Program-made: the position numbers and the translations under genes
Source: Leptobrachium leishanense
Lineage: Eukaryota > Chordata > Amphibia > Anura > Megophryidae
Direction: 5' to 3'
Length of the DNA stretch: 64,000 bases
Assembly: GCA_009667805.1 (NCBI GenBank)
Contig: CM019065.1
Location: forward strand, 13,955,952-14,019,951
Notes under the pieces: generated by a model
What the model saw: the letters and a program-made list of their open reading frames with translations, nothing else
Told to the model about the DNA's origin: nothing
The model's database searches: none
Shown here: one piece after another, positions 1-64,000 of the stretch
How positions within the stretch are numbered: position 1 is the stretch's first letter
How the letters are laid out: each line of letters starts with the position of its first letter

Positions 1-313
1 AGGTTCAAGGTGCAGGAGATGGTTCCTTGCAGTACGAATCCAAATGTGTCTAATTCAGTGAACTCACAGAGGATGGCGTGTTTATTTAATGATAAGGGAG
101 AGATCAAGGTTCATGGGACTCTCAGTGACAGGCTGGTGACAGGAGCAGAGTTATTAAAGTGATATCTAATAACACAGGACCATAAACGCAAGGTTCCCAG
201 GCTGCAAGGAGATACACTAACTCAACATATAAAACATATAATGAGAAGAAACAAAAAATGAGGACACTTTGCAATTTACTAATAGTAATTAATATTGTAT
301 CTGTGTCCCCTCT
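1..313. other. Unassigned left edge
   Basis: No coding frame, terminal repeat or known element end was recognised here. Moderately AT-rich non-coding DNA. Confidence 0.5.
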
Positions 314-428
314 GTTACATAGTTACATAGGCTGAAAAAAGACATACGTCCATTGGGTTCAGCCTCTCACACATCACCGACTGCTGTTGATCCAGAAGAA
401 GGCAAAAAACCCAGTCTGAAATGCTCGC
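314..428 (-). mobile_element. CR1-type LINE 3' end fragment
   Basis: This stretch closely matches the 3' end of the CR1 element at 14707-14830: a short GTTACATA tail followed by the same 3' UTR, in the same minus orientation. Only about 115 bp is present, so it is a severely 5'-truncated copy. The 42-bp minisatellite starts shortly after it. Confidence 0.75.
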
Positions 429-474
429 CTCACTGTTCTCCTTCCTCGTCTCATGCACTCTCCACCTTGTCATA

Positions 475-2008
475 CCCACCTGTCTATCAAGTCAAGTCTC
501 CCCTCTATTTATATACCCTCCTGTCTATCTAGCCTCACAGTCTCCCCTCTGTTTATATACCCTCCTGTCTATCTAGTTTCAGTCTCCCCTGTTTATATAC
601 CCTCCTGTCTATCTAGCCTCAGTCTCCCCTCTGTTTATATACCCTCCTGTCTATCTAGACTCAGTCTCCTCTGTTTATATACCCTCCTGTCTATCTAGCC
701 TCAGTCTCCCCTGTTTATATACCCTCCTGTCTATCTAGCCTCAGTCTCCCCTGTTTATATGCCCTCCTGTCTATCTAGTCTCACAGTCTCCTCTGTTTAT
801 ATACCCTCCTGTCTATCTAGTTTCAGTCTCCCCTGTTTATATACCCTCCTGTCTATCTAGTTTCAGTCTCCACTGTTTATATACCCTCCTGTCTATCTAG
901 ACTCAGTCTCCCCTCTGTTTATATACCCTCCTGTCTATCTAGCCTCAGTCTCCCCTGTTTATATGCCCTCCTGTCTATCTAGTCTCACAGTCTCCTCTGT
1001 TTATATACCCTCCTGTCTATCTAGTTTCAGTCTCCCCTCTGTTTATATACCCTCCTGTCTATCTAGCCTCAGTCTCCCCTCTGTTTATATACCCTCCTGT
1101 CTATCTAGTCCACAGTCTCCTCTGTTTATATACCCTCCTGTCTATCTAGTTTCAGTCTCCCCTCTGTTTATATACCCTCCTGTCTATCTAGCCTCAGTCT
1201 CCCCTCTGTTTATATACCCTCCTGTCTATCTAGCCTCAGTCTCCTCTGTTTATATACCCTCCTGTCTATCTAGTTTCAGTCTCCCCTCTGTTTATATACC
1301 CTCCTGACTATCTAGCCTCACAGTCCCCTCTGTTTATATGCCCTCCTGTCTATCTAGTCTCACAGTCTCCCCTCTGTTTATTTGCCCTCCTGTCTATCTA
1401 GCTTCAGTCTCCTCTGTTTATATACCCTCCTGTCTATCTAGTTTCAGTCTCCCCTCTGTTTATATGCCCTCCTGTCTATCTAGTCTCACAGTCTCCCCTC
1501 TGTTTATTTGCCCTCCTGTCTATCTAGCCTCACAGTCTCCTCTGTTTATATACCCTCCTGTCTATCTAGTTTCAGTCTCCCCTCTGTTTATATACCCTCC
1601 TGACTATCTAGCCTCACAGTCCCCTCTGTTTATATGCCCTCCTGTTTATCTAGTCTCACAGTCTCCCCTCTGTTTATTTGCCCTCCTGTCTATCTAGTCT
1701 CACAGTCTCCCCTCTGTTTATTTGCGCTCCTGTCTATCTAGCCTCACAGTCCCCTCTGTTTATATGCCCTCCTGTCTATCTAGCCTCACAGTCCCCTCTG
1801 TTTATATGCCCTCCTGTCTATCTAGTCTCACAGTTTCCTCTGTTTATATGCCCTCCTGTCTCTCTAGCCTTACAGCCCCCCTGTTTATATACCCTCCTGT
1901 CTATCTAGCCTCACAGTCCCCTCTGTTTATATAGCCTCCTGTCTCTCTAGCCTCACAGTATCTTCTGTTTATATACCCTCCTGTCTGTCTAGCCTGACAG
2001 TCTCCTTT
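475..2008. repeat. 42-bp minisatellite (about 36 copies)
   Basis: Tandem units of about 39-45 bp share the core CCTCCTGTCTATCTAG and TGTTTATATACC. Length variants come from CACAGT versus CAGT and CCCCTCTG versus CCCTG. Long translated frames exist only because the unit has few stops; they carry no domain. Units are more diverged near 1850-2000. Confidence 0.9.
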
Positions 2009-2584
2009 CAGAGTGGAGGAAAGAGAGGGAGATGAGGGATTGAGAGGGGAGAGGATAGCGATGATGGATTGTGGAGTAACAACAATATGAATAAACTGGA
2101 GAGGACGAAACATAATGTGACCCTGAATGTGCTGCCATTACATTTCGTCCTTTCCAAGGTATATGGTGATTTCCATGACCGGAGCGACTGCCGTCACGAT
2201 CAGGAAATTATCTCTTATCTGCCTGGAGTTTGGACTAATAAAGCCAGGAAAATATAAATATATTTTTATCTTATGCGGAAGCAGGTGTGCGGCGTGTCCT
2301 TCACCCCACATCATATTGATCTCACTCTACCTGATCACGTAAACATGGCGAACGCGTAAACATGGCGTCCTCTCCCTTTACAGCCACTGATAACAATCAC
2401 TTAACTCTGTGAGGCACCCTGGACATTCCCACCGATTAGGCAAACTGAAAAGAACCTTAATAGAAACACAAAGCGAGTGAAAAGGGACAAATTTTCATGC
2501 TTTATCTTTATTACCACTTTCTTTACCGACTCAGATCCAAAAAGACAGTGGGCCTAATCACAACGTAGTCTAGGGCTGTGAAAC

Positions 2585-2685
2585 TCCAGCCCCCAGATGT
2601 TTCTGAACTACACCTGCCATAGTTCCTTGGCCATTTATTGCATTGAAAGGATTCTGGGAATTGTAGGTGTTCGGCATCCCATTTT
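2585..2685. repeat. Small imperfect inverted repeat (MITE-like)
   Basis: The left arm, around GAACTACACCTGCCATAG, and the right arm, around ATTCTGGGAATTGTAGG, are roughly reverse complements separated by about 40 bp. This is the layout of a short palindromic MITE. Ends and target duplication were not resolved. Confidence 0.4.
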
Positions 2686-3129
2686 CCACACCGGAAGCAA
2701 ATGGGTAGTTGATGGCGCAATGCGTTTTTACAAATTGTCCATCTACAGCACAACTCACCACACCGCTCAGAGGAGAGCAGGGTTACATTGGCCCCCTGTA
2801 TCTCCATTGTTTATATCATCCCACAAGTTCAGGTTAGGCATCAAGGGACAGGTCAGAGTCTGGTCTTTACCATGACACCATACATGACCATGTAAAATCT
2901 AAAATAGATTTTGTGGTGGGTGTTGTTTTGGGATGTTGGTTTGGAGAGCAAAATTGCAGGTGGCGCCCAAAAAAATGTTTGCCCAAGGCCCAGTTAATAT
3001 AAACCACTTGGCTGTGGAGGAAAACTCAGCGCATCGTTATGAACGGGCCTAGCGTGCAGATGACTCGCTGAGTGTGTCCTCACTTTGCAGCTGCGATTGG
3101 CCATAATTTCAGCAAATCGCTGTGGTCTT

Positions 3130-3640
3130 CCGGTGCAAGCTGACATCTTTGATGTCAGCCCTGCCTCTGGGACCCTAGCCAGACCACTGACATCATTGTG
3201 CCAGTGATGTCATCAGTTTGAGGCTCCTGCTGGCAGAGTCGGGAGAGTGCCTGAAAGGGGGGGCGTCTTTGGACCCCTCTCCCTCCTGATTAGTAGTCAA
3301 TACAAAAAAAGAAGAGAGGCATCGCTGGAAAGGTCATGGTGTCACCTTTCCAGGGATGTCTCTCTTTAACCCTTTAGGTGCTGGTCCACGATCCGACACC
3401 AATCGGTGCCCGAGCGCAGACTACTCCCGGTGGTGGCTGACATCTTGGATGTCAGCCAAGCCTCCGGGGCCTCCTCCCACCACTGACATTGTCGTGCATG
3501 TCAGGGAATTATCCCCTAGCTGGAGATAGGGGGGTTCTTTGGTTCTATCTCCTGATCGGTGGCAGCTAGAGGGTCATATTTGATATCATTGGAAAGGCCA
3601 GAGTATGAACTTTCCAATGATGCTACAGATAACCAGGTTA
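3130..3640. repeat. Hairpin-string MITE-like segment
   Basis: The segment contains several short palindromes, for example TGACATC/GATGTCA arms at about 3188-3212 and an 11-bp-arm hairpin TGGCTGACATC..GATGTCAGCCA at about 3427-3451. The start CCCTTTAGGTGCTGG follows TTAA at 3366-3369. Similar pieces recur in the TTAA elements at 5043-5301 and 24807-25979. The far end was not located. Confidence 0.45.
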
Positions 3641-4904
3641 ATTGGGCACCACTACAGACCTTGCGTGCATTACATATACAAGTCCCATAGTGCCTGCGCA
3701 GAGCGATGGATTGGAGCTGCACGCACATGTAGAGATCTGATCCATCGTTGCCTCTATGGGAACGTTCGCTACAGGGATTGATCTCAGAGGGTGACATTGA
3801 CCGCTCTCTGTGACATCACTAGTGACCGATCTGGTGACTGGCAGCCGGGAAATTTAAAAAATCTATGCAAGTGACGTTGGGTAGGGAAGAGGAAACTCCT
3901 CTGCTTCACCCCGTGATAAATCCAGATCACGGAAGCTGGGAGGGGGAGAAGGGGGGCATTCTTCACATCCTGATCATGTTAAAAAGATAAAGTAGCCTGT
4001 CCCTTTATCTTGCCACCCCAGATGTTTCAGGATGACATGGCACATGGTAGCTGACTGAGAATCATGGGACGTGACCAAGGGTCCCGTATCATGTCTGCCA
4101 CCATGTAATTAATCTTCACCGAAAGTTTTTATCTTGTGGCTTTTTTCCTGTGCCAGAACCTTAGATCTCTGGACACATCAGCGACAGGAGGAACATGCGC
4201 GATGACATCAGCTGAAAGACATGTCTCGATCGGGTCTTCCCTAGTGACCAACCTGCTGAACCTATCGCTTTCCCTCCACACCAGGGAAAAAGTATATTAT
4301 CTCTCCCAATCAATGCAGCTGATAACAGACAACAATTAGGGTAGAAAAAGCTCCAAAGTCCATCACAGGACTGTGTCTGTTCACTGACATGGAGAGAAGT
4401 AACTTTAAAAATGTAACTATTTGCTCATAACATAAAAATATCAACATTTCAGCTCCAGGCACAGGTTTAGATAATTGTCACATGTTAGAAATTAACTCAG
4501 ATAAAGGCAATAGCTGCGACTCCTTTACGTCTGTCCAGAGTACTGGATGGGAAGGCAAAAAAATAGTAAAACGCGTCAGCTGAGCGTGTAGTGTTGCATA
4601 TAAATGGAAGCCGTTATCATATTTTTAATTTGTATGGTCAAATACTGGCCAATATGTCTTTTTTGAATCAGATGTTTGGGAAATTAAAGTACAAATATCA
4701 GATATGTAAAATACATGATATAATATACTTTATTTCCATGCAGAATGGGTATTATTACATTTTTTTCTATCAAGTCTTTTTCTGGGAGAATGAAATGGAA
4801 TATATAAAATACACAATATACAGTAACTATGTGTGTTTTGTATAATCAAAATATTAACTTTTTTGTATCAGTTTTTTTATTTGGGAGAATAGTTAATCTA
4901 TTCA

Positions 4905-5662
4905 CAACAGTGAAAAGTCAGAGAAGTGCCCTGCTGTTCGGTGGTTTCATTCGGCAGGTTTATTCAGGCGAATCCCATAGGCTTCAATGTTAAAAATATT
5001 CTTGTTTTTATACAATATCTAATAAACCGTTTATTCTTTTAACCCTTTCACTGCTGAGGACGTGTGGGGAACGTCCTCATTGACTCCTAAGGAAAGATAG
5101 GGGTGGAGATAAGGCTTCCTTATCTCCGGACTGCTTTCGGCTAGCAGGGTCATGTTTGGTATCATTAGAAAGGCCAGAGCATGGCCTTTCCAATGATACC
5201 AAACATGACCATGTTTAATGTAAAGAAAAAAAATAACAATAAAAATACAGAAAAGAAAAATGTGTTTTTTTAAGACGTGAAATGGCTCAGCAGTGAAGGG
5301 GTTAATCTGCAGTAAAAAGTCTCTTTATCTATAGATTTTTTTAGGATCTTTTAGGCATTTTTTGGGATTTTACCTGCAAATTTTGTTTTCCGGTTCTTTT
5401 AAATCATTTTTCTTTTTTCTTTAACAGCCCTTTTTATTATCAATTATAGGATTTTATATGAAAATTTCAGGTATTTTCGTTCAGTAGTTTTTTTGCAAAC
5501 AGCGTTTCAATTTTCAAACTTTCAAGCGTACTGTTTTTTTCACACAATTCATTTGCTTGTCGGCTTTTTCTGACGGCTGGTCTGCGCTGTGATTGGCAGC
5601 TCGTCAGATTTTTCCGGCGTGTTCGTTGGGGTTTTTCTGGCGGTTTCTGCAGGTTTTCAGTG
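4905..5662 (-). mobile_element. Truncated copy of the 0.9-kb TIR element
   Basis: The sequence is the reverse complement of the inner parts of the TIR elements at 14359-18618 and 28281-29191. Shared pieces include the block around ATTGAAGTCTATGGGATTC and the A/T-rich centre. Both terminal inverted repeats are missing. It is interrupted by a TTAA-flanked MITE (5043-5301) and abuts the 30-bp minisatellite on its right. Confidence 0.65.
5043..5301. mobile_element. TTAA-flanked MITE (piggyBac-like)
   Basis: A 259-bp element lies between TTAA at 5039-5042 and TTAA at 5302-5305. The ends are inverted repeats: CCCTTTCACTGCTGAG on the left, matched by CTCAGCAGTGAAGGGG on the right. Its centre holds a near-perfect palindrome (about 5155-5203) built on TTTGGTATCATT..AATGATACCAAA. 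It has no coding capacity. TTAA duplication is the hallmark of piggyBac-type transposition. Confidence 0.8.
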
Positions 5663-5665
5663 AGT

Positions 5666-7640
5666 GCGGGGCTATCTATACACAGTGTGAGGTGCGGGGC
5701 TGTCTATACATACAGTGTGAGGTGCGGGGCTGTCTATACATACAGTGTGAGGTGCGGGGCTGTCTATACACACAGTGTGAGGTGCGGGGCTGTCTATACA
5801 CACAGTGTGAGGTGCGGGCTGTCTATACACACAGTGTGAGGTGCGGGCTGTCTATACACACAGTGTGAGGTGCGGGGCTGTCTATACACACAGTGTGAGG
5901 TGCGGGGCTGTCTATACACACAGTGTGAGGTGCGGGGCTGTCTATACACAGTGTGAGGTGCGGGCTGTCTATACACACAGTGTGAGGTGCGGGCTGTCTA
6001 TACACACAGTGTGAGGTGCGGGGCTGTCTATACACACAGTGTGAGGTGCGGGGCTGTCTATACACAGTGTGAGGTGCGGGGCTGTCTATACACAGTGTGA
6101 GGTGCGGGGCTGTTTATACACACAGTGTGAGGTGCGGGGCTGTCTATACACACAGTGTGAGGTGCGGGCTGTCTATACACACAGTGTGAGGTGCGGGCTG
6201 TCTATACACACAGTGTGAGGTGCGGGGCTGTCTATACACACAGTGTGAGGTGCGGGGCTGTCTATACACACAGTGTGAGGTGCGGGGCTGTCTATACACA
6301 GTGTGAGGTGCGGGCTGTCTATACACACAGTGTGAGGTGCGGGCTGTCTATACACACAGTGTGAGGTGCGGGGCTGTCTATACACACAGTGTGAGGTGCG
6401 GGGCTGTCTATACACAGTGTGAGGTGCGGGGCTGTCTATACACAGTGTGAGGTGCGGGGCTGTTTATACACACAGTGTGAGGTGCGGGGCTGTCTATACA
6501 CACAGTGTGAGGTGCGGGGCTGTCTATACACACAGTGTGAGGTGCGGGGCTGTCTATACACACAGTGTGAGGTGCGGGGCTGTCTATACAAACAGTGTGA
6601 GGTGCGGGGCTGTCTATATACACAGTGTGAGGTGCGGGGCTGTCTATACAAACAGTGTGAGGTGCGGGGCTGTCTATACACACAGTGTGAGGTGCGGGGC
6701 TGTCTATACACACAGTGTGAGGTGCGGGGCTGTCTATATACACAGTGTGAGGTGCGGGGCTGTCTATACACACAGTGTGAGGTGTGGGGCTGTTTATACA
6801 CACAGTGGGAGGTGCGGGGCTGTTTATACACACAGTGGGAGGTGCGCGGGGCTGTTTATACACAGTGGGAGGTGCGGGGCTGTTTATACACACAGTGGGA
6901 GGTGCGCGGGGCTGTCTATACACACAGTATGAGGTGCGGGGCTGTCTATATACACAGTGTGAGGTGCGGGGCTGGCTATACACACAGTGTGAGGTGCGGG
7001 GCTGTCTATACACACAGTGTGAGGTGCGGGGCTGTCTACACAGTGTGAGGTGCGGGGCTGTCTATACACACAGTGTGAGGTGCGGGCCTGTCTATACACA
7101 GTGTGAGGTGCGGGGCTGTCTATACACACAGTGTGAGGTGCGGGGCTGTCTGGGGCTGTCTATAAACACAGTGTGAGGTGCGGGCTGTCTGGGGCTGTCT
7201 ATATACACAGTGTGAGGTGCGGGCTGTCTATACACACAGTGTGAGGTGCGGGGCTATCTGTATACACAGTGTGAGGTGCGGGGCTGTCTATACACACAGT
7301 GTGAGGTGCAGGGCTGTCTATATACACAGTGTGAGGTGCAGGGCTGTCTATATACACAGTGTGAGGTGCGGGGCTGTCTATACACACAGTGTGAGGTGCG
7401 GGGCTGTCTATATACACAGTGTGAGGTGCGGGGCTGTCTGTATACACAGTGTGAGGTGCGGGGCTGTCTATACACACAGTGTGAGGTGCAGGGCTGTCTA
7501 TATACACAGTGTGAGGTGCGGGGCTGTCTATACACACAGTGTGAGGTGCGGGGCTGTCTATATACACAGTGTGAGGTGCGGGGCTGTCTGTATACACAGT
7601 GTGAGGTGCGGGGCTGCCTATACACACAGTGTGAGGTGCT
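5666..7640. repeat. 30-bp minisatellite, block 1
   Basis: About 65 tandem copies of a unit with core GGGGCTGTCTATACACACAG followed by TGTGAGGTGC. Variants lack two CA dinucleotides or one G, and later units drift to GTTTATAC. Stretches around 5794-6065 and 6144-6415 are duplicates offset by 350 bp, showing a higher-order repeat. The long Cys-rich frames on both strands are by-products of the unit. Confidence 0.95.
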
Positions 7641-7804
7641 AACTCCCGCAGTTCCCGCAGCATTCCCGCTGTGTCAGAAGTGTGGGAACGCCATTCCCGC
7701 ACGTTCCCGCATGTTCCTGCAGGACTCGAGCCCTGCTGGTAACACTTTGGGAGATAGGACAGTAAAGAAAACCGTCTCCTATTCCTTCTGATTCCATTAA
7801 TTAC
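7641..7804. other. Short unassigned spacer
   Basis: Contains an irregular cluster of CCCGCAG/TTCCCGC motifs and then unremarkable sequence up to the copia remnant. No gene is seen. Confidence 0.4.
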
Positions 7805-8650
7805 CAACTAGCTGTGGTGGTTTGTTTTGTTTTGCTTTGAAGTGAGTGAAGAAATTTTTATCATTTATCATGTGACTTGTAGCTCTTGAATCAACACACA
7901 CCATGTGTTTAAAGATGAGGTGCGGCACCTGGATAGAAAAACATACTCTGTTTCATCTGTTTCTTCCTTCACACTTTTGGCTTTTTGTATTTTACCTTGT
8001 TTTTGCATTCTAGCTTACCAAACTCTGCAATCTGCCTTTAAGTGACCTGATCTTTCGCACACATAACATTTAAGAGTTTCTAGCTTCATATTGCCACTGT
8101 TATTCCTGTTTTTCTTTTTTAATGCAGATTCTGCAATAGAAGCACTTGCACTATTACTGCTTTCTGTTTCGCGCTTATATTCATCCACAAGTTTTCCTTT
8201 AATATTTTCCAATGTCAGTTCATCATATGGACATGCATCCAGTGCGGCAATGAGTGTTTCACAACTTTCTGGTAAACCACTAAGTAACAGTGCTGCAACA
8301 TAAAAGTCCTTTATTTCTTCTCCTATACCTCTAAGTCGTTCAACCATTTCCAGTGTATGCCTTATATATTCCTGCATATCCTGGTCGTTCAGCAATTTAG
8401 TGTGGTATAACTTTATTGCTGAGATTAGCTTTCCCATGCACCTTTTGTAGTTCTTCGCACATTCCTTTAGTAGTTTCACAATTGCATATATGTATTATCT
8501 GATCATCTATGCAGAGGAAGATCTGCTCTGAGCTTTCAGATCTTTCTCTATCCACTCATCTGTAGGCTCTACAGGTCTGGCTTTATTTATACATTTCCAC
8601 ATACCTTCTCTTACGATAAGCATCTTCATCTTGAATTTCCAAGACTGATA
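7805..8650 (-). pseudogene. Ty1/copia Gag-protease remnant
   Basis: Read on the minus strand, this begins with a Gag-like N-terminus containing SWKFKM..REGMW (about 8560-8648). A frameshift or stop falls near 8500. A 154-codon frame (8015-8479) follows with the copia-type Gag body and a CX2CX4HX4C zinc knuckle (CYVCERSGHLKADC). Beyond its stop, another frame holds VDSRATSHM (about 7866-7893), matching the copia protease DSGATSHM motif with the active-site Gly changed to Arg. Gag packages element RNA; the protease would process the polyprotein. Integrase and RT are absent. The upstream end stops where an I/Nimb-like LINE begins, so that insertion may have broken it. It is dead: truncated, frameshifted and with a mutated protease. 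Confidence 0.8.
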
Positions 8651-11035
8651 GTCAAATCAAATCAATCAAATCAAAATAAGCTTTATTAGCAGGACCAAAT
8701 ACATTTTAGCATTGCCAAAGCATATGGGGTGGAGGGGGGGGGTAGAGGGACATATATGGGGGGGAATGGACAAGTCCATGGACATTATCAGGGGTAAGGG
8801 ATAATGTGAAGTCGGATGGGGGCAAGTCCGTGTTGGGATTTATAAGTCTGGGATCTCTCATGTTCCTCTCAGTCTGTGACATTCTGTGACGTATTGGGCA
8901 GATATTTTCACCGCCGGCTCCTCTTCTCCCAGTATGATGTGGAGTTTCCTCATCTCTTCTATAGAGGTGAAGTCCGGGATGAGAGCGGAGAGTCTCTGGA
9001 AGTGAGTTTCCCTCAGTGCTGAGTACTTGGGGCACTGTAGGAGGAAGTGGACCTCATCTTCCAGGGCCCCCTGGTCACAATGCTGGCACAGTCTATTCTC
9101 CCTGGGCTTGTAGGTCTGTCTATGCCGCCCTGATTCGATCTCCAGGCTGTGGGCGCTCAGTCTGTACCGGCTCAGGATCTGTCTGTCCTTGGGGTCTTGT
9201 AGTAGCTCCAGGTATGGGGCCAGTTTGTATTCCCTCTGTAAGGATTGGTAAATGGTGAGTTTCTTGGAGTTTGCTATATCATGTCTCCATTCTCTGATAT
9301 AGTTATCCCTGGAATCGTTACTTAGGGCCTTTATTTTATATTTTGTCAGGTTGCATTCATGGGGGCTTTGGATGATCAGGGTGGATATGAGTTGTTGCAG
9401 CCCACATGGTTTGGGGTGGTCCTTGTTGGCCAGTAGGGCTTTATGGTGGTATGAGTTGAGGCTGCTGATGTTTAGGTGGTCCCAGTATGATAGCGCCCTC
9501 TTCTGTACTGCAAGAAGTAAGGGGAGTCTGCCCAGCTTGGCCCGGCAAGCATTGTTAGAGGTGCTCCGATGGACTTGGAGGAGGTGCTTGCAGAATTCAA
9601 GGTGGAATATTTCTGTTGGGCTGGTGTCCCATTTGGGTTGGTCAGGGTAGGTGATGGGGCCCCAAACTTCACTGCCATAAAGGAGGATTGGAGCGATGAC
9701 GCTATCAAGGATTTTAAGCCAGACTCTTACAGGCGGTTTTAGTTTGTAGAGTTTTCTTCTGATGGCATAGAAGGTTCTACACGCCTTGTCTCTTAGGGCC
9801 TCTATGGCTGGTTTGAAATTTCCAGATCGGTTTGTTTCTAGGCCGAGGTATGTGTAGCTGTTGGCTTCCTCGAGAGTGCAGTCATTAAGTGTGAAAGAGG
9901 AACTCTTGGTTTTTGCGTTCTTCCTTTGGAAAACCATGACCTTTGTTTTCTTTTGGTTGATGGGTAGTGCCCATGCCGCACTGTATTTTCCCAGCACTTC
10001 CAGGCTGTCTTGTAGACCTCTTTCTGTTGGTGACAGTAATAGGAGGTCATCTGCATACAACAGGAACTTCACCTCGGTGTCATGTAGAGTTAGTCCTGGT
10101 GCTGAGGAGGATTCTAGAGCTTCAACCAGTCCATTGATGTAGATGTTAAAGAGGGTTGGACTTAAGCTGCAGCCTTGTCTGACTCCACGAGCCTGCCGGA
10201 AGTACTCTGTTCTCTTCCCATTCACCTTTATGCTGCAGAAGTTCTCATTATATGAGCTCTTGATGACGTCATATGTTTTCCCTCCTGTTCCACTCTCCAG
10301 TAGTTTAAGGAACAGACCTGGGTGCCACACTGAGTCAAAGGCCTTCTTAAAGTACACAAAGCAGGCAAATATTTTCCCATGTTTTGTATTGTGGACATGG
10401 TCCTTGATAAGACTGTGCAGGGTGTAGATGTGATCTGTAGTGCGATGGTTTGGCATGAACCCCGCTTGGCTTCTGTTGAGGACATTATGCTGTGTCAGGA
10501 AGCTGAGGATTCTTTGGTTCTGGATGCTATTGAACAGTTTTCCCAGTGTGCTGCTGACACATATCCCTCTGTAGTTGGCTGGATCATATTGGTCTCCACT
10601 CTTATGGATGGGTGTTATGAGGCCTTGGTTCCATACTTGAGGGTAGAATCCAACGCTCAGAACCAGGTTGAAAACTTTACATATTGCGGTGTGTACTTCT
10701 GGAGAGCCGTGTTTAATCATCTCTGGAAGAATTCCATCCATCTCGCTGGCTTTTTTACTTCGCAGTTCTGAGTTGTCAGATTTGCAAAGCAAAGTTGTGT
10801 TGAAGCTGTGTTATTTGCCATGTTCTGTTTTTTTTGTTGTTGCAGTGTCTTGCTCTTATTTACTATTGCAAGCCTTTTCCTTTGCTGGGCCCATAACCTA
10901 TTGGAAAATTCTTTAAGGCTGAATGGAAATAAAGTGTACAGAGTCTTATCTTCTTTACAGCATGGCTGCAGTTCTACCTGCAGGTCAGTTTTACTCTTCT
11001 GGAACAACAACAAAAAGTTCACAACATACCATAGG
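8651..11035 (-). mobile_element. I/Nimb-like LINE, 5'-truncated
   Basis: A non-LTR retrotransposon on the minus strand. Its 3' end is a short tandem TTGAT/TTTGATT tail at about 8651-8680, preceded by AATAAAGC. The reverse transcriptase frame lies at 8858-10792. The endonuclease domain is not seen, so the copy is 5' truncated, and its upstream end is obscured by a solo LTR at 11041. The clade call (I superfamily, Nimb-like) rests on the tail type and the C-terminal zinc-knuckle style and is tentative. Confidence 0.7.
8858..10792 (-). pseudogene. LINE reverse transcriptase ORF (inactive)
   Basis: A 644-codon frame. Residues 14-110 give the RT fingers (KKASEMDGILPEM, YRGICVSSTLGKLF). Motif A is at about 145-154 and reads FVYFKKAFD, so the metal-binding Asp that normally starts this motif is Tyr. 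RGVRQGCSLSP is at 202-212 and YADD at 246-249. The C-terminus has a CX2CX7-8HX4C-like knuckle (CQHCDQGALEDEVHFLLQC). RT copies element RNA at a nicked chromosomal target. The long open frame suggests modest age, but the motif A change predicts no activity. The annotated Met is only the first in the open frame, since the native N-terminus is truncated. Confidence 0.8.
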
Positions 11036-11040
11036 GTGCT

Positions 11041-12044
11041 TGTAGCGGAACGGGTGTTGTCCGCCTGCGGGTGTGCTCCTATCTGCTCCTCCCACTGCGC
11101 TTACCGCCGACCCGACTACCGAGTGTCACGGCACTCGGCGTTTCGAGCGGCCTGGGATGACCCTGGGGAGGGTTGGCGGGCTGTGGAGGGGACCCCGGGG
11201 TGAGATCAGCCCGACCACTGAGTGACACGGCACTCAGCGTCTCGAGCGGCTGATCTACTGACCTTGGTGCGGTTCGGATCGGGTGTGGAGCGGCCGTTCG
11301 GGTGGGAAACGTTTCGTCCGGGACCATTCGGATGGGAAACGTTTCAGATTTCCCTCAGTTATGCAGCGCTTCGGTCTATCGATGCGCGGCAGACGCGCCG
11401 CGGCTTCGGATCGGAACACAGCACCACAGCGTGATCGATCGTTCGGCACGGTCGAAGCCCGTACGATGCACCTCTGTTCTGATCCGGGATGCAGACACAG
11501 GGTGATCGGTTCGTACCTCGGGATGCCACACTCTGGAGACCGCGCGGGATCTCAGCAATACGGCCGAAAATAAAGGACACCAGGCGGAGCTATATGCACT
11601 AGATGATCTGGCTTTATTTTAACACATCACATCTATTTATCAACATTGGTACAGCAAGAAAACAATAGGAATCTCTGCCCGCCCCCACGAGCCTCATTGG
11701 CCCTCGCTGGAAGGAGGCACCTGGGTCCCGACTCGCATTGGCGGTTACGAATCGGGGTGTTGCCGATTCGCAACCGGATGGTCCGAATCGGCCATTTTCC
11801 GATCCGATCAATTCGACCGGATCCACGAGGCACTGGAAAATGGCGGCGAGCAAAGCACACAATGGGATTTACACACATTTCACAATACACATACGGGGAC
11901 ACTTTTATTACACCACACAACGAAACCACATCCAATAAAACAACACACGGAGTTCCGCTGGTGCAACGGCACCTAAGAGTCTAGAGGGATCAAAACGTCA
12001 CAAAGGACCGTCCCTGGCTGAGGGTGCTGGGCCATTCCGTGACA
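11041..12044. mobile_element. Solo LTR, 1004 bp
   Basis: The block starts TGTAGCGG and ends CGTGACA, and is flanked by the direct repeat GTGCT at 11036-11040 and 12045-12049. This is the 5-bp duplication expected for an LTR retrotransposon. It is GC-rich in its first half, with many CG dinucleotides. No internal region or second LTR is present, so it is a recombination-derived solo LTR. Orientation is uncertain because AATAAA occurs on both strands. Confidence 0.8.
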
Positions 12045-12064
12045 GTGCTGAACAGCAAAAACTA

Positions 12065-12835
12065 CACTGAGTTGCCAGATTATTATGACCACCCCATCAG
12101 TACTTCTTTGGGCCACCTTCTGCCTTCAATACTGTGGCGATTCTTCTTGGCATTGACGAGATGTTGACAGGTGATGCAAGGAACTATGCCTGATGAATAT
12201 CACTGTCCAGTTCTGTGAGATTTGATAGTTGTGGAACCAGCTGCCTGATGGCTCTTTCAACTTCGTCCCACAAATACTCAATTGCAAGGGAAATTCTCCC
12301 TCATGTTCTTGAAACCACTCCTGCACAATATGAGCACCGTGGCATGAGGGAGCATGGTCTTGTTGGAAGAAGCCATCTCCATTGGGATACGCCATCAACA
12401 TGATAGGATGAACTTTATCAGCAACGATGCTTTGGTATGTTGTGCAATTCAGACCTTTTTCCACATGAATTAAAGGGCCCCAAACCATAACACTGCCCCC
12501 ACCAGTGTGAAGGGTTGTACTCATGCATGTGGGGTGCTGCTTTCATGCGGTTTCCGCCAAATTCTCACTCTGCCATCTGCATGATGCAACTGGAAACGTG
12601 ATTCATCGCACCACATGACTTTTTTACAATGCTCGACTGTCCAATCCTTGTGTTCCTGTGCGAATTGGAGACGTTTTATTTTGTTAACTGCAGACAGCAA
12701 AGGTGTTGGAACAGGCCTTCGGCTTCCATATCCCATACGATGCAGTGTCCGGCGAGCAGTGCGTTCAGAGATCATTTGAGGGGATCCCTGATTAAGATCT
12801 GCAGTATTTTGATGCACTGTTGCCCTTCTGTTGTC
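12065..12835 (-). pseudogene. Tc1-like transposon with broken transposase
   Basis: The terminal inverted repeat CACTGAGTTGCCAGATTATT follows TA at 12063-12064. Minus-strand frames at 12521-12817 and 12126-12524 give a Tc1/mariner transposase. Visible parts are the N-terminal-to-catalytic stretch, the first catalytic Asp in WCDESRF, and the second in FFQQDHAPSCH. The Glu region (LWDEVE) is in another frame. Tc1 transposases cut and paste DNA between TA sites. At least two frameshifts are present. The distal half is lost at 12836, where an L1-like 3' end with poly(T) was inserted. It is inactive. Confidence 0.8.
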
Positions 12836-13643
12836 TTTTTTTTAATAATTCTTTATTTATCAAGATGCAGGTACAGACAATAGAACAGCCCCCCAATGGG
12901 AGCAACACTCTTGCAAAGCGTACAGCATCAGTTTTCGGGTATGAACATAAAAACAATACAAAGTGAGAGAACCAAAAAAACAAAGATCAGAAAAACAGAG
13001 AAAGAGGTAAAGAAGGGGAGGGAGAGGAGGGGAAACCGACATTCCTACCCACAGCCACGTAAGCGGCATCACCAGAGAACCCAAGCCGGTTAACTGTATA
13101 GCCGGGCTCGTACTCCAGCCAAGGGGCCCAGACTCGGTCAAACAGATGCATGGTGTCATGGACCATCGCTGTCAATCTGTCCATCATCATGGCTTCCCAT
13201 ATATTGATCCGCACCCTCTCCAAAGAGGGGAGGGCGGGTGCTGTCCATTGTTGCGCCACGGCTCTCCGCGCTGCCAGCGCAATTCTATGCAGGAGTTTAT
13301 TCTCCTGTGGGGGCATATCCACCTGAGAGCCGTGGAGCAAAAATGTCCAGGGATCCCTGTCCACCCGATGCCCCAGCACCACCTGTGTCAGTTCATGTAT
13401 CTGGGACCAGAAAACCTGAATATGCGGGCATGTCCACCACATGTGGTAAAAGGAACCTTTCAGGCCACAATTTCTCCAGCAGAGATCCGTGGAATTCTGC
13501 CCCATATGCGATAACTGTGAAGGAGAGACATACCAGCGAAATAACATTTTATAAGCTTGTTCCTGATGGGCCACATTGATGGAACAGCGGGCCACATTGC
13601 CCCAAATATCTGCCCAATCCTCCCCTGGGAGAACCTCCCCCAT
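12836..13643 (-). pseudogene. L1-like LINE 3' end with ORF2 C-terminus
   Basis: A poly(A) tail (T8 at 12836-12843) with AATAAA just upstream marks the 3' end on the minus strand. The 218-codon frame at 12987-13643 is the C-terminal part of an L1/Tx1-type ORF2 protein. It shows YKMLFRWYVSPSQLSHM, then a Cys-rich knuckle CWRNCGLKGSFYHMWWTC, followed by HIQVFW. This region contributes to RNA binding in ORF2 proteins. Endonuclease and RT are missing, so this is a typical 5'-truncated insertion, here placed in a Tc1 element. Confidence 0.75.
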
Positions 13644-14279
13644 GCAGGGCCGGATTTACCATTAGGCAGAGTAGGCATGTGTGTAAAAAAGAAAATATAT
13701 ATTTTTTTTACAATTTGCAAGAATTTAGACCACTGTATCTTTGGAGCCCTAAGGGCTAGAGGGACATATGAGGTATCATTGGAAAGGTCAAATTATAGCC
13801 TTACCAGTGCTCTCAAATATAACCAGGTTAGATTTATGTAACAATAAAATATCTATTAAAATAATATATTTCTCATTTTATTTTCTAACACGGCACTATT
13901 ATTCAGTTTACAGTTATAAAGTGAATAGTGATGGTACAATTATAAAGTGAGCAGTGATGCTGCACTAACTCACACACTTGCTGGCAGTATGGTAAATGAG
14001 GTATCTGGTGAAGCAATGCATTGTTTACTTCAAAACCTAGACCGTGGCGCTGCATTGAGGAGGCGCAGGGGGACTTTGGAACCTGCATCCCTGAATTGTA
14101 CACCGCACAAGGTTAAGTGAGGAGTCGTTGGAAAGGTCAGAGTCTAGTCTTTACTATGATTCCAAACATGAGCATGTAATGTGTAAAAGTAAAAAAAATG
14201 AAAAAGGGAAATGCAAAATATTTTTTTTCTGTTCTACAGCAGAGGCAATATATGCTTTTACATATGAAACAAACAATGC
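13644..14279. other. Unassigned repeat-like spacer
   Basis: It begins with CAGGGCCGGATTTACC, which resembles a DNA-transposon end but has no partner. It contains two pieces of the 'GGTATCATTGGAAAGG' MITE family (about 13768-13795 and 14120-14175). No gene is recognised. Confidence 0.4.
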
Positions 14280-14358
14280 CGCAGCATTCACTGCCCTCCT
14301 CCTCCTTTAACCATTCTACCCCACTGACACCCTCACTCCCTGCCCCCTCTTCTACTAT
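14280..14358 (+). pseudogene. L2 LINE, left piece
   Basis: This short plus-strand piece ends in frame with the sequence resuming at 18616. Removing the intervening TIR element and one copy of the TAT duplication restores an L2-like reading into SSFSTVSEEDVTELL. It is the upstream side of the L2 fragment. Confidence 0.55.
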
Positions 14359-14706
14359 CAGGGTAATTCAAAGAGATTCGAAAGTCACCGCACGTTCGGT
14401 GACTTTTCGTTCTCTTCAATTCGGTTCCTTTTGCCGATCCCATTTCGGTGACCCTGCGGTGTATTCAGCAAGCACCACAGGGCCCCGAATTGCAGGGAAA
14501 GGCTGCCGCACACCCGACGAAAACTAACCCTAAAACCCGGCGAATGCATGCCGAAAACCTGCAAAAACACCTGGATTAACCTGCCGAAAACCACGGAAAA
14601 ACTGGAGCAGGAGCCGATCACCTGCAGCGAGGCTGCTGGAAAAAGCCGACACCGCAGACGATTGAAGGGAATAAATTAGGAAAACAGTTTGCATGAATGA
14701 TTGAAA

Positions 14707-17700
14707 AGTTACATAGTTACATAGTTACATAGTTATATAGGCTGAAAAAAGACATGCGTCCATCGGGTTCAGCCTCTCCCACATAACCTACTGCTGTTGA
14801 TCCAAAAGAAGGCAAAAAACCCAGTCTGAAGCGCTCGCCAATATGCAACACACTGGGAAAAAATTCCTTCTTGACCCCAGAATGGCAGTCAGATTTCTCC
14901 TTGGATCAAGAAGCTTTTACCCACATATTAAATATTATAACCCTTAATATTCTGTGTCTGCAGGAAGTCATCCAGTCGTTTTTTAAAAGTCTGTACAGAC
15001 TCTGACCCAACCACCTCAACAGGCAGAGAATTCCACAGCTTTATTGTTCTCACCGTAAAATAACCCTTCCTATGCTTTAAGCTAAATTTTCTTTCTTCCA
15101 GTCTAAATGGATGACCCCTTGTCCTATGTATAGTCCTGTTAATGAATAGGTTATCAGACAATGGTTGATAATGGCCCCGTATATATTTATATAAGGTTAT
15201 CAGATCCCCTCTAAGGCGCCTTTTCTCTAAACTAAACAGGTTTAAGCTTGTTAGTCTTTCCTCATAACTTAACCCTTCCATCCCCCTTATTAATTTAGTT
15301 GCCCGTCTCTGCACTTTTTCTAACGATATAATATCTTTTTTTAAGACAGGTGCCCAAAATTGCACGGCATATTCAAGGTGCGGCCTGACCATTGATTTAT
15401 ACAGAGGCAAAATTATGTTTTCATCCCGTGAGTGAACTCCCCTTTTAATGCATGCCAGTACTTTGCTGGCCTTGGCGGCTGCTGTTTGACATTGCACATT
15501 GTTACTTAGTTTGAAGTCTATGATTATTCCCAAATCCTTCTCCTGCTTGGATTTCCCTAACTCCGTACCATTTAGGGTATAAATTGCTTGTGTGTTCTTC
15601 ACTCCAAAGTGCATAACTTTACATTTATCTAGATTAAATTTCATCTGCCATTTAAGTGCCCAGTCCCCCAATTTATCTAAATCCCTCTGCAGCGAAGTAA
15701 CATCCTGCTCACATTGTATTACTTTTCCTAGCTTTGTGTCATCTGCAAACACTGATACATGACTTTCAATGCCTATCTCAAGGTCATTTATAAATAAATT
15801 GAATAGTATTGGTCCTATAACAGACCCCTGAGGGACACCACTTACCACTGGTGTCCATCTTGAAAATGTACCATTTATGACCACTCTCTGTACCCTATCT
15901 TTTAGCCAGTTTTCTATCCAAGAACAAGTATTTTCATCTAGACCATTTTTTCTTAATTTAAGTAGTAACCTTTTGTGTGGAACTGTGTCGAAAGCTTTGG
16001 CAAAATCTAAGTAAATCACATCCACTGCGACCCCCTGATCTATACTTCTACTTACTTCCTCATAGAACGTAATTAGGTTAGTCTGACATGATCTGTGTTT
16101 CATGAAACCATGCTGATTTTTGCCAATTACATTATACCTCCCAATAAATTCCTGAATATTATCCCTTAGTAACCCCTCAAATACTTTCCCAGCCACAGAT
16201 GTTAAGCTCACAGGTCTATAATTCCCAGGCACAAATTTTAAACCTTTCTTAAATATAGGGACCACGTCAGCTTTTCTCCAATCCTCTGGTACTATTCCTG
16301 AAAGAAAAGAATCTTGAAAGATTAAGAACAGAGGTTTACATATTTCAACACATAGCTCTCTTAGTACTCGCGGGTGAATTCCATCTGGCCCTGGGGCTTT
16401 ATTAACATTCACATTGTTTAATTTGTGTAAAACCTTGTCCTGAGTCAACCAGTCACTTTGTATTAGTAAGTTTTTATTAATGAATTTCATGTCTCCTGTT
16501 ATAGGTTTCTCTTTGATAAATACTGAAGAAAAATAATCATTTAAAATTTCTGCTTTATCCTGATCTTCAGTTAACAATAACCCTGACTCAGATTTTAGTG
16601 AACCTACATTTTCACTCTTGGGTTTTTTAGAATTTATGTACCTAAAGAATCTTTTAGGGTTGGTTTTGCTCTCTTTGGCTATTTCTTTTTCATTTTCTAG
16701 TTTAGCCCATCTAATCGCATTTTTACATGCTTTATTGGCTGCCCTATATGCTTTATAAGATGCCTCAGATTTATCAAATTTAAAAGCTTTAAATGCCTTC
16801 TTTTTATTTTTCATTTCCTTGGTTACCTTCCTACTAAGCCACATTGGTTTCAGTCTGTTTCTTTTATATTTATTAACCAGTGGAATATATTGTGACGTGT
16901 ACTTTTCTAGTGTCAGTTTAAAGATATTCCACTTATCCTCAGTGTTTTTCCCGTGAAAGAGTTTCTGCCAGTCAATGACATTGAGAGCTTCCTTTATTTT
17001 AATAAAGTTGGCCTTTTTAAAATTATATATTTTAGCATGCCCCTTATGAATGTGTTTTTTTGAGTTTATTTCAAAAGTCACCATGTTATGGTCGCTATTT
17101 CCCAACTGTTCTTTTACATTAATATTTGAGAAAAGATCCACATTATTTGTTATAACCAGGTCCAGACAGTTATCCTCTCTAGTTGGTGTTTCTACCAGTT
17201 GTGACATGAAGGTATCATTTAAAATGTTCAGGAACCGGATTCCCTTTGCTGAATTACTAGTCCCACTATCCCAATTAATGTCCGGGTAATTAAAATCTCC
17301 AATAATTAAAGTGCTACCATGATGTGCAGCCTTCCTAATTTGCTCTAACAGTTGTTCTTCCTCATCATTATCTATATTAGGTGGTTTATAGCATATGCCA
17401 ACCAATAATTGACTTCCCTGTTTATTCCCCAACGAAATATTTACCCATAAGGATTCCACATTTCCCTCATCGCTTTCCAGTTGTGTAATATTAGGCTTTA
17501 AATCCTGATTTACATATAAACACACTCCACCCCCTTTCTTATGTTTCCTATCCTTTCTAAACAATGTATAACCATTTAAGTTTACAGCCCAGTCATGCGT
17601 TTCGTCCCACCATGTTTCTGTTATTCCTATAATGTCGTATTGCTTAGTGTATGCTATTACCTCTAGTTCCCCCATCTTGTTATTAAGGCTCCTTGCATTA

Positions 17701-18062
17701 GCAAGCATACATTTAATGTTGTCTCTACCCACACATGCTGAATGCGACTTTACATTACATGTCTCCACTGTTCTTACATTACCCATCCCGCCGGCTCCAC
17801 CCCCCTTAGTCTGAACTGAAACCCTTCCGCTATCTGCTTTGTCTCCATTTTGTAAGATACTGTATCCCTCCCCCCTTCCACTAGTTTAAAGTCTCCTCCA
17901 ACCTTTTAACCATCCTCTCCCCTAGCACAGCAGACCCTCTTCCATTCAGGTGCAATCTATCACAACTATACAGATTGTACCCCAGTGCAAAATGAGCCCA
18001 GTGCTCTAAAAACCCAAAGCCCTCCTTCCTGCACCAAGCTTTAAGCCACGCATTGACCTCCC
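14707..18062 (-). mobile_element. CR1-type LINE, 3.36 kb
   Basis: A minus-strand non-LTR retrotransposon flanked by the 5-bp direct repeat TGAAA (14702-14706 and 18063-18067). Its 3' end is a GTTACATA-type microsatellite tail. It contains one long endonuclease-RT frame and about 280 bp of upstream leader, and lacks a recognisable ORF1, so it is probably 5' truncated. It interrupts the 0.9-kb TIR element, so it is the youngest layer of the L2 / TIR element / CR1 nest. Confidence 0.85.
14928..17786 (-). CDS. CR1-type endonuclease-reverse transcriptase, intact frame
   Basis: A 952-codon uninterrupted frame, close to the usual CR1 ORF2 size. Residues 24-240 form an APE-type endonuclease, with ANARSLNNK (29-37), GITETWWDE (54-62), GDFNYPD (163-169) and SDHNMV (231-236). 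The RT follows: APGPDGIHP (464-472), GNYRPVSLTS (521-530), LDFAKAFD (593-600), SGVPQGSVIGP (649-659) and FADDTKLG (680-687). All catalytic residues I can place are present. The protein nicks target DNA and copies the LINE RNA at the break. The chosen start is the first Met of the open frame; the true initiation site and any ORF1 are not visible. It is among the best-preserved coding sequences in the window, which implies a recent insertion. Confidence 0.88.
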   Translation of the reverse strand: MGNVRTVETCNVKSHSACVGRDNIKCMLANARSLNNKMGELEVIAYTKQYDIIGITETWWDETHDWAVNLNGYTLFRKDRKHKKGGGVCLYVNQDLKPNITQLESDEGNVESLWVNISLGNKQGSQLLVGICYKPPNIDNDEEEQLLEQIRKAAHHGSTLIIGDFNYPDINWDSGTSNSAKGIRFLNILNDTFMSQLVETPTREDNCLDLVITNNVDLFSNINVKEQLGNSDHNMVTFEINSKKHIHKGHAKIYNFKKANFIKIKEALNVIDWQKLFHGKNTEDKWNIFKLTLEKYTSQYIPLVNKYKRNRLKPMWLSRKVTKEMKNKKKAFKAFKFDKSEASYKAYRAANKACKNAIRWAKLENEKEIAKESKTNPKRFFRYINSKKPKSENVGSLKSESGLLLTEDQDKAEILNDYFSSVFIKEKPITGDMKFINKNLLIQSDWLTQDKVLHKLNNVNVNKAPGPDGIHPRVLRELCVEICKPLFLIFQDSFLSGIVPEDWRKADVVPIFKKGLKFVPGNYRPVSLTSVAGKVFEGLLRDNIQEFIGRYNVIGKNQHGFMKHRSCQTNLITFYEEVSRSIDQGVAVDVIYLDFAKAFDTVPHKRLLLKLRKNGLDENTCSWIENWLKDRVQRVVINGTFSRWTPVVSGVPQGSVIGPILFNLFINDLEIGIESHVSVFADDTKLGKVIQCEQDVTSLQRDLDKLGDWALKWQMKFNLDKCKVMHFGVKNTQAIYTLNGTELGKSKQEKDLGIIIDFKLSNNVQCQTAAAKASKVLACIKRGVHSRDENIILPLYKSMVRPHLEYAVQFWAPVLKKDIISLEKVQRRATKLIRGMEGLSYEERLTSLNLFSLEKRRLRGDLITLYKYIRGHYQPLSDNLFINRTIHRTRGHPFRLEERKFSLKHRKGYFTVRTIKLWNSLPVEVVGSESVQTFKKRLDDFLQTQNIKGYNI

Positions 18063-18615
18063 TGAAACGCTGTTTGCAAAGAAACTACTGAGCGAAAATG
18101 TCTGAAATTTACACATGATCCAATGAATGATAATAAAAAGTGCTGTTACAGAAAAAATAAGTAAACTTAAAAAAAAAAAAATCAGACTTTTAAAAAAAAA
18201 ATACAGAAAAATGCTTAAAATATCCTAAAAAATCTATAAATAAAGAGACTCTTTACTGCAGAATTTTATAATGAACGGTTTATTAGATATTGAATTAAAA
18301 CGGGAATATTTTTAACATTGAAGTCTATGGGATTCTCCCGAATAAATCTGCCGCATTAAACCACCGAATAGCAGGGCATTTCGGGAACCTTTCACTGCTG
18401 GTTTGTGTTTTCTGAATAGCCGAAGCAGTGCTTTTTCATGGGGATTTCACTACCCTCGAACAGGCACCGAACAGGCACCGTATGTGCAGGCAATTCGCCA
18501 GGATTTGGCGAATTGCCTGCTCTCTAGCTAGCCGAATGGCCAAGAAAGGGAACCGAACGCTGATTTTCAGCGTTCGGTTACCTTTCTCAAGCAATCCGGA
18601 TGTCTTTGAATAACT

Positions 18616-20715
18616 CTGTATGTCTTCCTTTTCTACAGTCTCGGAGGAGGATGTAACAGAACTTCTAATGTCCTCGTATCCCACCACCTGTCCACATGAT
18701 CCCATCCCCTCACACCTTATTCTGTCTTACCAGTTACTGTCCCTGTTTTGACTCATTTTTAACCTCTCCCTCTCCTTTGGAATCTTCTGTATTCAAACAT
18801 GCTTTGATCACCCGATTCTAAATAAAACATCTCCTGATCCTACCTCCCTCTTGAACTACTGTCCCATCTCTCTGCTCCCCTTTGCCTCCAAAATCCTAGA
18901 ACATCTGGTCTGTAACCATTTCACCAGTTTTCTTGCCGCTAACTCTCTACTCGAGCCGCACCGGTCTGGCTTTCGCTCCCAACAATTTACTAAGACTGCT
19001 CTGACCAAGGCGACTAATGATTTAGCTGCCGCTGAAACCAAAGGTCACTTCTCCCTCCTTATTCTTCATGACCTTTCCGCTGCATTCAACACTGGTGATC
19101 ACCCTCTCCTGCTCCTCACGCTGCGTCAACTTGGCCTCAGTGACATCACTCTCTCCTGGTCTTCTTCCTATCTCTCTTTTCGCTCCTTCAGTGTCTCCTT
19201 CCCTGGTGTTGCTTCACCACAAGTTCCTCTTTCAGTTGGGGTACCTCCAAGGCTCTGTTCTGGGTCCCCTACTCTTCTCGATCTATACTGCCTCTTTGGA
19301 CAACCTCATCTCTTCCTATGAATTCCAATATCACCTCTGTGCTGACGACACCCAAATTTACCATTCCTCTCTCGATCTCTCTCCTCCGGTGTTGGACCGT
19401 CTTACAGCCTGCCTATCGGCTGTCTCCGACTGGATGATTTCCCGTTTCCTAAGGCTCCACCTCTCTGAAACTGAACTTCTCATCTTCCCTCCCTCTAAAA
19501 CCTCCATTCCTGCACCAATTTCTCTTCAGGTGAATGGTGCCACCATTACTTCTACCTCTCAAGCTCCATTGCCTCAGGGTCCTCTTGGACTCCAATCTAT
19601 CCTTTACTCGTCACATTCAGTCTCTAACTAAATCTTGCTACTTCCACCTAAAAAACATTGCACGCATCCGTCCCTTTCTTAATCCAGACTCTACTAAAAG
19701 GCTCATCCAAGCTCTTATTTTCACCCACCTTGACTACTGTAACCTCCTTCTCTCTGGCCTTAAGAGATCCCAGACTCTGCCTCTGCAGTCTGTAATGAAC
19801 GCGTGTGCCAGACTCATACACCTCACCTCTGTCAATCTCTACACTGGCTCCCTGTTTCCTTTAGAATCCAATTCATTATACTGGTGCTCACATACAAAGC
19901 TCTCCATAACCGCGCTGCTGCCTATGTCTCCTCCCTTATTAACAGGTACATCCCCTCCCCACCACTTCGCTCAGCCATTGATCTGATGCTATCAGTTCCT
20001 TGTACCCGCACCCCCCAACTTTTGCCTTCTGGACTTCTCACGAGCTGCTCCCTTTCTATGGAACTCCCTCCCCCGCAACATCAGACTCACCAGTCTCTCT
20101 AGTCCTTCAAGAAGTCTCTGGGAAAGCATTACTATAGAGAAGCCTATCAGCTCACTCCATGATCCCCCACTGTCATTTCCTGCTCCATCTTCCCATTCAG
20201 TCCTCATGCAACCCGTTACTTCAAATACCCGATTCATCCTCACCCAGTGTGTCACCCCTCTCCTCTTAGATCAACGGCTTGAATACATAGAGACCTCCTC
20301 TCCTAAAAGCTCTGCCTCTCCTCCCTACAGCTCAACACACACAGCCAGCACTCCAGAGTCTACACTCTGCAGTGCCACCCTCCCGCCCAGTCCTAGGCCC
20401 AAACTCATTCATTCCCCTCCACCTGAAGCCACTTTATTCTAATCAACCTGTGGCTTGCTATTTTCTCTCTAGCCACCAGATCCACACTCCCCCTGCTCCC
20501 CTTCTGTTTCACTTACCCCTGTCCTTTAGATTGTAAGCTCATGGGATGTCTGGCTGAGCACTTGTGTAAAGTGCTGTATCAGTAAGGCAATTATCCTAAG
20601 GGCAGGGCCATCTGTTCCTTATGTGTTTTAGTATGTCTCATGTCTGCACTCCCCCATTGTACAGCGCTGCGAAATATGCTGGTGCTTTATTAATACAGAG
20701 TAATAATAAAATAAT
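18616..20715 (+). pseudogene. L2-clade LINE RT fragment
   Basis: Plus-strand L2-type reverse transcriptase spread over several frames: 18851-19321, 19068-19631, 19534-19986 and 19803-20102. Recognisable parts are the fingers NYCPISLLPFASKILEHL and a decayed motif A ([10 protein letters not shown]). [26 protein letters not shown] and the C-terminal LPVSFRIQF..TYKALHNRA region follow. At least three frameshifts break it, and the endonuclease is missing. The 3' end carries the L2-style tail TTGTAAGCTC ... CAGCGCTGCG followed by TAATAATAA. It is upstream-continuous with 14280-14358 across the inserted TIR element. Confidence 0.82.
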
Positions 20716-20850
20716 AATTGTAAGCTCTTGAGCAGGGTCCTCCTTCTGTTCCGTGTGTGTAACATATATGTATATTTGTTATTCTGTTTCTCCCATTGTA
20801 CAACGCTAAGGAATTTGTTGCCGCTTTATAAATACTTGTAACTGTAACTA
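20716..20850 (+). mobile_element. Second L2-type 3' tail
   Basis: A second copy of the L2 tail sequence (TGTAAGCTCTTGAGCAGGGT ... GCTTTATAAATACTTG) lies directly behind the first. It is either a separate truncated insertion or a duplicated tail. Confidence 0.6.
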
Positions 20851-20910
20851 ATTCAACTAAGGCAACAGATTCTGCCTCTTCTTTTGATTTGAGCGCGGAG
20901 AAAAACAGTT

Positions 20911-21338
20911 TCAGTTTTGGGGGGTAGGGGCGCTCCGCATTTCTGTGTCTACAGGCTCCTGAGGTGCAAATCTGGCACTGCCCCCACATCCCTCTCTCAC
21001 CTGGTCGTGTATGTGAGTGGCCCCCACTCCGAGGAGCCCAGGAGGAGGGTGATATAGAGGGAAGAGATCAGTGAGCGTGGGTGGGTATACCTGGAACACA
21101 GGACCTCAAAAAAAGTAAGCGGATTGGCGGCCGCTCTTCTAGTTTCCAGCGCCCTGGCAAAGTCCGAGAGCTGTAGATAGCGAAAGAAATCCGAGGGCTT
21201 CACCCGACCCCTGCTTTGAATGTCCTGAAAAGTAAGCGGCGAGCCCTGGTGATATAAATGTTGAAGTCTCTGCAGGCCGAGCCCCTCCAAAGTTGAGAAG
21301 GGTTGCGGACTAAGACCTGGCCTGAAGGTCCGGTTTCT
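20911..21338 (-). pseudogene. L1-like ORF2, C-terminal piece
   Basis: The minus-strand frame reads RPGLSPQPFSTLEGLGLQRL, then LYHQGSPLTF and SDFFRYLQLSDFARAL. This pattern is typical of the region downstream of the RT domain in L1/Tx1 ORF2. It joins in frame to SWLSRN at 22164 and onward across the inserted element. The extreme C-terminus becomes unreadable near 20990. Confidence 0.7.
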
Positions 21339-22156
21339 AAATATGAGTCAAGGCCGATGTCATGGAGCTGATCTAACGCTCAATGCTTCAAACCCCAAGA
21401 GACTTTATGTTCATTTATATCGTGTGTTTTTAAATATATTTTACATCGTTTGGTTTTAGTTTAATTTAGTTTAGTGTAAAATGGCGTAGCTTTGGTTTTA
21501 AAAATACTTATATTCCTGTAGGTAAATGTGTTTTTGTATAGCCAGTAAACAAGCTTTGCTGCTGTGTAATTTATGCACCAGGGCTTTTCCCATTATCTAG
21601 CTGCATGTTTAATTCAAGGGATCTCTGATAGTGTGTGTTTAATCTGATGTGTTAGAACAATGGATATACAAATGTTGTGTGAGCTGAAGGCTAAGAGAAT
21701 GTAAAGAATGTTTATTGTAAATAACTGACATAATGTAATTAGTATGGGTATGCAAATTATGACTAGTAATTAGTATGGGTATGCAAATTATGACTAGTAA
21801 TTAGTATGGGTATGCAAATTATGACTAGTAATTAGTATGGGTATGCAAATTATGACTAGTAATTAGTATGGGTATGCAAATTATGACTGTTGGACTTCAG
21901 CATAAATGGTGGTTGTTCATTAAAAAGTCAGAGAACTCTCAGAGCTCAGAGAGAGAGGATCCTGTTTTAAAGCATACAGCCGCGCCTGGTGTCTTTATTA
22001 CAAACTACGCTACACTCCACACCACCCTCAGAAGGCAGAGAGCGGCCTTCTGGAGATTCCTAACGGCTCCAGGGCAGAGGAACAGAAGCAGGCAGGTCAA
22101 GCCGCTCGAGGCGCTGAGGACAGCGCTCCCAGTAGCCGGGCTGACCGCAACGAAGG
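21339..22156. mobile_element. LTR-like insertion with tandem octamer repeats
   Basis: An 818-bp insert in the L1-like ORF2, flanked by the 7-bp repeat GGTTTCT (21332-21338 and 22157-22163). It holds five copies of a 31-bp repeat. A GC-rich segment follows, including CATAAATGG and GAGCTCAGAGAGAGAGGATC, which resembles an LTR U3-R layout. No coding frame is supported. The exact ends do not read TG..CA, so it may be an LTR plus extra sequence or a different element class. Confidence 0.5.
21735..21889. repeat. Five tandem 31-bp units with ATGCAAAT octamers
   Basis: Units begin at 21735, 21766, 21797, 21828 and 21859 and are nearly identical. Each contains GGGTATGCAAATTATGACT, which includes ATGCAAAT, the consensus octamer bound by POU/Oct factors. 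Repeated short enhancer units of this kind are common in retroviral LTR U3 regions. Confidence 0.85.
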
Positions 22157-22163
22157 GGTTTCT

Positions 22164-24289
22164 GGAGAGCCAGGACAGACGGAAGGGAACGGGTTCCTTC
22201 ACAGCCGATATGTCCGAGGACAGCGAATGCCGGATTCTGAGTTTTTCCCATACCCGTAGAGAGTTAATTGTGGTTGAACATGTTGAGCGAAAGATGGGTC
22301 TGTGGGCTTTGGGGAGCCAAAAGTAAAGGCTCGGGGCGTCTGGAGCAGCCCAGGTGGGGCATGGAATATCACGAATTGAACTAATTGGGCAGCATAGTAA
22401 TAATACAGCAAGTTCGGTATGCCCAGCCCCCCCCCGTCCCGAGGCCTGTGCAGGACTCAACGTGCGACTCTCTGATGCTTATGTTTCCACAAAAATTTGG
22501 CTATGTGCTGCTGAAGGTGTGCCAGGGAGGCGACATCTACGTGGGTGGGCAGGGCCTGGAACAGATACAACAAACGTGGCAGTAGATTCATCTTAATGCA
22601 GACCACCCTACCCACGCACGAGACCGAGAAGTCGTTCCACCTGTCCAGGTCCTTAAGCAAGCGAGCAAACATACCGTCATAGCTGTCCTTGTATAATCTC
22701 CCGGGGTCACTTGTCAGCCAGACACCCAGGTACTTCAGAGAATCAAAAGAAAAGTGAAAATCAGTCAGGTCGCGCAGGCTATCCACTTCCAGGGGCATAG
22801 CTCTCGTTTTATCAAAATTCACCAGGTACCCTGATATTTCCAAAAAGGAATTGATAAAAGTCAGAAGGGGGGGTCTGACTGTAGGGGGTCCGCTATCGTC
22901 AGTAAGACATCATCCGCATAAGCGGAGACCAGAAACTCGTCCACCCTGACTTTCAGTCCTCTGATAGATGGAGAGGCCCGGAGACCAGCCAGTAAAGGTT
23001 CCAAAGAATGGGCAAAAAGGAGGGGCGACAATGGGCAACCCTGCCTGGTACCATTCCCTATAGAGAACGCCTCCAGGTTTGCCCCCGGAGTGAGGATCCT
23101 AGTGAGAGGGGCGGCATACAGAACCCCCAGGGCCGCACGGAACTGGGGCGGAAAGCCCCAGTGCTCCAAAAGTTTAAACATGTAAGGCCACTCCATCCGG
23201 TCGAACGCCTTCTCCGCATCCAAAGATAGGAGCAGAGAAGGCGTCTAAGAGGCCAGCGGCCATTCTATCAAGGCAGCATTCCGCCGTGTATTCTCAAAAG
23301 CCTGCCTGGAGGGGATGAAGCCACCTGGTCGGGGTGTACCAGTGAAGAGAGAAAGCCTCCCAGTCTATCTGCTAATAATTTTGTAAAAATTTTATAATCC
23401 ATCTTCAATAAGGAGATGGGACGGTGGCTTTGGGGCAATGATGGGTCTTTCCCCTCTTTAGGAATCAAAACCACATCAGAGCGCAAGAAATCCGGCGCCA
23501 CTGGAGTGCCCTCCAGCAACGAGTACAAAGTCGAGTAAGATGGGGAAGCAGTTTAGGGGAGAAGCTTTTATAATAGGAGGCCGAGAACCCATCTGGGCCT
23601 GGCGATTTATGTGGTTTCATACCCTGGATTATCGAACGTACTTCTGCCTCCATCACTTTCCCCTCCAGACAGTCCAGGCAAGCTTGAGAGAGGGCCGGCC
23701 CCCTCCAATTGGACAGGAAGGCCCTCACCCTCCGCATATGATCCTGGTTAGAGGAAGCATGGGTCGGGAATGGTTATATAGCTGTTTAAAATAATCTGTG
23801 AAGATTCTGTTCACCTCCCCGGATACCGTAGTGGACGAGCCCAAAGGGGTGCGAGCAGAAGTCACCGCATGCGATCTATGTTGACCTCTGAGTTTCCTAG
23901 CTAATAACGTGTGCGCCTTGTTAGAGTATTCATAAAACGTTCGCTTCGACCAGGCTAGGGACCGGGCCGCATCCGAAATCAGCTCAGCCCTGAGATCCTG
24001 GCGCACCTGCAAGAGGGCCTCATAGTCCTCCGGAGAACGAGAGGCTTTATGTGTCGCCTCCCTATCTGCCAGCAGGGCCTCCAGGTCCGATATTCTCTGA
24101 AGCCTTTCCCTCTTAATCCTGCTCCCAATTTGAATAAGGAGACCCCTAATAACTTTCTTGTGGGTCAGCCACAAGATGTCCGGACTCATGCCTTCTGTTG
24201 CATTGTCTGCAAAGTACCTATCCAAAGCGGTAGACAATTCCACCTTAACCTCTGGTTTCTGTAGCAGGGCTGAGTTTAACCGCCAAGAC
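22164..24289 (-). pseudogene. L1-like ORF2, linker and RT region
   Basis: Read from 24289 downward. A linker (23725-24289) follows the endonuclease. The RT fingers (23465-23737) show SPGPDGFSASYYKSF. The next piece (23268-23528) has DVVLIPKEGKD and RPISLL. The palm (22861-23223) shows DAEKAFDRMEW (motif A), GNGTRQGCPLSPLLF and AYADDVLL (motif C). Downstream pieces (22164-22843) include KYLGVWLTSD and RVWEKLRIRHSLSS. Catalytic motifs survive but frameshifts separate at least four blocks, so no full protein can be made. Stop positions fall between 23223 and 23268 and near 22850. RT would act in target-primed reverse transcription. Confidence 0.82.
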
Positions 24290-24806
24290 TAGTGATGAGC
24301 CGAACAAACCCCGTGTTCAGTTCGCATTCGAACTCGAACAATTTCAAAAGTTCGAGTTCGAACTCGAACACGAACAAAACTCAATGCAAGTCAATGGGAC
24401 TCAAAAGATATTTACCATAAAAGGTGTATGGGGGTCCGGGTAGTGTCCTGGGGGACAGGAAACAAGGACAAAAAGTAAAAAAAACGTTTTTAAAGGGACA
24501 GTGAGTTTTCCATGAAATAAGGGTTAAAAATAAAAATGAAAAATTCCTTCAAATATCGTGCCTAGGAGGTCCCCATAACCTGCCCGTGAAGTGGCGGATT
24601 TCTAGGATGTATAGAAACACTTAAAAACATAAAATGACATTTCAAATGACGGTAAACGATTTTCCTTTAATCTATTCGTAAACAACTGCTTGGGGCGGCA
24701 GCCTGTATGAAAAGAGACATTTTAGGACCAGGTTTAGTGATTTTTTTGGCTAAATTATGGTGAAACTTATGCAGGCTTTGGATGAAAGTAACAATAGGTG
24801 CTTTAA

Positions 24807-25979
24807 CCCTTTCGCTGCTGAGGCATTTCCCGCCTCTGTGCTGAGGTCATTTTTAACGGTTTTGCTCATCATGTTTAACCGCGTTTTGAAGCCTTATTTT
24901 ATTATATGACCCAGACATATTATATATCGTTCTTTCCGGCAGACTCGGCAGATTCATAATATATCATTATTATATGTATACGTTATGTCCTGTCTGTATA
25001 TTATAACAAAATATGCAATAAAATTAGAATTTTCAATACTTTACAACGTTTACAACGTGTAAAGTGTTTTTTTTCACATTTTAACATGCGATCGTTTGCG
25101 GCTATATTTTCTATGGGGTACGCTTGTTAAAAAAATTAGAAATGTTGTCTCGTTACATATTTTTTTGGGGAAAATTTTGCTATTTTTAACAAACGCACCC
25201 CATGCAAAAATCGTTAGTGCAGTATCATTGTTCACATTCTAAATTAAATGGGAACAATATTGGTGCATTAACAAAACAAATAAAAAATAAAAAACTTGTT
25301 TATTTATTTTTTTTATATTTTTTTATTTTTTATTTTTATTTTTTTTTACAAAACTTTTTACATGGTCATGTTTGGTATTGTTGGAAAGGCCATGCTCTGG
25401 CCGGTCCAATGATATCAAACATTAACCCCTAGCTGCCACGGATCGGGAGATAGGGGGTTCCAATGAACCCCCTATCTCCACCATTGCTGGCAGCTAGGGG
25501 TGAACTCCAGGACTGTCGTCATCGTGCTATGCACGATGACACCAGTCCTGAGGGGGAGTTCTCGGAGGCTTGGCCAACATCCAAGATGTCGGCCAGCTCT
25601 GGGAAAGGATCATGAACCGGTGCTTTTCCAGCGCCGAATCGTGATCCGGCCCCCATGGGGTTAATGCCAGGTACCGTTTGGAAGGGCAGGCTATGCCCTT
25701 CCAAACGGTTCCTGACATTAAGCTCAGGCCCCCGGTAATCGGGAGGGAGAGAAGTCCGAAGGACCTCCCCCCTCCCTTTCAGGCACCTCCTCCGCACACG
25801 CGGGGGGGGTGCCTGAAATAGATGTCATCGCGCCGCCGCGATGACATCTATTGTGCGCGCGGCAGTCCCGGAGTGCCGGGTTGACATTAAGGATGTCAGC
25901 CCGCACCGGGGGGCACAGCGATCGGCCGGAACCCTTCCTGCGGGAAGACGCGCTGAGCACGTCCTCCGCAGCGAAGTGG
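24807..25979. mobile_element. TTAA-flanked non-autonomous element, 1.17 kb
   Basis: Lies between TTAA at 24803-24806 and TTAA at 25980-25983. The ends are inverted: CCCTTTCGCTGCTGAGG on the left, CCTCCGCAGCGAAGTGG on the right. Inside are several hairpins, such as the GATGTCATCGCG / CGCGATGACATC arms near 25822-25852, and a copy of the GGTAT..GGAAAGGCC palindrome near 25370-25417. It has no transposase. Probably mobilised by a piggyBac-type enzyme. Confidence 0.75.
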
Positions 25980-26303
25980 TTAAAATTGGGACTTTAGTGT
26001 CGGCAACAGTGCCATCACACCGTAACCCTTTTGTGGTATTGTGGAAGAGTGCAGGGTTAGACCCTGCGGTCCAAAAATTTAAAATGATATAAATCTGGTA
26101 CAGGCGTCAGTGCAGCCAAATATTGTGCCTTTCATGGCAGTAAGTGCCTTCACACCATAACCCCTTTGTGGTATTGTGGAAGAGTTCAGTGGTGGTGGTT
26201 TTGTGAATGCAGAAGACATCCCCGATCTATTCCGTTACGTCAGCATCAGGGGTTTGATAGCTTCTGATCCAGGACTGATTCATTTTTATAAATGTCAGCC
26301 GGT

Positions 26304-27681
26304 CTACAGAGTTGGTGGACAGACGCACTCTTTTGTCTGTGACAAACCTCCAGCGGCACTGAACGTCCTTTCAGAAAGCACGCTGGATGAAGGGCAACCT
26401 AGTAGCTGCATAGCATATAGGCTAAGTTCTGGCCAGTGATCCAATCTCAACACCCAGTAAGCCAGTGGATCATCTGCTGGATAGGTATCCAGGTCTGCCC
26501 TTGCCCCTAGGTAGTCCTGCACCAACGCTGGCAATGGGTGCCTACATTTGATGTCCCTGGGTGTCGTGGACTAAAAAAAATTAAAAAGGCATCAGTCAAG
26601 CATCCCCGGCCTTCACCACTATTCATTTGATCATCCGCAGCCTCAGAAGCACCTGTGTCATCACTTGGTTACCTACCAGTGCCTGGAAAGGTGTTACACA
26701 AGTGTTGCTTTAGAGCGTCCTCGAGTTTTTTCATCCTGTGCTCCCTCTGTGCGGGCAGGATGAGCTCTGCAACTTTACCCTTGTATTGTGGATCAAGAAG
26801 GGTTGCCAACCAGTAATGATCCCTCTCCTTGATAGCACGAATCCTGGGGTCCTTTACCAGACTTTTCAGGATAAGGGAGCCCATGCAGCGTAGGTTGGAG
26901 GTGGCATTAGCTTCCGAGTCTTCCTGGTCAATGAGGGTGACCCCATCATGCACTTCCTCCTCCCAGCCACGTACTAGTCCTTGTGTTTCTGGACACACAA
27001 AACCCTCCCTTGAGGAATCCCCACCTTCAATGCCCCCACTACTTAAATATTCCTCCTCCTCCTCAACCTCCTCCTGTCTGATCTGAGGAGGACCCGCTGG
27101 AATGCTGTCTGCAGAAAGACTGGGGCCATGAGAGCTAGGGAAGGCCACCTCTTTCTCCCGCTGCTCTGCCTCTAGAGCCACATCTATAATTCCCTGCAGA
27201 GTGCGCTCCAGCAGGAACACTAAAGGAATTGTGTCACTGATGCATGCACTGTGCCTGCTCACCATCCTCGTTGCCTCCTCAAATGGTGACAGTACAGTGC
27301 AAGCATCCTTGATCATCAGCCACTGCGGGGGGGACCAAGTTGACCTGAACCTGTCCTTGTGCCATACTCACACAGGTACTCGTTGATGGCCCTCTGCTGT
27401 TTGCGCAGACACTGCAGCATTGCTAATGTCGAGTTCCACCTGGTGGGCATGTCACAGATCAGACGGTTTGTGGGAAGGTGGAATTCTCTTTGAGTTTCTG
27501 CCAGGCGAACACTTGCTGGTAATGACCATCTGAAATGACTGACCCCCAAAACTGCTGGTGGCAGTGAGAACACACAGATTAGAACAATTCCCAGATATTT
27601 TGTAGAAATGAGCCCCCCCCCCCAATAGCTGATGACTGACTGGCAGTGAGAACACACACTAACAGAACAATCTCCTCTCAA
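26304..27681 (-). pseudogene. hAT transposase remnant (ZBED-like)
   Basis: Three minus-strand blocks follow the order of a hAT transposase: DMPTRWNSTLAML (27316-27681), then LSPFEEATRMVSRHSACISD and LATLLDPQYKGK (26669-27316). Last comes the dimerisation segment DPLAYW..SSVLSERTFSAAGG (26304-26534). An acidic insertion (EEVEEEEEYLSSGG) sits in the middle. The BED zinc finger and N-terminus are not found, and stops or frameshifts separate the blocks, so it is inactive. In life the enzyme excises and inserts hAT DNA, leaving 8-bp duplications. Confidence 0.82.
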
Positions 27682-28083
27682 AAAACACGTGCTGAAGCGC
27701 TGTGAGAAGCCGTTTACAGTGTGGTGCTGGACTTAGCTCTGTGTGCCCATGATTGGGCAAAATTTGCCCAATCAGGACTCTGAGCCGTGATTGGCATAGT
27801 CTTGAACCTGTCTTGCATCTGACCTGTGGTTAGGTGCCAGGTTGTAGCCAATTACAAGCTTCAGGCCAGTGGAAAAGTGCATTGTGGTCCATTGTGGACG
27901 AACATGTGGCGAACACGCGGAAATGTTCGTAGTTTGCGAACAGGCAATGTTCGAATCGAACTCTGAACCGAACAGCTCATCCCTAGCCAAGACCAGGCTG
28001 CTTTCACCCCGGGCAGCGAGAGCCACAGAGAAATCGGAGCATGGTCCGACCAGCTGCTGTTGCCAATTTCCGAGCGGGTTACC

Positions 28084-28171
28084 CATTGTAATCCCCCGTC
28101 AAAACAGGCGGTAGGGGGGAAACTGCGGCAGTTTTTCCTCCCTACCGCCCCCGTTTTAACGCAGGGATTGT
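28084..28171. repeat. Perfect-style palindrome at the L1/minisatellite junction
   Basis: The left arm (TGTAATCCCCCGTCAAAAC, then GGCGGTAGGGGGGAAA) and the right arm (TTTCCTCCCTACCGCC, then CGTTTTAACGCAGGGATTG) are reverse complements with few mismatches, meeting at ACTGCGGCAGTT. It would fold into an 80-90-nt hairpin. It may be a minimal MITE or two fused transposon ends. Confidence 0.7.
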
Positions 28172-28280
28172 AATGTAGCCCACAGTGGGAGGTGTGCGGG
28201 GCTGTTTATACATACAGTGGGAGGTGTGCGGGGCTGTTTATACATACAGTGGGAGGTGCGCGGGGCTGTTTATACATACA
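28172..28280. repeat. 30-bp minisatellite, block 2a
   Basis: About three units of the GTGGGAGGTGYGCGGGGCTG TTTATACATACA type. The array is cut at 28280 by the insertion of a TIR element and resumes at 29192. Confidence 0.9.
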
Positions 28281-29191
28281 CAGGGTTATCCAAAGAGATT
28301 TGAAAAATCACCGCACGTTCGGTGACTTTTCGTTCTCTTCAATTCGGTTCCTTTTGCCGACCCCATTTCGGTGACCCTGCGGTGTATTCAGCAAACACCA
28401 CAGGGTCCCTGAATTGCAGGGAAAAGCTGCCGAAAACCTGACGAACACTAACCGAATGCATGCTGAAAACAAGCAAAAACATCTGGATTAACCTTTGAAG
28501 AAGCCGAACATGAGCCGAACAGGAGCCGAACATGAGCCGAATCACACAGAGCCGAAGCAGCTGTGACGCAGAGGAGGCAGTGAATAAATTAGCAAAACCA
28601 TTTGTATGAAGCTGGGAAAATGAAACGCTGTTTGCAAAGAAACTACTGAGCGAAAATGTCTGAAATTTTCACAGGAGGTCCAGGGAATGATAATAAAGAG
28701 GGCTGTTACAGAAAAAATAAGTAAACTGAAAAAAAAATTTAAAAAAAATCGGACTTTTAAAAAAAAAAAAAAAATATCAGAAAAATGCTTAAAATATCCT
28801 AAAAAATCTATAAATAAAGAGACTTTTTGCTGCAGAATTTTATAATGAACGGTTTATTAGATATTGAATTAAAACGGGAATATTTTTAACATTGAAGTCT
28901 ATGGGATTCTCCTGAATTAACTTGCCGAATTAAACCACCGAATGGCAGGGCATTAGGGGAACCTTTCACTGCTGGTTTGTGTTCTCTGAATAGCCGAAGT
29001 AGTGCTTTTCATGGGGATTTCACTGCCCTCGAACAGGCACCGAACAGGCACCGTATGTTCAGGCAATTCGCTAGGATTTGGTGAATTGCCTGCTCTCTGG
29101 ATCGCCGAATGGCCAAGAAAGGTAACCGAACACTGATTTTCAGCGTTCGGTTACCTTTCTCAAGCAATTCGGATCTCTTTGGATAACCCTG
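28281..29191. mobile_element. 0.9-kb TIR element, complete copy
   Basis: A 911-bp element with terminal inverted repeats CAGGGTTATCCAAAGAGAT at the left, and the same sequence read on the other strand at the right. It is flanked by ACA on both sides (28278-28280 and 29192-29194), a 3-bp duplication of minisatellite sequence. There is no coding capacity. Internal features include a repeated GAGCCGAACA block and an A/T-rich homopolymer centre. It is the intact relative of the copies at 14359-18618 and 4905-5662. Confidence 0.85.
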
Positions 29192-31111
29192 ACAGTGGGA
29201 GGTGCGCGGGGCTGTTTATAAACACAGTGTGAGGTGCGGGGCGGTTTATACACACAGTGTGAGGTGCGCGGGGCTGTTTATACACACAGTGTGAGGTGCG
29301 GGGCTGTCTATACACACAGTGTGAGGTGCGCGGGGCTGTTTATAAACACAGTGGGAGGTGCGCAGGGCTGTTTATACACACAGCGTGAGGTGCGGGGCTG
29401 TCTATACACACAGTGTGAGGTGCGCGGGGCTGTTTATAAACACAGTGGGAGGTGCGGGGCGGTTTATACACACAGTGTGAGGTGCGCAGGGCTGTTTATA
29501 CACACAGTGTGAGGTGCGCGGGACTGTTTATACACACAGTGTGAGGTGCGCAGGACTGTTTATACACACAGCGTGAGGTGCGGGGCGGTTTATACATACA
29601 GTGGGAGGTGCGGGGCTGTTTATACACAGTGGGAGGTGCAGGACTGTTTATACACACAGTGTGAGGTGCAGGGCTGTTTATACACACAGTGTGAGGTGCA
29701 GGGCTGTTTATACACACAGTGTGAGGTGCGCAGGGCTGTTTATACACACAGTGTGAGGTGCGGGGCGGTTTATACACACAGTGTGAGGTGCGCGGGGCTG
29801 TTTATACACACAGTGTGAGGTGCGGGGCTGTTTATACACACAGTGGGAGGTGCGGGGCTGTTTATACACACAGTGTGAGGTGCGGGGCTGTTTATACACA
29901 CAGTGTGAGGTGCGGGGCTGTTTATACACACAGTGTGAGGTGCGGGGCTGTTTATACACACAGTGGGAGGTGCGGGGCGGTTAATACACACAATGGGAGG
30001 TGCGCGGGGCTGTCTATACACACAGTGTGAGGTGCGGGGCTGTTTATACACACAGTGTGAGGTGCGCAGGGCTGTTTATACACACAGTGTGAGGTGCGGG
30101 ACTGTTTATACACACAGTGTGAGGTGCGGGACTGTTTATACACACAGTGTGAGGTGCGCAGGGCTGTTTATACACACAGTGTGAGGTGCGGGACTGTTTA
30201 TACACACAGTGTGAGGTGCGGGACTGTTTATACACACAGTGTGAGGTGCGCAGGGCTGTTTATACACAGTGGGAGGTGCGCGGGGCTGTTTATACAAACG
30301 GTGTGAGGTGCAGGACTGTTTATACACACAGCATGAGGTGCGGGGGCTGTTTATACACACAGTGGGAGGTGCGCGGGGTTGTTTATACACACAGTGGGAG
30401 GTGCGGGGCTGTTTATACACACAGTGTGAGGTGCGGGGCTGTTTATACACACAGTGGGAGGTGCGGGGGCTGTTTATACACACAGTGTGAGGTGTGGGGC
30501 GGTTTATACACACAGTGTGAGGTGCGGGGCGGTGTATACACACAGTGGGAGGTGCGGGGGCTGTTTATACACACAGTGTGAGGTGCGGGGCGGTTTATAC
30601 ACACAGTGTGAGGTGCGGGGCTGTTTATACACACAGTGGGAGGTGCGGGGCTGTTTATACACACAGTGTGAGGTGCGCAGGGCTGTTTATACACACAGTG
30701 TGAGGTGCGCGGGGCTGTTTATACACACAGTGTGAGGTGCGGGGCTGTTTATACACACAGTGGGAGGTGCGCGGGCTGTTTATACACACAGTGTGAGGTG
30801 CACGGGGCTGTTTATACACACAGTGGGAGGTGCGTGGGGCTGTTTATACACACAGTGGGAGGTGCAGGGCGGTTTATACACACAGTGGGAGGTGCGGGGC
30901 GGTTTATACACACAGTGTGAGGTGTGGGGCGGTTTATACACACAGTGGGAGGTGCGCGGGGCTGTTTATACACACAGTGGAATGTGCGCGGGGCTGTTTA
31001 TACACACAGTGGAATGTGCGCGTGGCTGTTTATACACACAGTGGGAGGTGCGGGGCTGTTTATACACACATTGGGAGGTGTGGGGCTGTTTATACACACA
31101 GTGGGAGGTGC
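29192..31111. repeat. 30-bp minisatellite, block 2b
   Basis: About 60 units of 30-34 bp with core GGGGCTGTTTATACACACAG and (T/G)GAGGTGC, with GCGC and GGCGG variants. It ends in GTGC, duplicated at 48851 by the ERV insertion. Confidence 0.95.
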
Positions 31112-31738
31112 TGTTAGCGGAATCAGAAGGGTTCACTCGGGACGAGGCCGGACCGGACACGAGCAAGGATTGTCTGAACACGAGTCTCTTCAGGAAAGGC
31201 AAACTTTATTGTGATATCACAACAGATGCTCAAACAGGATTCAATCGCAAAGAATGAGCCTCATTTTCACAGTGACATGAGACTTTATACCTCAAAATAC
31301 ATGATTAGGTACATCCCAATTAGCCCACCTCCCGGTTACGCTATCCCACCCCACGTGGGTTAGTACCTCCCTTTGGCTAACACAAAGACATTCCATTAAA
31401 TTGGCCGTAAATTGGCAAGCTTTATATTAGTAACAATAAATCATGGTTAGTTTCTCCCACTGTTCCGGGCTGCGCCTGGTTCCCTAGCGCCTTCTTTGTC
31501 TTTCTGCGGGCCCCAACGACCTTGACATATCTTTCTCTGTGCCTGGAACAGCAGAGATCTCTCTCTCAGCGCTTTAATTGTTTTTTTACTAATCTCAGCA
31601 CATTCCTAAATTTCTACATGTGCCTCATTATAGTTTCAGCTAAAAACCTGCCTAGTTATATTTAAGTGAACCAATATTCTGAACAAGATGGTCGCCTGGC
31701 TTATAATAGCGGCCATCTTCCAGTCTATTTCCACTACA
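31112..31738 (-). repeat. ERV 3' LTR (627 bp)
   Basis: Starts TGTTAGCGG and ends CACTACA on the plus strand. It is the same length as the copy at 48224-48850 and differs by about nine substitutions and no indels by eye, so the insertion is not brand new. Confidence 0.92.
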
Positions 31739-31748
31739 TTCCCCCCTT
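31739..31748 (-). other. ERV polypurine tract
   Basis: On the minus strand, AAGGGGGGAA lies directly against the LTR. This is the plus-strand DNA primer position of a retrovirus and fixes the element's orientation. Confidence 0.8.
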
Positions 31749-31894
31749 GGCTCAAGCCTCAGCTCTTTCCCTGAGACTTGTAGCCATTACACCTCACTAG
31801 TTTTATTCTCGAGTTCCTCATACTTGGGGGGCCTATTTTTGTTGGGAACATACCTTGTGGATAATCAGTGGTATATTTTGTGTCTGTGTGGGTG

Positions 31895-32149
31895 TCAGTG
31901 CTTTCTTGCATAATGGCAACATTCATAATACATTGTCATCTCACACAATCCATTCAGGGCCGCACTGATCTGTTCCAGTGCCATATCATATATCATTTGT
32001 ACCTTTCGTATCTCCCGTATTTCCAGATTCAGCACCTGAACATCCCAACTAGTCTTATTCAAAATCTCATCCATCAAATTGGCATAACTGGTCAGTCTTA
32101 CCATCAACTCTCCTCCCCATCCAGTCCATACCGGAAGCCATGCCCACAT
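31895..32149 (-). pseudogene. ERV env, TM-like fragment
   Basis: An 84-codon minus-strand frame with a heptad-like stretch (VLNLEIREIRKVQ) followed by MALEQISAALNGLC and a nearby CC pair. This is the layout of the ectodomain of a retroviral transmembrane subunit. The cytoplasmic part and fusion region are not intact. It lies between the nested LTR element and the 3' LTR, where the end of env should be. The rest of 31749-32596 shows no long frame. Confidence 0.5.
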
Positions 32150-32601
32150 TCAATCCGCTCTCCCAGACAACTCTCTCCTCTGTCCCCCAAACACCAGTGG
32201 ACACCCAGGGCGAAGCGTTGTGTCTGAATTAGTGTCTTCTCCCCTCACCCTCTGGATTGAGATCAATTTAGCCAAATAACATTTCCGTTACTGTAGGTGG
32301 TACCCATATGTAACACACTCTTTCACAGCACACCTGGTACTCTCCTTTCACTATAATAGTGACAAATGTAGTGTTTTTTAATATCGCTATTGTAGCTGTC
32401 TCAGTCGTTTCATCATATCCACTTCATCCTGCCTTCCATTGGTCACATTCGCATCACCTCCTCTTGCTCGCTTGTGAGCTTTCTACATCGTATGTATAGA
32501 AATTTTGACGGCTCCTTTGTATTAAAATATGTAAATGTATGATATCCAGTTGAACTTACTTGAATAACATAACCCATCCCCGTTATTTATCTCCTTATCT
32601 G

Positions 32602-33329
32602 TGTCACGTCTCGGCCTTGCCCCCTGCTGCTGGTGGTAGCAGGGATTCCTGTTTATTTTTGTTTTCAGCCTGCAGCTATCTTGTTGGGCTTATTGGCCTG
32701 CGGTCATGTGACCTGTTCTGCCCTATAAGTACGACCAGGACTCCCCTTGATCCTTGGATCAGGATAGTCTTTCATACCTAGTCCCTGTATGCTGGTGTAC
32801 TTTGATTTGCTGTGTATGACCTCTGCTTATGTATTTAGGATCCCTCTCTTGCCTGACCCCTCTAGTATGATATTCTGTGTATGACTTTGGCTCTTGTATC
32901 TGGATCTCTCTTCTGTCTGTCCCTGTACTGTACCGTGCTTTGGAATTTGTATGCTTGCATTTATTGTCTGTCTGGTTTATGTTTTGTTTGTCTTGCAAAC
33001 CTAGCCTAGCTAGTATTTCGAGACCACCTTTCAAGGATCTCAGTCAGGGCTTAGGGATCTTTCTAGTTTCTGTTATATCTTGCTTTGTTCCCTGGAATCT
33101 GTATACCTGCATTTATTGTCTGTCTGGTTTATATTTTATTCATCTTGCAAACCTAGCCTAGTTAGAATTTCGAGACCATCTTTCAAGGATCTCAGTCAGG
33201 GCTTAGGGATCTTTCTAAGTTCTGTTAATATCTTGGTTTGTTCCCTGGAAACTGTATACCTGTCCTTAAGGCTTCATCTCTCTGCAGATTGGGGGTTCCC
33301 CCTCACCCTATAGGGGGCTCCCCGTTACA
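32602..33329 (+). repeat. 5' LTR of the nested element
   Basis: 728 bp. Contains CCCTATAAGTACG near 32721, a likely TATA box. It also has an internal tandem duplication of about 155 bp (around 32950-33105 and 33106-33260), shared with the other LTR. Confidence 0.9.
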
Positions 33330-33751
33330 TTATCCTGATCCCAAAACAGAAGCTGGCAGGTATGTCTCATATGTATGAAGCTGTATTGAACTTGGTGCTT
33401 GCTATGCTAAAAGAGCTGCAGAGGTTAATAGAGGCTCTGAGCCTATCACCTGCTGCAGCTAACGATGCAGCACCACCCTGCACTACTTGCAAACCCATAT
33501 CGGAGAAGGAAAGACGCAGGTTGTATGGTCTCTGTTTTTTATTGTGCAGATCCAAATCACACTATTGAACATTGTGTATTAAAGCCTGTTAAACAATGGC
33601 AGGGAAACCATGTATCCAGGTATCGCTATGGAGGTACTGGTGTGTCCTCCATAGGCATTCAGACTGGCAGAATAGCCATCTCAAATCTGTTGAATCATGG
33701 GATGCCCTCTTCTCACAGTGAGGTTGCAGTGTCTCCGGTTAGGAATGTTAT

Positions 33752-34072
33752 GCCAGCCATGTCTGTATCTACTGGCACGATGCCAGCCATGTCTGTATCC
33801 ATTGGCACGATGCCAGCCATGTCTGTATCCACTGGCACGATGCCAGCCATGTCCGTATCCACTGGCACGATGCCAGCCATGTCTGTATCCACTGGCACGA
33901 TGCCAGCCATGTCTGTATCCACTGGCACGATGCCAGCCATGTCTGTATCCACTGGCACGATGCCAGCTATGTCTGTATCTACTGGCCACGATGCCAGCTA
34001 TGTCTGTATCCACTGGCACGATGCCAGCCATGTCTGTATCCACTGGCACGCTGCCAGTCATGCCTGTTCTCA
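33752..34072 (+). repeat. 30-bp coding repeats, block A (about 10)
   Basis: Unit CACTGGCACGATGCCAGCCA TGTCTGTATC, encoding GTMPAMSVST. An extra C near 33987 shifts the frame. Confidence 0.9.
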
Positions 34073-35165
34073 CTGGTAATGAAAAGCCAGCCATGCCTGT
34101 TTCTCACTGGTAATGAAAAGCCAGCCAGGCCTGTTCTCACTGGTAATGAAAAGCCAGCCATGCCTGTTCTCACTGGTAATGAAAAGCCAGCCATGCCTGT
34201 TCTCACTGGTAATGAAAAGCCAGCCATGCCTGTTTTCAACTGGTAATGAAAAGCCAGCCATGCCTGTTCTCACTGGTAATGAAAAGCCAGCCATGCCTGT
34301 TCTCACTGGTAATGAAAAGCCAGCCATGCCTGTTCTCACTGGTAATGAAAAGCCAGCCATGCCTGTTCTCACTGGTAATGAAAAGCCAGCCATGCCTGTT
34401 CTCACTGGTAATGAAAAGCCAGCCAGGCCTGTTCTCACTGGTAATGAAAAGCCAGCCATGCCTGTTCTCACTGGTAATGAAAAGCCAGCCATGCCTGTTC
34501 TCACTGGTAATGAAAAGCCAGCCATGCCTGTTTTCACTGGTAATGAAAAGCCAGCCATGCCTGTTCTCACTGGTAATGAAAAGCCAGCCATGCCTGTTCT
34601 CACTGGTAATGAAAAGCCAGCCAGGCCTGTTCTCACTGGTAATGAAAAGCCAGCCATGCCTGTTCTCACTGGTAATGAAAAGCCAGCCATGCCTGTTCTC
34701 ACTGGTAATGAAAAGCCAGCCATGCCTGTTCTCACTGGTAATGAAAAGCCAGCCAGGCCTGTTCTCACTGGTAATGAAAAACCAGCCATGCCTGTTCTCA
34801 CTGGTAATGAAAAGCCAGCCATGCCTGTTCTCAACTGGTAATGAAAAGCCAGCCATGCCTGTTTTCACTGGTAATGAAAAGCCAGCCATGCCTGTTCTCA
34901 CTGGTAATGAAAAGCCAGCCATGCCTGTTCTCACTGGTAATGAAAAGCCAGCCATGCCTGTTCTCACTGGTAATGAAAAGCCAGCCATGCCTGTTCTCAC
35001 TGGTAATGAAAAGCCAGCCATGCCTGTTCTCACTGGTAATGAAAAGCCAGCCATGCCTGTTCTCACTGGTAATGAAAAGCCAGCCATGCCTGTTCTCACT
35101 GGTAATGAAAAGCCAGCCATGCCTGTTCTCACTGGTAATGAAAAGCCAGCCATGCCTGTTCCCAC
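34073..35165 (+). repeat. 33-bp coding repeats, block B (about 33)
   Basis: Unit core GGTAATGAAAAGCCAGCCAT plus GCCTGTTCTCACT, encoding GNEKPAMPVLT. Extra A residues near 34230 and 34832 (TCAACTGG instead of TCACTGG) shift the frame. AGGCCT replaces ATGCCT in every fourth to sixth unit or so. Confidence 0.92.
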
Positions 35166-35174
35166 TGGCAATGA

Positions 35175-35735
35175 ATGCCAGTCATGTCTGTATCCACTGG
35201 CACGAAGCCAGCCATGTCTGTATCCACTGGCACGAAGCCAGCCATGTCTGTATCCACTGGCACGAAGCCAGCCATGTCTGTATCCACTGGCACGAAGCCA
35301 GCCATGTCTGTATCCACTGGCACGAAGCCAGCCATGTCTGTATCCACTGGCACGAAGCCAGCCATGTCTGTATCCACTGGCACGAAGCCAGCCATGTCTG
35401 TATCCACTGGCACGAAGCCAGCCATGTCTGTATCCACTGGCACGAAGCCAGCCATGTCTGTATCCACTGGCACGAAGCCAGCCATGTCTGTATCCACTGG
35501 CACGAAGCCAGCCATGTCTGTATCCACTGGCACGAAGCCAGCCATGTCTGTATCCACTGGCACGAAGCCAGCCATGTCTGTATCCACTGGCAATGAAAAG
35601 CCAGCCATGTCTGCTTCCCCTGGCACGAAGCCAGCCATGTCTGCTTCCCCTGGCACGGAGCCAGCCATGTCTGTTCCCACTGGCAATGAAAAGCCAGCCA
35701 TGTCTGCTTCCCCTGGCACGAAGCCAGCCATGTCG
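35175..35735 (+). repeat. 30-bp coding repeats, block C (about 14, then variants)
   Basis: From about 35190 to 35590 the 30-bp units (CACGAAGCCAGCCATGTCTG plus TATCCACTGG) are identical base for base, which points to very recent expansion or homogenisation. Variant units with TGCTTCCCC follow. Confidence 0.92.
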
Positions 35736-36892
35736 GGTACTGACAATATGTCATTCATGATGCCTGAGGCTGGTACCTTGCCAGTGGTGTCCGGGACAAG
35801 CTGTACGTCAGCAATGACAGCTGTACCCAGGTTAGACGAGACAGCTGTGACCACGTTTTGTTATGAGGCCGATGTGCCTGGATTGGCACATGAGACCACT
35901 GTGCCCTTGCCCCACAGTGAGTCCAGTGTTGTCCCCACCATTGTCAAGCCTTGTGAGGTGGTCACAAAGTCTAAGAGTAGACAAGAAAAGGTGATCAACC
36001 CTAGCCAATCTGGTTCTGAAACTGCCACACTTTGTTCTGGTTCCATTGATACTACACCCTCTAACTCCGAGGTTGCCTTACTCTGCACAGTAATCAGGGA
36101 AATTCAGCAAGCTGGTGGTTTAAAGAATATTGAGATCCCTAAATCACATGGTGTTCCTACGGACATTATACGGACGCCTTCCGGCTTTTGGATGCGTGAG
36201 AGGCACTGGGTAGTGCTCCAGAGACACCCTGACATTCTGAAAGGGCTGTTGGAAGACTCTGATTCAGATGATCAACAATATACTCCTCCTGGGGAGAGGT
36301 GTAAGACTGTTGTGGCGCCACCTGTACCATGTCCTGGTGATGTCCCATATCCCGAGGGTGTACCAGTCATGCACACACCCTGTACTGTATCAGTCGGGGC
36401 CACGTTTCATGGCAAGGTCATTGTCTCTGGGGTAGACAGTAAGTCCACGGTGTCTAGTGGTTCCACTGTGGGTTGTAATATACAATCTCGGGGCACGACT
36501 ACTGTCACTGGATCTGGCAGTACCTCTAATACCTCTATGTACCATGGTGTGGACGGAACTCCTAGATCACGGTCCAGGAGACGCAAGAGGACTAAACAAC
36601 CTGGGACTGATGATTCACTCCGTTCAAAGTCCAAGGTACTCATGCCGTCGGATCCTCGGGTACGAGACCCTAGCCCGGTCGCCGAGGGTTGTGTACGGGC
36701 CTCTAATGGTGCAGTGATCTGCAGAGAGGACCTGGAGGTTTATGAAAGAGCTTTGCTTGCTCAGGCACATGCTGACTACTCTGAGTCTGAGTGGGATTCC
36801 CATGGGTACTGGTGACTGGCCTTGTCCGTTTTCACGCCGTCCCTGTTTTCTTTCTTGGGTGCCCAGGAGGTCACCCGTAAGGGGGGGGGTTA

Positions 36893-37619
36893 TGTCACGT
36901 CTCGGCCTTGCCCCCTGCTGGTGGTAGCAGGGATTCCTGTTTATTTTTGTTTTCAGCCTGCAGGCTATCTGTTGGGCTTATTGGCCTGCGGTCATGTGAC
37001 CTGTTCTGCCCTATAAGTACGACCAGGACTCCCCTTGATCCTTGGATCAGGATAGTCTTTCATACCTAGTCCCTGTATGCTGGTGTACTTTGATTTGCTG
37101 TGTATGACCTCTGGCTTATGTATTTAGGATCCCTCTCTTGCCTGACCCCTCTAGTATGATATTCTGTGTATGACCTTTGGCTCTTGTATCTGGATCTCTC
37201 TTCTGTCTGTCCCCTGTACTGTACCGTGCTTTGGAATTTGTATGCTTGCATTTATTGTCTGTCTGGTTTATGTTTTGTTTGTCTTGCAAACCTAGCCTAG
37301 CTAGTATTTCGAGACCACCTTTCAAGGATCTCAGTCAGGGCTTAGGGATCTTTCTAGTTTCTGTTTATATCTTGCTTTGTTCCCTGGAATCTGTATACCT
37401 GCATTTATTGTCTGTCTGGTTTATATTTTATTCATCTTGCAAACCTAGCCTAGTTAGAATTTCGAGACCATCTTTCAAGGATCTCAGTCAGGGCTTAGGG
37501 ATCTTTCTAAGTTCTGTTAATATCTTGGTTTGTTCCCTGGAAACTGTATACCTGTCCTTAAGGCTTCATCTCTGCAGATTGGGGGTTCCCCCTCACCCTA
37601 TAGGGGGCTCCCCGTTACA
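36893..37619 (+). repeat. 3' LTR of the nested element
   Basis: 727 bp, matching 32602-33329 with only small insertions and deletions (for example CTGCTGCTGG versus CTGCTGG). Confidence 0.9.
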
Positions 37620-37624
37620 ATCTG

Positions 37625-38078
37625 GGCCTAATTGAAAACACCATTCTGGTGGGTACACTGGTCCTGTTATGGGGTACCCAGGACTGAATACTTCTGGTTT
37701 CTCCCTTGACCTATCAACTGCCTGTACTGTAACATTTTCTGATACAAACATACTCAAATTCATTGGGACAGAGACGAATGGTATATGAATTGTCTCTGGG
37801 TGCAGTCTACTACACACCCAGCACACAGTTTGCCCAGACTTTTTGGGATAGTCATATTTAAATTGCACAAGTAAATGTCCTCTTGGCAAAATCTCGGATG
37901 TCGCCTCTCGCTTTTGCCTGCACATAGTACGATTCTCCATCACTGGGTGCGTACCATTCCAGATTTTGGTGGTGCTTGTGCACTTGGGGCATACTCCACG
38001 TGACAGTCCATAAATCAAATTTGCAAAATACAAAATCAGTACCACAATTGCCCCAAATATCAAAAATCCCTTGAGCAA
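37625..38078 (-). pseudogene. ERV env, N-terminal part
   Basis: The frame opens with Met at 38078, 13 bp past the integrase stop, in the expected env position. Residues 5-25 are hydrophobic (FLIFGAIVVLILYFANLIYG), consistent with a signal peptide. Cys pairs include CPKC and CWVC; the latter resembles the CXXC motif of class I surface subunits. Possible N-glycosylation sites are NGTH, NRTM, NLSM and NVTV. The frame is cut at 37624 by the nested LTR retrotransposon. Env would mediate receptor binding; here it is truncated and cannot. Confidence 0.7.
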
Positions 38079-38090
38079 TTCTTTTCACAG

Positions 38091-38395
38091 TCACATAAAC
38101 CCAATCTCTCCCCACCGGAATTTCAAAAACCAAAAAAAAACATTTCCGGCAATTTCTGTCATTGATTTACCTAACAGTACAACCTGATCATTTAGTTTAG
38201 TTTTCCCCAATGCCCGAAGGTCCCCCCTTAGTCCATTAATCAGAGGGGTAGGCCGTCCAAACATAAATTCGTACAGACTTAGCTTCAATTGGGGGGTGGG
38301 CCTGCACCTAATGTGTAATAAGACTATCGGCAGCACATCCAACCATCCTAATGGGATCTCTTGGCACAGTTTGGACATCAAAGTCTTTGCGGTTC
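38091..38395 (-). pseudogene. ERV integrase C-terminal fragment
   Basis: Minus-strand frame with GWLDVLPIVLLHIRCRPTP, then LYEFMFGRPTPL, a pattern seen near the end of the catalytic core and start of the C-terminal domain of retroviral integrases. The HHCC domain and the catalytic DDE core are absent; the OGFR-like segment is found upstream instead. Without the core it cannot join DNA. Confidence 0.7.
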
Positions 38396-38399
38396 ATTC

Positions 38400-38742
38400 T
38401 CTCGAATTTTCTGCTCGTTCAACTTCGGTTTCTTTCTTGTATATCTTCTCCATACTCCCCCATTAATTTTACACCGAAGAATTTCAGCATCATTTCGTAT
38501 ACTCTGCGGAGTCTTTGCTGAACTTCTGAGGTGTTAATCATAAAACGTGTCTCTTGCGGGTTCAGAGGAGTGGAGTAGAAATTTCGGCCTTGGGACCAGA
38601 TTAGAAAAAGCCATTGGATATAATCATAATTTAGTTCTAGCAGTACATACTTGTCTTGCCATTTGTGCAGTATAATTTCAATGAACTTGCCTCCAGATTC
38701 AAATTTTCTCCAATTCGTATAAAATTTGTAGTTTGGCATGGC
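38400..38742 (-). pseudogene. OGFR-like domain fused behind ERV RNase H
   Basis: From about residue 57 of the frame starting at 38910, the sequence follows the order of the opioid growth factor receptor conserved domain (OGFR family, Pfam PF04664 as I know it). It shows MPNYKFYTNW, then GGKFIEIILHKWQDKYVLLE and YDYIQWLFLIW. Next come TPLNPQE, EVQQRLRRVYEMMLKFFGVK and, in the adjacent frame, VERAEN. OGFR proteins are cellular nuclear-envelope-associated regulators of growth. The segment is in one frame with the RNase H end, contains no visible intron, and stands where integrase should start. It ends by frameshift near 38420. I infer capture of a cellular transcript; function within the virus is unknown. 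Confidence 0.72.
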
Positions 38743-38802
38743 AGGTTGGTCCTCTTGCTTGCAGAGCAGGACTTTGGCTTGATCAGTTGTCAGCAATGGT
38801 TT

Positions 38803-39152
38803 TGCAGCCGCTTTTGAAGCCTGGTCAGCGCGCCTGTTGCCTTTTGGGATTTCATCATGACCTTTCTGGTGGCCCGACAATGCAAAATACTGACAGCACT
38901 CAGTTTCCATACAGCTTCTAGGAGGGCCGTGATTTCAGCTGCATACTTAATACGTTGTCCCGAGGAAGTAAGTAGGCCTCTCTCCTTGTAGAGTGCACCA
39001 TGTGCATGGACAGTCATGAAGGCGTACTTGGAATCAGTGTAGATATTCACCCTTTTGCCTTCAGAGATTTCTAGAGCCCTGGTTAAAGCTGTTATTTCAG
39101 CCAGTTGTGCAGATGTATGGCCTGGTAGTGGACTTGCTTCGATAATCTCTTC
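38803..39152 (-). pseudogene. ERV RNase H domain, downstream part
   Basis: Minus-strand frame with SAQLAEITALTRALEISEGK, NIYTDSKYAF and AHGALYKERGLLTSSG, typical of retroviral RNase H. It ends, after a frameshift near 38910, in GNRRADQASKAAA. The start of the domain (LFTDGSSYMDDG) lies at about 44160-44200, on the other side of the nested LTR element. RNase H removes the RNA strand during reverse transcription. Split and frameshifted. Confidence 0.82.
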
Positions 39153-39644
39153 TGATAAATTTGGATTTAAAGCAAACAAAACAAACTCCCTATAATAATT
39201 ACCATTTATGAAATTTCAATAAACCTTTTTCAAGTTTCTTCTCATATATCAAAGTTGAAAACAGGGCGCGGCGCGTCACCATGGCGAGAGACAACAAAAT
39301 CAGCCACAAAGCAATGTAGCGTCAGTCCTGTCTGAAATATCCTTCCTTAGACAGGTCTTTTATTAGATTTCAAAGAACTTATAGCCAATCAGCATACAGA
39401 TACATTTCTACGTCAGAGTTTAACCAACAGTGAGCCAAAAATTACTATATTGATTCAGAGATGGCTTTTTCTAGCATACACTTTTCTAGCATCCATCCAC
39501 TGTTCACACACCCTTTCCTGCACACAAAGGAAATGGCTAAATTCCACAGGCTAACATCCTATGCAAGTAAAAGACTTGCAGGGTTTGACACTTATAATGG
39601 GGGGGGGTGGATTCACACTACCTATCATATTAAAATACCTTTCA
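39153..39644 (-). repeat. LTR of copy 1 (3' side)
   Basis: 492 bp. Differs from 43637-44124 by one extra ATCC and about one substitution, so the insertion is young. Confidence 0.9.
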
Positions 39645-42600
39645 ATCGTCTCATTGATCACATATACAATCGTGATCACAAAAAGGGATGAAACAAACTA
39701 GACAATTAAACTAATTATACCTGGGGCCATAGTGTCCTTGCCTAATACCTGTACGATATACGAAAAGGAATCCCCAAGGATGCCCTTTATGAGCATAAAA
39801 TACACTTATCTATCTAGATTCACTCTTCCAGCGAACCACATTTGGAGCGTAGGCAAAAATACCTAATCTAGACATTAAATAACTATTTATTCCCATTTCC
39901 CAAAATATAATTCACCGAACAAGAAAAGTATAATAACTTGAATGTAAAAGTTCATTTATCTAATAAATCAACATGAGTCAGATCTATATCTGTGTGTTTT
40001 CCTATGTTCAGCTTCACTCCACAAAACGCATATACACCTGCATTCATACACACATTCAAGACATACATTCTCATTTTCACAAATTAAATCCTTTCTCACA
40101 CTTATCTAGGGGATTAAATAAAAAAATAATATTCCATAATCTAATACCATAGTCCACAGTGCGAGATCAGGGTGTGGTCTTTTTTTCAACATCCCAGCTT
40201 GAGACGCATAATCATAGAATGTCATCAGAGCTCCCACCATAGGGACTCCTGAACAAGCTGTCTCTTTGCGCTGGTTGCTTATTACCTGTGACCTTTGACC
40301 TTGACACAAAATGTCCATGATTCGTTCCATATGCAGTCATTGTGACTGTCAGGTTTCTTGATGATGTGATATGGTTTTAGCAACAATAAAGAAAATAAAA
40401 AAGAAAAGAAAATATGGTATACCCCGCTAATCATATACATCCATTCATTCATTGTCACTCTCAAATGCACGAAAACAATTAAAATGTTAATTTACACAAG
40501 AAAAGACACAGATAATAAATTTCAAAATGTCCCCACGAAGCCTGTCGGCCTCACGCAATAAAAAAATTATACTACTTCTGACTCATTGTTAGAGAAAAAT
40601 ATATATACGCAACTTTGGCTCAAAAGGGAAATAGCCGAAGTGCATATTCCACCCTTTTATTAAATATAATTATTTTTTTTTTTTTAATTACTATCCTATT
40701 CAGTCTTGTTCGGTGTTGTGAAACAAACCTGGCGTTTATAAAACACACCAATCCTCAAATGAAATAAAAAATAAAAAAATAAAAACAGCATTAATTTTAT
40801 CGAATTAAAACTTTCCATTTACCACTATATATGTCATGAAACGTATTTATGCAAATGCATTAAATTATATGTTCCTAAATACATGAATGAACTCTAATTT
40901 TAATTGGATGTGATCTTCAATAATCCTAAATGTGTCAGGGAATTTTGAACAATAGTGATTGTAACTAAACAACAAAAATAACAAAATATAAAATAATAAA
41001 AGACACAAAATAATTATCACTTAGACGACATCAGAATATAAAAATACATTATCTTCTTTCTTTGTCTTCTGTCTTATTGGTTGAAAATAACAGTTTTGTA
41101 AAACTGACATGTCTTAAATTGTATTTCCAAATCAATGATCTTCTATAAATAGCATGATTTATTGATGAGTTGTCGATAATCAGATTGTTTTATTGCCTGG
41201 TGTCTGATAATTCCTTATTATCCGGTTGATGTAACATTGCAATGTGAAATGATAATGTGTTTGAGTAAATTTCCTTAAATTCCAACATCTTTATCAATAT
41301 TGGTATCGCATAATCTTCCATCTAGCTTGAGCAAAGTTGGCATGCATGGGTAATTTTCACCTAAAGTAAAAACTTGGGAAAAAATGTATTATTAACCTGT
41401 CAAAAACTTTAAAATTCATATGGTTAAAATACTTTTAAAATGGAGAAAAACAATGCAACACATTTTTTTTTGAACACAAAGAAAAGGAGTGGTCATGAGT
41501 GAGACAACACGGAGGAGAGGAGGGGTCATGAGTGAGACAACACGGAGGAGAGGAGGGGTCATGAGAGAGACAACATGGAGGAGACTAGGAAAAGAATGTG
41601 AACTTCAATTCACATAAAAAAAACACAACAAAAATATCATGAACTGGGAAAGAAAGTATAGAAGGGCATGTTTAAAACTTGACGCGTTAATTAGCACAAA
41701 GTTCTCAGAGGAAACTCAGAGAAAAGGATTCTTAATAAACATCAATAATCTTTATTAAGGATATTGTTTAAAAACAAACATTCAAACGTGAGGTGTCTGT
41801 GCAGCTATTTTACAACCTGTTTTATTCCCTCCAAGAATATTCAATGGAGGCAAAGTTATACGCTATTGCACTTCACACCAAAAAGACAAAAACATCAGAC
41901 AGCAAAAAAATAATACTAGACATCTGGCTACCACTGCAGAAAAAGAAAACAAATCAAACAATACTCAGATACCAAACTACAACCTTCCATCTCCCTTAGT
42001 CAACTAAAATAAAACCCAAAAAACCACCTTCTCTTATTTGAAATCTGCCTAAATTCCTTTGTACAGCGCTACTAAACCTGTAGGCGCTTTCCTTTAAACT
42101 TTCACTCAAATCCTTCAGCTTTATATCACTTCATCCTCTTAGATTCCAAACAACTAAACATGAACCTACATATATATTCCATTATACAAGTTACAAAACT
42201 GTAAATGATCTCAGTCAGCCATTTTGGCAAAACATATAACCTATATTAAGGTGCGGTCAATCCCTTAGTGCTGGACTCAAACAAAGACCAGAGGAAAATA
42301 ACCGACCACGCCTCTCTTGGGAAAATGTACAACTTTGAGCCCATCACCTTGATACACTACTTTTTTTTATATATATATCATACGCCGAAGCTCTCAAACC
42401 GCGCCCAATTCCACAACAGTTAGTTTCATAAAGCACTAATAGCTCCAAAATTCAACTGCTACTACAGTCTTTCAAGGCATTAGACACATGTCATTTGTAT
42501 ATACTGTTCAATTATCCCAAATAGATACTCACAGAACAACAAAAATAACTACATATTCCATTATCCAACTTGCACTGCTAAAAGACTACTAGCATTCAAA

Positions 42601-43636
42601 GAAAAAAAATCCTTATACAAACACATAATAACATTATACATTACAAATAAAGAGTTTCTTTAATTAAATAAAAAGAACAAAGAGAAAAAATGAATGTATG
42701 AGAAATAGAAAAAAAGTTAGCAGGCGCTTTTGAAAGTCACTGTAAAAGTAAAGTCTCCATTTCCTGTGCCATTTCCTGTGCCTTTTTTTTTTACACGAGG
42801 CAAGGCAGTAATGACAAAGAAACCTGGTTTACGAAAAACAGTCCCTATACATAAATTACATATAAAAAACATAATATCAAAACTACGAAATACAAAACAT
42901 CAAAGATACACACATATATTAATAGTTAGTAAAGACAAACATTTAAATAAACAGACGCAATCAATGGCCAGAAACAAAATAAAAAAATAAAACAAAAACA
43001 AACATGCAATCTGAAAGAAAAAACAGTTAGCAAATCCTTTAGAATCAGCGCGCAAACACATGCAGCAAAAAAATAAAGAAAAAAAATGGCAGCAGCGCGC
43101 AAGAAAATAAAAATAAAAAATTAAGAGGAAAAAAAACTGTCTCTCAATGGGAGATTAAAGCAGTTGATATACAAGAAGAAAATCTACTCAGTTAAAATAA
43201 AATTCTCACAATTACAAGATATGGACGACCCAGAAACACCAGAATTGAAGTACAAGATATACACAGAACGGAGACAAAACAACTAGAAACATCTCGTTTC
43301 TTTTTTTATGAGTTCAATTTCCAGCAAATACAAATACTCAGCACACAGCGGGCGAGTTCAAACACACGTGAGGTCCTCAAACGATTTTCCTTTACTACAA
43401 TACATAAAATGACAAAAACAAATCAAGACAAAGAGTCCAACCTTGCACCAAAAAAAAAAAAAAAAATTCAAAAAAAAATCAACAAGCTCTGAACCATAGC
43501 TTTAACTTCAAGGAAACCAAGCCTGGAGGCAAGTTCGCAAAATCTGAACAAGCAAATGTAAGAATATATTCAAATGTAAAGATACACTTATATATATGGA
43601 TACATCTGAATGGCAAATCCCACTTCAGACAACAAC

Positions 43637-44124
43637 TGATAAATTTGGATTTAAAGCAAACAAAACAAACTCCCTATAATAATTACCATTTATGAAATTT
43701 CAATAAACCTTTTTCAAGTTTCTTCTCATATATCAAAGTTGAAAACAGGGCGCGGCGCGTCACCATGGCGAGAGACAACAAAATCAGCCACAAAGCAATG
43801 TAGCGTCAGTCCTGTCTGAAATATCCTTCCTTAGACAGGTCTTTTATTAGATTTCAAAGAACTTATAGCCAATCAGCATACAGATACATTTCTACGTCAG
43901 AGTTTAACCAACAGTGAGCCAAAAATTACTATATTGATTCAGAGATGGCTTTTTCTAGCATACACTTTTCTAGCATCCACTGTTCACACACCCTTTCCTG
44001 CACACAAAGGAAATGGCTAAATTCCACAGACTAACATCCTATGCAAGTAAAAGACTTGCAGGGTTTGACACTTATAATGGGGGGGGGTGGATTCACACTA
44101 CCTATCATATTAAAATACCTTTCA
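43637..44124 (-). repeat. LTR of copy 1 (5' side)
   Basis: 488 bp, nearly identical to the other LTR. The adjacent interior holds the primer-binding region. Confidence 0.9.
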
Positions 44125-44159
44125 TCTTCCGCTGAGACTATTGCATAGTCGGAGACTTT

Positions 44160-45397
44160 CTACCCATCATCCATGTAGCTGCTACCATCAGTGAACAACT
44201 GTAGATTGTATTTGTCTAGGGGTACGTCTTTCAAATCTGGCCTGCTACTGAACACTTCTTCCATGACTTGGAGGCATTCATGATCTGGATCCTCTTCGCA
44301 GTCAGGCAGTAAAGTAGCAGGGTTCAAGGTAGCGATGAGGTCTAAATGAACCTGTGGATTCTCACACATCATAGCTTGGTACTTCGCCATCTGGCTGTTG
44401 CTGAACCAGTAGCTTCCTTTGACGTCCAGCAGGGCTTTGACAGCATGGGGCACCTTGACATGAAGAACTTGGCCAAGTGTCAACTTGTCTTTGGTTGGGG
44501 TATTCGGCATACTGCTTCTTTTCTTTCTCTTAGCCCCCAGTGTACACTTGGTACCTGTTAATTGAAAACCGAGATATTTCACAATCTGTTTACATATTTG
44601 TGCTTTCTTTTTGGACACTCTGTAACCTGCATGGCACAGGAGATGTAGCAGGGCTTTTGTGGCAGAGAGACAGTCGTTTTATATGGGAAAAGCCCGTAAT
44701 TAATAATCAACATACTGTAATAGAACAACTTCGTGTGGCTGAGCGTTGAAGGACAAGAGATCCTGGCTGAGCGCGCATCCATTGTAGATACCTCCCACTG
44801 AAAAATAAAAAGGGGTTGTCTTGCTGGAACAATAGTGTGTTCCACTGTGTCACGCAGAATTTCAATATGCCGTGGTCTTTAAATCTCTGCAAATATGTCT
44901 GGATATTCTGCTTGGCTTTTTGTGGGATGTGATAGTGTCTTAAAGCCACAGGCGTTGCACCAGATCGTAAATCATCGTACACTAGGGAAATATTTACAGC
45001 TAGTCCGGGCGGGTTTTCCTCCACCCACACCTCAGGAATTTCAAGGAGTAGTGTGTGCGGGTCCGTGGGCAGCCGGCGGGGTTGGTGCAGTACGCCATTC
45101 TTCTTCTCTGGGCATAATTACTGCAAAAAAAAATAATTTTTGGGTTGGATGTACTGGCTGGCTGTACTGCCGTGCAGAGCTGCCACTCTCAGACAGGTCT
45201 AATCTAGCGTGACCCCCGGGAAAAAAACCCATAATTTGGGCTTGCAATTTGCAAAAAATATCCCGCCCCAGGAACTGGATGGGACATTCGGGCATATACA
45301 TATACACATTGTATAAACAATATTCACAGAGGTCTCTCTCCCGTAGCCAAAACGGACTCTTAATACCACATCGGAAAAAAAAAAAAAAATAAACCAC
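44160..45397 (-). pseudogene. ERV protease end and reverse transcriptase, broken
   Basis: Reading right to left, CPIQFLGRDIFCKLQAQI (about 45230-45285) is the end of a retroviral protease with its Gly-Arg-Asp motif. The next frame (44707-45030) is the RT N-terminus. 44579-44845 spans the palm. The frame at 44160-44618 has VKYLGFQLTG and the connection domain, ending in LFTDGSSYMDDG, the start of RNase H. The catalytic palm motif is degenerate (its last Asp is not kept) and lies beside a stop, and part of the palm appears deleted. Several frameshifts separate the blocks. The protease active-site segment is not found. Confidence 0.78.
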
Positions 45398-46769
45398 TCC
45401 ATTATTATAAGACCACTACAAACATCTCATCAGTAATCATCTAAAATAATCCCATCAAAAATCAAACAAAAACATACTTTTAATTAAATTATTAATCATA
45501 ATTTTGCTATATTTTAACTATATAGAACATAAAAACAGTATAAAACTACTTTAATTATTTCTCAAACTGCTCTTTTAATATTAATTTTCTAACCGTTTCA
45601 TATATTTCCATTTAATTTGTTAATAAATTGTATTATATTTTGGTAGACAATATTGTATATTATTATATACTTATTGTTGTTATAATCTGTAACAATATAA
45701 AAACCAGAACTCCCTTTTTTTTATGTAATTCTAGCTCTGTGAACAAAACTAGAGTTTTTGGAATAATATCAACACAAAATATAAACATATCTTGCACTTA
45801 ACCGACTTCATACATTTTATTGTAGCATATATTAAAAATTAGCTAAACATAGTAATTTTTCTTCTTTATTTCTCTTTACTTTGAATTCGCTGCACAGACA
45901 CACACAAAGGGTTACTTTCTCTAGCAATCAGAGAGCAAAAAAAAAACTGACTCCCTCCCCTCTCCCCCTCTCCACACAAACAGTTTGTCAGAAAGGAGGG
46001 GGGGAAGGAAACAAGTACGAAGCCCAATCTCACTACCTCTCAGCCATTCCACACTCTAAATTAATTACTTATCACACTTTACTTTTAATTGAACAGTTTA
46101 ATAGATCAATTATAAACACAATCAGACAAAAACATTCTACCATATATCATTCGATACAGCACACTATTTATTAATCACATTCTCTGACTTCACACTCACG
46201 CAGAACAGTACAGATATCACATCCGAATAATCAGTCCGAATTACATACACAAGTTATACAGCACTGTAATTTTTATTTTATTTTTTTAAAAACTTTTTAG
46301 ATTATCATCTGATCTATTGATTATCTTATTTTCTTCTGGCCCAGGGGGAAGTGGGGGCTCAGAGACTCTTGAAAATCATTACATAATCCACATACAAAAC
46401 TTATAAATTATCTTTATTTTACTAGTATATTAAAACACTAAATATGTATATATAGACTTATTTTCACACTCATCATTATCATCACTGTCCTCTTGGTCTA
46501 CCAATTTATATATGCTCCCATGGGGCATTTCGATCTTTCCTGGTGGGACCTCTCTGTCTCTTCCACTCACTGCCCCCTCATTTTTCCTCCACAATCCCGC
46601 TCACCGGAGCGAAGTAAGCCGGCAGAGCAGTAGCAGCCGCCCGCCTTCGCAACCGTGACACACAAAACTTCTCTAGCTGCCCCATAATATAAAGGATAGG
46701 GTGGGGGCAGGGAATCAATCTCCTCCCGGTTGTTCTACCAACACCGGTCTTTTCTTTTTATTATTTTCT
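45398..46769. other. Decayed gag region, AT-rich
   Basis: The rest of Gag (capsid, nucleocapsid) and the protease start should be here. Traces of a proline-rich, charged Gag-like stretch occur near 46340-46640 on the minus strand, but no long frame, capsid motif or zinc knuckle was found. The 45400-46300 part is strongly AT-rich. Confidence 0.4.
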
Positions 46770-47117
46770 TTATGGGGGGGGTACCTGCTTCTTATGTCCC
46801 GCCATCATTATAAAATAACTTTTATCCTTTACACAATACTTCCATATATCTATATATGGGTACTGCTCAGGCTGTCCGCATTTCCCGGTGACTTGGGAAT
46901 GCACTTTCTGTATTAACTGCGGGTCCATTGACCCCTGCTCTGGCCACTCTGGAACTAGCAGTGGCCACACAATTGTACACATTAATGTTAGCTTCTCCTT
47001 AGTTAATTCCACGCCATAGTCATGCGTTGTATATAACACTTCAAAATTCCGCACCATATACCCTAGGGGCGTCTCACCCTCCTTTACCTTCTTGGGCTTG
47101 GATGACCCGTTACCCAT
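46770..47117 (-). pseudogene. ERV Gag matrix domain
   Basis: Met at 47117 starts MGNGSSKPKKV, with Gly2 and a following Ser as in N-myristoylated retroviral matrix proteins. I chose this start over an upstream in-frame Met for that reason. VKEGETPLGYMVRNF, LTLMCTIVWPLLVPEWPEQG and IWKYCVKD follow in the order of a gammaretrovirus-like matrix fold. The frame stops after a C-rich run (about 46777-46784), where a one-base shift seems likely. Matrix would direct Gag to the plasma membrane. Downstream Gag is not recoverable by eye. Confidence 0.75.
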
Positions 47118-48198
47118 TGTTTCCCTTAGAAATAACAGTAACCTTTTTACAACACAGATATTATTTTTTTTTAGCAATGACAATAAAAATCTACGGTCTG
47201 GTACTTCAGCCAACAATTCTTGCATGTCTGGGACGCTTCCTCCGTCAGTAGCCGGACTGCAGTCGCCTGAGCCGGAAACGTACTTTGGGAGTCAACTTTC
47301 AAGTTTGTTTCCTCGCAGGGCGAGTAGGCGCTCGTTCACTCACAGCACTCAAATCACTCACAGCACGTACTGTACCAGATACTTTCAGCACACAACAAAA
47401 CAAACAATTCAACTCTTTCTACTAGCCGAGGACATGCCGTCCCTCCTTTTGGCTCCTTATACCCCGTTAATTGAACTCTAACTCTTGCCTGCTTGTGACT
47501 ATGTGCACCCTGTTCTATAACAACACTCCCGTCTGCAATTCCAATTTGTCTATGGGCTATCTACCCACCCGGCACCACTATCTCTGCAGCTACCGCTGAC
47601 CCCAATATGAGCCCTCTTCACTACACGACGTACACACTAGCACTGACACAGGGCTCTAAGCCCGGTCACAGAAATCTCTCCGCCTTTCCTTTGTCCACGT
47701 GGTGAAGCTCGGTTTACAAACACTGACTATGACTCTGCAACTCCACGCGGCTCCCTTCTCCCTCACATACAGACTCTACCCTTTGGTTAACATCCGATCC
47801 CCCGGGTCCAGACACGCGCTAGCCACTCTCTGGCCCCGTGCTATATGCGGCGGGTGCAGTATATCAACCAAGACTGTGGCCGCGAGTCTCCTTATCCAAC
47901 TTTGGTTGGACGTTTCCCTTTATACCGGTATTTCCATTTCCATTAGACATACAAACATAGAAGACACTTTACCTATCGCCGCGCTGTTCGCTGTTTCCTC
48001 GGACTCAGGGGTGTCCCAGTGTTCCCAGGCTGAGGGGTCCGTTTGAGACGAGATGAGGTCCACTGAACAGGAAATCCTGCTTGGCGCCTGCAGATGTCAG
48101 CTCACCTTCAATGGACGCCCACCCAGCGGGATCACTCGCACCTGCAGTCAACAGCTACAGTGTTCAGCAGTCGTTGCCATGCCGGTAAGGGCCCGCAT
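47118..48198 (-). other. ERV leader region
   Basis: About 1.1 kb between primer site and gag start on the minus strand, GC-richer than the flanks. No supported gene; it may hold splice donor and packaging sequences, not identifiable by eye. Confidence 0.4.
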
Positions 48199-48219
48199 AT
48201 CCCGGCAACAGAGCCCCCA
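48199..48219 (-). other. ERV primer-binding site (proline-like)
   Basis: Four bases inside the 5' LTR, the minus strand reads TGGGGGCTC..CCGGGAT. It matches both ends of the tRNA-Pro complement used by many class I retroviruses but differs in the middle. Confidence 0.6.
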
Positions 48220-48223
48220 GAAA

Positions 48224-48850
48224 TGTTAGCGGAATCAGACGGGTTCACTCGGGACGAGGCCGGACCAGACACGAGCAAGGATTGTCTGAACACGAGTCTC
48301 TTCAGGAAAGGCAAACTTTATTGTGATATCACAACAGATGCTCAAACAGGATTCAATCACAAAGAATGAGCCTCATTTTCACAGTGACATGAGACTTTAT
48401 ACCTCAAAATACATGATTAGGTACATCCCAATTAGCCCACCTCCCGGTTATGCTATCCCACCCCACGTGGGTTAGTACCTCCCTTTGGCTAACACAAAGA
48501 CATTCCATTAAATTGGCCGTAAATTGGCAAGCTTTATATTAGTAACAATAAATCATGGTTAGTTTCTCCCACTGTTCCGGGCTGCGCCTGGTTCCCTAGC
48601 GCCTTCTTTGTCTTTCTGCAGGCCCCAACGACCTTGACATATCTTTCTCTGTGCCTGGAACAGCAGAGATCTCTCTCTCAGCGCTTTAATTGTTTTTCTA
48701 CTAATCTCAGCACATTCCTAAGTGTCTACATGTGCCTCATTATAGCTTCAGCTAAAAACCTGCCTAGTTATATTTAAGTGAACCAATATTCTGAACAAGA
48801 TGGTCGCCTGGCTTATAATAGCGGCCATCTTCCAGTCTATTTCCACTACA
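48224..48850 (-). repeat. ERV 5' LTR (627 bp)
   Basis: Partner of 31112-31738. Same TG..CA ends and identical length. On the minus strand it carries TTATAATAG-like and AATAAAG motifs as possible promoter and poly(A) signals. Confidence 0.92.
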
Positions 48851-50894
48851 GTGCGGGGCTGTTTATACACACAGTGTGAGGTGCGGGCGGTTTATACATA
48901 CAGTGGGAGGTGTGCGGGGCTGTTTATACACACAGTGTGAGGTGCGGGCGGTTTATACACACAGTGGGAGGTGCGGGCTGTTTATACACAAAATGTGAGG
49001 TGCGGGCTGTTTATACACACAGTGTGAGGTGCGCAGGGCTGTTTATACACAGTGTGAGGTGCGCGGGGTTGTTTATACACACAGTGGGAAGTGCGCGGGG
49101 CTGTTTATACACACAGTGTGAGGTGCGCGGGGCTGTTTATACACACAGTGTGAGGTGCACGGGGCTGTTTATACACACAGTGTGAGGTGCGGGGCTGTTT
49201 ATACACACAGTGTGAGGTGCGCGGGGCTGTTTATACTCAGTGTGAGGTGCGCGGGGCTGTTTATACACAGTGGGAGGTGCGGGGCTGTCTATACACACAG
49301 TGGGAGGTGCGGGGCTATCTATACACACGGTGTGAGGTGCGGGGCGGTTTATACATACAGTGGGAGGTGCGGGGGCTGTTTATACACACAGTGTGAGGTG
49401 CGGGGCTGTCTATACACACAGTGGGAGGTGCGGGGCTATCTATACACACGGTGTGAGCTGCGGGGCGGTTTATACATACAGTGGGAGGTGTGGGGGCTGT
49501 TTATACACACAGTGGGAGGTGCGCGGGGCTGTTTATACACACAGTGTGAGGTGTGCGGGGCTGTTTATACACACAGTGTGAAGTGCGGGGCAGTTTAAAC
49601 TTTATACACACAGTGGGAGGTGTGGGGCTGTCTATACACACAGTGTGAGGTGCGCGGGGCTGTTTATATACACAGTGGGAGGTGCGCGGCTGTTTATACA
49701 CACAGTGGGAGGTGCGGGCTGTTTATACACACAGTGGGAGGTGCGGGGCGGTTTATACACACAGTGTGAGGTGCGCTGGGCTGTTTATACACACAGTGGG
49801 AGGTGCGGGCGGTTTATACACACAATGGGAGGTGCGGGGCTGTTTATACACAGTGGGAGGTGCGGGGCTGTTTATACACAGTGGGAGATGCGGGGCTGTT
49901 TATACACAGAGTGTGAGGTGCGCGGGGCTGTTTATACACACAGTGGGAAGTGCGGGGCTGTTTATACACACAGTGTGAGGTGCGCGGGCGGTTTATACAC
50001 AGAGTGTGAGATGCGTGGGGCTGTTTATACACACAGTGGGAGGTGTGGGGCTGTTTATACACACAGTGGGAGGTGCGGGGCTTTTTATACACACAGTGGG
50101 AGGTGTGCGGGGCTGTTTATACACACAGTGGGAGGTGCGGGCGGTTAATACACACAATGGGAGGTGCGCGGGGCTGTTGATACACACAGTGGGAGGTGCG
50201 GGGCTGTTTATACACACAGTGGGAGGTGCGCTGGGCTGTTTATACACACAGTGGGAGGTGCGCGGGGCTGTTTATACACACAGTGTGAGGTGCGCGGGCG
50301 GTTTATACACAGAGTGTGAGATGCGTGGGGCTGTTTATACACACAGTGGGAGGTGTGGGGCTGTTTATACACACAGTGGGAGGTGCGGGGCTTTTTATAC
50401 ACACAGTGGGAGGTGTGCGGGGCTGTTTATACACACAGTGGGAGGTGCGGGGCGGTTAATACACACAATGGGAGGTGCGCGGGGCTGTTTATACACACAG
50501 TGGGAGGTGCGGGGCTGTTTATACACACAGTGGGAGGTGCGCTGGGCTGTTTATACACACAGTGGGAGGTGCGCGGGGCTGTTTATACACACAGTGGGAG
50601 GTGCGCGGGGCTGTTTATACACACAGTGGGAGGTGCGGGGGCTGTTTATACACACAGTGTGCGGGGCTGTCTATACACACAGTGGGAGGTGTGGGGCTGT
50701 TTATACACACAGTGGGAGGTGCGGGGCTTTTTATACACACAGTGTGAGGTGCTGGCGGTTTATACATACAGTGGGAGGTGCGCGGGGCTGTTTATACACA
50801 CAGTGTGAGGTGCGGGGCGGTTTATACACACAGTGGGAGGTGCGCGGGGCTGTTTATACACACAGTGTGAGGTGCAGGGCTGTTTATACACACA
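48851..50894. repeat. 30-bp minisatellite, block 2c
   Basis: About 65 units of the GTTTATACACACAG type. It starts with the GTGC duplicated by the ERV. Stretches around 49990-50130 and 50285-50430 repeat nearly verbatim about 295 bp apart, a second higher-order duplication. Confidence 0.95.
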
Positions 50895-51185
50895 GTATAA
50901 CTTTTCTTGTTCGGTGAATTATATTTTGGTAAATGGGAATAAATAGTTATTTAATGTCTAGATTAGGTATTTTTTGCCTACGCTCCAAGTGTGGTTCGCT
51001 GGTAGAGTGAATCTAGATAGATAAGTATATTTTATGCTCATAAAGGACCTCTTTGGGGAATCCTTTTCGTATATCGTACAGGTATTAGGCGAGGATACTA
51101 TGGCCCCAGGTATAGTTAGTTTACTTGTCTAGTTTGTTTTATCCATTTTAGTGATCATGATTGTATATGTGATCAATGAGATGAT

Positions 51186-51655
51186 TGAAAGGTATTTTAA
51201 TATGATAGGTAGTTTTTTAATTTTTGCATTAGTGTGAAATCCCCCCCTCCTTGTTCCAGCACGGTGTCTGTTCAATTTCGTTTCCTCTCGAGGCTAGTCA
51301 CCGGGGTGATGGAAATAGATATCCTGCGTTAACTTAGAAATGCCCACGAAATCTTTGTTACATGATGTAGAAATGTATCTGCTCTGATTGGTTGTTGTAT
51401 CACATTCCTATGTTGGGAGTGAACACTGCAGGAAGTTTTTATATATATATAACGAACATTTCTATTGGATGTTGAAATAATAAACGGACCTGACAGACCA
51501 CGGACTGATCAGATGATAATCTGCCATATCTCGGTGTGGTTGTGTCTATCGTATCCTCTGATCAGAGTCGCGCAGCACCTTACTTCGATTTTGATATATA
51601 AGAAGAAACTTGAAAAAGGTTTATGGTAATTATAATGGAAATCTAGAATTTAACA
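51186..51655 (+). repeat. LTR, left, of copy 2
   Basis: 470 bp, starts TGAAAGGTATTTT and ends TTTAACA. Closely matches 55734-56199. Confidence 0.88.
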
Positions 51656-51657
51656 GT

Positions 51658-51675
51658 TGGTGTCAGAAGTGGGAT
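51658..51675 (+). other. Primer-binding site, tRNA-Leu(CAA) type
   Basis: TGGTGTCAGAAGTGGGAT, two bases after the LTR. To my knowledge it is complementary to the 3' end of vertebrate tRNA-Leu(CAA), whose mature end is ATCCCACTTCTGACA plus CCA. Confidence 0.75.
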
Positions 51676-54600
51676 TTAATAATTCAATTGTCTGATTTGA
51701 TTTATTTCATGTTAAACAATTGCCTATATAGATAAAAGAATCTTTGCTTCCCTGGGGAGGCTGCCTGTGAGAGCCACTGTGTTTGTTTTTCTTTTATTCT
51801 TGTTTGTTTATCTTAACTCGCCTGATAGAGAACTGTTAATGAGCGGTGACTCACTCGTTATGTTGATGTACCCTGAAAAGTTCTAGTGCTGAGTATCCGT
51901 TATGTCACTCACCCGGGAAACTGAAAGATGTTTCTAGCGTTGAGTAAATGTGTTTGTCTTTGTGTCCATAGTGTAGCTCCTTTGTGTTCTGGAGTTCTGC
52001 CTCGTAGCATTTTATTTTAATTGATTAGGTCCAGTTTCTTCTTATATAGCAAGATAGAAAACAAAATAGCGTTGCTTCCATTGAGAGCAATTTTTCTCTT
52101 GCATTCTTGCCATTTTTTTTTTTTTTAATTTTATTTTTGTTATTTATTTTTTATTTTTTGCTTTGCTGTATGTTCACGCTGTCTTATTTTATAATTTAAC
52201 TGATTCTAAAGGATTTGCAAACTGTTTTTTCTTTCAGATTTCACGTTTGTTTTTGTTTTATTTATTTATTTATTTTATTTTTGTTTCTTGCCATTGATTA
52301 CGTCTGTTTATTTAAATGTTTGTCTTTACTAACTATTAATATATGTGTTTATCTTTGATGTTTTGTATTTCGTAGTTTTGATATTGTGTTTTTTATATGT
52401 CATTTATGTATAGGGACTGCTTCTCTTAAAACAGGTTGCTTTTTCTCAATGTATCTTTACTGCCTTGCCTCGCGTAAAAAAAAATAAGAACAGGAAATGG
52501 AGACAATAGGGCTTTACTTTTACAGTGACTTTCAAAAGTGCCTGCTAACTTTTTTTCTCTTTCTCATACATTCATTTTTTCTCTCTTTGTTCTTTTTTTT
52601 ATTAAAAAACTCTTTATTTGTAATGTATAATGTTATTATGTGTTTGTATAAGGATTTTTTTTCTTTGAATGCTAGTAGTCTTTTAGCAGTGCAAGTTGGA
52701 TAATGGAATATGTAGTTATTTTTGTTGTTCTGTGAGCTTCTATTTGGGATAATTGAACAGTATATACAAATGACATGTGTCTAATGCCTTGAATGACTGT
52801 AGCAGCAGTTGAATTCTGGAGCTGTTAGTGCTTTATAAAACTGTAACTGTAACTGTTGTGGAATTGGGCGCGGTTTGAGTGCTTTCGGCGTGCGTACAGA
52901 TGTGGAACAAAAGAAAGTAATTATGGGAGCTGGATTTACTGTAAATGGATTATAGAATTTGATGTATGATATAAACACTATTTTGTGTATCAAGGTGATG
53001 GGCGTCGGCCATCTGCCTTAATATAAGTTATACATTTTCCCAAAAGAGACGTGGTTGGTTATTTTCCTCTGGTCTTTGTTTGAGTCCAGCACAAATGGAT
53101 TGACCACACCTTAATATAGGTTATATGTTTTGCCAAAATGGCCGACTGAGGTCATTTACAGATTTTGTATCTTGTATAATGGAATATATATGTAGGTTCA
53201 TTATCAGACAGTAAACAAAGAGGTCATGTTTAAATTGTTTGGAATCTAAGAGGATGAAGTGATATAAAGCTGAAGGATTTGAGTGAAAGTTTAATGGAAA
53301 GCGCCTACAGGTTGTGTAGCGCTGTACAAAGGAAATAAGGCAGATTTCAAATGAGAGAAGGTGTTTTGTTTTTCTTTTTTGTTTTTTTTGTTTTATTTTA
53401 GTTGACTATTGGAGATGGAAGGTTGTAGATTGGTATCTTGAGTATTGTTTGCTTGTTTTCTTTTTTCTGCAGTGGTAGCCATATGTCTAGTTTTATTTTT
53501 TGCTCTCTGATGTTTTTGTCTTTTGGTGTGAAGTGCAACAACGTATGACTGTGCCCCCAATGAATATTCTTGAAGGGAATAAAACAGGTTGTAAAATAGC
53601 TGCACAAACACCTCACGTTTGAATGTTTGTTTTTAACCAATATCCTTAATAAAGATTATTGATGTTTATTAAGAATATTTTTCTCTGAGTTTCCTCTGAG
53701 AACTTTGTGCTAGTTAACGCTTCAAGTTTAAACATGCCCTTCTATACTTTCTTTTCCAGTTCATGATATTTTTATTGTGTTTTTTTTATTTGAATTGAAG
53801 TTCACATTCTTTTCCTAGTCTCCTCCATTTTGTCTCTCTCATGACCCCTCCTCTCCTCCATTTTGTCTCCCTCATGACCCCTCCTCTCCTCCATTTTTTC
53901 TCTCTCATGACCACTCCTTTTCTTTGTGTCCAAAAATGTGTTGCATTTTTTTTCTCCATTTTAAAAGTATTTTAACCATATCAATTTTAAAGTTTTTGAC
54001 AGGTTAATAATACATTTTTTTCCAAGTTTTTTACTTTAGGTGAAAATTACCCATGCATGCCAACTTTGCTCAAGCTAGATGGAAGATTATTGAATACCAA
54101 TATTGATAAAGCTGTTGGAATTGAAGGAAATTTACTCAAACACATTATCATTTCACATTGCAATGTTACATCAACCGGATAATAAGGAATTATCAGACAC
54201 CAGGCAATAAAACATTCTGATTTATCAATACCTCATCAATAAATCATGCGATTAAAGAAGATCATTGATTTGGAAATAAAACTTAAGACATGTCAGTTTT
54301 ACAAAACAGTTATTTTCAACCAATAAGACAGAAGACAAAGAAAGAAGAAGATAATGTATTTTTATATGCTGATGGATTATCTTTGTGTTGTCATCTAAGT
54401 GATAATTATTTTGTGTCTTTTATTATTCTATATTTTATTATTTTTGTTGTTCGGTTACAATCAATATTGTTCAAATTCCCTGACACATTTAGGATTACTG
54501 GAGATCACATCCAATGAAAATTAGAGTTAATTAATGTATTTAGGAACATATAATTTAATGCATTTGCATAAATATGTTTCATGACATATATAGTGGTAAA

Positions 54601-55733
54601 TGGAAAGTTTTAATTTGGTAAAATTAAGGCTGTTTTTATTTTTTGATTTTATTTTAGATCGGTGTGTTTTATAAACACCAGGTTTGTTTCAAAACACCGA
54701 ACAAGACTGAATAGGAAAGTATTTAATTATTTTTTGATATTTTGAATGGGTGGAGTATGCACTTCGGTTATTTCCCGTTTGAGCCAAAGTTGCGTATATA
54801 TATTTTTCTCTAACAATGAGTCAGAAGTAGTATAATTTTCTTTGAGGGGAAATTTTAAACTTTATTATCTGTGTCTCTTCTTGTGTAAATTAAAATTTTT
54901 ATTGTTTTCGTGTACTTCAGAGTGATAATGAATGAATGGATGTATATGATTAGCGGGGAATACCATATTTTCTTTCTTTTTTTCTTTTCTTTATTGTTGC
55001 TACAACCGTATCGCATCATCAAGAAACCTGACAGTCACAATGACTGCATATGGAACGAATCATGGACATTTTGTGACAAGGTCAAAGGTCACAGGTAATA
55101 AGCAACCAGCACAAAGAGACAGCTTGTTCAGGAGTCCCTATGGTGGGAGCTCTGATGACATTTAATGATTATGCGTCTCAAGCTGGGATGTTGAAAAAGA
55201 CCAGACCTTGATCTCGCACTGTGGACTACGGTATTAGATTATGGAATATTATTTTTTTTATTTAATCCCTAGATAAGTGTGAGAAAGGAATGGATTTGGG
55301 AAAATGAGAATGTATTTCTTGAGAGTGTGTATGAATGCAGGTGTGTATGCGGTCTGTAGAGTGAAGCTGAAGATAGGAAAACACACAGATATAGATCTGA
55401 CTCATGTTGATTATTAGATAAATAACCTTTTACATTCAAGTTATTATACTTTTCTTGTTCGGTGAATTATATTTTGGTAAATGGGAATAAATAGTTATTT
55501 AATGTCTAGATTAGGTATTTTTTGCCTACGCTCCAAGTGTGGTTCGCTGGTAGAGTGAATCTAGATAGATAAGTATATTTTATGCTCATAAAGGACCTCT
55601 TTGGGGAATCCTTTTCGTATATCGTACAGGTATTAGGCGAGGATACTATGGCCCCAGGTATAGTTAGTTTACTTGTCTAGTTTGTTTTATCCATTTTAGT
55701 GATCATGATTGTATATGTGATCAATGAGATGAT

Positions 55734-56199
55734 TGAAAGGTGTTTTAATATGATAGGTAGTTTTTTAATTTTTGCATTAGTGTGAAATCCCCCCCTCCTT
55801 GTTCCAGCACGGTGTCTGTTCAATTTCGTTTCCTCTCGAGGCTAGTCAGCGGGGTGATGGAAATAGATATCCTGTGTTAACTTAGAAATGCCTGCGAAAT
55901 CTTTGTTACATAATGTAGAAATGTATCTGCTCTGATTGGTTCTTGTATCACATTCCTATGTTGGGAGTGAACACTGCAGGAAGTTTTTATATATAACGAA
56001 CATTTCTATTGGATGTTGAAATAATAAACGGACCTGACAGACCACGGACTGATCAGATGATAATCTGCCATATCTTGGTGTGGTTGTGTCTATCGTCTCC
56101 TCTGATCAGAGTCGCGCAACGCCTTACTTCGATTTTGATATATAAGAAGAAACTTGAAAAAGGTTTATGGTAATTATAATGGAAATCTAGAATTTAACA
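55734..56199 (+). repeat. LTR, right, of copy 2
   Basis: 466 bp with the same TG..CA ends. The minisatellite resumes at 56200. Confidence 0.88.
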
Positions 56200-57030
56200 A
56201 GTGGGAGGTGCGCGGGGCTGTTTATACACACAGTGGGAGGTGCGGGGCTGTTTATACACACAGTGTGAGGTGCGGGGCTGTTTATACACACAGTGGGAGG
56301 TGCGCGGGGCTATTTATACACATAGTGTGAGGTGCGCGGGGCTGTTTATACACACAGTGGGAGGTGCGGGGCTGTTTATACACACAGTGGGAGGTGCGGG
56401 GCTGTTTATACACAGTGGGAGGTGCGGGCGGTTTATACACACAGTGGGAGGTGCGCGGGGCTGTTTATACACACAGTGGGAGGTGTGGGGCTGTTTATAC
56501 ACACAGTTGGAGGTGCGGGGCTGTTTATACACACTGGGAGGTGCGGGGCGGTTTATACACACAGTGGGAGGTGCGTGGGGCTGTTTATACACACAGTGGG
56601 AGGTGCGTGGGGTGGTTTATACACACAGTGTGAGGTGCGGGGCTGTTTATACACACAGTTGGAGGTGCGGGGCTGTTTATACACACAGTGGGATGTGCGC
56701 GGGGCAGTTTATACACACAGTGTGAGGTGCGGGGCTGTTTATACACACAGTGGGAGGTGCAGGGCTGTTTATACACACAGTGGGAGGTGCGGGGCTGTTT
56801 ATACACACAGTGTGAGGTGCGCGGGGCTGTTTATACACACAGTGGGAGGTGCGGGGCTCTTTATACATACAGTGGGAGGTGCGGGGCTGTTTATACACAC
56901 AGTGGGAGGTGCGGGGGCTGTTTATACACACAGTTGGAGGTGCGGGGCTGTTTATACACACAGTGGGAAGTGCGGGGCTGTTTATACACACAGTGGGAGG
57001 TGCGGGGCTGTTTATACACACAGTTTAAGC
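56200..57030. repeat. 30-bp minisatellite, block 2d
   Basis: About 26 units, continuing the array cut at 50894. It ends at GTTTAAGCTCC near 57028, giving the right boundary of the original array. Confidence 0.95.
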
Positions 57031-57654
57031 TCCATGGGGATGTCTATGGACACAGCACTGCAGGGCTGAGGCTTTTGCGGGGTTAATTAATTTGAGAATT
57101 TTTAGGATAATTATAAGCTAAGTGTTACTATATTGTGTCTCCTCTGTGTATTATGTGTAAGGCAGACAAACCAGTAAATCGTAGACTCTCTGTATTGTGT
57201 TCTCTCTGCGTTATCTGTACCGCAGACACGGGTGCTATGCAGTGTCTTATTATTTCCTCTAGGTGGAGCCCTTTCCATTCTAGAAATGTCCTGGTCACAA
57301 TGAATCCTCCTTCACCAAAACCGTCCACCAGGTGTCAGTAACATAAAGCAAAAGCTAATATTTTCAAAGTGTCCAAAAAAGTTCCTTTTTATAAAATGTT
57401 TTTTTTTTTGGAAGGGAGTTGTTTTTTCTTTCATGACAAAAAAGGTTTAAGACGCACAGGGCCCTCCATTAATATTAACTCCCCCTGATAAATGAGAGCA
57501 AAGAAGGCTGTAAAAAAATATATTTTTTGTTTAACCTTTTGATGTTTGCTTTAAAGTGTACGCAAACACATTCAAAAACCTGAATGTTGGTAGTAGGGAT
57601 AGAGACGGAGTGTGTGTGCGGGAAGTGAGGTAATGTTGGGGATAGATTAAAAGT
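57031..57654. other. Unique-looking spacer
   Basis: No transposon end, exon or RNA gene was recognised. It may be single-copy flanking DNA of the minisatellite. Confidence 0.4.
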
Positions 57655-59483
57655 GAGGGGGTTAGGGTTAGAGTTAGAGTGAGAGGGTTAGGGTTAAATT
57701 TTTTGGGGGTTGGAGTTAGATATAGGTTGTGGGTTGGGTTTAGGTTGGGGTTAGATTTATAGTGGGGGGTTGGGTTACATTTTGGTTGGGGGTTGAGGTT
57801 AGATTTATAGTGGGGGGTTAGATTTAGAGTGGGGGTTGAGTTTAGAATTATAGTGGGAATTTGGGGATAGATATAGGTTGAGGGTTGGGCTTAGATTTAT
57901 ATTGGTGTTTGATTTAGATTTATAGTGGGGGTTGAGGTTAGATTTATAGTGGGGGTTGGGGTTAGATTTAGGTTAGGAGGTTGGGTTCGATTTATAGTAA
58001 GAGGTTGAGGTTAGACTTATAGTGGGGGTTGGGGTTAGATTTATAGTGGGAGTCGGATTTAGATTTATAGTTGGGGTTGGGGTTAGATTTATAGTGCGGG
58101 GGTCAGATTTAGATTTATATTGGGGTTTGATTTAGATTTATAGTGGGGTCGGAGTTAGATTTATAGTGGGGGGTCAGGGTTAGATTTATAGTGGGGGTTG
58201 GGGTTAGAATTATAGTGGGGGTCAGGGTTAGATTTATAGTGGGGGGTCAGGGTTAGATTTTTAGTGGGGGTTGGGGTTAGATTTATAGTGGGGGGGTTGG
58301 GGTTAGAATTATAGTGAGGGTTGTGGTTAGATTTAAAGTGGGGGGTCGGATTTAGATTTATAGTGGGGGGGTCAGGTTAGATTTATAGTGGGGGTTGGGG
58401 TTTGATTTATAGCAGGGGTTGGGGTTAGATTTACAGTGGGGGTTGGGGTTAGATTTATAGTGGGGGTCGGATTTAGATTTATAGTGGGGGGTCAGGGTTA
58501 GATTTATAGTGGGGGTTGGGGTTTGATTTATAGTGGGGTTTGGGGTTAGATTTATAGTGGGGGTTGGGGTTAGATTTGGGTTAGGAGGTCGGGTTAGATT
58601 TATAGTAATGGTTGAGGTTACATTTACAGTGGGGGTTGGGGTTAGATTTACAGTGGGGGTTGGGGTTAGATTTATAGTGGGGGTTGGGGTTATATTTATA
58701 GTGGGGGTTGGGGTTAGATTTATAGTGGGGGTTGGGGTTAGACTTACAGTGGGAGGTTGGGGTTAGATTTATAGTGGGGGGTTGGGGTTAGATTTATAGT
58801 GGGGTTGGTTAGATTTATAGTGGGGGTCTGATTTAGAGTTATATTGGGGTTTGATTTAGATTTATAGTGGGGGGTCGGATTTAGATTTATAGTGGGGGAG
58901 TCGGGTTAGATTTATAGTGGGGGTCGGATTTATATTTATATTGGAGTTTGATTTAGATTTATAGTGGGGGTCGGATTTAGATTTATGGTGGGATGGGGTT
59001 AGTTTTATAGTGGGGGGTTGGGGTTTTATAGTGGGGGGGTTGGGGTTTTATAGTGGGGGGGTTGGGGTTAGATTTATAGTGGGGGTTGGGGTTAGATTTA
59101 TAGTGGGGGTCAGATTTAGATTTATAGTGGGGGGTTGGGGTTAGATTTATAGTGGGGTCGGATTTAGAATTATAGTGGGGGTTGGGGTTAGATTTATAGT
59201 GGGGGGTTGGGGTTAGATTTATAGTGGGGGGTTGGGGTTAGATTTATAGTGCAGGGTTGGGGTTAGATTTATAGTGTGGGGTGGATTTAGATTTATAATG
59301 GGGTTTGATTTAGATTTATAGTGGGGGTCGGAGTTAGATTTATAGTGGGGGGTCAGGGTTAGATTTATAGTGGGGGTTGGGGTTAGATTTATGGGGGTCG
59401 GATTTAGATTTATAGTGGGGTTGGGGTTAGATTTATAGTGGGCGTTGGGGTTAGATTTATAGTGGGGGTCAGATTTAGAGTTA
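57655..59483. repeat. G-rich 24-bp minisatellite, left part
   Basis: Units built on GGGGGTTGGGGTTAGATTTA TAGT, 22-26 bp, about 75 copies. The first 60 bp contain telomere-like TTAGGG hexamers before the unit settles. One strand is rich in G3-5 runs. Interrupted at 59483 by a Tc1 element and resuming at 61102. Confidence 0.93.
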
Positions 59484-61101
<1,618 letters not shown>

Positions 61102-61455
61102 TATATTGGGGTTTGATTTAGATTTATATTGGGGGTCGGGGTTAGATTTATAGTGGGGGGTGGGATTTATATTTATATTGGGGGTTGGGGTTAGTTTTAT
61201 ATTAGGGTTTGAATTAGATTTATAGTGGGGGGTCGGATTTAGATTTATAGTGGGGGTCGGGGTTAGATTTATAGTGGGGGTTGGAGTTAGATTTATAGTG
61301 GGGGGTTGGGATTAGATTTATAGTGGGGAGTTGGGGTTTGATTTATAGTGGGGGGTTGGGGTTAGATTTACAGTGGGGGTTGGGGTTAGATTTATAGTGG
61401 GGGTCGGATTTAGATTTATAGTGGAGGTTGGGGTTAGATTTATAGTGCGGGGCCA
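61102..61455. repeat. G-rich 24-bp minisatellite, right part
   Basis: Continuation of the array at 57655-59483 after the Tc1 insertion, about 14 units, ending near GGGGCCAGAGTTGGGG. Confidence 0.92.
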
Positions 61456-61844
61456 GAGTTGGGGTCTGTAGTTATTTAGCTTTAGTAGCAGTTTAGCGGT
61501 CGCGCTGTCGCATGTCAGGACGCGGCGTCGATGTGTTTGTGCTGTGTGTGCAGACGCATTGTAATGGTTTTGTTGGCTGTTTTGTGCGCGCTGCACGTTC
61601 ATGCCGTTTGTCCCTGTGTTCAGGCGTTCTGATGATGCTCCCGTTGTGTCTGCACCTGCGGCAATGATTGCTGAATTCGCACATTCCCCTGACGGACGTC
61701 CCTTTAACACTGATCCCGGGTTTAAAGGTCGAGTCCTTATCACTGACGGGCGATTGTGAAAGAGTGCGATGATTGCGGTGCAGCTTCTTCCTGCGGGCAC
61801 TCCACCGCCTCGGCTATGGCAAACTGTCAGCTCACCGCCGAGTA
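61456..61844 (+). promoter_or_regulatory. CpG-rich stretch upstream of exon candidate
   Basis: About 390 bp with many CG dinucleotides (for example GTCGCGCTGTCGCATG and GACGCGGCGTCGATG), unlike its AT-rich and repeat-rich surroundings. No TATA box is evident. It could be a CpG-island promoter and 5' UTR of the gene starting at 61845. An upstream ATG at 61769 is out of frame. Confidence 0.4.
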
Positions 61845-61950
61845 ATGGCCAGCACCGGGCTCTCTGAGATGAGGACCCGCAGGATCATCTGCTTCGTCCT
61901 CCCCTTATCCATGATTCTCCTACTCCTGTACTTGAGCACCAACAAACTCC
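61845..61950 (+). CDS. Candidate first coding exon of a type II membrane protein
   Basis: ATG at 61845 has G at -3 and G at +4, a good initiation context. It opens 35 codons: MASTGLSEMRTRR followed by a hydrophobic segment IICFVLPLSMILLLLYL and STNKL. A short basic N-terminus, one membrane span and continuation into a lumenal or extracellular part is the pattern of Golgi type II enzymes such as glycosyl- or sulfotransferases. I do not recognise the specific gene. The exon ends in CTCC followed by a consensus donor GTAAGT at 61951. The rest of the gene would lie outside the window, with minisatellite and LINE sequence in intron 1. A second Met at codon 9 is a possible alternative start. No transposon family explains the sequence. 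Confidence 0.45.
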
Positions 61951-62129
61951 GTAAGTTCTGGAAAAAAATATAAATAGTGAAAATTGTTTGTTACTTTCTG
62001 TAAATAATCACGAGAAAAACCTTAATATTACACGTATTATTATTATCCCAAACTCGGAACGAAATGAACTCTTTTCCCAAAGATTCTCTGCTGCAAATTC
62101 CATGAATGTCATTTCACACCTGGGTATAT

Positions 62130-62560
62130 TGAGATTCCGTATATTCAGGGTGTGTGGGTGTCTTTTTAGGGGTTTCTCCATATATTCAGGGTCTGTGGGT
62201 GTGTTTTTAGGGGCTCCTCCATATATTCAGGGTGTGCGGGTGTGTTTTTAGGGGCTCCTCCATATATTCAGGGTGTGCGGGTGTGTTTTTAGGGGCTCCT
62301 CCATATATTCAGGGTGTGTGGGTGTCTTTTTAGAGGCTCCTCCATATATTCGGGGTGTGCGGGTGTCTTTTTAGGGTCTCCTCCATATATTCAGGGTGTG
62401 TGGGTGTTTTTTTAGGGGCTCCTCCATATATTCAGGGTGTGAGGGTGTCTTTTTAGGGGCTCCTCCATATATTCAGGGTGTGCAGGTGTCTTTTTAGGGG
62501 CTCCTCCATATATTCAGTGTGTGTGGGTGTCTTTTTATGGACTCATCAATATATTCAGGG
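62130..62560. repeat. 41-bp minisatellite, left part
   Basis: About ten units with GGGTGTCTTTTTAGGGGCTC and CTCCATATATTCAGGGTGTG. Cut at 62560 by a LINE fragment and resumed at 63733. Confidence 0.92.
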
Positions 62561-63732
62561 AAATTAATGGACATTGCTTATTTAGATTTCAGTAAGGCTT
62601 TTGATACTGTTCCGCATAGAAGGCTTATCAATAAATTGTAATCTTTAAGCTTGGATTCCAATATTGTTGAATGGATTAGGCAGTGGCTGAGTGACAGACA
62701 ACAGAGGGTTGTGGTAAATGGAGTTTATTCGGCGCAAGGTCTTGTTACCAGTGGGGTACCTCAGGGGTCAGTACTTGGACCCATTCTCTTTAATATTTTT
62801 ATTAGTGATATTGCAGAAGCTATTAATGGAAAAGTATGTCTTTTTGCTGATGACACAAAGATTTGCAACAGGGTTGATGTTCCTGGAGGGATCAGCCAAA
62901 TGACAAATGATTTAGGTAAACTAAAAAAATGGTCGGAGCTGTGGCAATTGAGTTTTAATGTGGATAAGTGCAAGATAATGCACCTGGGACGTAAAAACCC
63001 AAGGGCTGAATATAGAATATTTGATACAGTCCTAACCTCAACATCTGAGGAAAGGGATTTAGGGGTTATTATTTCAGAGGATCTAAGGTAAGTAGTCAAT
63101 GTAATAGAGCAGCAGGAAATGCTGGCAGAATGCTTGGTTGTGTAGGGAGAGGTATTAGCAGTAGGAAAAGGGAAGTGCTCATGCCACTGTACAGAGCACT
63201 GGTGAGACCTCACTTGGAGTACTGTGTGCAGTACTGGAGACTGTATCTCCAGAAGGATATAGACATCTTAGAGAGAGTTCAGAGAAGGGCTACTAAAATG
63301 GTGTGTACGGCTTGAAGGAGAAAAGTTACCAGGAAAGGCTTAATGATCTTAACATGTACAGCTTGGAAAAAAGACGAGACAGAGGAGATATGATAGAAAC
63401 ATTTAAATACGTAAAGGGAATCCACAAGGTAGAGGAAGGGAGTATATTTAAAAGGAAACAAAGTAGCAAAACAAGAGGACATAGTCTTAGATTAGAGGGG
63501 CAAAGGTTTAAAAGTAACATCAGGAAGCATTATTTTACTGAGAGGGTGGTGGATACATGGAACAGTCTTCCAGTAGAAGTGGTAGAGGCCAAAACAGTGA
63601 TTGAATTTAAGCAGGCATGGGATAGGCATAAGGCTATCCTAAACAAAAGATAAATCCAGGTAAAGTATCCATGTAATTGGGCAGACTAGATGGGCCGAAA
63701 GGTTCTTATCTGCCGACATTTTCTATGTTTCT
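62561..63732 (+). pseudogene. CR1-like LINE, 5'-truncated RT fragment
   Basis: It begins inside the RT palm at LDFSKAFDTVPH and hits a stop after INKL. It resumes with WIRQWLSDRQQRVVVNG, SGVPQGSVLGP and CLFADDTKIC (62651-63091). After another shift comes PLYRALVRPHLEYCVQYW, then RGDMIETFKYVKG and TWNSLPVEVV (63130-63653). The 3' end has GATGGGCCGAAAGG and an 8-bp-type tail TTCTATGTTTCTAT, as in CR1 elements. TATTCAGGG at 62552-62560 is repeated at 63732-63740, compatible with a target duplication in the minisatellite unit. The endonuclease and RT fingers are missing, so it is inactive. It differs in sequence from the intact CR1 at 14707. Confidence 0.85.
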
Positions 63733-64000
63733 ATTCAGGGTGTGCGGGTGTATTTTTAGGGGCTCCTCCTTATATTCAGGGTGTGTGGGTGTCTTTTTAG
63801 GGGCTCCTCCATATATTCAGGGTGTGCGGGTGTCTTTTTAGGGGCTCCTCCTTATATTCAGGGTGTGGGTGTCTTTTTAGGGGCTCCTTCATATATTCAG
63901 GGTGTGAGTGTCTTTTTAGGGGCTCCTTCATATATTCAGGGTGTGCGGGTGTCTTTTAGGGGCGCCTCCATATATTCAGGGTGTGCGGGTGTCTTTTAAG
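63733..64000. repeat. 41-bp minisatellite, right part
   Basis: About six and a half units of the same repeat as 62130-62560, running off the window edge. Some units lack a GTGC dinucleotide pair. Confidence 0.92.

Follow-up and report, generated by a model that had tools for sequence, protein, structure and literature searches.

To our knowledge, retroviruses rarely alter the order of pol. One described addition is that in dUTPase-expressing lentiviruses, in which the dUTPase gene lies in pol between the sequences for RNase H and integrase (PMC4531489). Another is in ERV3 elements, where, according to PMC4299795 and PMC4531489, a dUTPase is encoded downstream of integrase. A different type of acquisition is exemplified by crocodilian endogenous retroviruses (ERVs) that captured KIT-ligand or nectin3 mRNAs, and for the KIT-ligand case PMC4299795 reports purifying selection and no loss of a viral domain.

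The window, by which is meant the whole 64,000-nucleotide stretch of Leptobrachium leishanense DNA that was analysed (contig CM019065.1 of assembly GCA_009667805.1), has on its minus strand a 163-codon frame, 38910-38419, open until its stop codon, in which the sole Pfam family is OGFr_N (PF04664; E 1.2e-24; 87.4 bits, where the cut-off is 22). An earlier note on this DNA had read here an OGFR-like domain fused in frame to ERV pol after RNase H, and the profile comparison bears this out at a level that chance does not explain. The match, of frame residues 55-154 to PF04664 positions 3-102 of 208, is to half of the domain. The reading of the start of the frame as the end of RNase H holds for its last ~24 residues and not for more, because of a frameshift near 38865; most of RNase H (PF00075, E 8.9e-13) is encoded in the adjoining frame, 39215-38790, whose own opening residues are the end of an inserted LTR and not pol.

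The window copy is one of many. When the genome from which the window comes (3.54 Gb) was searched with PF04664, 5,871 first-look candidates emerged, and the OGFr-carrying ERVs are a large family, with thousands of candidate copies in the genome, rather than a single locus. The earlier note had allowed for related copies with a normal integrase and for an OGFr-like piece peculiar to this locus; the former are indeed present, and the piece is not so confined. Among the 150 of these candidates that were scored, a list biased to good scores, all 150 OGFr domains exceed 240 bits, 133 are stop-free, and 11 are surrounded by frames of at least 1,400 codons. The OGFr_N of one copy, L020, matches profile positions 5-204 of 208 with 250.1 bits, and L020 (1,066 codons) and L029 (990 codons) each encode RNase H-OGFr_N-H2C2-rve-MLVIN_C in one frame with no stop codon. 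In C1689 OGFr sits in a frame of 1,440 codons, with protease-RT-RNase H in the 819 codons before it (L034) and the integrase zinc domain, core and C-terminal domain in the 415 codons after it (L042); protease-RT-RNase H is also encoded in the upstream pieces of two further copies, L039 and L041. Other ERV copies with RNase H followed by OGFr, which the earlier note had suggested looking for, proved to be common: among 30 loci picked by OGFr score, with fetched pieces extending 1.5 kb each way, RNase H is upstream in 25 and at least one integrase domain is downstream in 29. In L029, OGFr_N, at residues 371-576, lies at the RT/integrase boundary: no solved RT/RNase H chain aligns beyond residue 355, and the best integrase match begins at 627. 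Further downstream in this family an env-like frame overlaps the end of pol. The frame is called env by its position and general features, as the env-like frames of two relatives, L043 and L045, the two that were scanned, reach no Pfam env family; a motif that we take to be of the CC type is visible in such frames.

An independent view comes from loci selected instead through a match to PF18697, the integrase C-terminal family (5,807 candidates, 150 scored, 30 fetched), a sample consisting of the best scores for one integrase type. OGFr is present in 24 of these 30 loci, and in this sample it is the usual, though not universal, state. Of the six without a match, L140 and L158 end too early to judge, L143 has neither OGFr nor integrase core, and L148, L156 and L162 have room for OGFr and no match to it; therefore, loss or absence does occur. 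Copies of a sister lineage without OGFr, showing the state before capture, were not found with the one integrase type sampled. As a separate observation, four of the 30 (L149, L154, L164 and L167) have lost much the same internal stretch, which reaches from the OGFr end to core residue 69-81, and the sharing of this loss suggests an amplified, internally deleted subfamily.

All five displayed proviruses have TG...CA LTRs and 4-bp target-site duplications, and duplications of this length are given for ERV1 elements in Table 1 of PMC4299795. The integrase C-terminal domain PF18697 is identifiable in L029 (E 1.1e-17), and the window copy opens with an MLV-type matrix domain (PF01140 Gag_MA, E 4.2e-11). 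The best solved RT matches of L029 are p80 RT/RNase H chains, presumably MLV/XMRV entries. By its LTRs, 4-bp duplications and MLV-type gag and pol domains, the family appears to be of class I (gamma/epsilon-like). Directly after the 5' LTR of L128, L130, L132, L136, L138 and their partners is a primer-binding region near, and not equal to, what we take to be the proline-tRNA type. Six proviruses with frames of 1,294-1,440 codons were compared for their LTRs, and in all six the two LTRs share 98.2-100% identity over 575-690 nt; such youth is not typical of the family, because these copies were picked for their long frames. The family was apparently active until recently.

With regard to the origin of the domain, host OGFRL1 was located on contig C4 with human OGFRL1 as the query, and its exons were read from the fetched DNA. 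Its OGFr_N domain is split by four introns with readable GT and AG signals, the sites being at or just after ...PFKPDG, IQW, YEIE and HLNE. The aligned ERV copies of OGFr run across these sites without interruption, L022 and the window copy being too short to cover all four. Capture from spliced RNA is supported, because the host domain has four introns and the aligned ERV copies have none; the comparison of exon borders with cellular OGFRL1 is thus in keeping with the earlier note's surmise that, with no intron to be seen, RNA-level capture was plausible. Identity between ERV OGFr and host OGFRL1 is 43-51% across the domain (15 copies). In a tree with 14 copies, the window's being left out, the ERV domains form one clade with an ultrafast bootstrap of 91, and this clade is outside the pair formed by host and human OGFRL1. 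As to whether the source gene was OGFR or OGFRL1, the tree, built with approximate human comparison sequences, does not separate the two (bootstrap 54). For host OGFR proper, a query of 40 residues gave one match, at E 5.67, in surroundings without an exon-like reading. The 150 places scored with the OGFRL1 domain as query (46-53% identity) resemble the ERV list, and the host gene is not among them.

The presence of OGFr in the ERV pol looks to be the result of an old, single, RNA-level capture, as gauged from these alignments, and it looks as if the capture is old and some of the carrier elements are young. An ancestor of the class I ERV family would have gained OGFr_N from a vertebrate OGFR/OGFRL1-type gene, probably once, by way of a spliced RNA that entered pol where RT-RNase H meets integrase, with neither of these lost. 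Of the anatomy and the capture, taken together, there can be little doubt.

We know of no established biochemical activity for OGFr_N, and its occurrence elsewhere is pertinent in this regard. Relatives are widespread in bacteria, with 259 confirmed stretches, and 45 of the best 80 (L048-L127) are cyanobacterial by record title; others are in viral contigs and a Marseillevirus, and one phage record has a weak match, 34% over 58% of the query. The encoded proteins are mostly stand-alone, with a median of 179 codons (83 loci including three viral contigs). In the Manila clam genome OGFr is among the expanded gene families, with 29 genes (PMC5499747). A fold model of a bacterial relative is confident, with a pLDDT of 96.8; no mechanism is readable from structure, because a Foldseek search with the OGFr fold gave no solved match at E <= 0.001. 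Sequence search of solved structures found no OGFr_N relative, and NCBIfam and PHROGs gave only weak matches for OGFr, E 0.016 to 0.081. Forty-seven proteins were scanned around bacterial OGFr genes, namely 43 of the 52 close same-strand neighbours together with four long OGFr proteins, and there is no recurring partner; ABC transporter and HSP20, with three each, are top besides OGFr_N among the 25 of 45 families listed. An ADP-ribosylglycohydrolase domain is present in one of the 47, and a protein encoded by a 240-kb viral contig (L031:3344-4477) has NADAR (E 4.1e-38) fused to OGFr_N (E 1.8e-22). The fusion and the ADP-ribosylglycohydrolase domain are hints, each a single case, and the only ones, to chemistry.

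By the Nei-Gojobori method, here with omission of pairs with very low or undefined dS, of copies with stops and of partial matches, all of which favors low values, the median dN/dS of OGFr is 0.18 for the OGFr-picked set (176 pairs from the 20 stop-free of 30 one-match copies; median dS 1.45, near saturation) and 0.15 for the integrase-picked set (66 pairs from the 12 stop-free of 16 one-match copies). The corresponding values are 0.10 and 0.05 for RNase H, the latter from 5 copies, 0.06 and 0.03 for rve, and 0.08 and 0.12 for the integrase C-terminal domain. Selection on OGFr is likely, because sequences so far apart would be unlikely to keep the domain otherwise, and on these codon comparisons the domain is evidently under purifying selection in the ERVs. 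Across 49 bacterial and viral-contig OGFr proteins 40 columns are conserved; the majority residue of 15 ERV copies agrees in 28 of them and differs in 12, and those kept include E35, H38, Y40-F45, H122, N123, R126 and R129 (L048 numbering), the YIQWLF run being among them. We take the 28 kept columns to mean that an ancestral binding or catalytic surface is probably retained. OGFr evolves faster than its neighbors, with a mean amino-acid difference of 0.30 versus 0.19 for RNase H plus core (14 loci). Pairwise distances for the two regions correlate with r = 0.49, and several groups are common to the two trees; L007, L012 and L016 have different partners in them. These changes of partner and the modest r may reflect recombination.

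What the viral domain does can be framed by its position. OGFr would be made within Gag-Pol, so that its ratio to RT and to integrase is constant, and would be packaged in the virion, there to be either cut free or kept as an N-terminal extension of integrase. It would act early in infection via a ligand-binding or catalytic surface kept since bacteria, and its role would be that of a fourth pol protein, as for the dUTPase from the same slot in non-primate lentiviruses. This functional part, argued by analogy, is offered tentatively as a reasonable possibility; the explanation as a whole, capture into pol plus a fourth-pol-protein role, we consider probable. A more specific version, in which virion OGFr_N keeps an ancient activity, possibly linked to ADP-ribose or nucleotide chemistry, and reverse transcription or integration depends on the domain in the manner of some lentiviral dUTPases, is speculative and rather improbable.

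Alternatively, OGFr may stay on integrase and serve as a tether or nuclear-entry module, with the pre-integration complex being steered by a protein contact of the OGFr fold; this seems unlikely, the lack of a solved Foldseek match at the threshold given above telling against it. Unlikely to a similar extent is that the viral domain mimics, or competes with, host OGFR/OGFRL1 so as to alter growth control or defence of the infected cell. Host OGFR is a growth inhibitor, and the level of identity to host OGFRL1 across the domain counts in favor of this; however, expression within pol would presumably give low, virion-linked amounts, and the bacterial relatives point to an older role of the domain. 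Much less credible is that OGFr, once captured, multiplied along with the provirus simply as a passive passenger, a functionless and tolerated spacer. Its faster evolution (dN/dS 0.15-0.18 versus 0.05-0.10 for RNase H and 0.03-0.06 for the core) and the existence of copies without OGFr are compatible with that, as is the finding that, of the other loci among the 30, L021 alone has a match to linker 1 of L020, because of which the flanks of OGFr can be regarded as free to change. However, the same median dN/dS values are low for a mere spacer, most of the ancient conserved columns are kept, and so many of the scored domains, though from a list biased to good scores, are stop-free. The fourth-pol-protein reading is the one preferred here.

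The features of the copy in the window are collected in the table. It is a ruined minus-strand provirus, from ~47.1 kb (Gag_MA) to ~31.8 kb (end of the env-like frame), with two other LTR elements nested in it, one in RNase H and one in the env-like frame. The L014 piece that served as tblastn query for its RT remnant matches PF00078. The element at 39153-44124 is recent and without an obvious long coding frame. That at 32615-37619 holds between its repeats a plus-strand frame, 35175-36815, of 546 codons, which opens with a minisatellite of ~30-33 nt units that encode repeats such as KPAMSVSTG.

Table. Features of the ERV copy in the window and of the elements inserted in it
Feature	Positions	Strand	Evidence
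Matrix domain, at the beginning of gag in the OGFr provirus	46773..47117	-	Open frame; PF01140 Gag_MA, E 4.2e-11, 43.2 bits (cut-off 30)
Reverse transcriptase remnant	44472..44807	-	tblastn with L014 RT piece, 62.5% over 112 aa, E 2e-36
RT connection region plus beginning of RNase H, as far as the nested insertion	44124..44582	-	tblastn with L020 frame, residues 54-207, E 3e-51
Foreign LTR element within RNase H	39153..44124	-	TG...CA; target-site duplication GAAGA; LTRs 493 nt, 99.0% identical
Second part of RNase H, frameshift near 38865	38803..39151	-	PF00075, E 8.9e-13; tblastn pieces
OGFr_N, presumed captured, first half (profile positions 3-102 of 208)	38449..38748	-	PF04664, E 1.2e-24; alignment with 14 other copies
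Deletion junction, ~7 nt microhomology, ~970 nt missing relative to copy L029	38405..38411	-	Alignment to L029
Integrase remnant (end of catalytic core and beyond)	38151..38404	-	tblastn, query L020 residues 882-962, 65% identical, E 2e-26
Env-like frame, first part	37620..38139	-	tblastn with L043 frame, 72% over 161 aa, E 1e-77
Second foreign LTR element, within env-like frame	32615..37619	.	~655-nt repeats, 99.1% identical; ends approximate
Env-like frame, remainder	31828..32614	-	tblastn with pieces of L043, L044, L045 and L046

The window aligns to L029 1467-1837 and then to 2798-3062, with the two matches overlapping by 7 nt at 38405-38411, and judging from this alignment a deletion of ~970 nt evidently cost the window copy the latter half of its OGFr domain and the greater part of integrase. 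The residues VERAEN, previously assigned to the OGFr segment in its next frame, can be read, and their location is this junction (~38405-38411). The earlier view that OGFr has replaced the N-terminal domain and core of integrase, to which the window copy, with OGFr directly followed by the end of the core, lends itself, can be dismissed with scarcely any reservation, as L020 and L029 keep a complete OGFr_N and then integrase in one frame and the window matches L029 on both sides of a ~970-nt gap with ~7 nt of microhomology.

Among the titles and abstracts listed in searches of the open PMC literature (5.39 million papers), no description of OGFr in a retrovirus was found. There are precedents both for ERVs that capture host genes and for an additional domain at this place in pol; OGFr there, and as the usual state in a large family, appears to be new. 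Next to dUTPase itself, a host-type domain settled between RT and integrase, under selection and present in thousands of candidate copies, would be the second kind known to us in that slot, and the ERV version is a new handle on OGFr_N, a domain present from bacteria to vertebrates. The question of its function can be put to a naturally isolated version, because an element pressed to stay small has kept the domain.

The closest parallel is the dUTPase of non-primate lentiviruses, which, like the ERV OGFr, is an extra in-frame domain in the same slot of pol and, for OGFr presumably, part of Gag-Pol (PMC4531489). OGFr_N is, however, an unrelated and mostly helical family, and it is carried by a class I ERV rather than a lentivirus; in the 19 proteins scanned Pfam finds OGFr_N and no dUTPase, so it occupies the dUTPase slot and is not a dUTPase. 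The dUTPase of ERV3 is likewise an additional pol domain that an ERV lineage has kept, but it is after integrase (PMC4299795), in another ERV class, and is a different domain. The crocodilian elements (PMC4299795) share with the OGFr family the capture of host mRNA by an ERV and, in the KIT-ligand case, the keeping of all viral domains and purifying selection, though the genes are others, and the OGFr capture is inside pol and carried by thousands of candidate copies. Host OGFR/OGFRL1 (PF04664) has the same domain as the ERVs over its full length, whereas host OGFRL1 is intron-split and continues past the domain, and the ERV copies are a clade of their own. The OGFr proteins of bacteria, viral contigs, phage and a giant virus are of the same family, with the YIQWLF and HNxLR motifs, but unlike the ERV domain are mostly stand-alone and are separate in the tree from the group comprising the ERV and vertebrate sequences.
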